Shown here in pieces: positions 1 to 64,000 of a DNA stretch of 64,000 bases (position 1 is the first letter of the stretch; each line of letters starts with the position of its first letter). Both the position numbers and the translations under genes were made by a program. The DNA lies in assembly GCA_029532415.1 (NCBI GenBank), contig JAQOTA010000046.1, forward strand, positions 1,736,001 through 1,800,000, written 5' to 3'. Origin of the DNA: Marasmius tenuissimus. Its lineage: Eukaryota > Basidiomycota > Agaricomycetes > Agaricales > Marasmiaceae. The notes under the pieces are model-generated. The model saw nothing but the letters and a program-made list of their open reading frames with translations, made no database searches and had not been told where the DNA came from.

Positions 1-988
1 AAGTTGGATTGGGAGTGAAGACTTCTCGGATTGGATACTCACCAGGGCGAATCCCTTGCGCGACGTCGCGTTGATAGTCAGGGACCCGGCCGCGATCGTG
101 TCTAAAGAGTAACTTGACTGAAACGATTTGCTACTGGTCCTTGCAGCGGACTCCCAAAACACTCACTCGTATCCGGTGCTACAGCATCGTCTTCGACTCT
201 CAAGGCCGTTCAAGAGGCCCAGACGAATTCCTTGGCTATTGATTGAACCGTGATACGGAAGGGTCGTACGAAGCGACTGTATGACTCGAAATTCTAGTCA
301 GAAATGGCTAGCTTGCACTCAAATATGCCTTTTCGAAGGCTATATAGTCTAGAGACGAGCCCCTTAGTAGGCATAGGTGCATATTCGATTGGTTTGTACC
401 CTTTTTTGGACACAGTGCCAGGCCTGGGTTCAATGGAGATTTGAAGCTTTCGAGTTAGCATAGCCAGAACAATGTTACGATCGACGCGTTGATTTGAGTA
501 GTCGGAGCTCAACAATTGTTGCTCGCGAGAAAGATGAAGAAAACGACGTGTTCTGTGGCCTTTCTCGAGGATCATGATTCATACGCGGATGCACCTGGTT
601 GTTGAGGTAAATTGAGGCGTGAGAACTCCGCTTTAGCATGACATCCGCGGCGGACCGGGACAAACAAAATTCAATCTTTCACTACAACCACTGTCGTTGC
701 TATCTTCCCTCGTTTTGCCTTTCTCGCTACTTCCTCTCAAGACTCGCCGAGATGAGAAAGATGGATTGCTTGGCGTCTCACAACACGGTCTCGTTGTCAG
801 GATGACCTTACAACTCCAAAGTTTGAACATATCGTTCCAGCGTCTGGAACTTGAAGTCATCTGGCTGCATCGGAGGTTGATTAGGACAAGGATCGTATAA
901 AACCTACGGTGCGTCTTCTCTGGCTTCCTTAGAATCTTTCTCTTGCTCAGTGTTCTTATTCATCGATAACTCAGAACTCTTCATCAGA
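1..988. other. No recognised gene
   Basis: Short open frames exist on both strands, the longest about 93 codons on the minus strand at 294-575. None shows a domain I recognise, and none extends through plausible splice sites into a longer protein. The last 100 bases are the likely promoter and 5' leader of the secreted-protein gene that follows. Confidence 0.5.
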
Positions 989-1679
989 ATGCGCTTCATC
1001 TCTGCCAAATTCATCCCACTGCTCTTGCTGGTCGTGACTAGTGTCCAGGCTGCAAATGCAAATGCTACTGATACTGTACGTGCTCTTTCTACGCGTGCTG
1101 ATGCGTGACAGAGCCGAGCTTCGTGCTAAAATACCATTTGACTAGTCCACCACCGCAGTCGCTGAAAAAGCCGACGAAACGAAGGACATCAACGGTGGCT
1201 ACGACCATGGTGGTTATGGGGGTTACAATGATAACCAAGATGGTGGCTACGACGATGGAAAGGACAATGACTACGACGACTACGATGGTGAAGATGACGA
1301 CTACGATGGTGAAGATGACGGCTACGATGATGACAAGGACGATGAATATGACGACGGGGAAGATATCAACAAGCGCGAAGTACAAGGCTACCGTGGCGGC
1401 TACGGAAATCGCTATGGTGGACATGGCGGGCGCTACGGTGGACACTGTGGGGGCCGTGGGGGATATGGTGTTCGCACAGGATACGGATACGGTCACCGCT
1501 CTGGCGGCTACGGTCATTACAAGCGTGCTGAACAGGGCTTCCGTGGTGGTCATGGACGTGGAGGGTACGGCGGTCGTGGCAGATATGGGCACGGCGGTTA
1601 TGGTGGATATGGACACGGAAGATACGGTGGTTATGGTGGCTACGGACGCCATGGAGGGTATGGAGGATATGGTTATTGA
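989..1679 (+). CDS. Secreted Gly/Tyr-rich protein with acidic pro-region and Kex2-type sites
   Basis: Two exons, 989-1075 and 1146-1679, give about 206 residues. Residues 1-21 are a clear signal peptide (MRFISAKF followed by a Leu/Val core and ending VQA). Exon 2 starts with a very acidic Asp/Tyr/Gly region of repeated DDYDGED-type units. A Lys-Arg pair (DINKR) marks the change to a strongly basic Gly/Tyr/Arg/His region of repeated GGYGG and GRYGGH units. A second Lys-Arg (HYKRAEQ) lies inside the basic half. Dibasic KR is the cleavage site of the Golgi protease Kex2, so I infer the acidic part is a pro-segment and the basic Gly-rich part is released outside the cell. Such composition is known in wall-associated, adhesive or antimicrobial Gly-rich peptides, but no specific family is recognised. 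The intron is GT..AG with acceptor TTGACTAG. Confidence 0.8.
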
Positions 1680-2762
1680 ACGGAAGTTCGAGAATCTATG
1701 AGCTTGCTCATGTAACAGTATAATCATGACTCGCTGTGATATTGGTTGGTATTCCTGTGTAATGGAATGAATTGTGTACAGTATGTTTTGCTCTTCCAGC
1801 AGTGCTACCAGAAATACAGTGTTGGTAACTTGGAACAAGGTCTGACCCAATCATTTGATCGACTTGAACTACTCATGGCTATTGATAGTATCCTGTAGCG
1901 CCGCGATGCTGAGAGTTTTGAATGCCTATGTAGCAAATTCCAATACATGGGGGGTCTCGACTTCATGGGATCTGGGTACGCGTGAAGCTTGCTTGAAAAG
2001 TGGTAAAGTAGCGAAGGCTGGGTCGGTTAATCCGGCCCGAGACATTCGATGGGCTCGGCGGGTCACGACGGTGATGATGCTCTCGCTTCTTCTTCCACCA
2101 CCAATTCAAGGACTTGTGAAGAAAACTCGAGACAGAGTTCCCGATTTACCTTTTCGCACTTTCGTCTGTGGACCACGCAATCTGATCGCTAAAAGCATTT
2201 CGCTGAGTCAATCCGAATCTCTCGCTGGCTCCTTCAAGTTCTGCAGGCCTTGCTCGATTCTAACGATTGTATGGTCCTCACTCTCTTCCTTGTCCCAGCG
2301 TGGCTATGTGGGCTCGTGAACGGTTGGATGCGAGGATATATTCAGTGGCAGTACGAGATCCACGAGGAAATCACAGCTGCCAACCTCCCAGACAAATGGA
2401 CGTGCTAGAACAATAGCTCGACGGGGCAGTGCTAACGGCTAATATGATTGAGGGACGAGATGGTCAGAGATGGTCAGAGATGTCGAGAGTTCCGGTTTGC
2501 TCATCACTGAGTGAGTACATATAGACGCGAAACAAGCTGGCCACAGCTTCCAGCCGCCTAGTTCTCGCCGTGACTAATCACTGGCACCTTTCATTTCACC
2601 CATACCAGCTTTGGCACCACTGAATGCCGCACTAAACTTGTCAGTTCTCCAATATAACGGAATGTAATGCAGAGATTGATTGCCCCTGTCAGACAACTGT
2701 CCATGTTAGCGTTGGGTCAGTTAGTTGGACACGAGGCTTGCTAAACCCTATTTGTGGTGACA
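1680..2762. other. Intergenic, no recognised gene
   Basis: A 154-codon plus-strand frame at 1855-2319 has no recognisable domain. A short perfect tandem repeat of GATGGTCAGA lies near 2459-2480. The final 300 bases share blocks with the region upstream of the decayed P450 copy (for example a GCGAAACAAGC segment), so this is the P450 promoter. Confidence 0.5.
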
Positions 2763-2768
2763 TATAAA
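2763..2768 (+). promoter_or_regulatory. TATA box of P450 gene
   Basis: TATAAA lies 48 bp upstream of the P450 start codon, a usual fungal distance including a short leader. Confidence 0.5.
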
Positions 2769-2815
2769 CGACGACTCGTGTCTTATCAATAATCAACACA
2801 GCGACGTTCCTCAGT

Positions 2816-5206
2816 ATGTCGATTCTTGGAGAATGGATCTTTGAGCTTCTTCCACCGACTATCTCTACTTCTACTCACTCATATGTTATCTATGTCTCTT
2901 CCTTCGTGCTCACCTTTGCATTGGCATTTTATATCAGTCGATGGCTGCCAGGGCGCGGAATTTACAAGAATTTGCCGTTACCTCCAGGACCGAGAGGACT
3001 ACCGATTGTGGGGAACCTACTGGTAAGTGATACCTTCCGAACATCAGTCCAAGGCGGGCGACACCTCTTATCATAGGATATCCCGACAAGCTTTCCTGCA
3101 CAAAACTTCGAGAAGATGGGAAAAGAGTTGGGTAAACCGGAATTCTCTGATCAGTTTACTTGTCTTCACATCATTGACTCTCATTCCATCCGTGTTCTTG
3201 AATACGCAAGGATCCGACATTTTGTATCTCAATGCTGCGGGAACCAATCTCGTTGTCCTCAACTCTCATCAAGCATGCTGCGATCTTCTTGAAAGGCGGT
3301 CCGGAATCTATTCGAGCAGGTCAGATAACTATAGCTGTTCAGTACTTCACAGTCAAGCTCACCTTACAAACTCCAAACAGGCCACTACTCCCAATGTTAC
3401 ACGACATGTGGGTCTCACTCCGAAGTATTTCTTGACGTACTAACAAGTCTGACATCATGATTTCAGAGTCGGATGGAATAAGGATTTCATCCTTCTTCCT
3501 TACGGCCACTTATGGAAGACTTGTCGGAGGCTGTTCCATCAAGGTATGCCAGAGCGACATCCTCTTGGTTTAGTTGTTCCAACGACACTCTACGTCTGCG
3601 TTCTCTAGAATTTCCTCTGAACGACTCGTCTCAACACGAGTCCCGGGTACTTCGAGTCAGCCGTGCTTTACTCAGAGACCTCTTATCAGATCCTGAGACC
3701 TACCGGGATCATCTACGCCAGTGAGTTAGCTTCTCTTTTTGGCGCATCTCTCTCCGTATGCTCTCGGAACGATGCCAATAACGCCCCGTCTCTAGGATGA
3801 CGGGGACTCTACTCATTCTATTGACATATGGTCTCGATGTGAAAGGTCCAAATGACCCAGTCGTCAGGAGCGCTGAACGAGCAATAGAAGTGGCCAATCA
3901 TGCTGCAACTCCAGGCATGTTCATGGTGGTATGCCTCCTCGCATCTGGCATTTTTGCTTCTGGAACTTATTTGCACTCACGCAGGACGTTCTCCCGATCC
4001 TGAAATATGTTCCGGCATGGTTTCCTGGTGCTGGATTTAAGAGGAAAGCCAGAGAATGGAATGGGATATACGCCGAGATGAACACTTTGCCTTTCGGAAT
4101 CGCTAAGAAGCAGATGGTGCGTCTCGTTCGAGCTCCGGGCAAAACCAGATGCTTACGCTCACGCGGTCTTTTCATCAAGGAAAACGGAGCGGCCCCTCCC
4201 TCGTTCGTTTCGAATCGGCTTATGAAGTTATATGAAGGTTCCAACGAATGCGGGTATACGGAACAAGAAGTTATGAATACAGCCGGTTCCATGTACTCAG
4301 GTACAGTCAGTAGCTGTTTCTGACTTCCTCCGTTTTTTGAAATTACTTGTTTTGCTCTTATACGCATAGCCGGTACCGACACCAGCCGGACAGCTCTCAT
4401 CAGCTTCATACTCGCGATGACCTTGTTCCCCGAAACACAGCGCAGAGCTCAAGCTGAGATCGACCGTGTGGTGGGGGTGAGGCGATTGCCAGAGTTTCGG
4501 GACCGGGAATCGTTGGTTTATGTGGAGGCAGTCTTGCGGGAGGTGCAGAGGTGGCAGCCCGTTGCCCCTGTTGCGGTGGCCCATTACATCCATGTGGAGG
4601 ATCAATATCGCGGTTATAGAATTCCGAAGGATTCAACTGTTATAGGGAACTCCTGGTGAGTTGTACGCTCTCGTTGCTCTAGACCATGACGAAGTTGTCT
4701 GACTATCTCATCTACCCAGGGCGATTCTGCACGATGAGGAGATGTATCCTGATCCGTACGCGTTCAAACCCGAGAGATGGATTAAGGATGGGAAGATCGA
4801 CTCCGCGATCAGAGATATCACCTCTGGGTTTGGGTTTGGACGACGGTAAGTTTGGTCGTTTCGTGGGTTGTATAGGGTTCTTATCAAAACTCGGCTCGAT
4901 CATAGTATCTGTCCTGGACGTCATCTCGCGATGTCTATGATATACATCTCAGCCGCAAGTATACTCGCTGCGTTTGACATTTCGAAAGCGGTTGATGAAA
5001 ACGGGGCGGAAATTGAACCAAGGGCGGAGTATACTGGTACCGTTCAAAAGTCAGTAGTTTTTCAGCCCCATAATCCCTCGTACTTTTCTTCCCAGCTGAC
5101 AAGTATTACCTCTAGCATTCCGCTTCCATTCAAGTGTGGTATCAAACCCCGATCTGAGATGCATGGGAAGTTGATAATGGACGCCTACGAGCAAGAGTTT
5201 CATTGA
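2816..5206 (+). CDS. Cytochrome P450 monooxygenase
   Basis: A heme-thiolate monooxygenase that would insert oxygen into a small hydrophobic substrate at the ER membrane, using a P450 reductase. The N-terminus has a membrane anchor ([18 protein letters not shown]) and the proline hinge [13 protein letters not shown]. After splicing about ten short introns I read the C-helix [10 protein letters not shown], the I-helix AGTDTS, the K-helix ExxR in [17 protein letters not shown], and the heme loop FGFGRRICPGRH with the cysteine ligand. The protein ends at DAYEQEFH, about 500 residues, normal for the family, with no lesion seen. It resembles the large fungal group often annotated as O-methylsterigmatocystin oxidoreductase-like, but the substrate cannot be told. 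A decayed paralogue lies at 8330-9308. An aldo/keto reductase is convergent just downstream. Confidence 0.93.
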
Positions 5207-5514
5207 ATTTGGGGAATCACTGATGTAGTAATACCTGGTAGCTCGATGGATAGAACTGTATGATGCATTTCTGTTCCTTGCAAGTCCACGTCTAGGTGGG
5301 CTAATGAAATTTTAATGACTCAAACAGCAAAAAAATGAAGTCTGACTACACGGAGTCGTTACTCGTACTCACCAAGGCAAGCCGATCAAAGATTCAAGGT
5401 AGAGCTGAGTGTAGTTGAGCAAGGCAAGAGTAGAACGGCGGAACGAAAGACTCGAGACGAAGGTATTCAGAGCTTGATATATGGAGGTGTTCACTGGACT
5501 TAGCTCTTAACTAA
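5207..5514. other. Short spacer, P450 3' side
   Basis: No gene seen. The start of this spacer is partly similar to the 3' flank of the decayed P450 copy (for example a GGCTAATGAA block). Confidence 0.5.
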
Positions 5515-5562
5515 TTGGTACTTGCCACTTTCGGCGAATGCCGAACACTTTTCGCACCATGT
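5515..5562 (-). repeat. Conserved block with hairpin, downstream of AKR copy 1
   Basis: Read on the minus strand this 48-bp block matches 26992-27041 on the plus strand at about nine bases in ten. It includes the inverted repeat TTCGGCATTCGCCGAA. Each block lies about 110 bp beyond the stop codon of an AKR copy, so it was duplicated with the gene or is a shared 3' signal. Confidence 0.75.
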
Positions 5563-5669
5563 GGCGAGTTTCTCGTCCTGAAATCGTTCATAGATCAAGC
5601 CCTATCCCATAATCATTTGGAATGATTGTATACACAGGTAAATAGTTACATCTCGAGTCGAGTTAAGCT

Positions 5670-7035
5670 CTACGAGTGGCCCTGTACGGGCACTGGGGCG
5701 TATCTGAGAGGAAAAGAGCATCAGCTCAAGCGTGTCGGACAGGAACAAAGACAATTCACGTACGATTCTTCAAGATACTTCGCTTCATCGTTGGTCAACA
5801 CTAAGTCTTCTGAGACAATATTCTCCTCGAGCCTCTTCAGCGAAGCCGTCCCAATGATTGGGCTGGTCACCTTGAGCGCGAGCCATGCCAAAGCTACTTT
5901 CGCCATGGATACCCCTCGTTTCTTGGCAATTTCCTCCACTCGCCGGATGATTGTCTCATCAGCTTCCGAAAATTTGTACTCCCAGGCCGTTCCTTTGAAG
6001 TAGGCCAAGCGGGGTGGGACACCACTGTCGAATGGACGACTGAGGACGCCGGACTTCAGGGGACTCCAAGGGATGACTCCGATCCCGTGGAACTTACAGT
6101 ACGGGAGCATTTCACGTTCCTGCCGTCGCGGGAAGAGATTTCAATGAGTTCATACTCAAGGTCTTGTTGGAGAAAGATTGAAACGTACCTCCTCCCTGTA
6201 CAGCAATGAATACTCGTTCTGCATGCTCACAAACCGAGTCCATCCATTCCTGCTCGCGACCTCGTTCAGGTGAGCGAACTGCCACGTCCGCATCGAACTC
6301 GCTCCGATATACCTGACCTTGCCGCTTTGCACCAAGTCGTGTAGAGCTTTCATCGTTTCTTCAGCCGGGGTTTCTGGGTCGAATCGATGGATCTGATACA
6401 GGTCGATGTAGGTTGTCTGTAGTCTCTCGAGTGATGCTTCGACTGCATTGAATATTGCAGCACGAGAGAGGCCGCTTTGGTTGACGTATTCCCGTTGGTT
6501 GTAAAATTCGGGCGGTGCGGTAGGCGTGAAGACCTTTGGATCTGAAGAAACGAGGCCGTAACATTTGGTGGCAATGATGAATTGGTTACGAGGGATGTTG
6601 TACTGGGGAGCGAGGATGTATTGAGCTACCGAGTTGATGATCGAGTATAATGCGGGGGCTCACTTTCTTCAAGAACTTCCCAACAATTCTCTCTGATTCG
6701 CCATTGGAGTAGTTGTTCGAGGTATCAATTGTGTTGATTCCTTGGTCCCAGGCAGCTTTGAGAACTTCTAGAGATTGCTCTTCGCCTCCAACCCAGCCCT
6801 GAAGGAGAATCACGGTTCGTAAGCAAAATTTCCAGATAATAGACAGGTGAAAATATCGTACCTGCCACTCTGGATTACCGAAGCTCATTGCTCCCAACTA
6901 AAAAACATGCGTAAACCTGTGTTCGAGAGACGACTGCAGAGGGTCATGAGGACTGACTATAGGGACCGATACTTTGAGACCAGACGATCCCAGTCGGCGG
7001 TAGTAGACTTGCTGTTTGGTTTCAGGGGCTGACAT
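5670..7035 (-). CDS. Aldo/keto reductase, copy 1
   Basis: An NADPH-dependent reductase of the AKR superfamily, related to fungal aryl-alcohol dehydrogenases and Kv-beta/YajO-type proteins. It would reduce an aldehyde or ketone in the cytosol. The N-terminus is [20 protein letters not shown]. The catalytic tetrad is visible as Asp and Tyr in [10 protein letters not shown], Lys in ATKCYG and His in QIHRFD. The TIM barrel continues through [14 protein letters not shown] and SMQNEYSLL to the cofactor motif [15 protein letters not shown]. The last exon, after an intron starting GTACGTGAAT, adds [10 protein letters not shown] and sets the stop at 5670. No lesion is seen. The gene is nearly the same as the copy at 25530-26886, in the opposite direction, and both flanks are conserved. 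It sits between the intact and the decayed P450. Confidence 0.93.
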
Positions 7036-7280
7036 GTCTTGTGAAAGGATGTGAGTGGTGTGTTTGTGTGCGCTCTTCCTCACTGAAACTCACTCTTATA
7101 TATGGAAAGGATGATTACCGATAGCCTCGGACGCGTTCCGAGCCACAGCTGACCACGCGCCCAAGGTCCCGTTCTCCAGTAATTCAGGTGAGGTCACAGT
7201 ACGGATTTCATCCTTGCTTGTTATTGCACTCGGTAACTCATCCGAGTAAAGCTTTGATTGCTATGCATGGAGGTGTTAGA
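7036..7280 (-). promoter_or_regulatory. AKR copy 1 promoter, conserved with copy 2
   Basis: TATATAAG (minus strand, 7095-7102) lies 60 bp before the start codon, exactly as in copy 2. Farther out, both promoters share CTCGGAACGCG, then GGATGAARTCCGTACT, then CTCGGATGARYTACCGA. The first is near-palindromic in this copy (TCGGAACGCGTCCGA), which suggests a dimeric factor. These blocks are read directly; their function is inferred. Confidence 0.6.
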
Positions 7281-8329
7281 TGGATTTTAAGCAGGACATC
7301 GAGGCCCCACATACTCACCGCCGACCGGTATGTCAACGTGTTTTACTCAACTGAACGGAACACGTACCTTTCCTGCCGCCTACGACCACCAATGGCCATC
7401 TTCTCGGCAAGATTCTAAGCATTTAGATCAATCACCTCAGGCCTAACGCTTTTCGATCAGATTACTCGTATAACGAAGGTCTGCTGGGCACAATATCCTT
7501 GCTCTGGCACCCTCGATGTTGGCAGTGAGCTTGGGAGTGCGGGACGACTTTCGCATCACAATGCCTGAAAGTAGAAAGGTTAGCCGGTATATCGCGTAGA
7601 GATCTCTATATGAGACTCTTGACTGGCTGAAAGCTTGCCAGAGGTTCAGAGCGAAGGCGAGACAGAAATGAGTGAACGGGGTGCGATGGTGGTCGGGACT
7701 CGGTTGCCAATGGTCCGGTTCGCCGGACGGAGCACGTGGTTTTGCCTGTATTTGACGCCTTTTGATTGCCTTTTGACGCTGATTGACTTGAAACCGTTAA
7801 GCGCTCGCCGCTCTCCCACCACCAGCGTCCACCAACGGCGACCTCAGCTTTGAACAGAAAGCTCCAAGCTACAGCATCATTTTTTGCTGGCGGTTTTACA
7901 AGAGCTTGGAGGTTTTTAGCTTGTCTTACCAAATGTTAATTCTTTGACAACGGTATGTCGCTCGTTCTTGAACCTTGCTGTCTTGTCTCGAAATATTGGT
8001 AGCCAAGGATACAATAGGGATATACGGTCCTACGGTCAGTGAGACGTCGATATTTCCGAGCTGCTCAGTCATCAGTGAGTACAGATCCTCTTCAAGCGAA
8101 ACAAGCCAATCACAGTCACATCTATCTTCCAACCACCGGGATTCAATTCGATGTTCAGTGCAGGCACCCAAACGCAGAACACCTGTGCGAAATTTACTAT
8201 CTTTGTCAGTATCGGGTTAACCAGATCCACGAACAGGCGCGAGGTCTGCGACGATTTGTTGGCAACACCATAGACGAGCGACGATCCGCGTATGAGTTTT
8301 CCAGATTGACGCAGCGCAACCCCTCCGGA
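7281..8329. other. Intergenic, no recognised gene
   Basis: No domain seen in the open frames on either strand. The last 280 bp resemble the region upstream of the intact P450 in short blocks and are the old promoter of the decayed copy. Confidence 0.5.
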
Positions 8330-9308
8330 ATGTCGAGTCCCGAAAGGAGATTCCTCGAACTGCTCCCATCGTCCATGTTTACCTCAGCCTTCAAACACTC
8401 CTATGCTATCTATATCTCGTCTTCGTCTCTGCATTGGGATACTATCTGAGTCGGTGGTCGTCAGGGCGCGGGGGAATTGATACCACATCCACGATCCTCT
8501 TCAGCTTTAACTCGTCATGACCCTGCTTTCCGAAGCTCAACGCAAAGCCCAAGCTGAAATCGACTGTGCCCGGTGCCGCTGGACAAGGGAGACTACCGGA
8601 GTTCCGGGACGGGGGGTTGATGAACTATGGGTAAGCAATGTTGCTAGAAGTGCAAAGATGGCAACTTGCTGCGCCTGTCAGGGTACCACGTTACATTCGC
8701 GTCAAAGATGAGTATCGAGGGTATAGAATCCCGGAGGATCTAAATGTCATCGGGAATATCTAGTGAGCTTTTGCTACTCTCTTGCCGCCCGGTCGGAGTT
8801 GACTGGCCGTCTCATCCAAAATGTAGGGCAATCCTTCACGACGAGGAAATGTATCCTGATCCGTACGCGTTCAAACATGAGAGATGGATCAAGGATGGGA
8901 AGATCAATCCTGCGGTCCGAGATATCACCTCTGGGTTTGGTTTTGGACGACGGTGAGTTGGGTCGGATGTCATACAGTGTGCTGATTATTATAAAACTCA
9001 ACTCGATCATAGTATCTGTCCCGGACGTCATCTAGTGATGTCTACGATGTACATCTCAGCCGCAAGTATACTCGCTGCCTTCAACATTTCGGAAGCGGTG
9101 GACGAGCACGGGGCGTCGATTGAACCAAGGGAGGAATGTATCAGTAACATCCTGAAGTAAGTCGTTGGTTGACCCTTCCGAGTGCCTTTTCCTTTCGGTG
9201 ACAAGGGTCGCCTGCAGCCGTCTACTTCCCTTCAAGTGCAACATCAAACCCAGGTCCGAGATGTATAAGAAGTTGGTAATGGAAGCCTTTGAACAAGAGT
9301 TTCATTGA
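8330..9308 (+). pseudogene. Decayed cytochrome P450 with large internal deletion
   Basis: A broken copy of the P450 at 2816-5206. The membrane anchor is recognisable (FLELLPSSMF, HSYAIYI), but the frame then shifts, and the helix continues as LGYYLSRWSSGRG in another frame. At that point the sequence jumps directly to the I-helix (DTTSTILFSF, then MTLLSEAQRKAQAEID). The region coding for the proline hinge through helix H, about 1.4 kb in the intact gene, is missing. The junction lies at a GGCGCGG stretch present at the corresponding place in the intact copy. Farther on, the PDPYAFKHERW segment, FGFGRR, the split CPGRH heme motif and the C-terminus ending EQEFH remain, with extra frame breaks between 8560 and 8760. 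No full-length P450 can be made from this locus. Confidence 0.88.
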
Positions 9309-10254
9309 GTACGAGGGGAAGACATGGAAGCAGGAACGAGAGTAGGAATGAAGCCTGATACTAGCTCGGCACATATCACCGTATGGTCTCCTTTTCGTTG
9401 TAATTCCACGTAACAAGGCTAATGAATTTCGAATGACCTGAAGGGTACAAAGCTCGTTACATCACGCAGCAAACACTGTTGATTCACTTTCCAAAAGCGG
9501 CTTTTTGTACTTTGCAGACGCCTTTACACCCGAGTATAACGTTCTAGAATCCCGACCCTCGACATTGCATGCCGTCACCGTCAAAACACAGCATGTCAAT
9601 AACCGGGCCTTGGGAAGGTGTCCTCGAGAGCCAGTGACCACACACGTCTAGAAACTAGGACGCTCTGCTCTCGGTCTTACATACAGAGAATGCATTTTGC
9701 TACCCCTGGGCTACTCAAACTTTTCTCAACTTCGGCGGCGCTCGAAGGGAGAATCGAAGAGAATTGGCGCCGATGAAAGCGCCCGCCGGCCCGGGGTCCT
9801 CGCCATGTCAAACCTTACCAAATATCCCATTTCGGCAAACCTTTTATTCCAGGCTTATTGTCTCCTCCCGCCATTGTTCTACTCTTCCCCGTACAATGTG
9901 CTCACGACAAGCCTTGTTATTGTTCTCCTCAGGTATATAACATGGTTCGAGACGGAGTTTACATCCATCAAGCCCAGTGCTTTCATCGATCTCGACGACT
10001 TCAACCGACTTGTCAACTCCTACTCCATCTCTTCGTTTCCTCTTCGCTCTTGAGCTTCTACCTCATCTTTCACGACCCATCTGTAGCTGATTCTCTCTCT
10101 TTTGTGTGAGCCATCTTTTCTGTTCATCGTCTTCCCGTTCCTCATCTTTGTCTCTCTCTCACAGATCTCCGAAAACAACACAACTGCCTCTGACATCTGC
10201 ATACTTTAACCAACACTACCCAACTAATCTTCACAACTCTCATTTCCTGAAATC
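9309..10254. other. Intergenic and pyrimidine-rich leader of next gene
   Basis: No gene recognised. From about 10010 the plus strand is a long C/T-rich tract typical of strongly expressed fungal promoters and leaders. A possible 5' UTR intron runs from GTGTGAGCC near 10104 to CTCTCACAG near 10165. Confidence 0.5.
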
Positions 10255-11343
10255 ATGGCATTCCAATCCTCCAAGACCCTCTTCGAACTTACAAACTTCC
10301 TGACTCGTCCCTTGATGAAGGCCTACCCCTCCGTCACTGTCCTGTTCCACCGACAAATCCTTCAAAAACAGTTGCAGGCCACGTTCTTTAGGACATCGGC
10401 CCCATTCACTTTGTTCCTCTCGCCATACTCCCTCCCGCCTATGCCCATATACACCGCTTGCCTCATGTCGGGTATCAAATGGGCAGACTGGGCTCGTCTT
10501 TTGGCTCCCGAAGGCCAGGGAATAGTTGTCTTTGTGTTGGAGGGCAAGATCCAAGTCAGGTCCCCTAACGGGTCTGAACTCACCACCGTTTGGTCTGAGA
10601 CGTCGAGCATTCCCCGCTCGCAACCACAGGCAAAGGAGGCTACTCCTTCCACCTCGAGACCTTCCCTCTCTTCTCTCTCCCGTGCTCTCGACTCGGTTCG
10701 TTCGAGATCTACCACCACCACTATCAAGTCCCCCAGCAAGGTCCTCACTAAGCCCCTTACGACTGCGGCCATCAGGCCAACTGTTTCCCGCCCTCGTACT
10801 CCATTCCAACGTAAACCCACTCCACTCTCACAGGTCATCATGATCTCTGACAACGAGGACGAAGACGAATGTGATTCAGATTCGGAGTCTGATGCCGGCT
10901 CAGACATCTCCTCTGCCAGCTCCCTCTTCTCGGCGGCCTCATCGAGCGGTTCTGTCACCTCTGTGGCCTCGTCGGCATGCAGCTCCCCCTGCACCTCGCC
11001 TGCGCAATCCAAACCAAGCCTTGACCTGATCCGCACATCTATTACGACCAAAACTATGCCTACGACTATCACGAAACCTAAAGTGTCTCCCATCATGATT
11101 CCTGCACGCCGTGCTCCTGCCCCCGCCTTCATTGTCTCTCGCCCTGACCTCCGCCTCGTCGACCGTACGAAAACTGACGTTACTCGTTACAACTACAAGG
11201 GCGGTCAGACGGCGGTGATGACCGGTGGTGTTATGCTTGGTGCCGCTCACTCGAGAGGTGCTTGCTCGCCTTCAGGTGCGAACAAGGCCTCGAAGAGGAA
11301 CAACAGAAGCGCTGGAGCTTCCCAGAACTGGAGGAGAGCGTGA
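10255..11343 (+). CDS. Intronless Ser/Thr-rich hypothetical protein with SIM-like motif
   Basis: A single 362-codon exon, unusual here because almost all neighbours have many introns. Residues 1-130 are mixed and partly hydrophobic. The middle is rich in Ser, Thr, Pro and Lys and looks disordered. Near residue 198 is VIMISDNEDEDE, a hydrophobic core followed by acids, the form of a SUMO-interacting motif, followed by an acidic Asp/Ser run. The C-terminus contains an ordered-looking segment with VDRTKTDVTRYNYKGGQTAV and MTGGVMLGAA. I believe this last motif recurs in unannotated basidiomycete proteins, but I cannot check it here. The tail is basic (KASKRNNRSA). The function is unknown. A nuclear protein is possible from the SIM-like site and basic tail, but this is inference only. 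Confidence 0.75.
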   Translation: MAFQSSKTLFELTNFLTRPLMKAYPSVTVLFHRQILQKQLQATFFRTSAPFTLFLSPYSLPPMPIYTACLMSGIKWADWARLLAPEGQGIVVFVLEGKIQVRSPNGSELTTVWSETSSIPRSQPQAKEATPSTSRPSLSSLSRALDSVRSRSTTTTIKSPSKVLTKPLTTAAIRPTVSRPRTPFQRKPTPLSQVIMISDNEDEDECDSDSESDAGSDISSASSLFSAASSSGSVTSVASSACSSPCTSPAQSKPSLDLIRTSITTKTMPTTITKPKVSPIMIPARRAPAPAFIVSRPDLRLVDRTKTDVTRYNYKGGQTAVMTGGVMLGAAHSRGACSPSGANKASKRNNRSAGASQNWRRA

Positions 11344-12355
11344 ACCTGGATGTTACTCTCTGCTCGATTCTGATTGATGGTTCGAATGTGTATAGTTGTA
11401 TTCTCTTCTTCTGTTTTTTTCCTCTATCACCATGTAGAATTAGGGACTTTGCGGGTATATCTGGATATTCCGACGACCATTACTTTAAACCTTCAATTAA
11501 TTCGCGCAAAAATGTATTACTATCTTACAAGTTTTCAATCCGACCCATCTGTGTTAAACAGTATAATGGCCCATTTTACGCGATGAAGAACCTCAAATAC
11601 ATGGCAAACGATATTGCCTGCCGGACAATCTCTCGCCACTTGCGAGCTCGCATCTCTTGCCTTCTACCATCATTTGAGCCTCTGTCATGCAATGGTCCAC
11701 AACTTCCCACATCATCCCTCTACGAACTTGATCAACTATCCTTCGGGTCCGTGAACATGAGTAGTTGAGCCAACTATCTTTCCTGTGTTCGAGCAAACCT
11801 AATGCTAATCAATTTTTTCAGGTTTTATTGCTTGTTTTGATTGAGAAGATCAAATGGCAACACGAACATGTTGTGTCAAGGCGCTATACTAGTCTCGCTC
11901 GCCCTTCCTCAACGATACGGGAAGACGATCGTTTCAGACTAGCGCTATACGTGTCAGCAGCGGCCGTGGCTCGTAGTGACGCGTTTCGAATTGAACTATT
12001 ATGGCCATATCGAAAAACAACCATCACTCGCGACAAGAAGTTCGCCAGTTCATAGTGAGACCGGCTAGCACGACGGTTCAAGTTGCACATCTGCTGACGG
12101 CGAATACCAACGAACTTTTAGGTGATTTTGAATACCTTGAACGTATCTTTTATCCACTGAAGAGACCTATTATTGCTCCAGTTCGGGTTATCGTCGAAAA
12201 AGTGGCTCGGGCGCGGCACTCTACGCTTGACCAGGCTAAGGGCTAGTTCTTACGCTCTACGCTATCATCGTACGCGAATAATATAATTGTGTCTTCACAA
12301 CGGAATGTATAGAAGCAGACATCCTTGTTCTCGAAGTCTTTGACAACCAGCAAGC
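11344..12355. other. Intergenic, no recognised gene
   Basis: AT-richer DNA with only short open frames. No domain, repeat or RNA gene seen. The last 100 bases are the GMC gene promoter. Confidence 0.5.
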
Positions 12356-12521
12356 ATGAAGAACATAGAAATCGTCCTCACCACCTCGCTTTTAACTCTT
12401 CTCGCTGCGCCCTGTCTGGCTGGGAGGATTTACCAGAATCTCACCGAATTACCGGTTCACAAGCAGGAGTATGACTACGTCGTCGTAGGAGGTACATCGA
12501 TTTCTTTGAACTCTTTACGGA

Positions 12522-12529
12522 CTATTAAT
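12522..12529. repeat. Left target-site duplication of hAT-type MITE
   Basis: CTATTAAT, repeated exactly at 13100-13107 on the other side of the element. Confidence 0.9.
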
Positions 12530-13099
12530 TAGTGATGCGCGGGCTCAGGCTCGGCTCAAAGCCTCGGGCTTGGGCTCGGCTTTGAGGGCTTAGGCTCACT
12601 GAAATCCGAGCTCGAGCCTTGAGCCCAAGCCTGAGGTCAAAGCCCTGGGGCTTGGGCCTGAGCCCGGGCTTATACTAATCTCGTACATTATCACGGTAAG
12701 GAAAATAGAACATGTTAAACAGCGTAGAATCCGTCTTGAAGTCCCTTCCAACCATTGCCTGCCAAACATGTTGGTCCAGGGAGGCGCAATCAACACATCT
12801 TCTGTGACTGGTAGCCTGGGCTCAGTGAGTATTGACCTCAATTTCAGCCACAAAAAATAAACAAGTCTCACCTACTATTGTTGTCAACACGGGGGCTGAC
12901 AATTCTCGGAGGACTAGAATAATTTTAATTCTCGCCGGTGGACAATGTCAGAGGGCCTGAGCCTAGGGCTTGGGCTTATAAAATGTCGAGCCCGAGCCCT
13001 AAGCCCCCTGAAGCCCTCTGCCAGGGCTGGGCTGGGCTTTTCAAGCCCCGGGCTCGGCTTGGGCTCACCAGGGCTCAAGCCCAAGCCCGCACATCACTA
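12530..13099. mobile_element. hAT-type MITE, 570 bp, in GMC intron 1
   Basis: The ends are inverted repeats: TAGTGATGCGCGGGCT on the left and, read from the right, TAGTGATGTGCGGGCT. They continue as a degenerate GGGCTTGGGCTC-type repeat for about 100 bp at each end. An exact 8-bp duplication CTATTAAT flanks it, the size made by hAT transposases. The interior has no long open frame, so it is non-autonomous. Removing it with one duplication leaves a 54-bp intron with a normal GTACAT donor and CAG acceptor, so it landed inside an existing small intron. The G-rich purine/pyrimidine asymmetry of the ends is typical of this widespread TAGTGATG element type. Confidence 0.9.
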
Positions 13100-13107
13100 C
13101 TATTAAT
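13100..13107. repeat. Right target-site duplication of hAT-type MITE
   Basis: CTATTAAT, exact copy of 12522-12529. Confidence 0.9.
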
Positions 13108-15386
13108 TGACACGTGGAAACAGGCGGAACAGCTGGTCTTGCAGTCACACACCGCTTGGCAGAAGATAAACACAACTCTGTTTTGGTGTTGGAAGCCGGC
13201 GGAACGTGAGTGGGATCATGTTTCCTTTGTACCGAAGCAACCATCGACCTCCCATTACAGAAACGCCGACGACATCACCTTCAAAGTTCCGGCATTCTAT
13301 CCAAAAGCAATGGGCTCGAAGGCAGATTGGAATTACAAGTCAGTTCGCGTTCCCTGCATATCATCTGTCGAGCACTTACGCTAATGTCATGTTCAGATTG
13401 ACTCCGCAATCCGGCCTAAACAATCGAACCTTGGAGTATCATCTGGGACATGTTTTAGGCGGCACCAGTAGCATCAGTGAGTTTGGATTCTCGATGATTG
13501 CCCACCCGCGACTTACTTCCGCTGTACAGGTGGCATGGCCTGCACTCGCGGCTCTTCTCAATCTACGATAAGATTGCGGAAGTTACTAGGGATGAAAAGT
13601 GGTCTTGGGAGAACTTAATGCCCTACATCTTACGCGTAAGTCAGTTCACTCCACAGACTCTTCCTTTACTTATCGAGGTATCGTCGTTTCCCAGAACGAG
13701 AGGCTCACCCCGTCCATGGTAGTCTTCTTTCCCAGTTTTAGTTTTGATGTCGGCAACGAGACTAAGTTTCGTTCGTTATTCAGGATGGCCACGACATCTC
13801 CAATCAAGTCAATGCCTCAGTTCATGGATATTCAGGGACGGTGGCCGACAGTCTCGCCAATTTCGCCTCCTCTTTGGACCCGAAGGTTATCGCTGCGATT
13901 CAAGAGCTCGGGGATGAGTTTCCTTACAACCTCGATATGAATGATGGCAACGAGCTCGGTGTTGGTGAGCAACCAAGTTTTCGCCATTTGTAAAATGCCC
14001 TCATAACCATGCTACCTGTGGGCTTTCAACTCGCCACGATCCAAAATGGCGAACACGAGAGTTCAGCAACTGCTTATCTAGACCCGGTGTTTGTACAAGA
14101 ACACAACATTGACGTCGTGCTCAACGCACTTGTTACGCGCATCCTTCCCGATGGAGCCTTTAGTGGTGGACCTGTCCTAAGGTTCCGCTCGGTCGAAGCA
14201 TCTGCGAGTTCGGATAAAGGTGAGAAATGGCTATTGACATCTGTTCAATAAGCTGAGTAATTATGGTTCGCACTTCCAGAACCCACCATTTTCACTGCCA
14301 CTAAAGAGATCATCATCTCCGCCGGCGCGGTTCGCACTCCACAACTTCTTCTCCTCTCTGGCGTTGGACCTAAATCTCACTTGGACGCGATGGGAGTTGA
14401 GACGCTTGTCGACAATCCCTCGGTTGGGGATCGGTTCGCTGATCATCCGGCTTTACAAATCGAGTTCTACTCGAATGAACCCTTCCCTACAGATGAAGAC
14501 CGTCTCGAGTGGATGAGGGAATGGAACGAAACCAGGTCGGGACGGCTGACGATTTCGAGTACGAACATGAGAGGGTATTCGAGGATGACCGAGGTCGAAC
14601 TCACGGAGTATGAGCGGAGGTTCGGTTTGCCAGATCCTGCACCCGGAAAGAAGGCCAGCCATTATGAACTGATCTTCTTGGTATGTGCATCACCCATGTA
14701 AGAGATACCAACCGCCTCATGCATTCTCTACAGCGAAACGTTGAAGCCACTACGCAATCTACGGTTGTTGTCATTATCTGCAATCTAAACCCTCGGTCTT
14801 GTGAGTATTCCTTGGGCTTCATCTAAAAGGGTCCCTGTCAACTATTTTTTCTTCGTATGTCAGATGGTCAAATTAGACTCAACACGACCGACCCCTACGC
14901 CTCCCCGCTGATCAGTCCCAACATGCTGAACGAAGAAGCTGACGCCCACGTCCTCAAAGTCGGATATAAAGCTGCGAGACGATTCCTTAATCCCACGGTC
15001 TTTAACGACTTTCTCTTGGGTCCACTCAACAACGAGACATTCCCGGACAGTAACGACGACCAGGACATCCATGAATTCATCAGGTCCAAGGCCTTTTCGT
15101 TGAGACATCCATCTGGGAGTGCTGCAATGAGCAGGGACGGCGTCGAACAGGGCGTTGTGGATCCGAACTTGAAGTTGAAGGGAGCGCAGGGGGTGAGGGT
15201 CGTGGATGCTTCGGTTTTCGTACCTCGTTCTCGTTTCTATTCTGATCCAGTGCTCTTTTGACTGAAGCTAATGCTGATGAATGGCAACAGCCCTTCATAC
15301 CAGGAACGCACATCCAAACGCCGATTTATATTATTGCTGAAAGGGCGGCTGATATTATCAAGGAGGAATACGGAGGAAAGTACTGA

Positions 15387-18010
15387 GTCTATTGTTATCT
15401 GGGTTTAGTTAGATGGACAACTTGTGAGTATAGATATGTGTGGTATTTCAGGCTGCCTAGCTCCGACCCGCTCAAACTTTCAGGCCAATGGCAAAAACGG
15501 AACCCACAATCGAAAATATGTCTGCAGGAGGAATGAACGTCTCCACAAGTGTCGTCGTCGGCTTGCTAAGTACGGCATCAAACCAATAACCAGCGTCTGG
15601 TGAAAGGATTGGACAGGGAGAGCGGACAGGAATACCCTTCGAAGGCACAGCACAGGGCTGCTTCAAGAGTCCAAGGCGGAGACACGTATGACATGTCTCG
15701 GCGCCCTTTCCCTTGAATTCACTCTTTGGAGACTCAAGTGGTCGCTCTTCAATGAGCAACTGTCGAAGGAGCTGCCTCACTCAATGGCATCATATCATCA
15801 TCACGCTCCTACCAACGCTGAGCCTTGCTGAGCCCGCGGCACATGCAGACATGTGGGGCTGACCAGTGTTTTTATGCCACGGTCTGACTTAGCCGCGTCC
15901 CGCTGCCGCGTGAGAGGTTCATTTCAGTTTTGATATTACTTCTCGACTAGAGTTTCTACCAGTCCAAAAGCTCTCGAAAGTTCTGAGGCGTTCAAACTAC
16001 AAGTCACAGAAAGCTCTGCTAGAACGCGGTTGTCACACTTACACGTGTTGTGACCACGACCCAACTCAAGCTTAAAACCCCCGACTTCAGGCGTGTCAAA
16101 GCTGGGCATAAAGTTATGCTCGTTGCTTCGTTCAATGGCGATACGTTACGTGTTCCTAGCTTCGTGAGTGACGTTAGAGAAAGTCCTTGAACTCCTTGAA
16201 TTCTACCGTTGTATTGTGGCGGGGGCACTTGGCCTCCCATCTTATGATTCTGTCCCTCGTAAGAGGTGCCTCGTCACTCCGATTGAGCATCTCACGTTCT
16301 ACGGACGCGTTCTCGCAGAACCCGGCGTCGATTGCCACTTCCACACTGTCAGGATGGCGATTGCACCCGCGCTTCGATCTTCACGAATCTCCATGAATGT
16401 GAGCCCACATGTTGGGCTATGTACATAGTTCATTTTCATGTGCGAATGCGAGTTTAGTGACTTAAGAACTTTTTCGCAACGTAGGTGGCGCGGGGACACC
16501 CGTACTCGTGCTAGATCTCACTAGAGGTATACGGGTTTCGAATGCCCGCCGCGCCGCTTTGCTGGCTCGGGATGAGAACCCACTGTCTATTTTAGGGTCG
16601 TGGACTCGTTATCGAGGATCAAGCTCGAGATTCACTAAATGCGGAGCCGGCCCGTTTTCAAGACCAGCTTTAGTGGCCCCGGTCAGGTTCCGGTGGTTCA
16701 AGATAGGTGTGTTTCCCCGAGCATCTCCCAAGCATCGAAAAGGCGAGACTAGCGGGTACTGGCCTAGACTCTCTGTTGGATCTCATGGAAGAACATGTGT
16801 TAACCTTCTCCACCTCACTGTGGAATCCGAGGGATTGCTGTGGCCCTCATTTGGAGCTGGGGCTGGACTCGGGTCGAACAGATACACTACCATAGAAGAC
16901 CGGACCCGTCAGAGAGCGGGAACGGGTTTGATATCGAGATCTTTGCGTTGAGAACGTTATCGATTACGAGGTGAAGACGTTTGGGAAGAGAAGGAACACG
17001 AACGCGTGGAGGGAAATTCTTTCAATTGTGACCGGCTTCCCGCGCGAGGATGAATAGCGGCACAATCACATTACCGTCACCAGAGATAGACGAGACGATC
17101 GTGGCGTCCGTCAAGGTACACGGGTCCTACTCGCCCATTAAAAACACAAGAATGGGGCCTTGGTTCCGGAATACATCATAAAACCCCCAATTCCGGGTCG
17201 TACCTTGTAGGCAATGTATGAGCGAGTCTTAACCCTCCCGTACCATGATCGTCGCTGCCAAAAAGGTAGATAGCGTGAATTGGGGTTTAGAACTCGAAAT
17301 AGGTCGATCAGCACCTGGACCACAACTCGAATCATCACCACTGAAGACTTGGCGATGAAAACCTAGCTGGTCGGAGTTTTCCGTCGGAATCGAATCGTTC
17401 TAGTCGTGTCCTATTCAGCAATAGTTGGAGAGACGAGTCTTCATCACTATTGAAAATAAGCCCTGAAGGCCTGATGCATCATTCCATGTTGCGCGCACGA
17501 GTCTCGACTCCGAATTAGCGACGATGGGGTCGGAAGTCCAAGACAGAGAAAATGTAGGTGCCGAAGCTTGCTCGTCAAAATCCACTCGACAAAATTGATG
17601 ACTGACCTTATTCAAAGCTTGCCACACCAGATGATTGCCCATCTGAGATGGCATGCGAGATCCTGGAACAGTCTTACTTTGATGGAACCTTGTGCTACGG
17701 TATTATGTAAATCTCGGGGAGTACATATGTGCTAGTAGCCAGCTCGAGGGGACCAGGTTTACGAGCCATGCCAGTAGTGATATACGAGTGACGTTCAGAA
17801 GGTATGAAGGACTCGTATAGTGGCGATTCCTGTGAGCGTCACCGTGCACCACACTGAATGCCAACCAGAACTTACCCTATTAAATATCTCCATCCTGCCG
17901 ATTAGAGATTTGATCCCAATTGAGGATAGGTGTTGAGAAGGGATAAAAAGCGGGTGTTCGAATTGCGTTCAAAGGAACGAACTACATCACCACTGAGGAA
18001 AGTTGCCAAC
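15387..18010. other. Long intergenic region, no recognised gene
   Basis: 2.6 kb without a domain I recognise. The longest frames are 102 codons on the minus strand (15472-15780) and 147 on the plus strand (16508-16951). They overlap other frames, lack matching splice sites and show no family signature. It may hold decayed sequence or a lineage-specific gene I cannot read. Confidence 0.5.
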
Positions 18011-18968
18011 ATGCATCGTCTCAGGTGAGGCCCTCCATTTGATTACATAATCCAGTCTCATCTTCTCTTTTCTTTACTTCCTCCTCCGAACTCGTACATC
18101 GTTATTCTGTCATAAGCAAAAGTCCAAAACAGTTGGTACTCTACTAGTTCCTCGAGTTATGCTTTGCTAAATGGACCCAAACTTGGCGCCAGTCCCGATG
18201 TCTATGTAAGTCTAAGCTTGTCTCCTCGAGAGAGTACCTTACTCACAACCTGCAGTTTGACATAGAGATCAACGGAGGCTTCATCGGCCGTATTGTTTTC
18301 AAGCTTTACGACGACATTGTACCAAGAACCAGTCGAAATTTTCGTCAACTCGCGACGGGCGAACACGGATTTGGATATGCTGGCTGCAAATTTCATCGAA
18401 TAATTCCTGGGGTATGTGTTCCTCGCCATAACGCATGTTCTACATACCGACTCGTTCAGCCTAGTTCATGGTGCAAGGCGGCGATATCACAAATCACAAC
18501 GGAACTGGAGGAAAGTCCATCTATGGCCCAAAATTTGCTGGTGGGTTGTTAGTGATCCCATTTCTCCGACCAACCTAATATGGAATGAAGACGAGAGTTT
18601 CAAGTTCAAACATTCAAAACCGGGCATGCTGTCTATGGCCAATGGTGGTCCTCACACGAATGGTTCGCAGGTACGACCTCGGCTGTTCTCTGGAATATTC
18701 TCACCAGCCAATGCTAAATGTCATCCTATGTCACCTACCCCAGTTTTTCATCACCACAGTCGTAACATCATGGGTAAGCTTTGAACTTTTCAGGAATCCG
18801 TGTATTTAGCCTGTCTGATTACGCTTCTTCAAGCTGGATGGCCGTCATGTCGTCTTTGGCGAGGTTGTTCAAGGAATGGAAGTGGTGAGAGAGATCGAAG
18901 CCCAAGGCAATGAAGGCGGCAAGCCTCAGAAAACAGTTACTATCGTTTCCTCCGGTACTGTCGAGTGA
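18011..18968 (+). CDS. Cyclophilin-type peptidyl-prolyl isomerase
   Basis: Catalyses cis-trans isomerisation of peptidyl-proline bonds in protein folding. After splicing the protein starts [14 protein letters not shown], then a short linker, then the cyclophilin barrel [20 protein letters not shown]. The active-site residues match human CypA: Arg in FHRIIPG, Phe-Met-x-Gln in FMVQGGD, Phe in GSQFFITT, Trp and His in [12 protein letters not shown]. That predicts activity and cyclosporin binding. The N-terminus has Arg, Ser and Thr and few acids, so mitochondrial import is possible but not strong. The first exon is only 14 nt, and seven exons are needed. The stop is 94 bp before the LamB-like start, a very tight spacing, though I see no functional link. 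Confidence 0.92.
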
Positions 18969-19062
18969 ATAACATGTGCTTATTCCATCATCATCATACC
19001 ATGCTTGAGTAAGCGACTGTCCACTCATAATTTTCAATTCATCTTGACATCGAACCACCAAG

Positions 19063-20327
19063 ATGGCAAGTAAATCACTGAAGGCTACTGTCAATTGTGA
19101 TATGGGAGAGGTGCCACCACCCTCTAATCTATGATTCAGAAACTAACGAAAGTTCAGGGGTTCTCTCTCTACACGATGGTTCGGGCAATACCTCTCCAAT
19201 CCCTCAATTGATTCTCAAGTAACTTTTCGTTCAGGCTGATGACGCATCGCTCATGAAGACAATTCATCTCGCCAATGTCGCCTGCGGTTTTCACGCATCG
19301 TACGACCGCCGTCTTTCTCCATTCTCCATGTCCGCGCGTCCTGATATCTCCTTAGTGACTTCTCGATCATGGACAAAACGGTCTCCATCGCGAAGGAGAA
19401 TGGGGTTCGTGTCGGCGCCCATCCTTCTCTCCCCGATAGACAAGGTTTCGGCCGACGAGAAATGACCATGACACCTGTGGGACCATTCTCCCAATCTCTC
19501 AGTACTGCGATATGAACGTAGCTTTTCTAGGATGAGCTCGAGTCATGCTTCGTGTATCAGGTCGGAGCTCTGCAGGGGTTTTTGTCTAAACACGGAATGA
19601 AGCTCAACCATGTGAGTGAATGGTTGTTTTATGGTGATGCAACGTTCTCAAATGCTCAGATCAAACCTCATGGTGCTATCTACGGGCAAACCTCGAGGTC
19701 TCTGCCATTGGCCCGAGCGGCTGTGGGGGTATGTAAGATCTTTTCGATTGCAGGTGAAGATATCGCTTTCGTTGGCTTGGCCGGAACTGCCCACCAGGAA
19801 GCTGCCGAGGAGCTCGGTGTGAAATTCATCCCTGGTACGTGGCTTTCACCCACTGAACGCTTTTGAACACCCCTGGTTCAGAGAACTCTTTCCAGAATGG
19901 TTCGCCGATCTGGATTACAGCCCTGAAGGCAAACTCCTGATCACAAAGTCAGTCGGCTTGGCTGAGACTCTTCCTAATTCCCCTGCTGAAATTCATATTT
20001 TTTTGCCAGAGTGCACGCTCAAGTGACGCACGAGAGTGTAAAGAACCGTGTAAGCCAAGCTGTGCTATTTCCGCTTCTTCCGCTTACGGCCACCAGGTCA
20101 ATACCCTTCTTCGAGATAGAAAAGTTACGACCATCGACGGACAGCTTTTGCCTTTCGACATGAACGTCGATGAAGTGTCGATTTGCTGTCACTCGGACAC
20201 TCCTGTGAGTGTTCTCCTCTGTTATGTCTATTGCAAACTCACGCGTATCACTCAGGGGGCTGTGGAGATAGCGACTCTGGTCAAGGGTCTTGTTGATGAG
20301 CACAATCGTTCAGCGAGCCACGATTAA
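19063..20327 (+). CDS. LamB/YcsF family protein (PxpA-like, 5-oxoprolinase subunit A type)
   Basis: Family known in bacteria as PxpA, the subunit of ATP-dependent 5-oxoprolinase that works with PxpB and PxpC, and in Aspergillus nidulans as LamB of the 2-pyrrolidinone locus. The spliced protein begins [20 protein letters not shown]. It continues with [29 protein letters not shown], then [25 protein letters not shown], and ends [14 protein letters not shown] and a short tail. The conserved NCDxGE, ACGFHA, GAHP and KPHGALY motifs are all present. I read nine or more small introns and about 250-270 residues, the normal size. The next gene on the same strand, 256 bp away, carries the PxpB- and PxpC-like domains, so both very likely act on one substrate. 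Confidence 0.88.
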
Positions 20328-20583
20328 TCATGAGATCACCAGGTGGCGAACCGTGGCAAATTTTGAAATCGTGTATTTCTTGACTCCGAATTTCAATTGT
20401 GTTTTAGCGCAGACGCGATCCCGTGAACAATTTGAAGGTGCCCGGATTCGAAACGTCCCTTATCAATCGGCGCGGCTGATCTTGGGAGCATATCCGGTCA
20501 CGACGTCAAAAATGACCATAGCCTGTGAAGAGTCTGAGGACGTGGTTTGCACCCAGTTTGCACCCCGCCTCCCACGCCGTACC

Positions 20584-23500
20584 ATGTCTACTGTAGAACA
20601 CTTACTCCTGGTCGCGAATCGCGGAGAAATCGCTGTTCGAATCATTCGCACGGCGAAGAAGATAGGAATACGAACTCTCTCGATCTACACGCCATCCGAC
20701 GCACTTGCCCCGCACGTCTCGTTGGCCGATGAAGCTGTGGCCCTGCCGGTTGGTAACAGCTCAGAGTTCAGTGCATACCGGTCGACTCGAGATATTCTCT
20801 CGATCTGCGAAGCTCACAATGTCACTCTGATTCATCCTGGCTATGGGTTTATCTCAGAAGATCCAGATGCTGCTGCACTTTTCATCGAGAATGGGGTTAC
20901 ATGGCTCGGGCCAACGCCAGAGGTCATAAGGATGATGGGAGTCAAACATGAGGCTAGAGGTATTGCTATTCAGGCGGGCGTCCCCGTTGTTCCGGGATCT
21001 GGTGGCGTCGTGAGGAACGAACAGGATGCCGTGGCCGTTGTTGCTGAGAAAATCGGTTATCCAGTCATTTTGAAGGCTACGTCTGGAGGAGGAGGGATGG
21101 GTATGGTGATATGTAGCAGTGAGAGCGAGCTTCGAGAGAAATTCGAGGGCACAGTTGATAGAGCAAAGGTACGTGTGTCGAGGCCAATGTCGCTCAAACC
21201 GCGCTGAAAGTCAACTCAGGCCCTCTTTGGTGACGGCAGAGTGTTTATAGAAAGATATATTGCTGCTGCTCGTCATATCGAGATCCAGGTGCGGGTATTC
21301 TTTTTGGTAACCATATGGACAAGAAGTACTGACTCGATGAAGATCTTTGGATACGGAGATGGCAAAGTTGTACACTTCGGTGAACGGGAGTGTAGTATCC
21401 AGAGAAGGCATCAGAAAGTCATCGAAGAGTCCCCTAGTCCTTTCTTTGCTGATCACGTCGGTATGTTCTCGCCCCCATGATCTCAAAGCTTGATTTATCT
21501 TATCTCCACTCAGACCTTCGAGAGAAGATGAGTGGTGCAGCAGTTCGCCTTGGTCAAGCCATAAACTATAGCTCGGCAGGTATTCTTCTACCCTCGCCGC
21601 AGCGTATTTGTTCTGAAGCCTTCGGTATCGCTACAGGAACAGTCGAGTTTATCGTGGACGATACAAGCGGAGAATTCTTTTTCTTGGAAATGAACACCCG
21701 AATTCAGGTATAGTTGGCACGCCACAGCTTGGGGCTCCACTACCGACGAACGTTATCCTTGTATAGGTTGAACATCCCGTCACGGAAGCTATCCGTCCAG
21801 GATTAGATCTCGTGAGGTCAATGATCGAACTTGGAATCGCTGAACGGGACAAGACCGAGGTTCGTAGGGTGGAGGCGACCGTAGAGGCCGCCAGTTCACA
21901 CGCGATTGAAGTCCGAGTTTACTCTGAGAACCCCTCTGGAAACTTCAAACCCTGTCCTGGTGTTCTACAACTCGTCGATCTGAAGGAAGACGCTGGTTAT
22001 GACTGGCTGCGGGTGGAGACCTGGGTGCGTTTCTGAGCTTTTTTTGCCACGCGGCTCATCACGATCTCAATTCCTCCAGGTATCTACGGGAACTTCAATA
22101 TCTCCCCACTTCGACCCTCTTATCTCCAAGCTAATTGTATGTGGACCCACCCGGGATGAAGCCATCGCTCGACTTTGTCAAGTTCTCAATGAAGTTCGGA
22201 TTCACGGGCCACCGAATAACCTTGAATACCTAAAAGCGGTAGTGAACACCGATGTGTTCCGTGGTGGACGTGGAACCACACACTTTTTGGATACCTTCAA
22301 ATTCACCCCGAGGTGAGTGACTGCACGATATCCCGTTCGACCGCTTTAACGCTCCGACCCTAGTTCCTTCACGGTCGTCGCCCCAGGCTTGGACGCGTCG
22401 ATACAAGACTACCCTGGTCGTACCATGGGCCTCGGTATTCCACGCAGCGGGGCTATGGACTGGATGGCATTCAGGATTGGGAACTCCCTTGTTGGCAACC
22501 CCCAAACCACTGAAGGCCTGGAAGTCATTATCGTGCCAAGTGTCGAATGCGAACTGCATTTTCCCGTTGAAACAGTGGTGGCAGTTACGGGAAAACCAGT
22601 CGCCGTAACGGTGAACGGTGCTGAAGTGTCCATGTGGTCGACCATCGTAGTTCCCGCAGACGGAAGGCTACTTCTCGAGGACAGGGGTGAAGGTCGAGGT
22701 GGTCTGAGATGCTATGTCACTTTCCGGGGAGGATTCCCGAGCATACCAGCATACCTGGGGTCTAAATCGACTTCAATGGGTCTCGGTGGATATCAGGTCA
22801 GTCATACAAACATCTCTTGGCGTCCGATGTTGACGAAAGCCTACTTTTAGGGACGCTCCCTCTTACCGGGAGACGAGATCGCGCTGGCTAGCGATACCGG
22901 GAAGCTCCCTCGCGTACAACCTGGCTGGAAACTCCCCCCGCATGCTATTCCAACATATCCGTCTCACTGGGTTGTCCATGTTTTGCCTGGCCCCCACGGA
23001 GACGAATTATATATCACATCCGAGGGGATAGACGACTTATACACCGCACACTGGAAGGTAGCAGCATCCAGCAATCGAATGGGTATCAGATTGGAGGGAG
23101 CGAAGGCGATATTGTGGGCGAGGCAAGACGGAGGTGAAGGCGGCTCGCATCCTTCTAACATCTTGGACTCTGGGTACGCGCCTGGCACAGTCAATATCAA
23201 TGGCGATACTCCGGTCATCCTTACTGTGGAAGGCCCGGATATGGGAGGATACATCTGTGCTTTTACTATATGCGAAGCTGACTGGTATGTCCCTTTACTA
23301 TATCCCATATTACGAAGCTCAACAAGTGAAGGTGGAAGACGGGGCAATTCAGTCCTGGCGATACGATACAGTTCGCAAGAGTGACATGGGATCAGGCGAG
23401 ATCGATACGACAGAGGACTGAACAATTCTTGGAGACTATAGTGCGCTGTGCCGGCTCAAGCTCACTACCAGTAGAGATATCAAATCCTTTCGGAACTCTC

Positions 23501-25243
23501 GAGGATACAGGCTATGATCCCAAGCTCCGAATTATACCCCAGACCCAAAGCAAACCCCAGGCAGTTTTCCGCTTGGTAAGTAGTGTTGGACCCTCAGGTA
23601 GTACGATTCTTATAAGACAATTTTGCTAGGCAGGCGACTCATGCATTCTCGTGGAGGTTGGAGAAATGACGCTGGACTTTGTTGTACGGGCGCGTATACA
23701 CGCCTTCGAGGAGGAAGCGAGGAGGTTGGGCGTCAAAGGCATCAAACGGTTCTGTCCGTGTGTGAGGTCTACAATGGTGTGCATATCCCACACTCCGCTT
23801 CAAAGTTATCACTCACTCAATTCATACCCTAGGTTTACTTCGATCCATCGTGCATAGCTTCACTCAGAACATTGGTCGACGCCCTCGCGGATGCCTACAA
23901 TGCGACGCCAGATGATTACTCCCAGATGGTTTTCCCCGGTCGACGTATCACGCTACCGATTGTCTTGGATGACGGATGGAATAGGGAAGCAATCAGCAAG
24001 TACATGAAGACAATTCGAGATAAAGCAGTTTACCTTCCAAGTAATGTGGAGTACCTTGCTCGTAACAATGGCTTGAAGGACTCTGAAGACGCATTGAAGA
24101 AGCTCATATCGTCGGACTGGGTGGGTGTCTACTCGCATTCCACAACCTCGCTGACATCAAGTGTCTCCCCGGTAGCTCGTAATAGGAGTCGGATTCTACC
24201 TCGGCTTGCCTTTCATGGTGCCGGTACGTGACTTCTTTCGTTGGCCTGCCCATCGGACTAACTCTGTACTTCTAGATCGACCCGCGCTGCAGGCTGGTAG
24301 GACAAAAGATGAATCCTTCACGCACCTATACTCCCAGGGTGAGTTGCCTTCCAATGCCCAGTCCTCTATATAATCTGAGCCATGAGCACCAGGGAGCCAT
24401 TGGCATAGCAGGTGTAGTGGCCGCCATATACCCTGTCGAATCACCTGGCGGTTATCAGCTCTATGGGAGGACGCTCCCAGGTTGGAACACATGGTGTCAG
24501 GGTGAGGACTTTGGGTCCGATAGACCTTGGTTGTACGAGTCGTTCGATCAAGTTAGGTTCGAGGTGATCGATGGAGATTTGTATCCCGCAGTAGGTCTCT
24601 CTACTTTGTGAGATAAACCCTCTCTCTGAAGTGCCACTCAGCTTGAGCGGGAGTTTGATGCAGGGAGGTACAAGTTCAAGGTACGTGTTTTGCTGTCCCC
24701 ACTGGATATCCAGGTTGCTCACCTTTTTTCCAGATTGAGGACGTGAACTTCTCCGTCGAAGAATACCTCAATTTTGTCAAGCCTATACAAGCGCAGGTGG
24801 ATGAATTCAAAAAATCGCAGGCCAGGGCCGTCGTCGAGGTTAATCAGGAGGAGCAGACGTTGTTACAGGAATGGGTGACCTTGAAGGAGAAAGCCAATGC
24901 AGCGTCGACAACCCAGAAGTCGACTCCGTCTGGTACCGGTAAGTCGTTCTCAACTCACGGGGCATCGTTCAAGATGACTCAAAGCGTTTTCGTAGCCGGC
25001 ACCAGTACGATCACATCACCTCTCTCGGCGTCCATCTGGAAAATTAAGGTGGCGCCGGGGGATGAAATTCAGTCTGCTAACGATGTTTTGATCATCCTCG
25101 AAGCTATGAAGACCGAGATCCCGGTCAAAGCAGGTGCCAAGAATGTTGGAAAGAGAGTCGTAGGGTTTGGCTCTGGAGACGAGGAACGTATACGAGAAGG
25201 GGGGACGGTGGCCGCGGGAGAAATTCTCATTCTGTTGAGTTGA
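20584..25243 (+). CDS. Urea carboxylase-type enzyme: biotin carboxylase + AHS2 + AHS1 + biotinyl domain
   Basis: A biotin enzyme with the domain order of urea carboxylase but no amidase (allophanate hydrolase) domain. Biotin carboxylase comes first ([64 protein letters not shown]). AHS2/KipA/PxpC-like follows ([20 protein letters not shown]), then AHS1/KipI/PxpB-like ([48 protein letters not shown]). The biotinyl domain has [13 protein letters not shown], whose Lys is the biotin site. The total is about 1,200 residues. Start 20584 (MSTVEHLLL) is chosen because it lies just before the conserved domain; an in-frame ATG at 20512 is possible. No lesion is seen over some 18 exons. The LamB/YcsF neighbour suggests the substrate is a lactam or 5-oxoproline rather than only urea. 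Confidence 0.9.
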
Positions 25244-25259
25244 GTAATATGCAGCGACA

Positions 25260-25529
25260 TGCTGGTGAGTATATAGGAGCTCAGTGTATTGTATCAAACC
25301 CGTGAAACCCATGAAAATCGCTTGACCTATTCGGATGAACTACCGATAATCAACCCCCGCCTATTGACTCGGATGAAGTCCGTACTATAAGTTTGACATC
25401 ACCTTCATTACTGGCGAGTGCATGGCTGACTCGGAACGCGCCCGGGGCTTTCTGCGAGGAATTTTCGGTATATAAGAGGCCTTCAGTGAAAAGCAATCAA
25501 ACATATAGCACACTCACTTCTTTTCGAAG
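25260..25529 (+). promoter_or_regulatory. AKR copy 2 promoter, conserved with copy 1
   Basis: TATATAAG at 25469-25476 lies about 60 bp before the start codon. Upstream are CTCGGAACGCGCCCG, GGATGAAGTCCGTACT and TTCGGATGAACTACCGA, each matched in order in the promoter of AKR copy 1. The homology thus reaches over 200 bp upstream of the gene. Confidence 0.6.
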
Positions 25530-26886
25530 ATGACAACCCCCGAGACCAAGCAGCAAGTCTACTACCGCCGACTGGGATCGTCTGGCCTCAAAGTTTCGGT
25601 CCCCGTAGTTAGTCGCCACTGCTCCCTGTCTTGCCCCGAACTTGGACTCACGTATGTCCTCCAGCTGGGTGCACTAAGTTTCGGTAATCCAGAATGGCGG
25701 GTACGAAATGCTCACCAATTGATTGCCTGGGAAAACACTTAGAGGCCATGGCTCTCCGTCAGGACTGGGTTGCAGGCGAAGAGCAATCCCTAGCAGTTCT
25801 CAAAGCCGCCTGGGACCAAGGGATCAACACAGTCGATACCTCGAACAACTACTCCAATGGCGAATCAGAGAGAATTGTGGGAAAATTCTTGAAGAAAGTA
25901 AGCGTCTCCATCATACTCAATTGTCAAAGTGGCTGAACTTTTCGTTGTTCAGTACAACATCCCTCGTAATCAATTCATTATTGCCACGAAATGTTGGGGT
26001 CTCGTCTCTTCAGAACCGAAGGTCTTCACGGCCATTCAATCGCGTGAGTACCACAACCAACGAGAATACGTCAACCAAAGTGGCCTGTCTCGTGCTGCGA
26101 TATTCAACGCAGTGGAAGCATCACTGGAGAGGCTCCAGACGACCCACATCGACCTATATCAAATCCATCGATTCGACCCGGACGTCCCAGCCGAGGAGAC
26201 AATGAAAGCTCTGCATGACTTGGTACAAAGCGGCAAGGTCAGGTACATCGGAGCGAGTTCGATGCGGACGTGGCAGTTCGCTCACCTGAATGAGGTCGCG
26301 AGTAGGAATGGATGGACTCGGTTTGTGAGCATGCAGAATGAATACTCATTGCTGTACAGAGAGGAGGTACGTTGCGGTCTTCTTTGAGTGCGGCCTTTGC
26401 TTTGTGCTCATCAATGTATCCCTCTCCCCGATTGTAGGAACGTGAGATGCTCGCGTACTGCAAGTTCCACGGAATCGGAGTTATTTCTTATAGTCCCCTC
26501 AAGTCTGGCCTTCTTAGTCGTCCGTTTGAGGCTACGATGCCGCCGCGCTTGGAGTTTGTCAAAGGCACGATGTTTGAATACAAACTCACGAAGGCCGATG
26601 AGGCAATCATTGGACGACTGGAAGAAGTCGCCAACAAACGAGGGGTATCCATGTCGAAAGTAGCTTTGGCATGGCTCGCGCTTAAAGTGACTAGCCCGAT
26701 CATTGGGACGGCTTCACTGAAGAGGCTCGAGGAGAACATAGTCTCGGAGGACTTGGTGTTGACCGAGGAAGAAGCAAAGTATCTGGAAGAGCCGTACGTA
26801 ATTTTTCTTCTATGTTCCGCACGTTCGAGCTGATTAATCTTCAAACTCTCAGCTATGCTCCGAGACCCGTGCATGGACACCTTTGA
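25530..26886 (+). CDS. Aldo/keto reductase, copy 2
   Basis: Paralogue of 5670-7035 with the same exon structure. It starts [20 protein letters not shown]. The catalytic Asp and Tyr are in [10 protein letters not shown], Lys in ATKCWG and His in QIHRFD. The cofactor segment [15 protein letters not shown] is identical to copy 1. The final intron (GTACGTAATT to CTCTCAG) joins EEP to YAPRPVHGHL and gives the stop at 26886. Differences from copy 1 are concentrated in the substrate-side loop (FEATMPPRLEFVKGTMFEYK against [20 protein letters not shown]) and the C-terminus, so substrate choice may have diverged. It sits just after the urea-carboxylase gene. A link to lactam use is possible, but the copy-1 context argues for an independent role. 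Confidence 0.93.
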
Positions 26887-26991
26887 GAGTTGATATGACT
26901 CAGAATGTATGCAACAGCCTCGAATGATTATTCGGAAGACTTGAACTTGTGAAGGATCGGGGATCCAGAAGAATAAGAAATTGTCGATCCA

Positions 26992-27041
26992 CCACACGGT
27001 GCGAAAGGTACTCGGCGTTCGCCGAAAGTGGCAAGTATCAA
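26992..27041 (+). repeat. Conserved block with hairpin, downstream of AKR copy 2
   Basis: Plus-strand counterpart of 5515-5562, with the inverted repeat CGGCGTTCGCCG. It lies about 105 bp beyond the stop. Confidence 0.75.
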
Positions 27042-27359
27042 GTGGAGGACAGTCACACTCTCGCTCATTTATGAATCATGCACCCGATCTTACCATAAAA
27101 CTTACATGAGACGAGCGGCTTAGACCTCCACTGCCGGTATCAAACACGTTTCGCCACTCACGCCCGAGTTCCCCTTACTATTGAGTACGACTACCCTGCG
27201 TCCTAGTCTCCTGGGGTTGAAGGGTCGCCATGTCACCTTTCAATCTCATCCTTCAGGTCCGAAGCGTGGAGATTGTGAAGTGACCAGTATGATACACTAG
27301 ATTTACATGATAGGCTATTTCAAAGCAACAAGATTGTTCGATGTAATCGATGTCCATGT
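27042..27359. other. Intergenic, nothing seen
   Basis: No open frame or repeat worth naming. It contains the 3' ends of the convergent AKR copy 2 and CON-6 transcripts. Confidence 0.5.
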
Positions 27360-27975
27360 TTACAGAGCACCGCGCTCCCTCAAGTAAGACTCCGCATGAG
27401 CTTTGGCTTCTGCCGACACTCGGTCGTCTGGCGGGCGGATAATCAGTCTAGTGATCCCATGAATGAAAGAAGCGGATGTTACTCACTGTTTAATGCAGCC
27501 TTGTATCCAGCGAGAACACGCTTGTCGTGCTCGTCGAACTCAGCTTCAGTAGTTCCGGCATAATCAGTGACTCCGGCAGCATCTAGAACTTCCCGAGCAT
27601 GGTCTTTTGCAGCCTCCGATGTGTTGGGATCTGAGTTCGAAGATGAATGAGTGATCCCTGTTCCTCACGCGACGCGTCGCGTTACTCACTGCTCACAGTG
27701 GCCTTGTAACCACCTAGAAAAGTGCGACTTAAGCATGGTAATGCACAAGAAAGATAGATGAGACGCACCCAAGACACGGTTTTCGTGCTCGACGGACGTT
27801 CCGGTCATGTTGTCAAGTCGTTCCTGTGCGCTTTCTTTGGCCTCGTCAGAAACTCGCGGGTTGTTGATTGCAGCCTTGAGGCCTCGTTCGACATTAGCTT
27901 GGTGGTCTGGACGTATTCGGTGAGCCTCAATATTGGTTGTAAGAGCGATCAATCAATGGACCACTAACCAGACAT
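27360..27975 (-). CDS. CON-6 family stress/conidiation protein, copy A
   Basis: Small, hydrophilic protein of the conidiation-specific protein 6 family (Con-6 domain), associated in fungi with sporulation and stress; the biochemical role is unknown. Spliced from five exons into about 125 residues. The first exon is seven bases (ATGTCTG), then three repeats: GLKAAINNPRVSDEAKESAQ, a second with GYKATVS then a Ser-Glu-Ala-Ala-Lys helix, and a third with GYKAALN then RVSAEAKAHAESYL, ending RERGAL. The repeats are tied by ExENRVLGG and DEHDKRVLAG linkers. Copy B is at 57905-58462. Each copy neighbours a GH105-like gene. Confidence 0.9.
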
Positions 27976-28464
27976 TGTGAGGATGTGTAGAGGGTTTGGT
28001 AGATACCAGGTGAACGCGTTCTTAGAAGCTTTTTATGCTTTTCGCGTCTGGAGTGATGAAAGAATGACGTCAGGTCAAACGGGAAGAGTCTCTATAGAAA
28101 CACCTCTGTCATTGTGGTGAAGGCAGCTTCTCGCTCCACAACACGCTACTGAGGCAGTCCTTGGAACGGGTCGTGTTAGGTCGTGTTCCCAATGAAAAGG
28201 TCTTTCTGACTCACTTTTGTTGATTGCGTGCGAGGGAAAGAAGCCGCAAAGAAACCGTATGACAAGGTGCAGGCCTCCGCGCTGGCAGTAGTGATTGATT
28301 TGAATGATCATCTCCTCAATGGTCGTTTATGGTCAAGAATCTAGAGATGCATCACGAAAGTGAGCGATCGCCTGTAGTTCAAAGGAAATGTCAGCATTTC
28401 AATCCCAAAGGGAAGTGTTTGATCGAGGCATCTCATCTAACCTGATAGCGCGAATATAGAGTAG
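27976..28464. other. Intergenic, CON-6 promoter
   Basis: No further gene recognised. The first 200 bases upstream of the minus-strand CON-6 gene are the likely promoter. Confidence 0.45.
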
Positions 28465-28839
28465 TCATAGCCCACGAAGGGTGAGAGATGTCTGACTCTG
28501 AGGTTCCGCAAACGCTGGTCTATCGCAGTAGTACATAGCTTCAACGGGCAGGTCACCAGTTTCAACGTAGAAATAATGACCGTCCGGGAACTTCGTCTCC
28601 GCACGCTTAGATTCCGGATAGAAAGTAAGGCTTGAGTGCGGATGCCCTGGATATTGTCTTTTGAAAGCTACAGACCGAAGGAGCAGTGTGTGAGCATTGA
28701 AATGTACTACAGTTGGGGTGATACGTACCGCGATGGTGATAGCGACCCGAAGTCGAACGAATGTCAATGTATAAACCAAAGGGCGAGCTAAGCGATTCGA
28801 TTCGAGTCTCCTGCTTGCTCCCTTTTCTTTGCCTTTATA
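28465..28839 (-). CDS. Possible spliced hypothetical protein, 5' end not found
   Basis: On the minus strand, joining an exon ending ...RYHHRG at a GTACGTATC donor (near 28731) to the acceptor before AFKRQYPGHP removes an intron of about 60 bp. The result is a continuous frame: SPFGLYIDIRSTSGRYHHR, then AFKRQYPGHPHSSLTFYPES, KFPDGHYFYVETGDLPVEAM, and a stop after LTLRGL. The composition looks coding and the intron is standard for this genome. No in-frame start is visible before a stop near 28840, so an upstream exon or a pseudogene is required. I do not recognise the family. Confidence 0.35.
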   Translation of the reverse strand, partial: YKGKEKGASRRLESNRLARPLVYTLTFVRLRVAITIAVRITPTVVHFNAHTLLLRSVAFKRQYPGHPHSSLTFYPESKRAETKFPDGHYFYVETGDLPVEAMYYCDRPAFAEPQSQTSLTLRGL

Positions 28840-29680
28840 CATTGCAGGCTAGTCTACACACCATGGCTAGATCTCGAGCGAAAATGAAAGCTAGAACACC
28901 TCACCTGGTCAGATAGGTACCACTTTGTCTGTTTACGCGAGATTTGTACGTGAAAAAAGAGGTAGTAAGTAGTCGCATTCATGGCATGGGGCTCTCGTGT
29001 GTCTGGAGTGAGCAGACATCGTGTTAATGTTGAAAAACGCGTAAACACGCATGGATAATGGAGGTCAGTAAGAGGAGAATGGCCGTGGCGGTGTTGTTGT
29101 TTGGACACTACTTGCACGCGTTGTTTGTACACAAAGATAGCTTTCTTCGTTACAACCTCCTCCAAGTACCTTACTTAGTCGTCTTTCTGACACCTTCCTC
29201 TCGTTTTCCTCACATTTCCGCTTTCACCGGCCTGTTTTCAGTTCAAATGCTGCTTGGCATAGTCTAAGCTGCTATCTACATGGCCGATCATCATCATCAT
29301 CCTGCAGTGTCAGAGTTTGACACAAGCTTTACTGCTGGCCCTCTCTTTCTGTGGAGCTTTGGGAGGCTCGACCCTGTTCTGATGTCCCTGGAAGTGCGAC
29401 TGCCGCAGTGCCATCCATGGCTCAAGAAATAGCCTGGATCAGTTCAATTCGACAGTACTTGGCATCGTGATGTCTCAGCTTTCAATTCCATTCTCTGCAC
29501 GTTCAATCTGGCTCCGTGTATCGACCAGGGAAGGCTCAATGGAATTGCCATGTACCTAACGACTTATATCATTGGTATTTCCGAGCACAATCAGCAGCCG
29601 TGTCAGCATGGTATGCTTACCGCCGAGAAACTTGAAATCCCGATTCAATTAGTCTCACCCAGTTTATAAGTGACGCCAAA
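28840..29680. other. Intergenic before GH105 copy A
   Basis: Short frames only. A run of CAT triplets lies near 29290. The end of the region is the GH105 promoter, with TTTATAAG about 15 bp before its start codon. Confidence 0.4.
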
Positions 29681-31209
29681 ATGGTTTTTGCCTCCCAACG
29701 CCAGTCGCGTCTCGTCCTCTCTTTAATCTTGTCGCTCGTTCTCCTCTCGATGTTCCCTTCCGCTCTTTTGAAAGCTTCGGTTCTCCTCATGGGCCTCGTC
29801 CCTCAGGGAATCCTATCCGCTCCTGTCACCGACAAAACGGAGCTTCTCATATCTAAAGTGAAGGCTCGTCTCGCCGAAACGGAGTTGTTGAGGTACGTGG
29901 TGGACGATAGAAACTCTGGTGGCAACGCTTTGCTGACCAGAGCTACAGTTGGGAAGTTGGAACCTACACCCAAGCCCTTCTTGAACTCGACGCCCCCGAA
30001 TACTCTCCTCTCACCGCTACATCTCTACCTCTGCCAAAGGACGCTTCGCCTTCTATTCAACCGGTTCTCCAGATCGTTCGGGATGTCATCGCCCAACACC
30101 GGAACACCTCTATTGAAGGTCCTCAACCGATCATGCCTGACGGCGCTGCTGGGGATCCGGCGTCAATCGGGGCAGCAGTTCTATTAGCCGAGTGGACCAA
30201 GCAATCTGGGGACGATGTCCCTTATCTTCAGGTAGTTGAAGACCAAATCGACTATCTTTTCTCGGATGCTGTTCCGAAGACCTCCGACGGAGCGATTTCT
30301 CATCGAGTTGCTCAGCTCCAGCTTTGGTGAGTGCTCGAGGTGAAGACGTATCTGCGGAAGATATTGACACCTTGACTTTCTTAGGAATGACAACGTTTAT
30401 ATGGTTCCCCCTCTTTTCGCATACTACGGTGTTCAATACCAGAACGCTTCGATGATTGAAGCAGCGTATAACCAGATCGCGCTTTACCGCTCGTACTGTC
30501 AAGGTCTTCTCGATGGTGGTTTGTGGAAACACGTCGTGCTTGGAGGTAGCGAAACCCCTATCGATCTCAAGCATTGGGCAACTGGTGAGTGTCGTTCCCT
30601 TTTTACTGATTAGATACCGACAGACTCATATCTACAACCTCCACTAAGGTTTGGGCTGGGTTACTGCTGGAATGCTTCGCGTCTGGTCGATGGTCGAGAA
30701 GTCTCCTTTCGCAGGTCAATTTTCCTCAGAACAAGCCTTGCTCATTGAATGGACAAAAGAGATTCACCAAACCGCCTGGCCTTTCTTGGCAAGTTGATCT
30801 GCCTGTTTCAAGTCGCGGAAAGCTCACTTATCACTTTGGGGAACGTTTTATACAGCCCGAGACTAACGTGTTCAACAACTACGTCGACATCCCCGCTGGC
30901 CTTACCAACGACTCCTTCCCCGATGCCGCTTCTGGTGCCTTGTTAGCTGCTACTGCATACCGCCTTTCTATTCTTGTCGGTGACCACACATTCGTCCCGC
31001 AAGCTGAGACGATTCGCAAGACTCTGTTCACTCCCCTCGCTAATGGTACCTACACTCACTTCACTGAGGATGGTTGGTTGCAGCCTGTTGTCAACCCACA
31101 CTGGTACTCCGCCCCGGGTGAAAAAAGTGCTGAGGGTCAGTCGTTCGTGCTGATGATGCATGCTGCGCATCGGGATTGGGTCGCTAGTGGCTCGAACGGG
31201 GGATATTAA
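29681..31209 (+). CDS. GH105-like six-hairpin glycosidase, copy A
   Basis: Secreted (alpha/alpha)6-barrel protein of the type annotated as unsaturated rhamnogalacturonyl hydrolase-like (GH88/GH105 clan), expected to act on plant-wall or fungal-wall oligosaccharides. It has a long hydrophobic N-terminus, then VKARLAETELLRSWEVGTYT, PKTSDGAISHRV, WNDNVYMVPPLFAYYGVQ with the expected Asp, and LWKHVVLGG. The motif that is GNGW in copy B and in the family reads HWATGLGWVTAGMLRV here. It ends VNPHWYSAPGEKSAEGQSFV and a short tail. One intron, before PETNVFNNYV, has a GC donor (TTG|GCAAGT). The stop is 27 bp before the left end of a large inverted-repeat element. About 410 residues. The N-to-L change may reduce activity. 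Confidence 0.82.
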
Positions 31210-33031
31210 GAGGAGTATCGAGGAGTCTCTTCTGGGCACCAGCGAAACCAGGTCGACCTGCCCAGCGGCTGGTAAGGGCCGTCAGTCAGGACAAGGTTAG
31301 TCTAGGCTGCCGGCCCCCAGTCAAGAGTGTTGTTTTGCGCAAGGGGACTTCATATCATGGCAGATTGTCCGTAGCTTGTAATCGTTGTAAGTATGGTACC
31401 GGCTAATAAAGGTAACTCAGTATGATGGTGACTGACGAGTGGCTGAGCAGACGCACCAGACTGAGCGAGATGATCAGACACGGTCAGAACGACCCGTATG
31501 CTCAGAAGCCGTCAGAATAGCAATGATGTCAAGTTACCGTCAGATTTATTGGCATTGTCAGGTTGCGCCAGAATGACCGCCATGACCAGAGGCCGCGAGA
31601 ATGGTAATAAATGGTCGATGCGTAATCAGTCAATGGGCACTCTCAATTCTAGGGTCCCTCAATCTACAGATGTCATGCCAGTGGACCATGGGTGTAGAAA
31701 GATAGCATTGCCATAGTCGTAAAATACAATACACGTTGTCATAGTATGACAATACACAAGAGAAGGCAGGAGGCCCTATAGACGTGGAAGTTACGAGAGA
31801 TGCACAAAAGAACGTTAACAGCATTCTCGGTAGGGCTCGCATCACCAATGACCATACCCGCTGATTTGGTTCTCGGGCGAGCTTACAACCTGTCTCCCTG
31901 AGAACCTGAAGTTAGTATCAGTATGGATCAGAGAGCTAAGATAGCGACGACGAACCATAAATGAGGTTACTGAAGGTCTGACAAGGGGCACTGACAAAAG
32001 CACTAAGGAAGAGGGCGATCCTACGGCGCAAACCAAGCGCATATAGTCAGCTTATGGATCTGTAACCGAAGAAACAGCTCGAACATACCTGTTTCTTTGA
32101 TGCTAGCTGGCTAGGAATAGAGTGTTAAGGATAGCAGTGAGTGTGAGTGTACGAAGACGGCTCTTGCTGGCGCTATCGGGAGGTTCGGAATCGGAACTGG
32201 GAAGACATGGATTACTATTTCAGCGAATACAGGCGGAGTGCAGAGTAGGTCTTACCAATGGCCTACATTGAAGCTTGAGGTTGCGAGGTACGTTCGCAAG
32301 TGTCGTAAGACTAGAGGAGCCCACCCTGAAATGGGGGAGATGATGGTGGCGGGGAAGGAAGAGTGGGCGAAAATTCGAGGGCGAAGGGCGTTAGGTTTAT
32401 ATAGGTGGAAAGGTGGTCCGTGCGGCAATTGTGAAAGCGGTGAGCATCCAGCAACAATGACGTCGATGACGATTCATACGTCGCCAACGTTCTTCAAGAC
32501 CAAAACCGGCAGAGGGCTTGCGCCGTTGGCGAACTGGATGCCGAGTCCATCTTGAATCGACGAGGATACCGACCATTCATTCTCGGTGAGGACTTGTGCT
32601 TGCCGATTGTGCCATTCTTTAATGTTTTAGTTGACACAGAGCTATAGAAAGCTGTTATTAGAGTCCTTGTAGAAACTGCGTTTGGATCAGTACAATGATT
32701 GAGTCGAGCACACCTGTTCTGTGAATTTCATCATCCATCATCCATCCCACCGTCATCTCAACTCTAATCACTACCTGTGTGCTTGATTCATTCGCCACCC
32801 TATATCCAGGAATAGTCGACATGGATGATAGAATAATGGGCTGGCCATTGGAAAGCAATGGTAGTGATTGAGAGTCAAGAGCAGCAAGAGTCGTTGACGT
32901 GCCAATTGCGTGTGAATTAATCCGCCGGCGCCATTGATTTCAGTGCAAGCGCCGGGTGAACCATAACCCTAGGGCCTAAACACACCAGTGCTTAGGATTT
33001 GCTCAGGATTCTGCGTGCCAGCGACGACGTG

Positions 33032-33040
33032 GGTCACTCG
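33032..33040. repeat. Left target duplication of short Mutator-like element
   Basis: GGTCACTCG, exact copy at 33493-33501. Confidence 0.85.
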
Positions 33041-33492
33041 TAGTCCTGCGTTTCTGAGTTTAAATTTGGCTGGAACTGGTTTATGATCGAGTTTGCCTGT
33101 TTCGTTGACATGGGAAAGTTGTGAATAGTCATATAAGGAAAGCAATCGGGCCGTGCAAATTCTTCCTTCCCTTGTTATTTCGCGCTCTTCAACAAGTTGG
33201 CAATAATGAGCACCCAGTAAGTGGTAGTTCAACCAAACCAGCATTATCGCTGTAGAATCAAATGGACTCACTCGGTACAGTAATCTCAATCCATACTCAG
33301 CATTGACCAGAAAAATTCGCGGGTGGGAACAAAAATGCCCGATCACCTTCCTTATACGACTATTCTAAAATTCCCATGTCACCCAAAGAAGATGTCTCGA
33401 TCATAAACCAGTTTCAGCCAATTTTAAACTCAGAAACACAGGTCCTTCAATACATGCTTGTCATCGTCATTGAAGGACCGGTTACAGGTCTA
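33041..33492. mobile_element. Short Mutator-like element (452 bp), hairpin at right end only
   Basis: Flanked by an exact 9-bp duplication GGTCACTCG, the size made by Mutator transposases. The ends are inverted repeats over about 90 bp: inward from the left CGTTTCTGAGTTTAAATTTG and then CTGGTTTATGATCGAG, with the same read from the right. The right end has an extra insert between the terminal TAGACCTGT and the shared repeat: an 11-bp perfect stem (33441-33451 with 33469-33479) around a 17-nt loop. The left end goes straight from TAGTCCTG to the shared repeat. There is no coding capacity. It belongs with 54300-55282 by terminus, hairpin core and duplication size. Confidence 0.8.
33441..33479. 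repeat. Subterminal hairpin A
   Basis: Perfect 11-bp stem GGTCCTTCAAT / ATTGAAGGACC around the 17-nt loop ACATGCTTGTCATCGTC. The loop is related to those of hairpins B and C, but the inner stem is not. Confidence 0.9.
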
Positions 33493-33501
33493 GGTCACTC
33501 G
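33493..33501. repeat. Right target duplication of short Mutator-like element
   Basis: GGTCACTCG, exact copy of 33032-33040. Confidence 0.85.
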
Positions 33502-34074
33502 TGGTTGACGTTTAACATCCAACATGGACACCAAACTGAGTCTACGAAGAATTTTCAGTCTTCGGTGAGCTTTGATGGCTTTGGTTCAATACACCGGGTT
33601 TTTGATATGTCTCTCGTAGCCTTCGCATGGCTGTGTAAGTGATTGCCAGTGCCTGGTCAGTGAATGGTGCACGGCGGGCAGTCTGGCCGCCCTTGATAAG
33701 TTCATGGCAAGCACATTATAAGACTACCGCCAGTCTGTATATATCTGACAAGCTTCTGAGCAGAGCCTGGTCAAATGTTATCATGCTGGTGTATTCTGAC
33801 CAAATACGGCCAATCTTGGGCTTTCTGACCAGCGGCAGGTAAGATTATTCCAATCTTTCGCGATCTGACCAGCCGCTGGTCACTTTCTTGTCAAGTTCCC
33901 CAATGCTGACGACACCTGTCATTCCACTTTCAGACTGAAGGTACGTGACAATCCAATGGCCACTATATTTCATTCTAATCCTACATGTACAGCACATGGC
34001 CATCTATAGTAAGACTTACCTCGACTGAAAATTCCCGTAAGGTGCTGACAAGGTCGGCATCGTTTCGCTGGTGC

Positions 34075-34745
34075 TGCTAGAGGCGTAAGAAATTCGGCTG
34101 GCAACTGTTTTGCCACAAGTTCCGGACCTTTGGTCCTCAGTCATTCTTTTTAACTTTATTTGACATTGCCCTGATACAAGAGAATAATAACAGAGTCTAA
34201 CTCAAGTCTAACCACATCGGAACCGCGAGAGATCACCTTGCCACTCCTTTAAACGATTTCGCGTGAATCAGATTTTGATTACCGGTCCGAGTCCGGCATT
34301 CGGATGAGATCCCGGTGAGATTGCCGAGTCTCCGCCAACATGAATCCGACATGTCACGAACGCTGCTGTCTTTTTTTTTGTCTCTCCCCAGCTCAAAGCC
34401 GTTGAACAATCACATTGCAATGGATTCTCTACACCTTTCACAACTGTGTACACAAAATTTGCAGCGGCGCACAAGTGTCAGCACTCAGCAGACCAACTGA
34501 TAATCCCAAGATCATCCTTTCTTCCATCGCTGACGCACCATACGATTTCCAGCCTCTTGCAACAAGTAATTGTCACTGGTAGCCTCGGAAAGGCAATATC
34601 CATAGAGGCTATTGTCCACTTGGCCTTCAAGGGACCTTTTTGTCATCTTCTTTGCTCGTCGGCCAGTAGAAGGGTCGTGGAATGACAGGCTCACGAGTCG
34701 TGATAAACTCAGATTCGAAACCCTGCACCACACCATGGCTGCAGC
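34075..34745. other. Intergenic, no recognised gene
   Basis: Short frames only; a T-run lies near 34370. It includes the promoter of the small gene at 34746. Confidence 0.5.
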
Positions 34746-35062
34746 ATGACCGAGGAGCCAACATTCCCAGGTGAGCACCCTCTTTCACTACTCTTGTTTT
34801 CATTTTACTGACTTCTGTTGAGGATCTTCTAGAGCTCTTCCAGTGTCATGACCATGTCCGTGCAGATGGATTGACAACACAGGACTGCAAACATCATGTT
34901 GGTCCAAGCGGTTTCTCCGCCAGTTTGCCTCGTGTAAACAAGCGAAGATACCCAAGCTATGAAGAACATCCGGGCTACGAGTCCAGTTCGCCCGGGTTCA
35001 CCCTTTATTGGGATCAACCCAACGAAGATCTCGAGAAAATGGTGATATGGGAGCTCGTCTAA
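34746..35062 (+). CDS. Small hypothetical protein, 84 residues
   Basis: Exon 1 is 34746-34770 and exon 2 is 34833-35062, joined by a 62-bp intron with a GTGAGCAC donor and TTCTAG acceptor. The join is in frame and gives MTEEPTFPELFQCHDHVRAD, then a middle segment with CKHHVGPSGF, and the C-terminus GYESSSPGFTLYWDQPNEDL before EKMVIWELV. The smooth in-frame join and composition support a real gene. It has no signal peptide or membrane segment, and the family is not recognised. Cys and His occur as CHDH and CKHH, but they do not form a standard zinc motif. Confidence 0.5.
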
Positions 35063-35344
35063 CCTCGGTTTTTATGGATCACATTAAGGGCAGAGACACG
35101 GGCGGGAGGTCCTTGGGCCAGGGTCATAACGACAGGAACGGCGTGGACGAACGGCAGTGCCCGTTTTCCAGAATCCGCTTGGACTGAGAACCGTCATACA
35201 TCAACCCCTCCTCCACTTCGAGCTTGCCTTTTTCGGTTTCACAGTTGGAAAATGCCACAGTCGATGCAACGCTTTGCCCTAGGGATATTTTGGATATATC
35301 TTGGTCGCCCCTCTCCAGTATCTCTCTAACATATCGCTGCAACA

Positions 35345-37106
35345 TGTCCGCCCCCAGCACTACTTTGGACTTTTTCTTCCCCAAAAATCCTGCTTCTGAC
35401 GCCAAGTAAGTCTATCTTGATGTCTACGCTCGAAATTGAAGCTGATTGGACCGCTTTTGTTCCATCTTCGCGGGTTACTACCTGCTTTGTTATTTTTTCT
35501 TTCTTTGTTACTCCTAGATCAAACCTCCCTGATGCCCACCGACAGTTTCCAATCAACGACCCAGTTCACGGCTTTGGGCTGGGAGAAAGCACATTGCCGT
35601 CCTTTGAGATTTGCGGGCTCAACTCTCAAGTGAACCTGGCTATTTCCCGCGGCCATGTGTCGCCGCCACACTCGTCCCACTTCTCTCAGATCGGCTTCGA
35701 AGAGTCCCTCATCTCTTCGTCTCTCGTGAAGGAGACGATTGGGCCTGTGAAAGTCCGCAATGAACTTCCTTTTGTTTCCCGAACCACGAACGGAGGTGCA
35801 TCTTCATCGGCTCCTTCGTCAACACGGACAATCATCCTCCCAGGCTGGCTAATCATCTCTCCCAATAACAACGCGTACGTTATTTCGTTGATTATGTCGA
35901 CATCTTAACTTATTTTTAACTGCCTTTCCATACTAGTGCTTTCACGCGAACGCTCGCTCAATCCAACCCCACCAAGTTCCGGTAGTTTTGTTTTCCAACC
36001 CCCACCATGCATACATGATGCTCACGACCATACGATCTCTCTCGCTCTGCAGGACATCGAGCCCGTCTTCACTCAATCATGCACTCCCTCACAATAGCGA
36101 ATTTGCTTATATTGCTCAGGATGAGCTATCTTTCGATTTGAAAGCACTGCTGGGTGGAAATAGGGACCCTTGGTGCGTTTGAGTCATTTTGGCGAAGCCT
36201 GGTTTTAATAGGTCACCCCATAGCGTCCAGTCAGAGATGTTCAATCTTCCTGCAGTCCAACATCTCCCTCTACATCAAGACGCGCACAGTCAACCGCAAC
36301 CCGGGGTTACTCTATCACAACACCCTTACAAGGAGACTCAGCTGTCCGTCGATAACACCTTACCGCACGTACAATGGGCGACTGGAAGCGAGAGTCCAAC
36401 CTCGTCAAACAACAGCTCGTACAATAGCTCTCTTTCTGCGACTTCTTCCTCCGCTAAAGGCACCCATGAACGGGTCGCATCCCCCTTCGATCATATGCAA
36501 CAGCCGACCCAAATACCCAACATTTACCACCACCCTCAATCGGACCTTTTCGCCTGGCCTGGCCTGTACGATATCGGCACATTTAGCCCCGAACACAATC
36601 ACATCGCCGACTCAGCCTCGAGAACTGCTCCCGACGTCGGGCCAGTGAGGGGCAGCAAACGGAGCCGCTCCCCAAGCGCTCCTACAACTTCCCCTTCCCC
36701 CGACCCTTCTGCTCAGCTTCGCTACCCCCGCCATCGACGATCCAAGAAGAATAAGGGTGCGGACACCCAAATAGCTACGTGTTCGTGGTTAATCCCGGAC
36801 GAGAACGGGGCTTTGGTTCATTGCGGCGAGGCGTTCACCAACCGTACTCTCCCCACTCACATGAGAGAACACCACCAACCTTGGGTCCGAGATGAATACG
36901 GGGCAATGGTTCCGTGCCCCGACAACCATGAACTTCGTTGTGAATGGGCAGGTTGCCAGCAACTCATGAAGTGGGGCCAATTGTCGAGGCATATCCGCAC
37001 GGATCTGGGGTGGACCGTCGTGCATTGCCCGTTCTGTCGGAAGGTGTTGTCAAGGAAAGACGCCCTTGATCGACATCTCCGTACGAACTCGTGTCCTGGG
37101 ATTTAA
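35345..37106 (+). CDS. C2H2-like zinc-finger protein 1
   Basis: A spliced protein of about 500 residues: MSAPSTTLDFFFPKNPASDA, then a Ser/Pro-rich body over five exons. The long last exon begins after an acceptor TTTTAATAG near 36212 (DPW joined to SPHSVQSEMF). A basic patch (RYPRHRRSKKNKGAD) precedes three zinc modules. Module 1 has CSWLIPDENGALVHCGEAF with LPTHMREHH. Module 2 has CEWAGCQQLMKWGQLSRHIR. Module 3 has CPFCRKVLSRKDALDRHLR and a last Cys. The same three modules occur in the gene at 44812-46328, so this is a paralogue family, probably DNA-binding and nuclear. In module 2 the second His (RHIRTTH in the paralogue) is replaced (RHIRTDL), so that finger may not bind zinc normally. Targets are unknown. 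Confidence 0.8.
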
Positions 37107-38454
37107 AATCGTGACTTGTACGTAGGTGTATAATCCCTCTTAGTTATCTACCTATCTTACTACTAGCTGTTGCTCCTTCTATTTCCTCAGCGTTAGATCA
37201 CCCAGTCTCCCCGCATGTTTGCTTTTCCTGTGTATGATTGTAGTTTCAGATTTCCTCTATCTTACCGGATCTTGTCTACCATCAACCACGAAAAACGAGG
37301 CAAGATCTCAATTGAGGCGGCGGCCCCTAAAGCGCTGCGGGTTGATCGGCTGATTGACTATGAGGACGTATGTGGGTCCCTGCGGTGGTCGTGGGAGTGT
37401 ATGGGGTTCGGTATCGGTGCCGAGGTCTAAACTTTCTACGTTAAGCGAATCGCCGTTGTTTCTAAGCTTCTTCTCCCTCTCCACTCCAGAATCTCCGGCG
37501 AGATAAGTTCCTCCCGAAGCAAGACTCCGAGTCCACGGGTTATGGGTCCATCATTGATGGGGCCTCCTGGGAGGCGCCTTCTGAATTATCCAGGTTGTTC
37601 CACGACCTCGATAATGCAGGCACGCAGTGGCCTTCCTTTCCTCATAGATGTACTCATCACGGTAGAAACGGTGGGCCGCGAGATGATCTGACAATGGCAC
37701 CTGTGACCTCAGTTGAGGTCTCCTCGCTGTCCAGGCGGGCGCCGGGATTGGCTCAATCTACGTGGTGAGTCGTACCCGCTATTCATGAGCATTTCAAACA
37801 ATACTCGAGTAGCATTTTTATCACGAGGTTCTGAGATCATCTCCCTGTTTTCGCCCGAGAATGTGTATATTCACAGGCGCCGACGCTCCATCCAATCCCA
37901 TCGTCCCCCCTGGTACGTGCGATACAACAGCTATATTGATCGATGGAGTATTCATGTGGGATGACTGCTATCCGGGCTCCTGTACTGACTGTCTGAGGGG
38001 ACAAGAAGGGTGGCAGTCCAGAGGTCGAGTCAAAGAGTCGAATCTTGATGATGACGGAAAGGTCTGTTCTGACAGGCGCTGGGGTAGATCCCGAAAGGCG
38101 ATAATCGGGGATTGACTGTTCGATTGTTGAACTCCCGAATACCCTAATTTGGGCCTCTCACCCCATCCTCTGTCGTCGTCTCTGAGTCAACTTGAGCTCT
38201 CTCAGAAGGGAAAACACTGTGGGCAAGGGTCGTTTACAGACGGCAAATCAATCTCGGCCTATACATTCTTTGCGCTAAATAAAGACTATGGCTACAACAA
38301 CACACTAAACTACATACGAACAAGAGAATTACTGGCTTAGTCGCCAAGCTATAGTAATATGAGTTCCTGCTAAACTGACCTTTAGCTCGCATGTCAACTG
38401 AAGGAGAGTAGGATTGGAAGTCTTACCGAGCTCTCAGACTCCTGGTTGGCACCA
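37107..38454. other. Intergenic, no recognised gene
   Basis: 1.3 kb with only short frames. No repeat or RNA gene seen. Confidence 0.5.
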
Positions 38455-39114
38455 CTACTTCTTCACTGTGAACTTGAAGACTCCAGGCTCCGGGGTCGAT
38501 GCCAATCCGAAAAACCTGAGGTGGCCCTCTAGGAAATCGACTCGTTTGATACCCTGTCGACGTTCTTCCTCGCCTGCACCAGGGCCGTGTTCTCGCTCGG
38601 CCGCCTTGCATCGCTCACTGAATGCTGCCTCAACAGCTTCCCCTTTTTGAGCCCTTCTGAGTTCTCCGTCTGTGACCCGCACTTGGAGGGCTGTATGTAA
38701 TCCCTGCAGGAGTTTTTCTACGGACACAAACGCATCCCCATCATCTGTGCTGGCGGAAGACTGAATCTCGAGGTCCCAGACGAGATACTTGTTTCTCAGG
38801 ACCAGGTGGTGGCGTGGCGGCGTGATAGCGGTATCCACGAGCGCACCCTGAGTCGAGACTTCTTTGCGCAACAATGAAAGAGTATCGGGGTTCTTCGAGA
38901 CGTCGAAGGTCAACTGTGGCGGCGATTTGTACCTCAGGACGTCGTGAATGATACTGTCATGACCCTGATCGTCGACGGTAGCCGGCTCTGACTCTGAACT
39001 CGGTGTGGAGGAGGTCACTGCGGGAGACGACCGGGATTCCGTAGCTGAGGTCGTACCTACGGGCGGCGGTGCGACTACAGTGTCCGCTTCAAAGCGGACT
39101 GTCTTGGGTGCCAT
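38455..39114 (-). CDS. DUF6699-type protein
   Basis: A single exon of 219 residues starting MAPKTVRFEADTVVAPPP. The N-terminal 60 residues are Ser/Thr/Pro-rich and disordered. The rest fits the basidiomycete DUF6699 domain as I know it: LTFDVSKNPDTL, DTAITPPRHHLVLRNKYLVW, then a VxVEKLLQGLHTAL helix, and the diagnostic end GIKRVDFLEGHLRFFGLAST. No biochemical function is known for the family; many members occur per genome. The frame stays open upstream to 39438, but I chose the start just before the conserved-looking N-terminus because the upstream extension has no family features and would include likely promoter DNA. Confidence 0.78.
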   Translation of the reverse strand: MAPKTVRFEADTVVAPPPVGTTSATESRSSPAVTSSTPSSESEPATVDDQGHDSIIHDVLRYKSPPQLTFDVSKNPDTLSLLRKEVSTQGALVDTAITPPRHHLVLRNKYLVWDLEIQSSASTDDGDAFVSVEKLLQGLHTALQVRVTDGELRRAQKGEAVEAAFSERCKAAEREHGPGAGEEERRQGIKRVDFLEGHLRFFGLASTPEPGVFKFTVKK

Positions 39115-41129
39115 GTATAAAATTGGGCTGAGAACGCTCAGAGAAATAAGTACACACTCGGCGTCCATAGAATAGCCATAGAACTTACTTGTAAAATTTG
39201 CGGAAATCCCGATGGTCTCGCGAAATACAAAGTCTGCGTAACGACAGCAAAGTATTAAGATTGAGATGAATGGTTTTTGTAGTTGATATGGTAGAGGGGA
39301 TGGCTGAGCTCTGATGTTTGCGGAACGTGGTTCCTTTATATGCTCGGCAGATGGAATGTGCTGGAAATAGGTTGTCCACGGACCAGCTAGTCCCTCATCC
39401 CAATTCGTGTGATAGTTACCACTGTAAAGGTGACTCATATTTACAAGCTATGCAACAGCACTCCTACTATTCAAGGAAGGTGGGCCCAATTCTTTCATGC
39501 CGATACTTGTACAAAAGCGGAAGCGAAGCGAGACCGTGCCCCATCGTCTTTGGCCCAGAACCTGAGGCTACATGCATAGAAACTACGCTAGATAGAGTAA
39601 AGACTGGAGTTACAATGTCGGGAGCAGATTGCAGGGCGCTGTGCACCCCGACGCAGCAAATTCGGTAACGAGCGCTTACCGCCATTAAAAGTCCCCCCGC
39701 CGAGCCGCCGAGCGCAGTGGTTTTTTATTGGCCATCTTTGTTGAATAAGAGCGTGTGCTCCCTTCCTTATTCACTCCCCCCCCCCCCTGACAATCTGGAA
39801 GGGTAAGCATATCACTCGGGAAAGTGAATGATCAATGCACTGCGATTCCCAGAGTTGGCACAAGTCTGCCAGCTGAACGCCCTCTCCGAACCGCTTCCTC
39901 GCCTTCCGGGGTTGAGCCATCTGAATATGCAGGCGTATCTGACGTGAACAGGGTGAACAAATGACTGGAGCGAATTTGATCGTATCTTGCCAAATTTAGG
40001 TGCGTCCAAGCTGTGAATTCGGCGGGACAGATCTATTCATTAAGGTACAGCGTTGACTGAGGTGATGTGTATCCTATCGGTCTTTGTTCTGTTTTCAGCC
40101 AAATGTCGATCGTCCGTTGGTACCTGTGGTAGCTTCGGAGAGAGCAGGATCGTTTATCTGCAAGTCTTCACCCAATGAAAAATGTCCACAGAACGGGTAG
40201 ATCTGGGGACTTCGTCAACATTTGCGCATCAAGGCAGTAGGATACACTCCTCCGTAACTCAAGCGCTCCCAGATCAGGGCAATCTATTGGCAGACCGCTG
40301 ACGCGAGGTTATCTTTGACCCCGTCTAACGAGAAAACCCAGCGTAAGTGAGCAGGTGGTTCATACGGTGACTATAAGATTGTCCGCGTCGGCTAGAGTAC
40401 AGCTTCCAGTACGCCGCCGAATGATAGCAAATACGCTTTGCTTCTATCAAAGCGTTGCTAAAGTTGTTATCCAAGCAGTGAGAAAGCTCAAAGCAATGTC
40501 TGTGGGTCCTGGACGTACCAGTGCATACTACCATCGCAAAGCCTTTGCACCGGGCGGTCAAGCTGCTCTTCTTCGGAGGCGATAAGTCTCCAAGCCAACA
40601 ACCATAGCACCGAGTCTCGACATTCTTTCCCAGACCAGGAGTTTCGAACAAGAAACAAGCGCCCGACCATGCCATGAGCAACAGTGACGAGGCCCATTCA
40701 CTTCGTTGCACTCCGGTGATGCCTAACTGCTAAACGCGATCGATAATGGAGAAATTTGGAATTTGAGGCTTCGATTTCACGTCCATACCTCATCAACGAA
40801 TTGCAAAGATGTCAAAGCTGCCAGGAGCTGCCTCGTGTTGGAATCAACCTGTGTTGACAGTCAAATCCGGAAAGAGAAAGTGTCAAGTCCCCTGGAATGG
40901 CTGAATTAGTTAAGACTGTCATGGAACGCCATGGAGGCTATAGAATACATAAATAAGTGCGCTAGTATACAATGGCCCGGAGAAATATTGACAGGATAGA
41001 CTACAGGCCAGTGGCCACCTAAATGTCTAAGCACATGCCTGTCAAGGAAAAACTCGCGCGCCCCAACCAGCCGAAAAGCCCGAGGGTGCGCGCTGAAAGA
41101 CAAGAAAACAAAAGATCAAAATTGAATCT
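39115..41129. other. Intergenic, no recognised gene
   Basis: 2 kb with only short frames. A run of 12 C lies at 39776-39787. Nothing else seen. Confidence 0.5.
39776..39787. repeat. Poly-C tract (12)
   Basis: Twelve consecutive C on the plus strand, just upstream of CTGACAATC. Confidence 0.9.
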
Positions 41130-43941
41130 CTACAGCACCTCGTCAGGCCGCATGCTCCAGATCTCCATTACACTCTTCCCTCCACTCTTGACCATGGCCA
41201 CAAAGATCTCCCCTCCCTTCGAGAATCCGGCTTTCCACACGCACTCAGGTACACCAGCCATCCTCGTGCTAGTGCCGGTACCATCCTCTTCGAGGGGTGC
41301 CCTCGAGCGTGAGTTGTTTCTCCCCGTCGTTCTCCTCTGCTTCGACGACGTACTCGTGCGGCCCTCGCGATGATCGACAGGGTTCGCAGCTCCTCCTAAC
41401 TCTCGCACGAAACGACCCGTCTTAACATCCCAGAGTTTGACCCGTCCGTCGTTTCCTCCCGTGACGAGCCAGTGATCGTCGAATTGCAGAGCTGTAACGC
41501 TTGAATCGTGTGCCATCAGCCGATGTTGTATTCCATACTGTGGCTCGGAATCAAGAGGCATGGGAGAAGATGCGGTGTTTGCATCGTGACTGATGTACCT
41601 GTGCTTGATTGGGGATGTGTTGAGAAGAGCGGATGACGTCTCTTGACAGCAACGAAGACTGGGGTGCGGGAGTGTGTAGGTGATAACCCGACCATCCGAT
41701 CCCCCGGTTACTAAGATTGCAGAAGGGGTAATATTAGACGAAGGCGCCAGCTGCACTTGGCATACGAGCGCTGCGTGGCCCTGCAACAAGGCCAGACAAT
41801 GTCTGCATCGATGGAGTTAGTGCGTTGTACGAGGGTAAACGAATGCCATCACCTACCCTTTGACGGGATCCCAAACCCTGACAGTAGTGTCCAGTCCTCC
41901 AGAAACAACCCTCACCCCATCGAACGCGACAGAATACACTTGCGAGAAATGACCACTAAATACGTGCAGACACTCCCCAGTGTCGACATCCCAAAGCTGG
42001 TAAAGAAGTTTAAGAAAGAACCAAAGGGAACTAGGAAGACTACACACCCTCAAAGTACAATCATAACTCCCACTCACGACTTTGTTTCCGCAGACATCTA
42101 AGCAGCGAACACTGCCTGAGTGCCCTCTCAACACCCTGAGTGGCATCCCTTGCCTAACATCCCACACCCTGAGAGTCATATCTCTTGATCCTGAGACAGC
42201 AATAGGCCGGTTGTGGAGGACCTTGATGCAGCGAATGGTGGAGGTATGTCCGCGGAGGACATAAATGCAGTACCTGCGCGCCTGTTGAGCGAACAATATG
42301 AAGATCGAAAAGGAGATATCTTACCCGGACATGACATCCCATACCCTTAAGGTCTTGTCGCAGCCTCCACTCACAACGATAGCATTTGGTTGCCCCCAAC
42401 CTTCCGAGCATCCCGATGGTTCGCTGGGCTTACCGGAATCAGGATACGGCATCCTCGGAAGGGCTTCTTCTGAGTTGTTGGGAACGTCCTCCAAACCGGC
42501 GTCCCCGTCATCTGTAATATCCTCGGGGCCCAAACCCAATGCAACTCTCATAGCAGATGGAACGTAGTGATCGTCGTCCGGCCGGTCTTGCTCCTCATCT
42601 TCGTCAAACGGTGCGATGAACAGCTTCTGTTTCCTTCTACTCCGGGTCTGTGTGGTCCATCCAGCCGGAGATGACCTTCCGTTGGCAGGAAGTTCGTCCC
42701 AGCTATGCCGGCTTCTTGGAGGCGGTGAGGCGGAGTTTCGAGGGGTCTGGTCCACACCCGAAGCAGGGTTGGCAGCCTCACGTCGGGTCTCCTTGCCATT
42801 CGGTGCAATTAAACAAACTGCCCAAACGCCGGAGTCGTGCCCAACTAACGTTCTGGCCAGAACGCCGGTTTTCCCACTAAAGACATGTATCCTCGAGTTC
42901 GCTAAACCGACGATGACCCATTCTTCGTTGAGTGCGAGAGAGGTGATGACATTATCGGATGTATTAGCAATGGTTGTTGGTGTACGATGCGTGCGTAGAA
43001 GTCGACCACCGTCCTGCCAGTTTGTCACTATAGATCAATGAGGGTCAGTTCAGCTCAGAGGAGAGAGGAGAGGGAAGCTGCGCACTAAGTCTATAAGAAT
43101 ATATGAAGTGTTCTCTGTAAGAGGATCCCTGTCTTCGGGTATTTGTCCCGGGAGTCGATGTCGCCTTCTCTTTTCCTTTTCCCTTATCCCTCAGCTCCCT
43201 TCGCTTCTTCGCAGCAATCCACTCCAATGCCGGGTCCATGGGCAGGTTGGCATATGGTTCCATGGAGTGAAGAGGTTCTAATTCCGATTCCAACGATGTT
43301 CGTGCGAGAGTTCGAACTTTGCTGGTTCGAACACGAGTCCTCTTTCTAGGTAGCTTCGCCTCGAGTAGACCTCCGTGTAGCTGTTCCGAATCCTCCTCTT
43401 GCAACGATGGAGCCGAGTCGCTGTTCTCCTCCTCGCTATCTGATAGGGTGCCTGAGTCTGACTTGGGGAATCCCCAAAGCAAACACATTCTCCTCCACCC
43501 GCTCTCGTTGACGGTTCCCATGATCAATCCATTCCACCATCGGCTCACGCAGGCAGCCTGCGCCAATGTCATGGGGTCGTCGATAAAAGTTAAAATATGT
43601 AACGACAACTCCACCGGCAGATGTCGGAGGAAATCGCGTTTCAAGAGTGGAGCGATGGACTGTGAGATGTAGAGAATCTCGCTGGGTGTACAGGTAGACA
43701 AGAACGAATGAATTTCGTCCATTCGATTTCGCGAGTTGGCCATATCGACTGCTGAAGTTCCTGGGCTGAGATTCAGTGCCTGCGGGTGATTTGCTTCGAA
43801 TGAATCTGGACCCGGTGAGGGTGCTGGGGTAGGAGGGGATACGATGGGCATGTAATGCGTCTGGCCGTGTATGTGATGGTCGACGTCAACATTCTGGTCG
43901 TTGACGGTGTGGACTGAGGTCGAATTATCAAGTTTCTTCAT
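41130..43941 (-). CDS. F-box/WD40 protein, Cdc4/Pop1-type SCF substrate receptor
   Basis: Substrate adaptor of an SCF ubiquitin ligase: the F-box binds Skp1 and the WD40 propeller binds phosphorylated targets such as CDK inhibitors. The N-terminal exon holds a Pro-rich lead, then the F-box LKRDFLRHLPVELSLHIL with the following WWNGL. Acidic and basic linkers and a Lys-rich stretch (DKGKGKEKA) follow. WD40 blades then appear in order: GHDSGVWAV, GGCDKTLRVWDV, LRGHTSTIRCI, SGSRDMTLRVWDV, LRGHSGSVRCLDV, GHFSQVYSV, GLDTTVRVWD, LLQGHAALVCQV, and HDSSVTALQFDDHWLVTGG. The end KSVMEIWSMRP is characteristic of fungal Cdc4/Pop1 proteins. One blade carries a long acidic insert (42540-42800), as is common in these proteins. 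About 860 residues; no break seen. Confidence 0.88.
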
Positions 43942-44811
43942 GATTCGAACGGTTTCTGAGCGTTCTGAGGGGTGCTACCTAGCTCGAAGAGCAGTGTCAG
44001 GAAAAGGAAGGTGCTATCACAAGCGCCGGAGAGTGCGTGTTGATATCGTGAATTGTGTTGCTCTTGGAGGCGATGTCAATGATGTCAATGGCAGGAGGGA
44101 ATAGTCCGAGTTCAGGTTCGCAGAGATCCGCTGCTGATGGTTTCTTATTCAAATGATTGAGAATGCCAATCCGCAATACTGAAAACAGCGGTCCTATGTA
44201 TCCAAAATCGAAATCACTTCAGCATCGCCTACCGAATACCTTTGCAGAATTAGCTCACCTCAATTCAACGAGCTACTAGACGAGTCCTCTTAGTTGGAGT
44301 GGGCCAAGCGATAGCAAGATGAGGCGATGATCAAAGCAAAGCGTGAAACCGAGAAATCGAGACGAGATGGTGGTGGTGACGGACAGAGCTGGCTGCTGCT
44401 CGACGTCGAGCTTGCGGCCGGCAGATTCGCCCAAGAAGGAAAGTTGCCACGTGCAATATCCATCATAATGATCCGGCATTTGCCGTGCCACGATCAATTT
44501 CAATCAAGAGCCACAACAAGTACAGCGGGTCGAACACAGTTCAAGAAATTAAGATAGGATTCTTTCGTCGATATCATATATCCTTATTCTCACTCCAGAA
44601 ATAGCGCTGATACATAGTTGATCAGAAGCATAATTAACATTCGAGGCCAGGCTGATGAACAAGTCATAAAGGCCATAAATTAAACAGAAATAAAGCAATC
44701 ATAGTGACCAGAGCTTCGTCATTGTCGGCGAATCGTAGAATCCACGGGATGAAATGAAAAGAAAGAAGGAATAATCGCGACATGAGGCGACGATGGCATA
44801 CATTGCGGATG
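43942..44811. other. Intergenic, no recognised gene
   Basis: Promoter of the F-box/WD40 gene and 3' side of the zinc-finger 2 gene. No further gene seen. Confidence 0.5.
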
Positions 44812-46328
44812 CTATAACCAATACTTCCTGGTGTTCGTCATCCTCCTAACCTCCGCCGCCTTCTCCTGCTTTTTCTTACACAGCTCTAGGTGTCGCTCGT
44901 AGGAGTCAGCTCTTGAAAGCCACTTATTACAAAGCGGACATCTCTTGCTCAAGAAATTAAGGTGAGTGGTGCGTATATGCCGATACAACTGCGACCACTT
45001 CATGTGTAACGGTGTGTGATTCTTCTTGCCACATCCCTCCCACTCGCAGTCTACACTGGTGTTTTCTAGATAGCAAATCGTATATCCGTCCTCTTCGCTG
45101 AACACGAACGGCCGATGAAAGTCCCTCATGTGAGTGGGTAGACCTGAACTTGTAATGACGGCACCACATGGTCTTCCCGCCCAAGGGCCATCTCGACACC
45201 TCCAGCGACAGACGTCAACGTGGCCGTCGTCTTTTCTGAAGCCAGTGCGAAAGGATGAAAAACGTGAGGGCACAGTAGATGATCGACTCGCTTCCGGAGC
45301 GGATGGGGTAGGCTTAGGTGGAATGAGAGTGCTGAGATCAACATCAGGACCAGGCCAGCCCAAGACAATTGGAGTTTTGAAAGGTAGGGAAGGAGTAGCA
45401 ATTAGTTGTTGCGAGGGCTCTTCTAAAAAAGAGTCGAGCTGACTGTGGCGTTGGACATCGGGGGGCAACATAGACCGAGACTCCTGAGAGGACCACCCGG
45501 AGGTGGCATTGTCATCATTATCCTCCGGGGTCGCATCGCTGCAAGACCACTCGGAGTTAGAAGGGAAGTCCCACGCAGGCGGAGGATGTTGCGTCCATAG
45601 CTGGGGCATTGCCGACGGAGAGTATGCGAACGAATCCTGCTGTGGGTATTTCGGCTGCATATCAGGAAGCTGAAAGCTGTGATAGGATGACGATTGAAAT
45701 TAGAAATGCTTAAACAGTAAAATCTACGCACCTAGAGCTTTGGTATCCGTTGAGGAGATCGATGTCTTGAGAGACGATACTGCCGTACGATGCATCGACG
45801 TGGGAGCTCAGGGTGTCAGCGGCGGGTATACATGTCGAAATCCTATAGACAGAAGTCATCATCATTCAGACCGAGCCACTCGAGAGACATAGTGAGAACA
45901 GACACACGAAGGACCTGCTGTGGCACACTCAGAACCCGCGATAAGCGCACTACTTCTAGAAGATGAGGCCAAGTCGGGATATCCCTGAGTAGTAGTTGAG
46001 CCGAAGAGGTGGTTGAAGTCGAATTCCGGAGAGGAGCCGTCGCAGGGATTGAAGCCCATATTCTGAAAAAACTGCCAATCGAATTCGACATCATGGTAGT
46101 CACCTTGTTGCCCAGTGTGGTCTGATTCGCGGTCTTGCGGCGATTGCAGCCTAAGAAAAGTCGGTTAATCAGGCTACGTCTCATGCAATACAAAGTCCTG
46201 ATGCTTTACCTGATATTAAATGCAGCGTACGGTTCGTCTGGAAAGTTAAAATTGGAGTTGGAAGATGTCATGTTTGAGAGAGAAGTTGTGGGGAGAACTG
46301 AAGACGACACGATAGAGGGTGGCCACAT
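44812..46328 (-). CDS. C2H2-like zinc-finger protein 2
   Basis: Four exons on the minus strand. Exon 1 starts MWPPSIVSSSVL (46328); a second in-frame ATG at 46271 (MTSSNSNFNFP) is equally possible. Then come LQSPQDRESDHTGQQ with NMGFNPCDGSSPEFDFN, a third exon with ISTCIPAADTLSS, and the last exon with MQPKYPQQDSFAYS. The C-terminal half carries three zinc modules: CRWRCRDGPWAGRPCGAV with LPTHMRDFH, CEWEGC with MKWSQLYRHIRTTH, and CPLCNKWLSRADSYERHLEL with a last Cys. It ends NTRKYWL. The module order and the LPTHMR and MKWxQLxRHIRT signatures are shared with the gene at 35345-37106. Probably a nuclear DNA-binding protein of a basidiomycete-expanded family; target unknown. Confidence 0.8.
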
Positions 46329-47716
46329 TTTATTCGCAAACGGCCTCAGTCAAAGCAACCCTCATGACTGTGGCATATTCCATGCATGAGCAAATTTGGA
46401 AAATCAAAACGGCCAAAGAGGTTACCGCGACGTGAGTGCCGCAAGAAACACGGCCACTCACCAGGAATTACAATGATCTTGACCTGAACTCTTCGTGATT
46501 GGGTAAAAGTCCACATACATCGTGGTCCTCTCTTTTCTACGGGCTATCAACAGTATTCCCAGCGTAAGAGTATCGACAGAGTAGTGCGAGGAAGGGAAGC
46601 TGTGGCTGCCACATTCATTCCAGCACAGCTCTCGAGGGTGACAGTCAGGGCAAACGAGGCTATAGGTCCTGCTTGGGCCCAAAGAACAATGGGCACGATC
46701 TGTGCCCGAGGGCGGGAGGAACGCAATGAGTCACTGAAATTTGGATCCGCATCCTCCAAAGAGTCGACTTGAACAATAAGATTGAGCGCGTTCGAATCGG
46801 AATTCGTCTCGATGACTAGGTGAGCGTCCTTCCTGTCATGTTCTCAATCTGGGCCTGGTCGAGTAGGATCAAGTTCCGAGGCCACCAGCTCCAAATTAGG
46901 TCAGAGAAACGCACAGAGGAGCAAGTTCGAGGGTTCAGTGATAATGGAACCAAGTTGTCGCTCGTCAGGGCCCACGATCCGATATAAACGCCACTAATTC
47001 GACTAGATTGTAGCGTTGAGAACCCAGTTTTGCATGGACCCTAGAACAAAGACATTCAGATGTAGCGACTCAGCGAGTAAGCCCGAAGACATCTAGCTCC
47101 TCCACTTAGATGTTGTTCTTGTCGTCCTAGACCTCACGAATGATTTAGGTAGTTATCATGGAGCTCAACCATAGAAATGTTTGAATTCCGTCCGGTGTCA
47201 GTGCATGCCAGGAACGCTTACCAACCTGTCAGCGATTGGAGGATTCTCGAGGAAAATGAGTCTTTGCGGCATAGCCAAGGATATCGAGATATTGTACAGC
47301 GATGGTATCGTCGAAGTTAAAGACAAGTTCCGCGGCCGTAAGATTGGCCGGTACATTCCTTCCGGCGTTGGCCTAGAACTTCGGTAATTGTATTTACCGT
47401 AAACACCAAAGACCGGGCCAGGTGCCTCGAGGATTCGCGCAGTTGGTCCATGATTGTCAATGCATATCGTTACATCGTAAAAAAACATGTCAATTATCGT
47501 CAAGTCATCGTAGAAATCGTATCGATACATCATAACTTGTGGCTCGGCCACCGGCTACTAAAGAGAATGGTGGGACTAGTACATGGATTACGGATACTTA
47601 AATAAAGCTGAGAGTGAATCGCGCCAAGCGGTGAAGACAAACCTAACGATACACGGTCCGGAAATTGATTCGCCAGGACGGCCGACCAGCAGCTCGTCAG
47701 AAAATAGTGTCTGTAA
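46329..47716. other. Intergenic, no recognised gene
   Basis: The longest frame is 117 codons on the minus strand (47198-47551), without a known domain. Nothing else seen. Confidence 0.45.
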
Positions 47717-49079
47717 TCAGTGCGCCGGCGCACGGGCCCTACATCCCCACGCAGGGAAGGACCTGAGATCCTGAATCCATTTTTCCATGACTCCAGCCAC
47801 GTCTGGCTTTGCCTCCATATTGGCCTTCCTACCCCTCTCAATCCAACAGATGAAATTCTCCTTGTCCTTCATCGACCCATAACACATGGCAATGATCTCG
47901 ATATGCTTCTTATACACATACGATTCGAGCCCTTCCGCAGCTCTCATCTCCAGTGCCCTGGTATGAAGGTCGATCAGCTCATCGTCCGGAGCGTCGCTCG
48001 TGCACCAGTCATCAAACGACGGCGTCAGGTTCCAGAACTCGCGTATCTCCTTGCGGTTCATGTCAGACTGAACGGCAGCATTGGGTTCACTCCAGTGAAC
48101 ATCGCAGTGCTTGCAAAAACAATCGAAACTGTAAAGCGTCTTGAGTTGTTTTCGACGATCGGCGCGTGACTGGAGGCAGTCGATGTACGGTATGGTGATC
48201 TCAGAGCCTGCGGGGATCGGCCGGACCGCTTCGAGTGTGATAGAGAGAGAGGTAGGGTCCCACCGGTAAAACGCGTTCGGTCCGCAGCTGAGGGACGGGA
48301 AGAAAGAATTTCGGGATTAGAATGATGAAAATGTGAACGATCGAAAAGATACCGTACCTGTGATTGACCCTAGAGGCGTCGAGAAAGATACCTTGGCAGT
48401 CCCTCGAGCCTATATCGACTTCCAGCCCGTTCGTCCGGATGATCCCTTCCAAAGTGGCTTCAGCCCCTGCGTGAACGTCGGTAAGACGCATCACGGCTTT
48501 CCGGACTTTGGGATCGAGTAGTTGGTCGATGGAACTGCAACTGCCAAAACACGAGGTAGATACGACCATCACGGCGCGTTCGACGAGTATAACACCCCCT
48601 CGATTGAGATTTCGTGTTGCGAACATTCCATATCCTGCACTGCGCCTATCCGTGTCACTGCGGCACAGAGCAATCTGGTACGACTGCCCCTGCGCCGGAG
48701 CCACCTTTGGAGGGCTGAATTTCTTTGGAAGTGCATCTAAGCCGTCCCGTTCCATTAACGCGACGCAGTGCGGTGCACCCGGGAGAGGAAGCGTTTTAAC
48801 GCAACGTTGACTGCTGGAGGGTGACTTGGGGACGACCGGAGGATTTGCGAGGGCGTTGGTGGTAGATACAATAGGGTTTGCGAAGGAGACCCGGCGGTGG
48901 CGTCGTCGACCATTCTCGCCACTTTCGGACTTTCGTCGGCATGGTTGACTGGACCTCTTTGGAGATCGCTGGGGTGAAGGTACTGGCTTGACATTGGTCT
49001 GTATTGGCTGAAGAACGGAAGCGGTAGAAGACGACCTGCGTCTGCGAGTGGTGGTCGTAGTGGTGGTGGTGGGAGGCAT
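47717..49079 (-). CDS. SET-domain protein (putative lysine methyltransferase)
   Basis: Two exons. The N-terminus is low-complexity and basic (MPPTTTTTTTTRRRRSSST, then many Ser, Arg and Lys), likely disordered or nuclear. The SET domain starts with SAGYGMFATRNLNRGGVILV. A 70-bp intron near 48287-48356 restores DASRVNHSCGPNAFYRW, the NHSCxPN motif of S-adenosylmethionine-binding SET domains. Then come PAGSEITIPYID and a Cys cluster FDCFCKHC of post-SET type. A helical tail follows to RARAPAH. About 430 residues. This is the SMYD/SET5-like layout seen in many fungal copies; the substrate cannot be told. I chose the ATG at 49079; an in-frame one at 49154 would add a hydrophobic stretch that does not fit. 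Confidence 0.85.
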
Positions 49080-51242
49080 CACTAGTGATTGAAATTGGAG
49101 TATTGGGTTGGAAAGATGGCAGGAAACGAGAAGGTGCAACACGAGGTAGAACAATAAGAGTAGTTAACAAAAGAGTTTGGGTAGAGGGTATGCAAGTGGC
49201 AGGTATTGGGTAGTGGGTATGAGGATGATGGAGAAGTACGGAAGTCATGGTTCCTCTCCTTCGCTTTATATCAATTCATGATCACAGCCAAAGCTCACAT
49301 CAGTACCCATTATAGCCACAACTCGTGGAAAGAGGCGCTGGTCACAGGACATCGAGACAGTTTGTGAAATGCCACATTCCCATTGTTGTAAACCTCCTCC
49401 ATATGTGATTTAGGCCTGGGACCAGCGCAACAAAGCGGTTAGCGAGGAGATCTCTCAATATTTCAATGTGAAGGCCGAAAAGTGAAACGGAATTACCGGT
49501 GCCATGACCATCGATCGGAAATTCCTGTTTGAGAGTACAGGAATAGAAAGGGCGATTGTATGTAATGCCGTCGGGAGGGTGCCTCATGTTTTCAGCGTGT
49601 TGCGGGAACCCAGGAAATCACGTCGGTGGTGTGATGAAATCTATTGTGGAGAACGCGCACACGTGCAGCTCACGTGTGATCCAAGCTGTTTCTCAGGACC
49701 CATGAACCATGAACTCTCTTTGTAGTTGCAGTTCGGGGGGAGTCGGTCTGCTTGAGTTCAACGTACGGCGAGATGAGCTTTTAGATGTGCATGTGTGGCC
49801 ACTAGAGTATAATCCTGTTGGCGTCAAACGATCTGGCAATCAACTATCACAGGTTGGTCAAACAGCATTCTCAAGAAATGCTCCACCATAAGAATAAACG
49901 CACAGGCACCGCTGGTCGAGAAAAATCTTGACGGGGTGAATGAAGACCAACATCCGCAGCTGACCAGACGGATATTTTACAGTTCCGTGTATTCAACCCC
50001 ACGATCTAACTACAAGTAGATGTTCAATAGGGACGAGTTGGAGCGCTTCGTGAGACGAACCTTCAAACTTGTACTCCAGAACCTTCTAGATGTGCCTCAT
50101 CCCCACACAACTGCAAGCATGATGTATGTCAGTCTCTGCAAACGACATATGAGCCATGCTCATACGGTACAACTGCAGATACACGCGGTTGTGAGTCGTT
50201 TATGAGCGTCGGACACAAACCTGGTATCGGCCTGCCCGATCATCTGGGGAATAGCAGTGCGGAGAATAAGCAGCGCGTGAAGCGGGGACACTGGGCAGCA
50301 GGGAAGCTGCTAGAGATCCCCAAAGAGGGCTTAATTGAGCGGCGAACGATGATCAAGAGATTTATCCATCTCGCGGGATCAGTAGTTCCACCAGCGAGAT
50401 ACAGCTTGAACAATCTGGACGATGATCTGGATACGACTACCTGGTTCTGAGGAGCGGCTCCGCTGTCCTGCGTGTGATTCGCCAGGCCTCAGGTCTCGAG
50501 GCAATTAATCAGTGAATGAGCGTCGTACTAGCATTGGGGTAATCACGGCACTCACCCGTATTCACCGTAATCCGATCGAGCTCGTGAGGGCACTTAGGAC
50601 AGCAAAATTCGTGTTCCCTCGTCATCTTGGAGACATACACACGGCGCCGCTCTTACCAATTTCCCCCTCAATTCCCTCAAATGCTACCAGGGTACGGATC
50701 TTGGAGGCGATTATGACTCTCCTGGGCATGTGCTGGACTGGGGTCACGATGAGAGTCCTAGCACGTCGGGGAGCGAGTCATCGAGCGAGAGGTCACGTTC
50801 TGCGAAGAAAGGATTGCTAATGAGGAATGAGGACCCTCCCGGAAAGTCCGAAGCTCTAGATGACGCTGGCACATCATGCCAAGGCACGACGACTGCAGAT
50901 TGTTTGTCTATTCCTCCTTCAATTTGCTACTCAAGCCAGCCATAATCAGCAGATATAAGACCATTTCGATTCCAATCATTCTAGGCGCAAGTCCGTTAAG
51001 GAGGAGGAGAGGGGAGGAGATGAAGGGAGGAGACAAGAGACAGAACCCGAAATTTCCGATCGGAATGATTTTCCGGGGCTCGTGATAAGATAAAGTCAGG
51101 TGACCGTATTAGTGATAGATTTACGCAGGGTAAACAGAGCCAAAGAACGCGACGCTTAAATTTTTAGCGAACGCCTCCCTCAATCGTACCACCCACGTTC
51201 ACCCACTTGTTCTTTTTTGCGACTCCTCACGAACTTTTCAGA
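49080..51242. other. Long intergenic region, no recognised gene
   Basis: 2.1 kb. Frames of 82 codons (50202-50450) and 102 codons (50512-50820) on the plus strand look somewhat protein-like but match no family I know and show no clear splice joins. The last 150 bp are the peroxiredoxin promoter. Confidence 0.45.
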
Positions 51243-52132
51243 ATGCCCGCTCTCGTCCAACGCCCTGCTCCCACTTTCAAGACTGAGGCCGTCATCGATG
51301 GCCTCTTCCAAGAGGTTTCTCTCTCGGACTACCTTGGAAAATGGTACGTGTGTACCGTGTTTCGTGTCAAGAATTCGACTGACTCATTTGCTTTCTTCAC
51401 TCGGATAGGGTTGTCCTTTTCTTTTACCCAATGTACGCAACGCTACCTTCTCTGTAATATTTATTCTGATTTTTCTTTCTACTTTGTATAGGGATTTCAC
51501 GTTTGTCTGCCCCACTGAAATCCTGGCTTTCAATGACGCCCTCGAGCAATTTAATCAACTCGACACTGTCGTCCTTGGTGTCTCTACCGACTCCAAGTTC
51601 TCTCACTTTGCATGGGCCAACCAACCTCGCAAGGAAGGAGGTCTCGGGCCCAACCTCAAGCTTCCTCTGCTCGCTGACCGCAACATGTCAATCTCTCGTA
51701 ACTACGGTGTTTTGCTCGAGGATGAGGGCGTTGCTCTCAGGGGACTGTTTATCATTGACCCCAAGGGAACCTTGAGGTGCGTATTTACCGTGACTGACGT
51801 GGTACTCGGGTGTTAATCGCCTCTCTTAATGATTCAGACAAATCACCGTCAACGACCTCCCTGTTGGTCGCTCCGTCGACGAAACCGTCCGTCTCGTGAA
51901 GGCCTTCCAATTCACCGTGCGTCTTTCACTATACGGCTCGACATTCACCTTCGAAGACTGACTCGTTCTCCTATCTCAGGACAAGCACGGCGAGGTCTGC
52001 CCTGCCAACTGGTCTGAAGGTGGCAAGACTATCAAGGCTGACCCAAAGAACTCCCTCGAATACTTCAGCACTACCGGTGTCAACGGTGAAGATACTTCCG
52101 GTTCAGCTAAGAAGCGTCAACGTACTGAGTAA
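51243..52132 (+). CDS. Typical 2-Cys peroxiredoxin
   Basis: Thiol peroxidase that reduces H2O2 and organic peroxides using thioredoxin. Five introns; 213 residues. The peroxidatic Cys48 is in [12 protein letters not shown], the resolving Cys170 in HGEVCPANW. Thr45 and the Arg in [13 protein letters not shown] complete the active site. The GGLG loop (residue 90) and the YF pair (residues 190-191) mark the hyperoxidation-sensitive eukaryotic type related to Tsa1. The C-terminus has an extra 11 residues, [12 protein letters not shown], whose KKRQR is like a nuclear localisation signal and is not found in the standard enzyme. Normal-length N-terminus, no import signal: cytosolic or nuclear. A 1-Cys paralogue lies 1 kb downstream on the same strand. 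Confidence 0.95.
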
Positions 52133-53040
52133 ATCATCTCTTTGTCTCTCCAGGTAATGCTGTTGCCGCCTGAGGGCACGCAAAGTTTCATCAAATAGAG
52201 AAAGATAAAATTGTACTAACGCATTAGACCCTTTTTTTGTTGTTGCGATATTAGATTCATAGAGATAGAACAAAGAGACACCACTCATCCACTCATAGAC
52301 CCCTGCCACACTCTACACGCATCAACCTTCTCATTCGCGCCACACTTGTCAATGTTAGAAGGCACATACCCTTCAGTGCCTCATTCACACATCCATCGCT
52401 CAGTTGTCATCTTGCTCTCATCTTGGTCTTATACTGTATCTAGTGCCCCTACGCTTCTAATGTGCAATATCATACGTTACCTCGTTTTTCATTGGACCCG
52501 GAGTTCCGGCTTGCGATCATGATCAGACAGTTCAAGTGAATGGTTTCTGATTGGGACGTGCTTCTTTGATTGGTAGGAGTACAGTTACTGACTGGTGTTC
52601 TCCCGAGCATCAAAGCATTGCAGTTTATTTTGGAGAACGGCCTTGGTTCCAGACGTGAAGAATCACTGATGCTCAACAAAAAACAAGGTTTGGCTGGGCA
52701 TCAAATGACTGTAAGGTACGGGATTTGGACGTACATTTTCTCGTTCTTGAGAGCTGCGAAATGGGTCACCCAGGAGGCCAGAGTACGCTCGACCGACACC
52801 AGCACGGGGCCAACCGTACGACGCGTCGAACTCCGCGTCGCGCCACCCCCGCCCGACGCGTCCAAAGGTCACATGTGCACTATGCGGGTGCGGCACATCA
52901 GTCTGAGGACAGATGTCGATCATAATCAATCGAGCGCTGTCTCGCTGTTGAGGAGGACCCTTTCTCACACTTGACAAGCACGCCATACGTACCTCAAGAT
53001 CACCAATTATTGCACTCGGTTCAGCCCATATCTAGCCAGC
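52133..53040. other. Spacer between the two peroxiredoxins
   Basis: No gene recognised; a GC-rich stretch with many CGCG lies near 52800-52870. A TATA box ends the region. Confidence 0.5.
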
Positions 53041-53048
53041 TATAAAAG
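53041..53048 (+). promoter_or_regulatory. TATA box of 1-Cys peroxiredoxin
   Basis: TATAAAAG lies 75 bp before the start codon. Confidence 0.6.
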
Positions 53049-53115
53049 GCTCTCAATTCGTGAGTTTGCTTCTCTCCATCGGACTATCACCACCACTCAC
53101 TTTGCACTCTTCATC

Positions 53116-54035
53116 ATGGCCAGTTTTGAAAAGAACGACTACGTCCTCCGTCTCGGTAGTGTCGCTCCCGATTTCGAGGCAGAGACCACCATTGGAAAGA
53201 TCAAGTTCCACGAATGGCTTGGCAACTCCTGGGTACGCCGATTCTCAGAGTTTTCCCACTTCATCGTCTCTTATCGAGATATCGTGTAGGGTATCCTCTT
53301 CTCCCATCCTGGTGACTTCACCCCCGTTTGCACGACCGAACTCGGTGAGGTTGCTCGTAGACAGCAAGACTGGGACAAGCGCAACACAAAGGTCATTGGT
53401 ATCTCTGCCAATGGCCTTGAGGAACACTACCAATGGGTGAAGGATATCAACGAGTTCGGCGGAAAGAAATACGGACCTACTGATGTTCAATACCCCATCG
53501 TACGTCAAACTGGCCTTTTCAGTCTTTGTGGACATCCAGCTCATGAATTGATCTGTACAGATCTCCGACCCTGATCGTAAGATCTCTTACCGATGGGACA
53601 TGTTGGACTACCAGGATGCTACCAACAGGGATGCAAAGGGCTTGCCTTTCACCGTGCGTCTTATTTCCAGCAATTTCGCAAGCTATATGCTAATCCGACC
53701 TCTCCAATCCACAGATCCGAACAGTCTTCATCGTCGACCCAAAGAAGATTATCCGATTCAAGGCTGACTACCCCGCTGTCGCTGGACGCAACTTTGACGA
53801 GATCGTTCGTGTCCTCGACGCCATCCAGCTCGGTGACAAGCACCGAATTGCCACCCCCGTCAACTGGAAACCCGGTGAAGATGTTATCGTCCACGCCAGC
53901 GTCAACAACGAGGAGGCCAAGACTCTTTTCCCTGAGCATACTGCTCACTACGTACGTGTGGTTCTCTTGAGTTTCTTGCACAACGACTGATCTTTTACGC
54001 AGCCATACCTGAGGACCACCCCTCTCAAGGTGTAA
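53116..54035 (+). CDS. 1-Cys peroxiredoxin (Prx6 type)
   Basis: Peroxidase of the Prx6 group, which has no resolving Cys and is recycled by glutathione or thioredoxin systems. Spliced from six exons; about 225 residues. The peroxidatic Cys53 is in SHPGDFTPVCTTE, followed by the Prx6 hallmarks GISANGLEEHYQW, YPIISDPDRKISY, RTVFIVDPKKIIRFKADYPA and TPVNWKPGED. The C-terminus YPYLRTTPLKV is normal. No import signal is seen at the N-terminus (MASFEKNDYVLRLGS), so it is cytosolic. It lies head-to-tail with the 2-Cys enzyme, so both may answer the same oxidative-stress signals, though no shared site was identified by eye. Confidence 0.95.
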
Positions 54036-54290
54036 AATATGTCAGTTGCCAGCTTGTATGATAGCGATATCCCGGAGAAAAGGTTGTAAACTAGTTAGGT
54101 CTATATCTTATTCTTTTCTATGGACTACGCATGGTGTCCGTGAGATGGAACTCCTCAAGAAACAGGTCCGGTTCCTCGGAACCAGAATCAGATAAGATAA
54201 CGACCCGCCGAGTCTAGATCCACCGGTGCCGAGATGGGAGAAAGTCGGACCGTTGATTTAATTTTACATGATTCGCCCTCTCCAGGTCCT
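54036..54290. other. Peroxiredoxin 3' side
   Basis: Terminator region of the 1-Cys gene; nothing else. Confidence 0.5.
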
Positions 54291-54299
54291 CTTTCCCAC
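54291..54299. repeat. Left target duplication of long Mutator-like element
   Basis: CTTTCCCAC, matching CTTTCACAC at 55283-55291 in eight of nine bases. Confidence 0.75.
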
Positions 54300-54313
54300 T
54301 AGGCCTGTCACGC

Positions 54314-54351
54314 GGCCCCTCACGGACGAGCAAGCTGAGTCGTGAGGGGCC
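54314..54351. repeat. Subterminal hairpin C (left end)
   Basis: Perfect stem GGCCCCTCACG / CGTGAGGGGCC around the 16-nt loop GACGAGCAAGCTGAGT. Confidence 0.9.
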
Positions 54352-55230
54352 TGTAAAACGGAAGCAAATTCTCCGCCAGACATTTTAGGGATTTGCCGGA
54401 CAGAATATGGAAACGGGCTGCTTACTATCTAGAGTAAAAAGTTCTCAGGACCCTTAAATAGTAACCACCACGTTGCTCTGACGCGTCGCGCTCATGGAAC
54501 CTCCTGCCTCCCCATCGAGGTTATTACCGTAGATAAGATTAATTTGCGGCTTCTACTCTCGTTCTGATGTTTTGTTTCGAAGACCACCGAACAAACCTAA
54601 ACCTAAACGGACACAAACGAAGAATTCTTTCAGCGGCAGGACTCTATCGCACGACCAATTCAATGCTCAGAACATTCTGTAGACGCTTCAAAGGTGAAAT
54701 GGTGATTGTAATCCTGTGTCTGCCAGCCAAATGAACGAGCAAGGCCACTGCTTTAATGTCTTCCCCGAACCTGTCCCTGCTGTCAACGCCGAGTCGTGAT
54801 TGATGGAGTTTACCACGAATCGGAGTTGATGTTCGCGTGGAATTTCTCGGCCATTCGTGGTATGAAAGGCAATAACGATAGTTCGAAGTGCAGTTAGTTC
54901 TTGCCGGAAAGTGAGGTGATATAGGTATACGGATAGGTTGGGTTGGCTGGGATGTCATAGCGCTCGAGAATTTGGAGTAAAGGTGTATTTTGCATGGTAA
55001 GAATATCTTCTACATAGTCGGCTACCGTCTGGCAGCCCTCTGTGATCATTGTAGAAGAGAAAGCCGAGATCGCTAGAACGTAACTGACGGAAGTTGAGCA
55101 GGAGGTCGCGCCAGCGCGTCCGTGCACGGGCCCTGAGAATATTCTACTCTAAATGGTAAGCGAGGTGGTTTCCATATTCTGTTCGGCAAATCCCTAAAAT
55201 GTCTGGCGGAGAATTTGCTTCCGTTTTACA

Positions 55231-55269
55231 GGTCCGTATATACCCAGCTTGCCTCGTCATATACGGACC
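55231..55269. repeat. Subterminal hairpin B (right end)
   Basis: Perfect stem GGTCCGTATAT / ATATACGGACC around the 17-nt loop ACCCAGCTTGCCTCGTC, the complement of the loop in hairpin C with small differences. Confidence 0.9.
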
Positions 55270-55282
55270 GGTGACAGGTCTA

Positions 55283-55291
55283 CTTTCACAC
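55283..55291. repeat. Right target duplication of long Mutator-like element
   Basis: CTTTCACAC; see 54291-54299. Confidence 0.75.
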
Positions 55292-55610
55292 TATCACTAC
55301 AAAAACAGGTCCTTCGAAGTTCGACTGCCTGTACCGACCGAATTATACAGAATATTCGCGAATACTACGCCCTCAAAGTATTTCCCTCACTATTCTCTGG
55401 AAAGGAACCCAGAATGCTTGTCTTCAAGTTTGCGGAAGAAACACTCCTGATCATGACGAGGAGCTGATCAACCAATCCTCCGGCCCAGCTCATCAGCTTA
55501 CTGGTTTTCGATTGTTTATGCAGAGCGACATATGGCCCATGGCAATTTGTCTCCGGCTAGATGAACGTTTCAACGCTTAAACTTCTCCCTCCTCCTCATT
55601 CCCTCCTCGG

Positions 55611-57267
55611 ATGCTTTGCTCTGCCTTGTCCCGGAGCTGCCTCCCAGTCTGTCTCTTGTTGACGCTGACGGCGAGGGTGACATATGCTCGGTCCCCTCAG
55701 CCCCTTGATACGCTGCCGGACTCTTTGGTCAACGATGTAAAAGCCAGGCTAGCTCAGGCAGCTCTTCTCAGGTACGTATTCTGCTTGACACAAGAACGAA
55801 GAAAATTTACTGAGAGTCTTCGTATCAGTTGGGAGCTAGGGACTCGCGCTCAAGCATTACTAGAACTAGACGCATCGAACTATTCTGTTTTCTCTCCTAA
55901 TCGACCCATACCTCAAGATGCTTCGGGGAGTATCAGCGATGTGATGGATATAGCGAGGAGTGTTGTGAGGAATAGGACGAATTCATTTACGACGACGGCA
56001 ACGACGACAGGTTCTGCAACATCCACATTTACATCCCCCTCATCATCCTCGACTCCATTAACTGGCCTACGTCCACTTATGCGAGACGACAGCGCTGCCG
56101 ACCCAGCCTCGATAGGACCAGCCGTCCTGCTCGCTGCATGGACAAATCAACAAGCCCAAGACGGATTGGACTACATGGCCGCCGCGAGCGATCAACTAGC
56201 GTACCTGTACTCTTCCGCCGTACCCAAGACAAACGACGGAGCGATCTCTCATCGAGTGACGGAAGTACAGCTATGGTATGTGTCATCCTGACATCGGATG
56301 CTTCGATCGGTGCTCACTCGATGATCATTCTGTTTCTGGCTTCTAGGAGCGACTTCGTCTATATGGTCCCACCTTTCCTGGCGTACTATGGTATTCAGAC
56401 GAATAACCGTACGCTCATCGCTGCGGCGTATGAACAGATTAGGTTGTATCGGTCGTATCTCCTTGACAAGGATGCGGATAACTTGTGGAAGCATGTTATA
56501 TTGGGATCGGGCCGTCAGGGGTTTCCGGGGAATGATGAGGGTCATTGGGCTACTGGTGCGTCTATTGTATTTTATTTTTACTGCTGCTGTAAGGTAATGT
56601 CCAACGTTTTCTTGTTTTTGTTCAGGAAACGGATGGGCCGCGGCTGGTATGCTTCGAGTGCTGGCTACGATCAAGTACTCGGATTATTCGGATTCGTTCC
56701 AGAGCGAGCAGGCGGATTTGATTAGCTGGACGAATGAGATCCATCGGGGGATGTATTCACATATTGTAAGTCCTTTTTTCTGATCTCTATCTGTGTCAAA
56801 CGGGAGCTCATATGAATCTCGGTATGTAGGACTCGACGCATATCTTCACAAACTACGTGTTTCCTAGACGCTCCAGCGTCAACACATCATTCCATGATGC
56901 TGCGTCTACTGCACTTCTCGCTTCGACGGTCTATCGTATTGCTCTACTCGCAGAGCAATACCACTACCTACCAGCGGCAGAGAAATCCAGGGAGGCGTTG
57001 TATTCCGTGTACAATAATGGGTCTATGGTGCATTTCACCTCGGATGGGTGGTTGACGCCTGTAGTAAATCCACATTGGTATGGGGCTTCGGGAGAGAAGA
57101 GCGCTGAGGGACAAGCGTTTGTATTGATGATGCATGCCGCTCATGAGGAGTGGGTACGAGACGGATCGAAGGGGGCGAATTCGGCGAGGAGGATGGACGT
57201 TGCGTGGTCAATCTATATCTTGTCGATAATGGTAGCCATCTTCAGCGGGCTTTGGTCTGGAATGTAA
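55611..57267 (+). CDS. GH105-like six-hairpin glycosidase, copy B, membrane-tailed
   Basis: Paralogue of 29681-31209 with matching intron positions. Signal peptide MLCSALSRSCLPVCLLLTLT, then VKARLAQAALLRSWELGTRA, a Ser/Thr-rich insert near residue 120 (TTATTTGSATSTFTSPSSSS) absent in copy A, PKTNDGAISHRV, WSDFVYMVPPFLAYYGIQ, LWKHVILGSG, and the intact family motif HWATGNGWAAAGMLRV. The C-terminal half is VNPHWYGASGEKSAEGQAFV. Unlike copy A it ends with a hydrophobic tail (AWSIYILSIMVAIFSGLWSG) after small residues (GANSARR), which fits a GPI-anchor signal or membrane anchor. So copy B is probably surface-attached and copy A soluble. About 460 residues. The promoter is bordered by the long Mutator-like element. 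Confidence 0.85.
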
Positions 57268-57904
57268 GCAAAATAATCGTATATGCGATCAGGGTGAGGG
57301 TCTTCCCCTTCGGATCTTCCTGTCAACAGAGAAGTTAGTCGTTGAGCGCTCAATGATGTCAGGGTCGTGACACGTTACTGGTCCGTGCGACGCTCACATG
57401 GCTGTGACAGCTCGTGTTTCCTGTCGCCGCAGTGCTTCCAGTCAGTGCCAGCGGTCGTCTCTCCTCCGTTCGCCCTACAATCACCTTCCACTCTTGCTCT
57501 GTCCTTGATTCAGGCCTTTCAGAAAGGTGAAACAGGTACTTGACCCAAAACATGAGCTCGGGAAGGTTGAACGGGCGCTTGGAGGTGATTAACTTCGATT
57601 TTTGTCAATGGAGTACTCAATAGAAAAAGTTGAGTAGCCGCTCGCTTCCTCCAAACCTTGACGCTCTAAGCGACGTTCTGGAAGCCTCCAAGTTACGATG
57701 ACGCTTCCATGATATCATTATCCTCACTCTCTATCCAAAATGCTGGGGAACCCACGGATCCGACGCGGTCACCATGAACAGTCAGAATACGCGAACACGT
57801 TACCTGAGGGTATTTAAGGTGTTGGGTTGGTGGCGTCTATCCTCACTAACTTTCCTCCCAATCAATCACTACCACAACTCTTTCAAACCTCAAACCCAAC
57901 CAAC
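57268..57904. other. Spacer before CON-6 copy B
   Basis: No gene recognised. The last 100 bp contain a T/C-rich leader before the start codon. Confidence 0.5.
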
Positions 57905-58462
57905 ATGAGTATGTGCTCTCTCTCTGTCTCTCTTCCTCTCGAATGGTCCTGACAGTCGATCTTTCAGCTAAGGATGCTACCCACGTTGCTGCCGGTCTCA
58001 AGGCTGCCATCCATAACCCACGCGTCTCTGACGAAGCCAAGGACAATGCGAAGGAAAGACTTGATAAGATGGGTGTCAACCCTGTCGAGGATGAGCACGA
58101 GAAGCGTGTTCTCGCCGGCTACAAGGCCACTCTGAACAGTACGTGCGGTTCTAATCACTACTGGAGTCGTTACCGCCTCTAACCTGGCTCGACTTTCGAA
58201 TAGATGACAGAACCTCGGACGAAGCTAAGGAGAAGGCCCGGCACGTACTCGAGCAAGCTGGGGCTCTTGAACCGAGCGAGGAAGAGAAACAAGAGCAGCA
58301 GCATACCAACCACGTTCTTGGAGGGTACAAGGCTGCGTTGAACAGTAAGTTGGCGAGCTCTCTCCTGCTCTGATAGTGTCTTATCGCGTCGTAGACCCGA
58401 ACGTTTCTGAAGAGGCAAAGGAAAAGGCTGCTGTCATTCTCGAAGAGAATGGCGCCCTGTAG
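57905..58462 (+). CDS. CON-6 family stress/conidiation protein, copy B
   Basis: Same family as 27360-27975. Exon 1 is four bases (ATGA) before a GTATGTGC donor; after splicing it begins MTKDATHVAAGLKAAIHNPR. Three repeats follow: VSDEAKDNAKERLDKMGVNP, a second with TSDEAKEKARHVLEQAGALE and an acidic Gln-rich linker (EEEKQEQQHTNHV), and a third with NPNVSEEAKEKAAVILEENG, ending AL. The linkers EHEKRVLAGYKA and NHVLGGYKAALN match those of copy A. About 130 residues, highly charged; probably expressed in spores or under stress. It directly follows the GH105-like copy B on the same strand. Confidence 0.92.
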
Positions 58463-59082
58463 ACTCGGAAGACGGACTTCTAATGGTTTCGACCGTTTCT
58501 TCGATCGGCAAATGTATTATAGTGTACCAACGTAATTGATCAGTCTATGAATCTACTTTCCCCTCCTCAATCTGTTGTTCTGAGTTCGAGTTGTGCGTCG
58601 TGCCCGGTCTAAGCAAAGGCTGCCATCTCACTGATATCAATGCTATTATGGTATTAAAACTTGGAAGATGTGATTCTATAAGGTCCAAGTACAATGGGCT
58701 AGAAATGATTGGTGAATGTCAGGAAAGGGCTATTTGATGCGCTACAGTTAGGATTAGTCGGGAGTTATAGTAGTGAGAATGAGGAGGCTAAAAACACATA
58801 ACCAAGTGAACGGCTATATCCGGAGTATGAGGTATGAGATGTTTGTGGTATAGGTTTGTGAAGACGCGATTTTGTGAAAGAGAAATGGGATGCTAACAAG
58901 GAATGTGTGCGGGAGGGACTCGAAGGCAGGAAATAAAGATTCAAAGGAGTGTGTGGCACGACGGCCTGGTCGCGCGGAGAGGAAATCCGGGAAAATCAAG
59001 CAACAAAGTCAATGGGGAGGCCGGGAAAGGAGGAGAAAACTGTAAAAGTCATCGGTCAACCGAACTCGACTCTGCGTCGAGT
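58463..59082. other. Intergenic, no recognised gene
   Basis: Nothing beyond short frames. Confidence 0.5.
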
Positions 59083-60169
59083 TTACGCCCTCCTGTGGTG
59101 AGTCGCCTCATGTCTCTCCTTCCCAAGTCGGGACTCTAAAATTGTCGAACAGAAATCACACTTGAACCCAACACCGTAGTGTTTCCCCTTGACATGGCGA
59201 GCGAGCGACGACATATCTTGGAATGCATGCGTGCAGCCTCCCAAGGGGCAGGTGACTTTGTTCGGAGCGAATTTGGCGATCTGGGGGATGTTGTGCAAGC
59301 GGGTGAGGTGCTTTTGGACGTTCTCGGCGTTGGAGTCCCAGTATCCGACAGCGCAATCGCATGGAACGATGGTAGCGTTTTCGTCTCGAGAAACGGGATT
59401 GAGAACCCGTTGAGGGTAGTGAGAGATCCTGATGCGTATTGAGAGGAGTAAGTAATGAACCATACGACATGCGATAGCAATGGTGGAAAGGACTCACGCA
59501 GGAGACGAGGATGGGGAGGATGTTTGCGAAGTCGTGTTGGAGGAGTTTGAGTACACTCTCTGCCCCGCTGGGTTATCACGGTTCTCGTACACCGCAGCGT
59601 AGGGGTTGTATCTCTGGTTCGAAGAAGTCGACAACCGATGAATGAGTTCCAACTTGGCGTCGGCGTGAGTTGGTATCATTGGGACGTCGGTGTAAGAGAG
59701 CTGGTCACGAAGGGTGGAAGCGAGGGAGTGGCCGTCCCTAGAGGTAATTTGCAGTCAGTAATGTATTATCGAAGCACCGATGAGGACGACGTACAAGGGG
59801 AGTTGTGAAACCAGTTCACACGAGTCGTCCCACTCTTCGGAGTCCCATGGGGCGGATCCAGGTCCGTCGGGATATAAAATAGTGTCTTGAGGACGTACAG
59901 TCCGTTGGTCGTTGCATTTTGCACTGTAGAGTTGTCAAAAGACGTACACAGATAGGAACGGGATGCGACGCAACGACGTACCTCAGGTCATCAGTGGCAA
60001 GATCGAGAGCTTGAGGAGGAGCGTTGTGGGTGTGGCAATCGTAGTTCTCGTCGCCGGCGACGCTGGTGCCAGAGTCCGCACGCCGAGCCGACTCGTGAAG
60101 TACGGAAAGGATCTCTTGATAAGTCGAAGCCGATTTCAAAAGGGCAGCGTGGACATTGAAGCGTTCCAT
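59083..60169 (-). CDS. C2H2-like zinc-finger protein 3
   Basis: Spliced on the minus strand. Exon 1 starts MERFNVHAALLKSASTYQEI (60169) and ends at TDDLR. The next exon, in frame after a GTACGTCG intron, gives SAKCNDQRTVRPQDTILYPD, then GPGSAPWDSEEW. A third has DVPMIPTHADAKLELIHRLS and a Ser/Thr stretch. The last exon has three zinc modules: CDCAVGYWDSNAENVQKHLT with RLHN, CPLGGCTHAFQDMSSLARHV with KGKH, and CDFCSTILESRLGKERHEAT with HH, ending RRA at 59083. Each module keeps a plausible Cys2His2 set. A nuclear transcription factor is likely but its targets are unknown. The layout resembles its neighbour at 61218-62860, and both share the disordered N-terminus / C-terminal-finger plan. Confidence 0.78.
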
Positions 60170-61217
60170 TTCAGTAGTGAGAAGTGTGCGTAGACTGAGT
60201 TAGGTATAGAAGGTCAGGTAGATGACAGCAGTAGGGCTCCTCGATGCTCAAGGGTATGTGTTTGATGAGGGGGCAGTAGATAGCGACCGAGAACTTCCAG
60301 GTCAGAATTTATATGCATAGACCTCTGTCTATTCAGGCCTAAAATAGACGTGGCCGGTGGTCCATCCACTGAGAGAAACAATGCATCCGCTTGGACATTC
60401 CTAGCCTTTCGTAGCTTCCATAGTCAAGATTGGCCTCGATTGACGAACAATGGGACTAGAGTGGACCCTGGCGGCCACTTTCCAGGTGAAAGATAGAGGC
60501 AATGACCCAAAACAGAGTCGCATTGTTTTCGTGCCAAAGCTACTGGCCGATTGTACTCGTTTGGGAAGGAAGTCCAGGAGAAATAGGTAGCCATTCACCG
60601 TCAGACTTCGACGACTTCTTAGCGCATAGCCTGCCAGGATCGTTTATCGGAGTGGTATTATTGGAGACTTGGAAATTCCAAACCCAATAGCAAGTGATAG
60701 AAGGGAACGTAAGAGCCTTAGTGCTCGGATTCAGAGCAGGGGTGGAAACGGAAGAGATGAAGGAACGTGGGAATCTCCGAGCCCAAGTTTCGCTCAGGGC
60801 TCAAGCCGTCATCGATTCATCGACAGTCTTCCGCTCTCCCAAAATGGAATTTGTTGCCCTATCGGCGTAAGATTACTGAAGTGAAGTCAAGATACACGTA
60901 TAGAGTGTGCAACAGCAAGACAGAGGAGATCCTGACCAGAAATGTAAGGAGAGTAGAAACGTCGGAGGCGGAGACAGTTACTTACAACCATCCTGTGTAA
61001 CATAACAGAACGCGATGAAATCAAGGGAGCGTGAAAGATAGCGATACAACAATATGTGGATAAGGCAAAGTGGACGTATTGGATGGGAGTGATCACAGAA
61101 CATGAACATGTGGTAGTATAAAGAGTCGACGGAGAGAGAGAGAGAAGGTGCTACTTCTGCACTGGATATATCCACAGCAGCACGAGTGGAACCAAGGGGG
61201 CGACAAGCCACCACCAC
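60170..61217. other. Intergenic, no recognised gene
   Basis: Only short frames; a GA-rich microsatellite (AGAGAGAGAGAGA) lies near 61131-61145. Confidence 0.5.
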
Positions 61218-62860
61218 TCAAGCCGCAACTTCGGAAGCCCCTCCGCAAGTGTGTTTCTTTCTGCCCGCCTCCTTATGAAAGCCCTCTCCGCAGCCATTGA
61301 CACACCGAAACTCGACCATGAGGTGGTGTTTTTCGAGATGATTGAGATATGATACCTCTCCTGTGCAACCGTTTCTGGATATTTGTAACGTGCAGCCCTC
61401 CCAGATGCACTTGAAGTTGGGTGGCAAACCGTGCGTATTCCCAAGATGACCCACCGCTGTATGGGCAAGTGTTCGGTGGTCGATATTTCGAGGGTCGCTT
61501 TCGAAGAACTTGACCCCGCAGAAACATTCGATAACTGCGAAAACGTAGTTTTTCAACTGAGTCTTCGTGTGACTTGTGGGTTCACAGCGTAAGTTCGACT
61601 TCCGTGGAGAATGGCTAGAGCGAGGGCTACGAGACATCAGTACTCAAGATTCGAGACCGAATGACAAGCTGAATGGGCTCACGAGGGCTTTGCTCGGAAC
61701 ACAGATTCCATGGGGGAGAGAGCAATGGAAGGAGGAATGGGTGACAAGGAAGGCGAAGGCGTAGGACAATCGGTTTTGGAGAAAGTTCTGGCGTGTGCCA
61801 GAACCGACGACGAGGTAACCTCAGACTCAGTTTGCTGAGCGGTATACGGGTGTTGACGGTGAGCGTGAAGTGTCTGCTGAAGCGGGGAGCGCATCACGCT
61901 TTGCGCTGGCGCCTGCGACGAGGATGGCATGGGTGCAGAAAGGTGGGTAGGCACGTCTAGCTGGTCGGTATAGCATTGGGGTTCGGGGTGTATTGGTGAG
62001 AGAAGCGAAGCCGTCGACATCTCGTTTGGCTGTAGCACCGGAATTGCCTGAGAGGTATCCGGTGAGGGCTGGGGCAACGCCGACAAACATTGAAGCAGGA
62101 GGTTCAGGAGGTCATCATCCTGTGGCCACGAGCCTGTTGGGGAAATAGGATAGTCCTGGCGGAATTGAGGTTGGTCTGTAGCGGAATCCGAGTTCGACGG
62201 AGATGAGGCGGGACTTTCGACGGGCTGAGGGTCTGCGAAAGTACAAGTTGGGATGTGACAAGTGGTCTCTCCCGGCAATGTTTGTTCGGTGTCGTCGATC
62301 GAGTCGGTCGAAGGAATTGAGCTGTTTGAAAGGTTCAGAATCAGACTGCGCATGTCAACGGGCGGACGCGGTAAACTTACCTAGTGCCAGATCCACGAGC
62401 GAGCTCAACATAGGGCGGTATGTTGCCATCGTGTCTCGTGTGGGGTGAATAGAGGAGTCCGTCGAAAATGCCGCCGATGTGGTTCACATTGTTCAACGTC
62501 AAGTTTGGGCAAACATACTGAGGTGTATGGCTACGCGAATGGTCGTCGATAACACTAGAGGAAGAGAAGGAGAGAGAAGTTAGAACCCCGTAAGAATCGA
62601 ATGACCGAAAGAGTAGATCAAGAGAGGGTAGGTAGAGGTGTAGCGACCGCGTTGCTTTAAAATAAAAGGGAAAGGCACTGCTATACTGCACGTATTTACA
62701 CAGAGCAGATAGTTGCGAGTGCAAGAGAACACCAAACACGCAGAAAACAAGACACGAAAATGATCGAGACTTACGGTCCTGCCTGTAACTCTTTCCTAGA
62801 GCCGGCTCTGTCTGTAGAACGAGCGGCCAAATTGTCGATTGAGTTGACGGAACGCGACAT
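61218..62860 (-). CDS. C2H2-like zinc-finger protein 4
   Basis: Four exons on the minus strand read in frame. Exon 1 starts MSRSVNSIDNLAARSTDRAG (62860). Exon 2 carries VIDDHSRSHTPQYVCPNLTL and HIGGIFDGLLYSPHTRHDGN. The long exon 3 is Ser/Pro/Gln-rich (DPQPVESPASSPSNSDSATD) and ends FRAKPS before a GTGAGCCC donor. Exon 4 begins PRSSHSPRKSNLRCEPTSHT and holds the fingers: CFCGVKFFESDPRNIDHRTL with H, CIWEGCTLQISRNGC with YLNHLEKHH, and CVNGCGEGFHKEAGRKKHTC, then GGASEVAA. Finger spacing is irregular. A Pro/Gln-rich middle suits an activation domain. About 460 residues; likely nuclear, target unknown. Confidence 0.75.
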
Positions 62861-63971
62861 CAAGAATTTCGGAAGTAGAGGTAGGGAATGTTGGAAAGTG
62901 AGCGGAGTTGAACAGTGCGAAGTTGTTGGCACTTAAGCGCCGGTCGTAACGTGACTACCGCGTCGCTGCAAACACTTCCAACCCTGGGCCATATATAGAT
63001 GTTGTACGAAAAACTGTGACCATACACGCCACTAGCCCAGCATATGTGCAACCTTCAAACGTACTTTTAACCCCCAGCACACAGGCGAAGCCGAGCGTAG
63101 CGAGAACACCTCGCTCATCGCCCCCTGACGATCGGGTCGACGTATCAGGAACTCTTCGAGCCGAAACCCAAACGGAGACGGTAGTAAGACTTGTTCGAGA
63201 GATGAAGCAATGGTTTGGGATGAGGTTTGAATGGAATGCCCAGCCCATTAATGGTGTCCCTTACGCGCTCGAGGAACGGGGATGATCAGGAGGGCGTGGT
63301 ATTCCTCGTACCTGATCCAGGATCTCAACCCTTCGTTGAATTTGCCCTACGCTCCCCGGGTGTTCCGTCCACCATGGAACCTCCCTTCAGATCCCCCGCT
63401 TCAATTCTTATAAATCTTTCCTGCCAGGGGGGAGGCCGTGACGTTCAGACGCATCAGTGGCTTTGATCGGTAAAGCCTTTCCTTCCTCTCGATCCCGGCT
63501 CTTTGGAACGTCCTTCAGTGTCGACTATCAGGACGACTCTTATGGGCAATCACCACGACATACTTGGAGATCCTGAGCCGCGGTATCATATGCAAAGTTG
63601 GATGATTTTTCCCGCAGCAGATACCGTAAGTACCTGTTTCGAGGAACGGTATTCCGGGAGGGGGAAGTTCGAGCAAGACGGACAATTGAAGTTTGAGGAG
63701 ACGTGATCGTGACAGATGTGCGCCCAATAACAAGGAGATCTGAGCGCGAGGCAAGAATGGATGGATTCCCTTCGCCAGACGAGAAGATAGGACTAGTAGA
63801 GCGTCGTCTACGGCCTTTTCTGGTTGGTTCCCTTGGGCAGACAATAGTAGCCAAGATGTGCTCACTGGTGTCCACGCGAATATCGTTCTATCTCTATTGT
63901 TCCGTTGTTATTTTTCAAGCAATTCCCGCCACTTCCGTCCCTCTACATCGTGATCATTCGTTCCTTTTACC
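62861..63971. other. Intergenic, no recognised gene
   Basis: A minus-strand frame of 116 codons (63515-63865) overlaps other frames and has no known domain. Nothing else seen. Confidence 0.4.
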
Positions 63972-64000
63972 ATGGCTTCGCGTAGTCGCACAATGTTCCC
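63972..64000 (+). CDS. Possible start of a gene cut by the window edge
   Basis: ATGGCTTCGCG in a good start context (TTTTACCATGG) opens a frame (MASRSRTMF) that runs to the end. Too short to judge. Confidence 0.25.

What the first reader, a model, noticed from the sequence alone, without database searches (positions are those of the whole stretch)
54300..55282. Terminal hairpins with swapped but perfectly paired stems at two ends of one element
Seen directly: the inverted repeats of this element are 62/63 identical just inside the hairpins (54352-54414 against 55168-55230), yet the adjoining stems are GGCCCCTCACG on one end and GGTCCGTATAT on the other, differing at 6 of 11 positions. Every change is matched in the opposite arm, so both stems are perfect. 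The loop between them keeps a shared core (GACGAG, CAAGCTG, GT). Ordinary drift cannot give 6/11 compensated changes beside 1/63 uncompensated. Some process must replace or copy arms as a unit, for example arm-to-arm templating during hairpin (cruciform) replication, capture of new arms, or strong selection for pairing. I know of no described Mutator-like element with copy-specific paired stems.
Basis: partly seen in the sequence, partly recalled or inferred. Interest (0 to 1): 0.9.

Follow-up and report, generated by a model that had tools for sequence, protein, structure and literature searches.

The report
Hairpin-tipped ends of a fungal transposon
A jumping gene in a mushroom-type fungus carries a different but perfectly paired DNA hairpin at each end; its relatives keep the pairing while changing the letters, which suggests that the shape of the ends, more than their spelling, is what matters.

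Summary
Window 54300-55282 is one 983-bp element with a 9-bp target duplication (8/9) and an 11-bp perfect hairpin at each end. The stems differ at 6 of 11; the inner repeat matches 62/63. The main inference is not supported. The stems are not copy-specific: 8 left and 7 right ends of the subfamily share them, with one single-base exception. The 62/63 is a private homogenisation; the other five copies show 55-59/63. Private changes at paired stem positions are all one-sided (7 of 7). Between lineages stems change stepwise with every pair kept (66/66 pairs, 7 of 11 positions changed on both sides). One relative has its loop inverted between intact arms, a known mark of template switching. The element is an internal deletion of a 6-kb one encoding DUF6589 (predicted fold nearest to DDE transposases, weak scores) and a RecQ-like helicase; AcademH is the closest known group, not Mutator. 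Lineages with unlike sequence in this genome also carry end hairpins. Best reading: the ends are structural DNA signals kept paired in active lineages. Hairpins are not needed at both ends, since one mobile family lacks the left one. No report of such hairpins was found, but the founding AcademH paper could not be read.

The parts
54291..54299 (+). left target-site duplication CTTTCCCAC
   Evidence: 8/9 match to the right flank
54300..54313 (+). left tip TAGGCCTGTCACGC
   Evidence: shared by relatives
54314..54324 (+). left hairpin, outer arm GGCCCCTCACG
54325..54340 (+). left hairpin loop GACGAGCAAGCTGAGT
54341..54351 (+). left hairpin, inner arm CGTGAGGGGCC
54352..54414 (+). left inner terminal repeat, partly homogenised with the right one in this copy
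54676..54677 (.). approximate internal deletion junction relative to the 6-kb copy C7:6841636-6847640 (element positions 1-377 and 377-983 match its two ends)
55168..55230 (-). right inner terminal repeat
55231..55241 (-). right hairpin, inner arm (ATATACGGACC on the minus strand)
55242..55258 (-). right hairpin loop GACGAGGCAAGCTGGGT (minus strand)
55259..55269 (-). right hairpin, outer arm GGTCCGTATAT (minus strand)
55270..55282 (-). right tip TAGACCTGTCACC (minus strand)
55283..55291 (+). right target-site duplication CTTTCACAC
33041..33492 (+). second element of the same clade (G family, 452 bp), perfect 9-bp duplication GGTCACTCG at 33032-33040 and 33493-33501
33441..33479 (-). its right-end hairpin: GGTCCTTCAAT / GACGATGACAAGCATGT / ATTGAAGGACC on the minus strand; its left end (33041) has no hairpin

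Best explanation
The element is a non-autonomous, internally deleted copy of a cut-and-paste DNA transposon of the AcademH type. The 6-kb relative encodes a DUF6589 protein (probable DDE transposase) and a RecQ-like helicase. Each terminus is a module: a TAG tip, a hairpin, then an inner repeat. The left and right hairpins are old, end-specific and heritable. In active lineages the stems must stay paired but their letters are largely free, so they drift by compensated changes one or a few pairs at a time; template switching between the arms is a likely mutational source. Once a copy is dead or idle its stems decay one-sidedly like the rest. I infer that the hairpin is a DNA signal, extruded or formed on a single strand when the ends are bound, and handled by the element's transposase and helicase. 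Shown: the element, its duplications, its hairpins, pair conservation between lineages, one-sided decay within them, the two genes, one loop inversion, recurrent breaks in the loop. Inferred: the DNA-level role, the helicase acting on the hairpin, selection as the keeper.
Confidence: 0.6

Rival explanations
1. Pure mutation bias: polymerase template switching between arms keeps copying one arm onto the other, so the stems stay perfect without any function.
For: The C55 copy of the G family has the loop exactly inverted between intact arms. Arm homogenisation and spacer inversion are known results of template switching in yeast (PMC8604942, passages), and template switching can make multi-base compensatory changes (PMC8794818, abstract and outline).
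Against: If copying were frequent against point mutation, private two-sided changes should be seen; 0 of the 7 private changes at paired positions are two-sided, a small sample. It does not explain why hairpins sit at the ends of several lineages with unlike sequence.
Confidence: 0.17
2. Each arm is a protein-binding site and the two inverted sites of one end co-evolve because one protein binds both; pairing is a by-product.
For: The tip letters GRCCTGT recur where the inner arm ends (GRCC followed by TGT; seen), and bases 1, 2, 4 and 7 of the stem are invariant in six types.
Against: Left and right arms of one element differ at 6 of 11, which one protein site would hardly allow; a second, end-specific binding surface would be needed.
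Confidence: 0.12
3. The hairpins act in RNA, as structure in read-through or terminal transcripts.
For: As RNA the window's hairpins fold at -25.6 and -20.8 kcal/mol (no shuffle control).
Against: They end at element position 52, while the open frames of 90 codons or more in the 6-kb copy begin at 135 or further in from either end; and they sit at both ends in mirrored orientation. Transcription was not tested.
Confidence: 0.06
4. One reading: arms are captured or replaced as units, copy by copy.
For: 6/11 beside 1/63 in this copy.
Against: Stems are shared by the copies of the lineage; the 1/63 is a private conversion; graded intermediates exist.
Confidence: 0.03

Closest known systems
AcademH DNA transposons (Kojima 2020, Mob DNA 11:15; not held, not read)
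   Same: A helicase next to a transposase; 9- or 10-bp target duplications (PMC10045372, passage); low copy in Basidiomycota (PMC10799480, passage).
   Different: Terminal hairpins with end-specific stems were not mentioned in the passages seen; the founding paper could not be checked. The transposase was not compared with a named Academ protein.
Mutator-like elements
   Same: 9-bp target duplication, long terminal repeats (recalled).
   Different: No MULE transposase in the five reading-frame pieces scanned; DUF6589 and a RecQ-like helicase instead.
IS200/IS605 ends (recalled)
   Same: Subterminal hairpins at both ends recognised by the transposase.
   Different: Those move as single strands and make no target duplication; here a 9-bp duplication is made.
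Integron attC sites (recalled)
   Same: Structure kept while stem letters vary.
   Different: Not terminal repeats of a transposon; no relation of proteins known to me.
Helitrons (recalled)
   Same: A hairpin at the 3' end and a helicase.
   Different: One hairpin, no target duplication, other helicase and nuclease families.

Membership tests
AcademH | 9- or 10-bp target duplication | tested here: met
   21 A/B/C entries: 12 of 15 assessable have it (11 perfect, the window copy 8/9), 3 do not (C7b, C62a, m30a), 6 not assessable. F clade: 11 pairs, 3 with a tip missing; 5 of the other 8 are 9/9, C27 fails and the two C20 copies have exchanged flanks. G: 4 of 4 with both ends fetched, one of them 8/9; F6 and F7 9/9
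AcademH | encodes a helicase | tested here: met
   RecQ-like: E 1.5e-13, F2; E 1.8e-4, A family; Pfam DEAD below its cut-off
AcademH | Academ-type DDD/E transposase | tested here: inconclusive
AcademH | terminal inverted repeats | tested here: met
Mutator-like (MULE) | MULE transposase domain (PF10551, named in PMC8290104) | tested here: not met
   five reading-frame pieces of the 6-kb copy scanned against Pfam: DUF6589 in two, DEAD and DUF87 in one, nothing in two; other short pieces were not scanned
Mutator-like (MULE) | about 9-bp target duplication (recalled) | tested here: met
Helitron | no target duplication (recalled) | tested here: not met
   9-bp duplications present
IS200/IS605-like | no target duplication (recalled) | tested here: not met
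   9-bp duplications present

The most novel reading that the evidence does not exclude
These transposons are recognised by shape: the transposase and its partner RecQ-like helicase use a cruciform or single-strand hairpin at the end, with a loop that is itself opened. Recurrent breaks at one loop position, and a 40-bp half-hairpin inserted with its own 9-bp duplication, would be by-products of that step. End-specific stems would be free letters under a pairing rule, a DNA counterpart of structural RNA inside a cut-and-paste transposon.
Probability: 0.33. Interest if true: 0.85.

Novelty: new variant of a known kind. Interest (0 to 1): 0.6.

Why it matters
Ends of cut-and-paste transposons are normally read by sequence. 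A group whose ends keep a hairpin while its letters change, and which brings its own RecQ-like helicase, would be a natural test case for structure-guided DNA transposition in a eukaryote. It also ties a Pfam family of unknown function (DUF6589) to transposons, and gives clean material for the open question of how compensated changes arise in DNA hairpins.

Tried and rejected
Copy-specific arm replacement: rejected. Two ends from different elements: rejected (target duplications). Mutator-like: no MULE domain in the five pieces scanned. Wholesale inversion of a hairpin loop in F6/F7: first suspected, then explained by a nested element with its own 9-bp duplication. A MAFFT alignment of A/B/C ends placed the bulged G badly, so pairing was counted on hand-set arms. 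Own-arm pairing is 1.0 by choice of the arms; only its cross-arm values carry information. In one search the loop comparison with G_R is not aligned and is not used. Foldseek found no significant match. In the shuffle test two of 11 types (B_L and C, with a bulge) are not significant by perfect stem alone (97 and 83 of 500) and F4_L is reached by 6 of 500. The TAG-tip scan ran over loci fetched for these families and is no independent test.

Searches of print: 'DUF6589' 0 papers. 'AcademH' 7 papers listed, of which passages of four were seen; none of those passages speaks of end hairpins. Wider searches on Academ, hairpins, palindromes and terminal repeats were capped lists (13 of 13, 15 of 104, 15 of 24, 10 of 153 rows); no title or abstract start in them described such ends. 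Passages of two further papers that came up there, PMC9587614 and PMC12730594, did not either. The AcademH paper PMC7165386 is not held.

Full report
What is there. The finding lies in a 71-Mb eukaryotic genome. The best protein match of its DUF6589 piece is from Marasmius crinis-equi, 83% identity over 66% of the query, so the host is probably a related agaric fungus. Window 54300-55282 is one element of 983 bp flanked by CTTTCCCAC/CTTTCACAC. Each end reads tip, outer arm, loop, inner arm, inner repeat. The arms are perfect 11-mers, the stems differ at 6 of 11, the inner repeats at 1 of 63. None of 500 shuffles reaches the stem length of either end. As single-stranded DNA the two ends fold with z -2.2 (6 of 200 shuffles as good) and -3.1 (3 of 200).

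The stems belong to ends and lineages, not to copies. A genome search gave the same left and right stems in the six A-type copies with both ends (window, C3, C7 twice, C41, C69). Over 8 left and 7 right A-type ends only one stem base departs, in one left end; the C28 copy, whose ends are cut short, was left out. The 6.0-kb C7 copy is the long form; the window copy matches its first 377 and last 607 bp. So the two stems were already different when the family spread.

The 62 of 63 is private. In the other five A copies left and right inner repeats match at 55, 56, 56, 59 and 57 of 63; in the two C copies, whose two stems are alike, at 62 of 63; in the B copy at 40. Against the C7 long copy the window's left end differs only at seven positions from 75 to 105 within its first 232 bases, five of them taking right-type letters, while the right end has left-type letters at 71-72; both share a private C at 75. 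This is a homogenised tract that does not reach the stem (positions 15-52). Comparing it with the stems compares a recent patch with an old difference.

Decay is one-sided. I assigned 50 end copies to 11 types (4 of 26 F-clade ends could not be assigned and were left out). Private changes: stems 10 in 1106 positions, tips 12 in 738, loops 13 in 1183, the stretch inside 8 in 841. Seven of the ten stem changes are at paired positions and all seven are on one side only; three are at the bulged base. All ten are C to T or G to A; C69b and C69c share theirs. In the G family two of nine further hairpin-bearing ends (L133, L134) show one-sided changes too, none two-sided (read by eye).

Between lineages the pairs are kept. 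Six stem types at homologous ends give 66 of 66 Watson-Crick pairs (one bulged G left out in two types); 7 of 11 positions have two-sided change; only the true assignment among 720 permutations of inner arms reaches 66, next best 64, mean 47.7. The types are related by descent, so this is no independent-sample probability. They form a chain: A_L to C 1 difference, C to B_L 1, B_L to G_R 2, G_R to A_R 3, A_R to B_R 2. Left and right stems are thus far points of a graded series, not unrelated swaps.

The layout recurs without sequence likeness. DUF6589 has 98 matching pieces in this genome (pieces, not elements). I read the ends of two further DUF6589 elements and of families tied to them. F2 (C11:640509-647543 and a 99% copy on C30) has stem CGTTATGTCTCG on the left and AGCCGTTCTCC on the right. 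Relatives found by a shared inner motif (34 places, control 3; 26 ends compiled) keep the left tip and much of the loop but have a CGGTATGGCAT-type left stem, again paired; their right stem is that of F2. F6 (C7:4950418-4956285) has one stem, CCAGACGGCTACA, at both ends, with one one-sided change on the right. F7, a 407-bp element nested in it, has two different ones, the left only 7 bp. Target duplications of 9 bp are present in 12 of 15 assessable A/B/C copies and minis, 5 of 8 F-clade pairs with both tips, 4 of 4 G copies with both ends fetched, and in F6 and F7. A scan for a TAG tip before a perfect stem of 10 or more in the window and all fetched loci returned 22 distinct sequences, 21 of them from these families; the loci had been fetched for these families.

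Signs of hairpin behaviour in DNA. (a) One G-family copy (C55, L139) has the loop exactly inverted between intact arms; template switching between repeat arms is known to make both arm homogenisation and spacer inversion (PMC8604942, passages). (b) Of seven shortened A/B elements with both halves readable, five (four minis of 79-86 bp and one of 152 bp) have one break exactly after CAAGCTG in the loop, and these five have perfect 9-bp duplications; the other two (m30a, m57) break elsewhere and show no duplication. (c) Of seven half-hairpin G pieces (L141-L147), five break within three bases at the matching loop position and two in the inner arm. One of them (L143) is a 40-bp insert with a perfect 9-bp duplication; the other six show none of 8 or 9 matches in the fetched stretch. 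These suggest that the loop is a preferred site of opening; I do not know by what.

Against a strict requirement. The G family has no hairpin at the four left ends read, yet these copies have their own duplications, and two of them are 100% identical over 452 bp. The minis moved, or were born in moving, with shortened or no stems. So hairpins may help or regulate, or be needed at one end only.

Verdict. Observation confirmed; unit-wise, copy-wise arm replacement not supported; pairing kept by selection and supplied by ordinary or template-switch mutation most likely. A new variant of a known kind of transposon, worth an experiment.

Noticed in passing
window 33041-33492: A second element of the same clade (G family) with perfect 9-bp duplication GGTCACTCG; right hairpin present, left hairpin absent; a 100% identical copy with its own duplication lies at C7:4513049-4513500.
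   Followed up: yes
L139 (C55:273800-273905): G-family right hairpin with the loop exactly inverted between intact arms.
   Followed up: partly
L143 (C33:1089906): A 40-bp insert (tip, outer arm, half loop) between perfect 9-bp repeats TCGAGTAGA, as if the loop had served as an end.
   Followed up: partly
C20:60696-62462 and C20:76177-77943: Two inverted F2 copies with exchanged flanks (AACACACAC, CGGTTGAAT), as left by a chromosomal inversion through recombination between them.
   Followed up: partly
C30:700480-700670 (L118, L107): An F3 element lies against the right end of an F2 element, whose outer hairpin half is missing there.
   Followed up: no
L128:896-1302 (C7:4950495-4950901): F7, 407 bp with two different hairpins, nested in the left inner repeat of F6 with duplication AACGAACCC.
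   Followed up: yes
C11:706601-708551: B-type element with a 353-codon open frame that looks (by recall, not tested) like a Tc1/mariner transposase.
   Followed up: no
window 54811-54862: A further 10-bp inverted repeat (TACCACGAAT) inside the element.
   Followed up: no
window 12540-13090: A patch of repeated GGCTTGGGCTC-like words in both orientations.
   Followed up: no
C62:62988-63057: A 70-bp diverged mini with L-like GGCC..CTCAAT and R-like GGTCTGT outer arms, which suggests that the left/right difference is old.
   Followed up: partly
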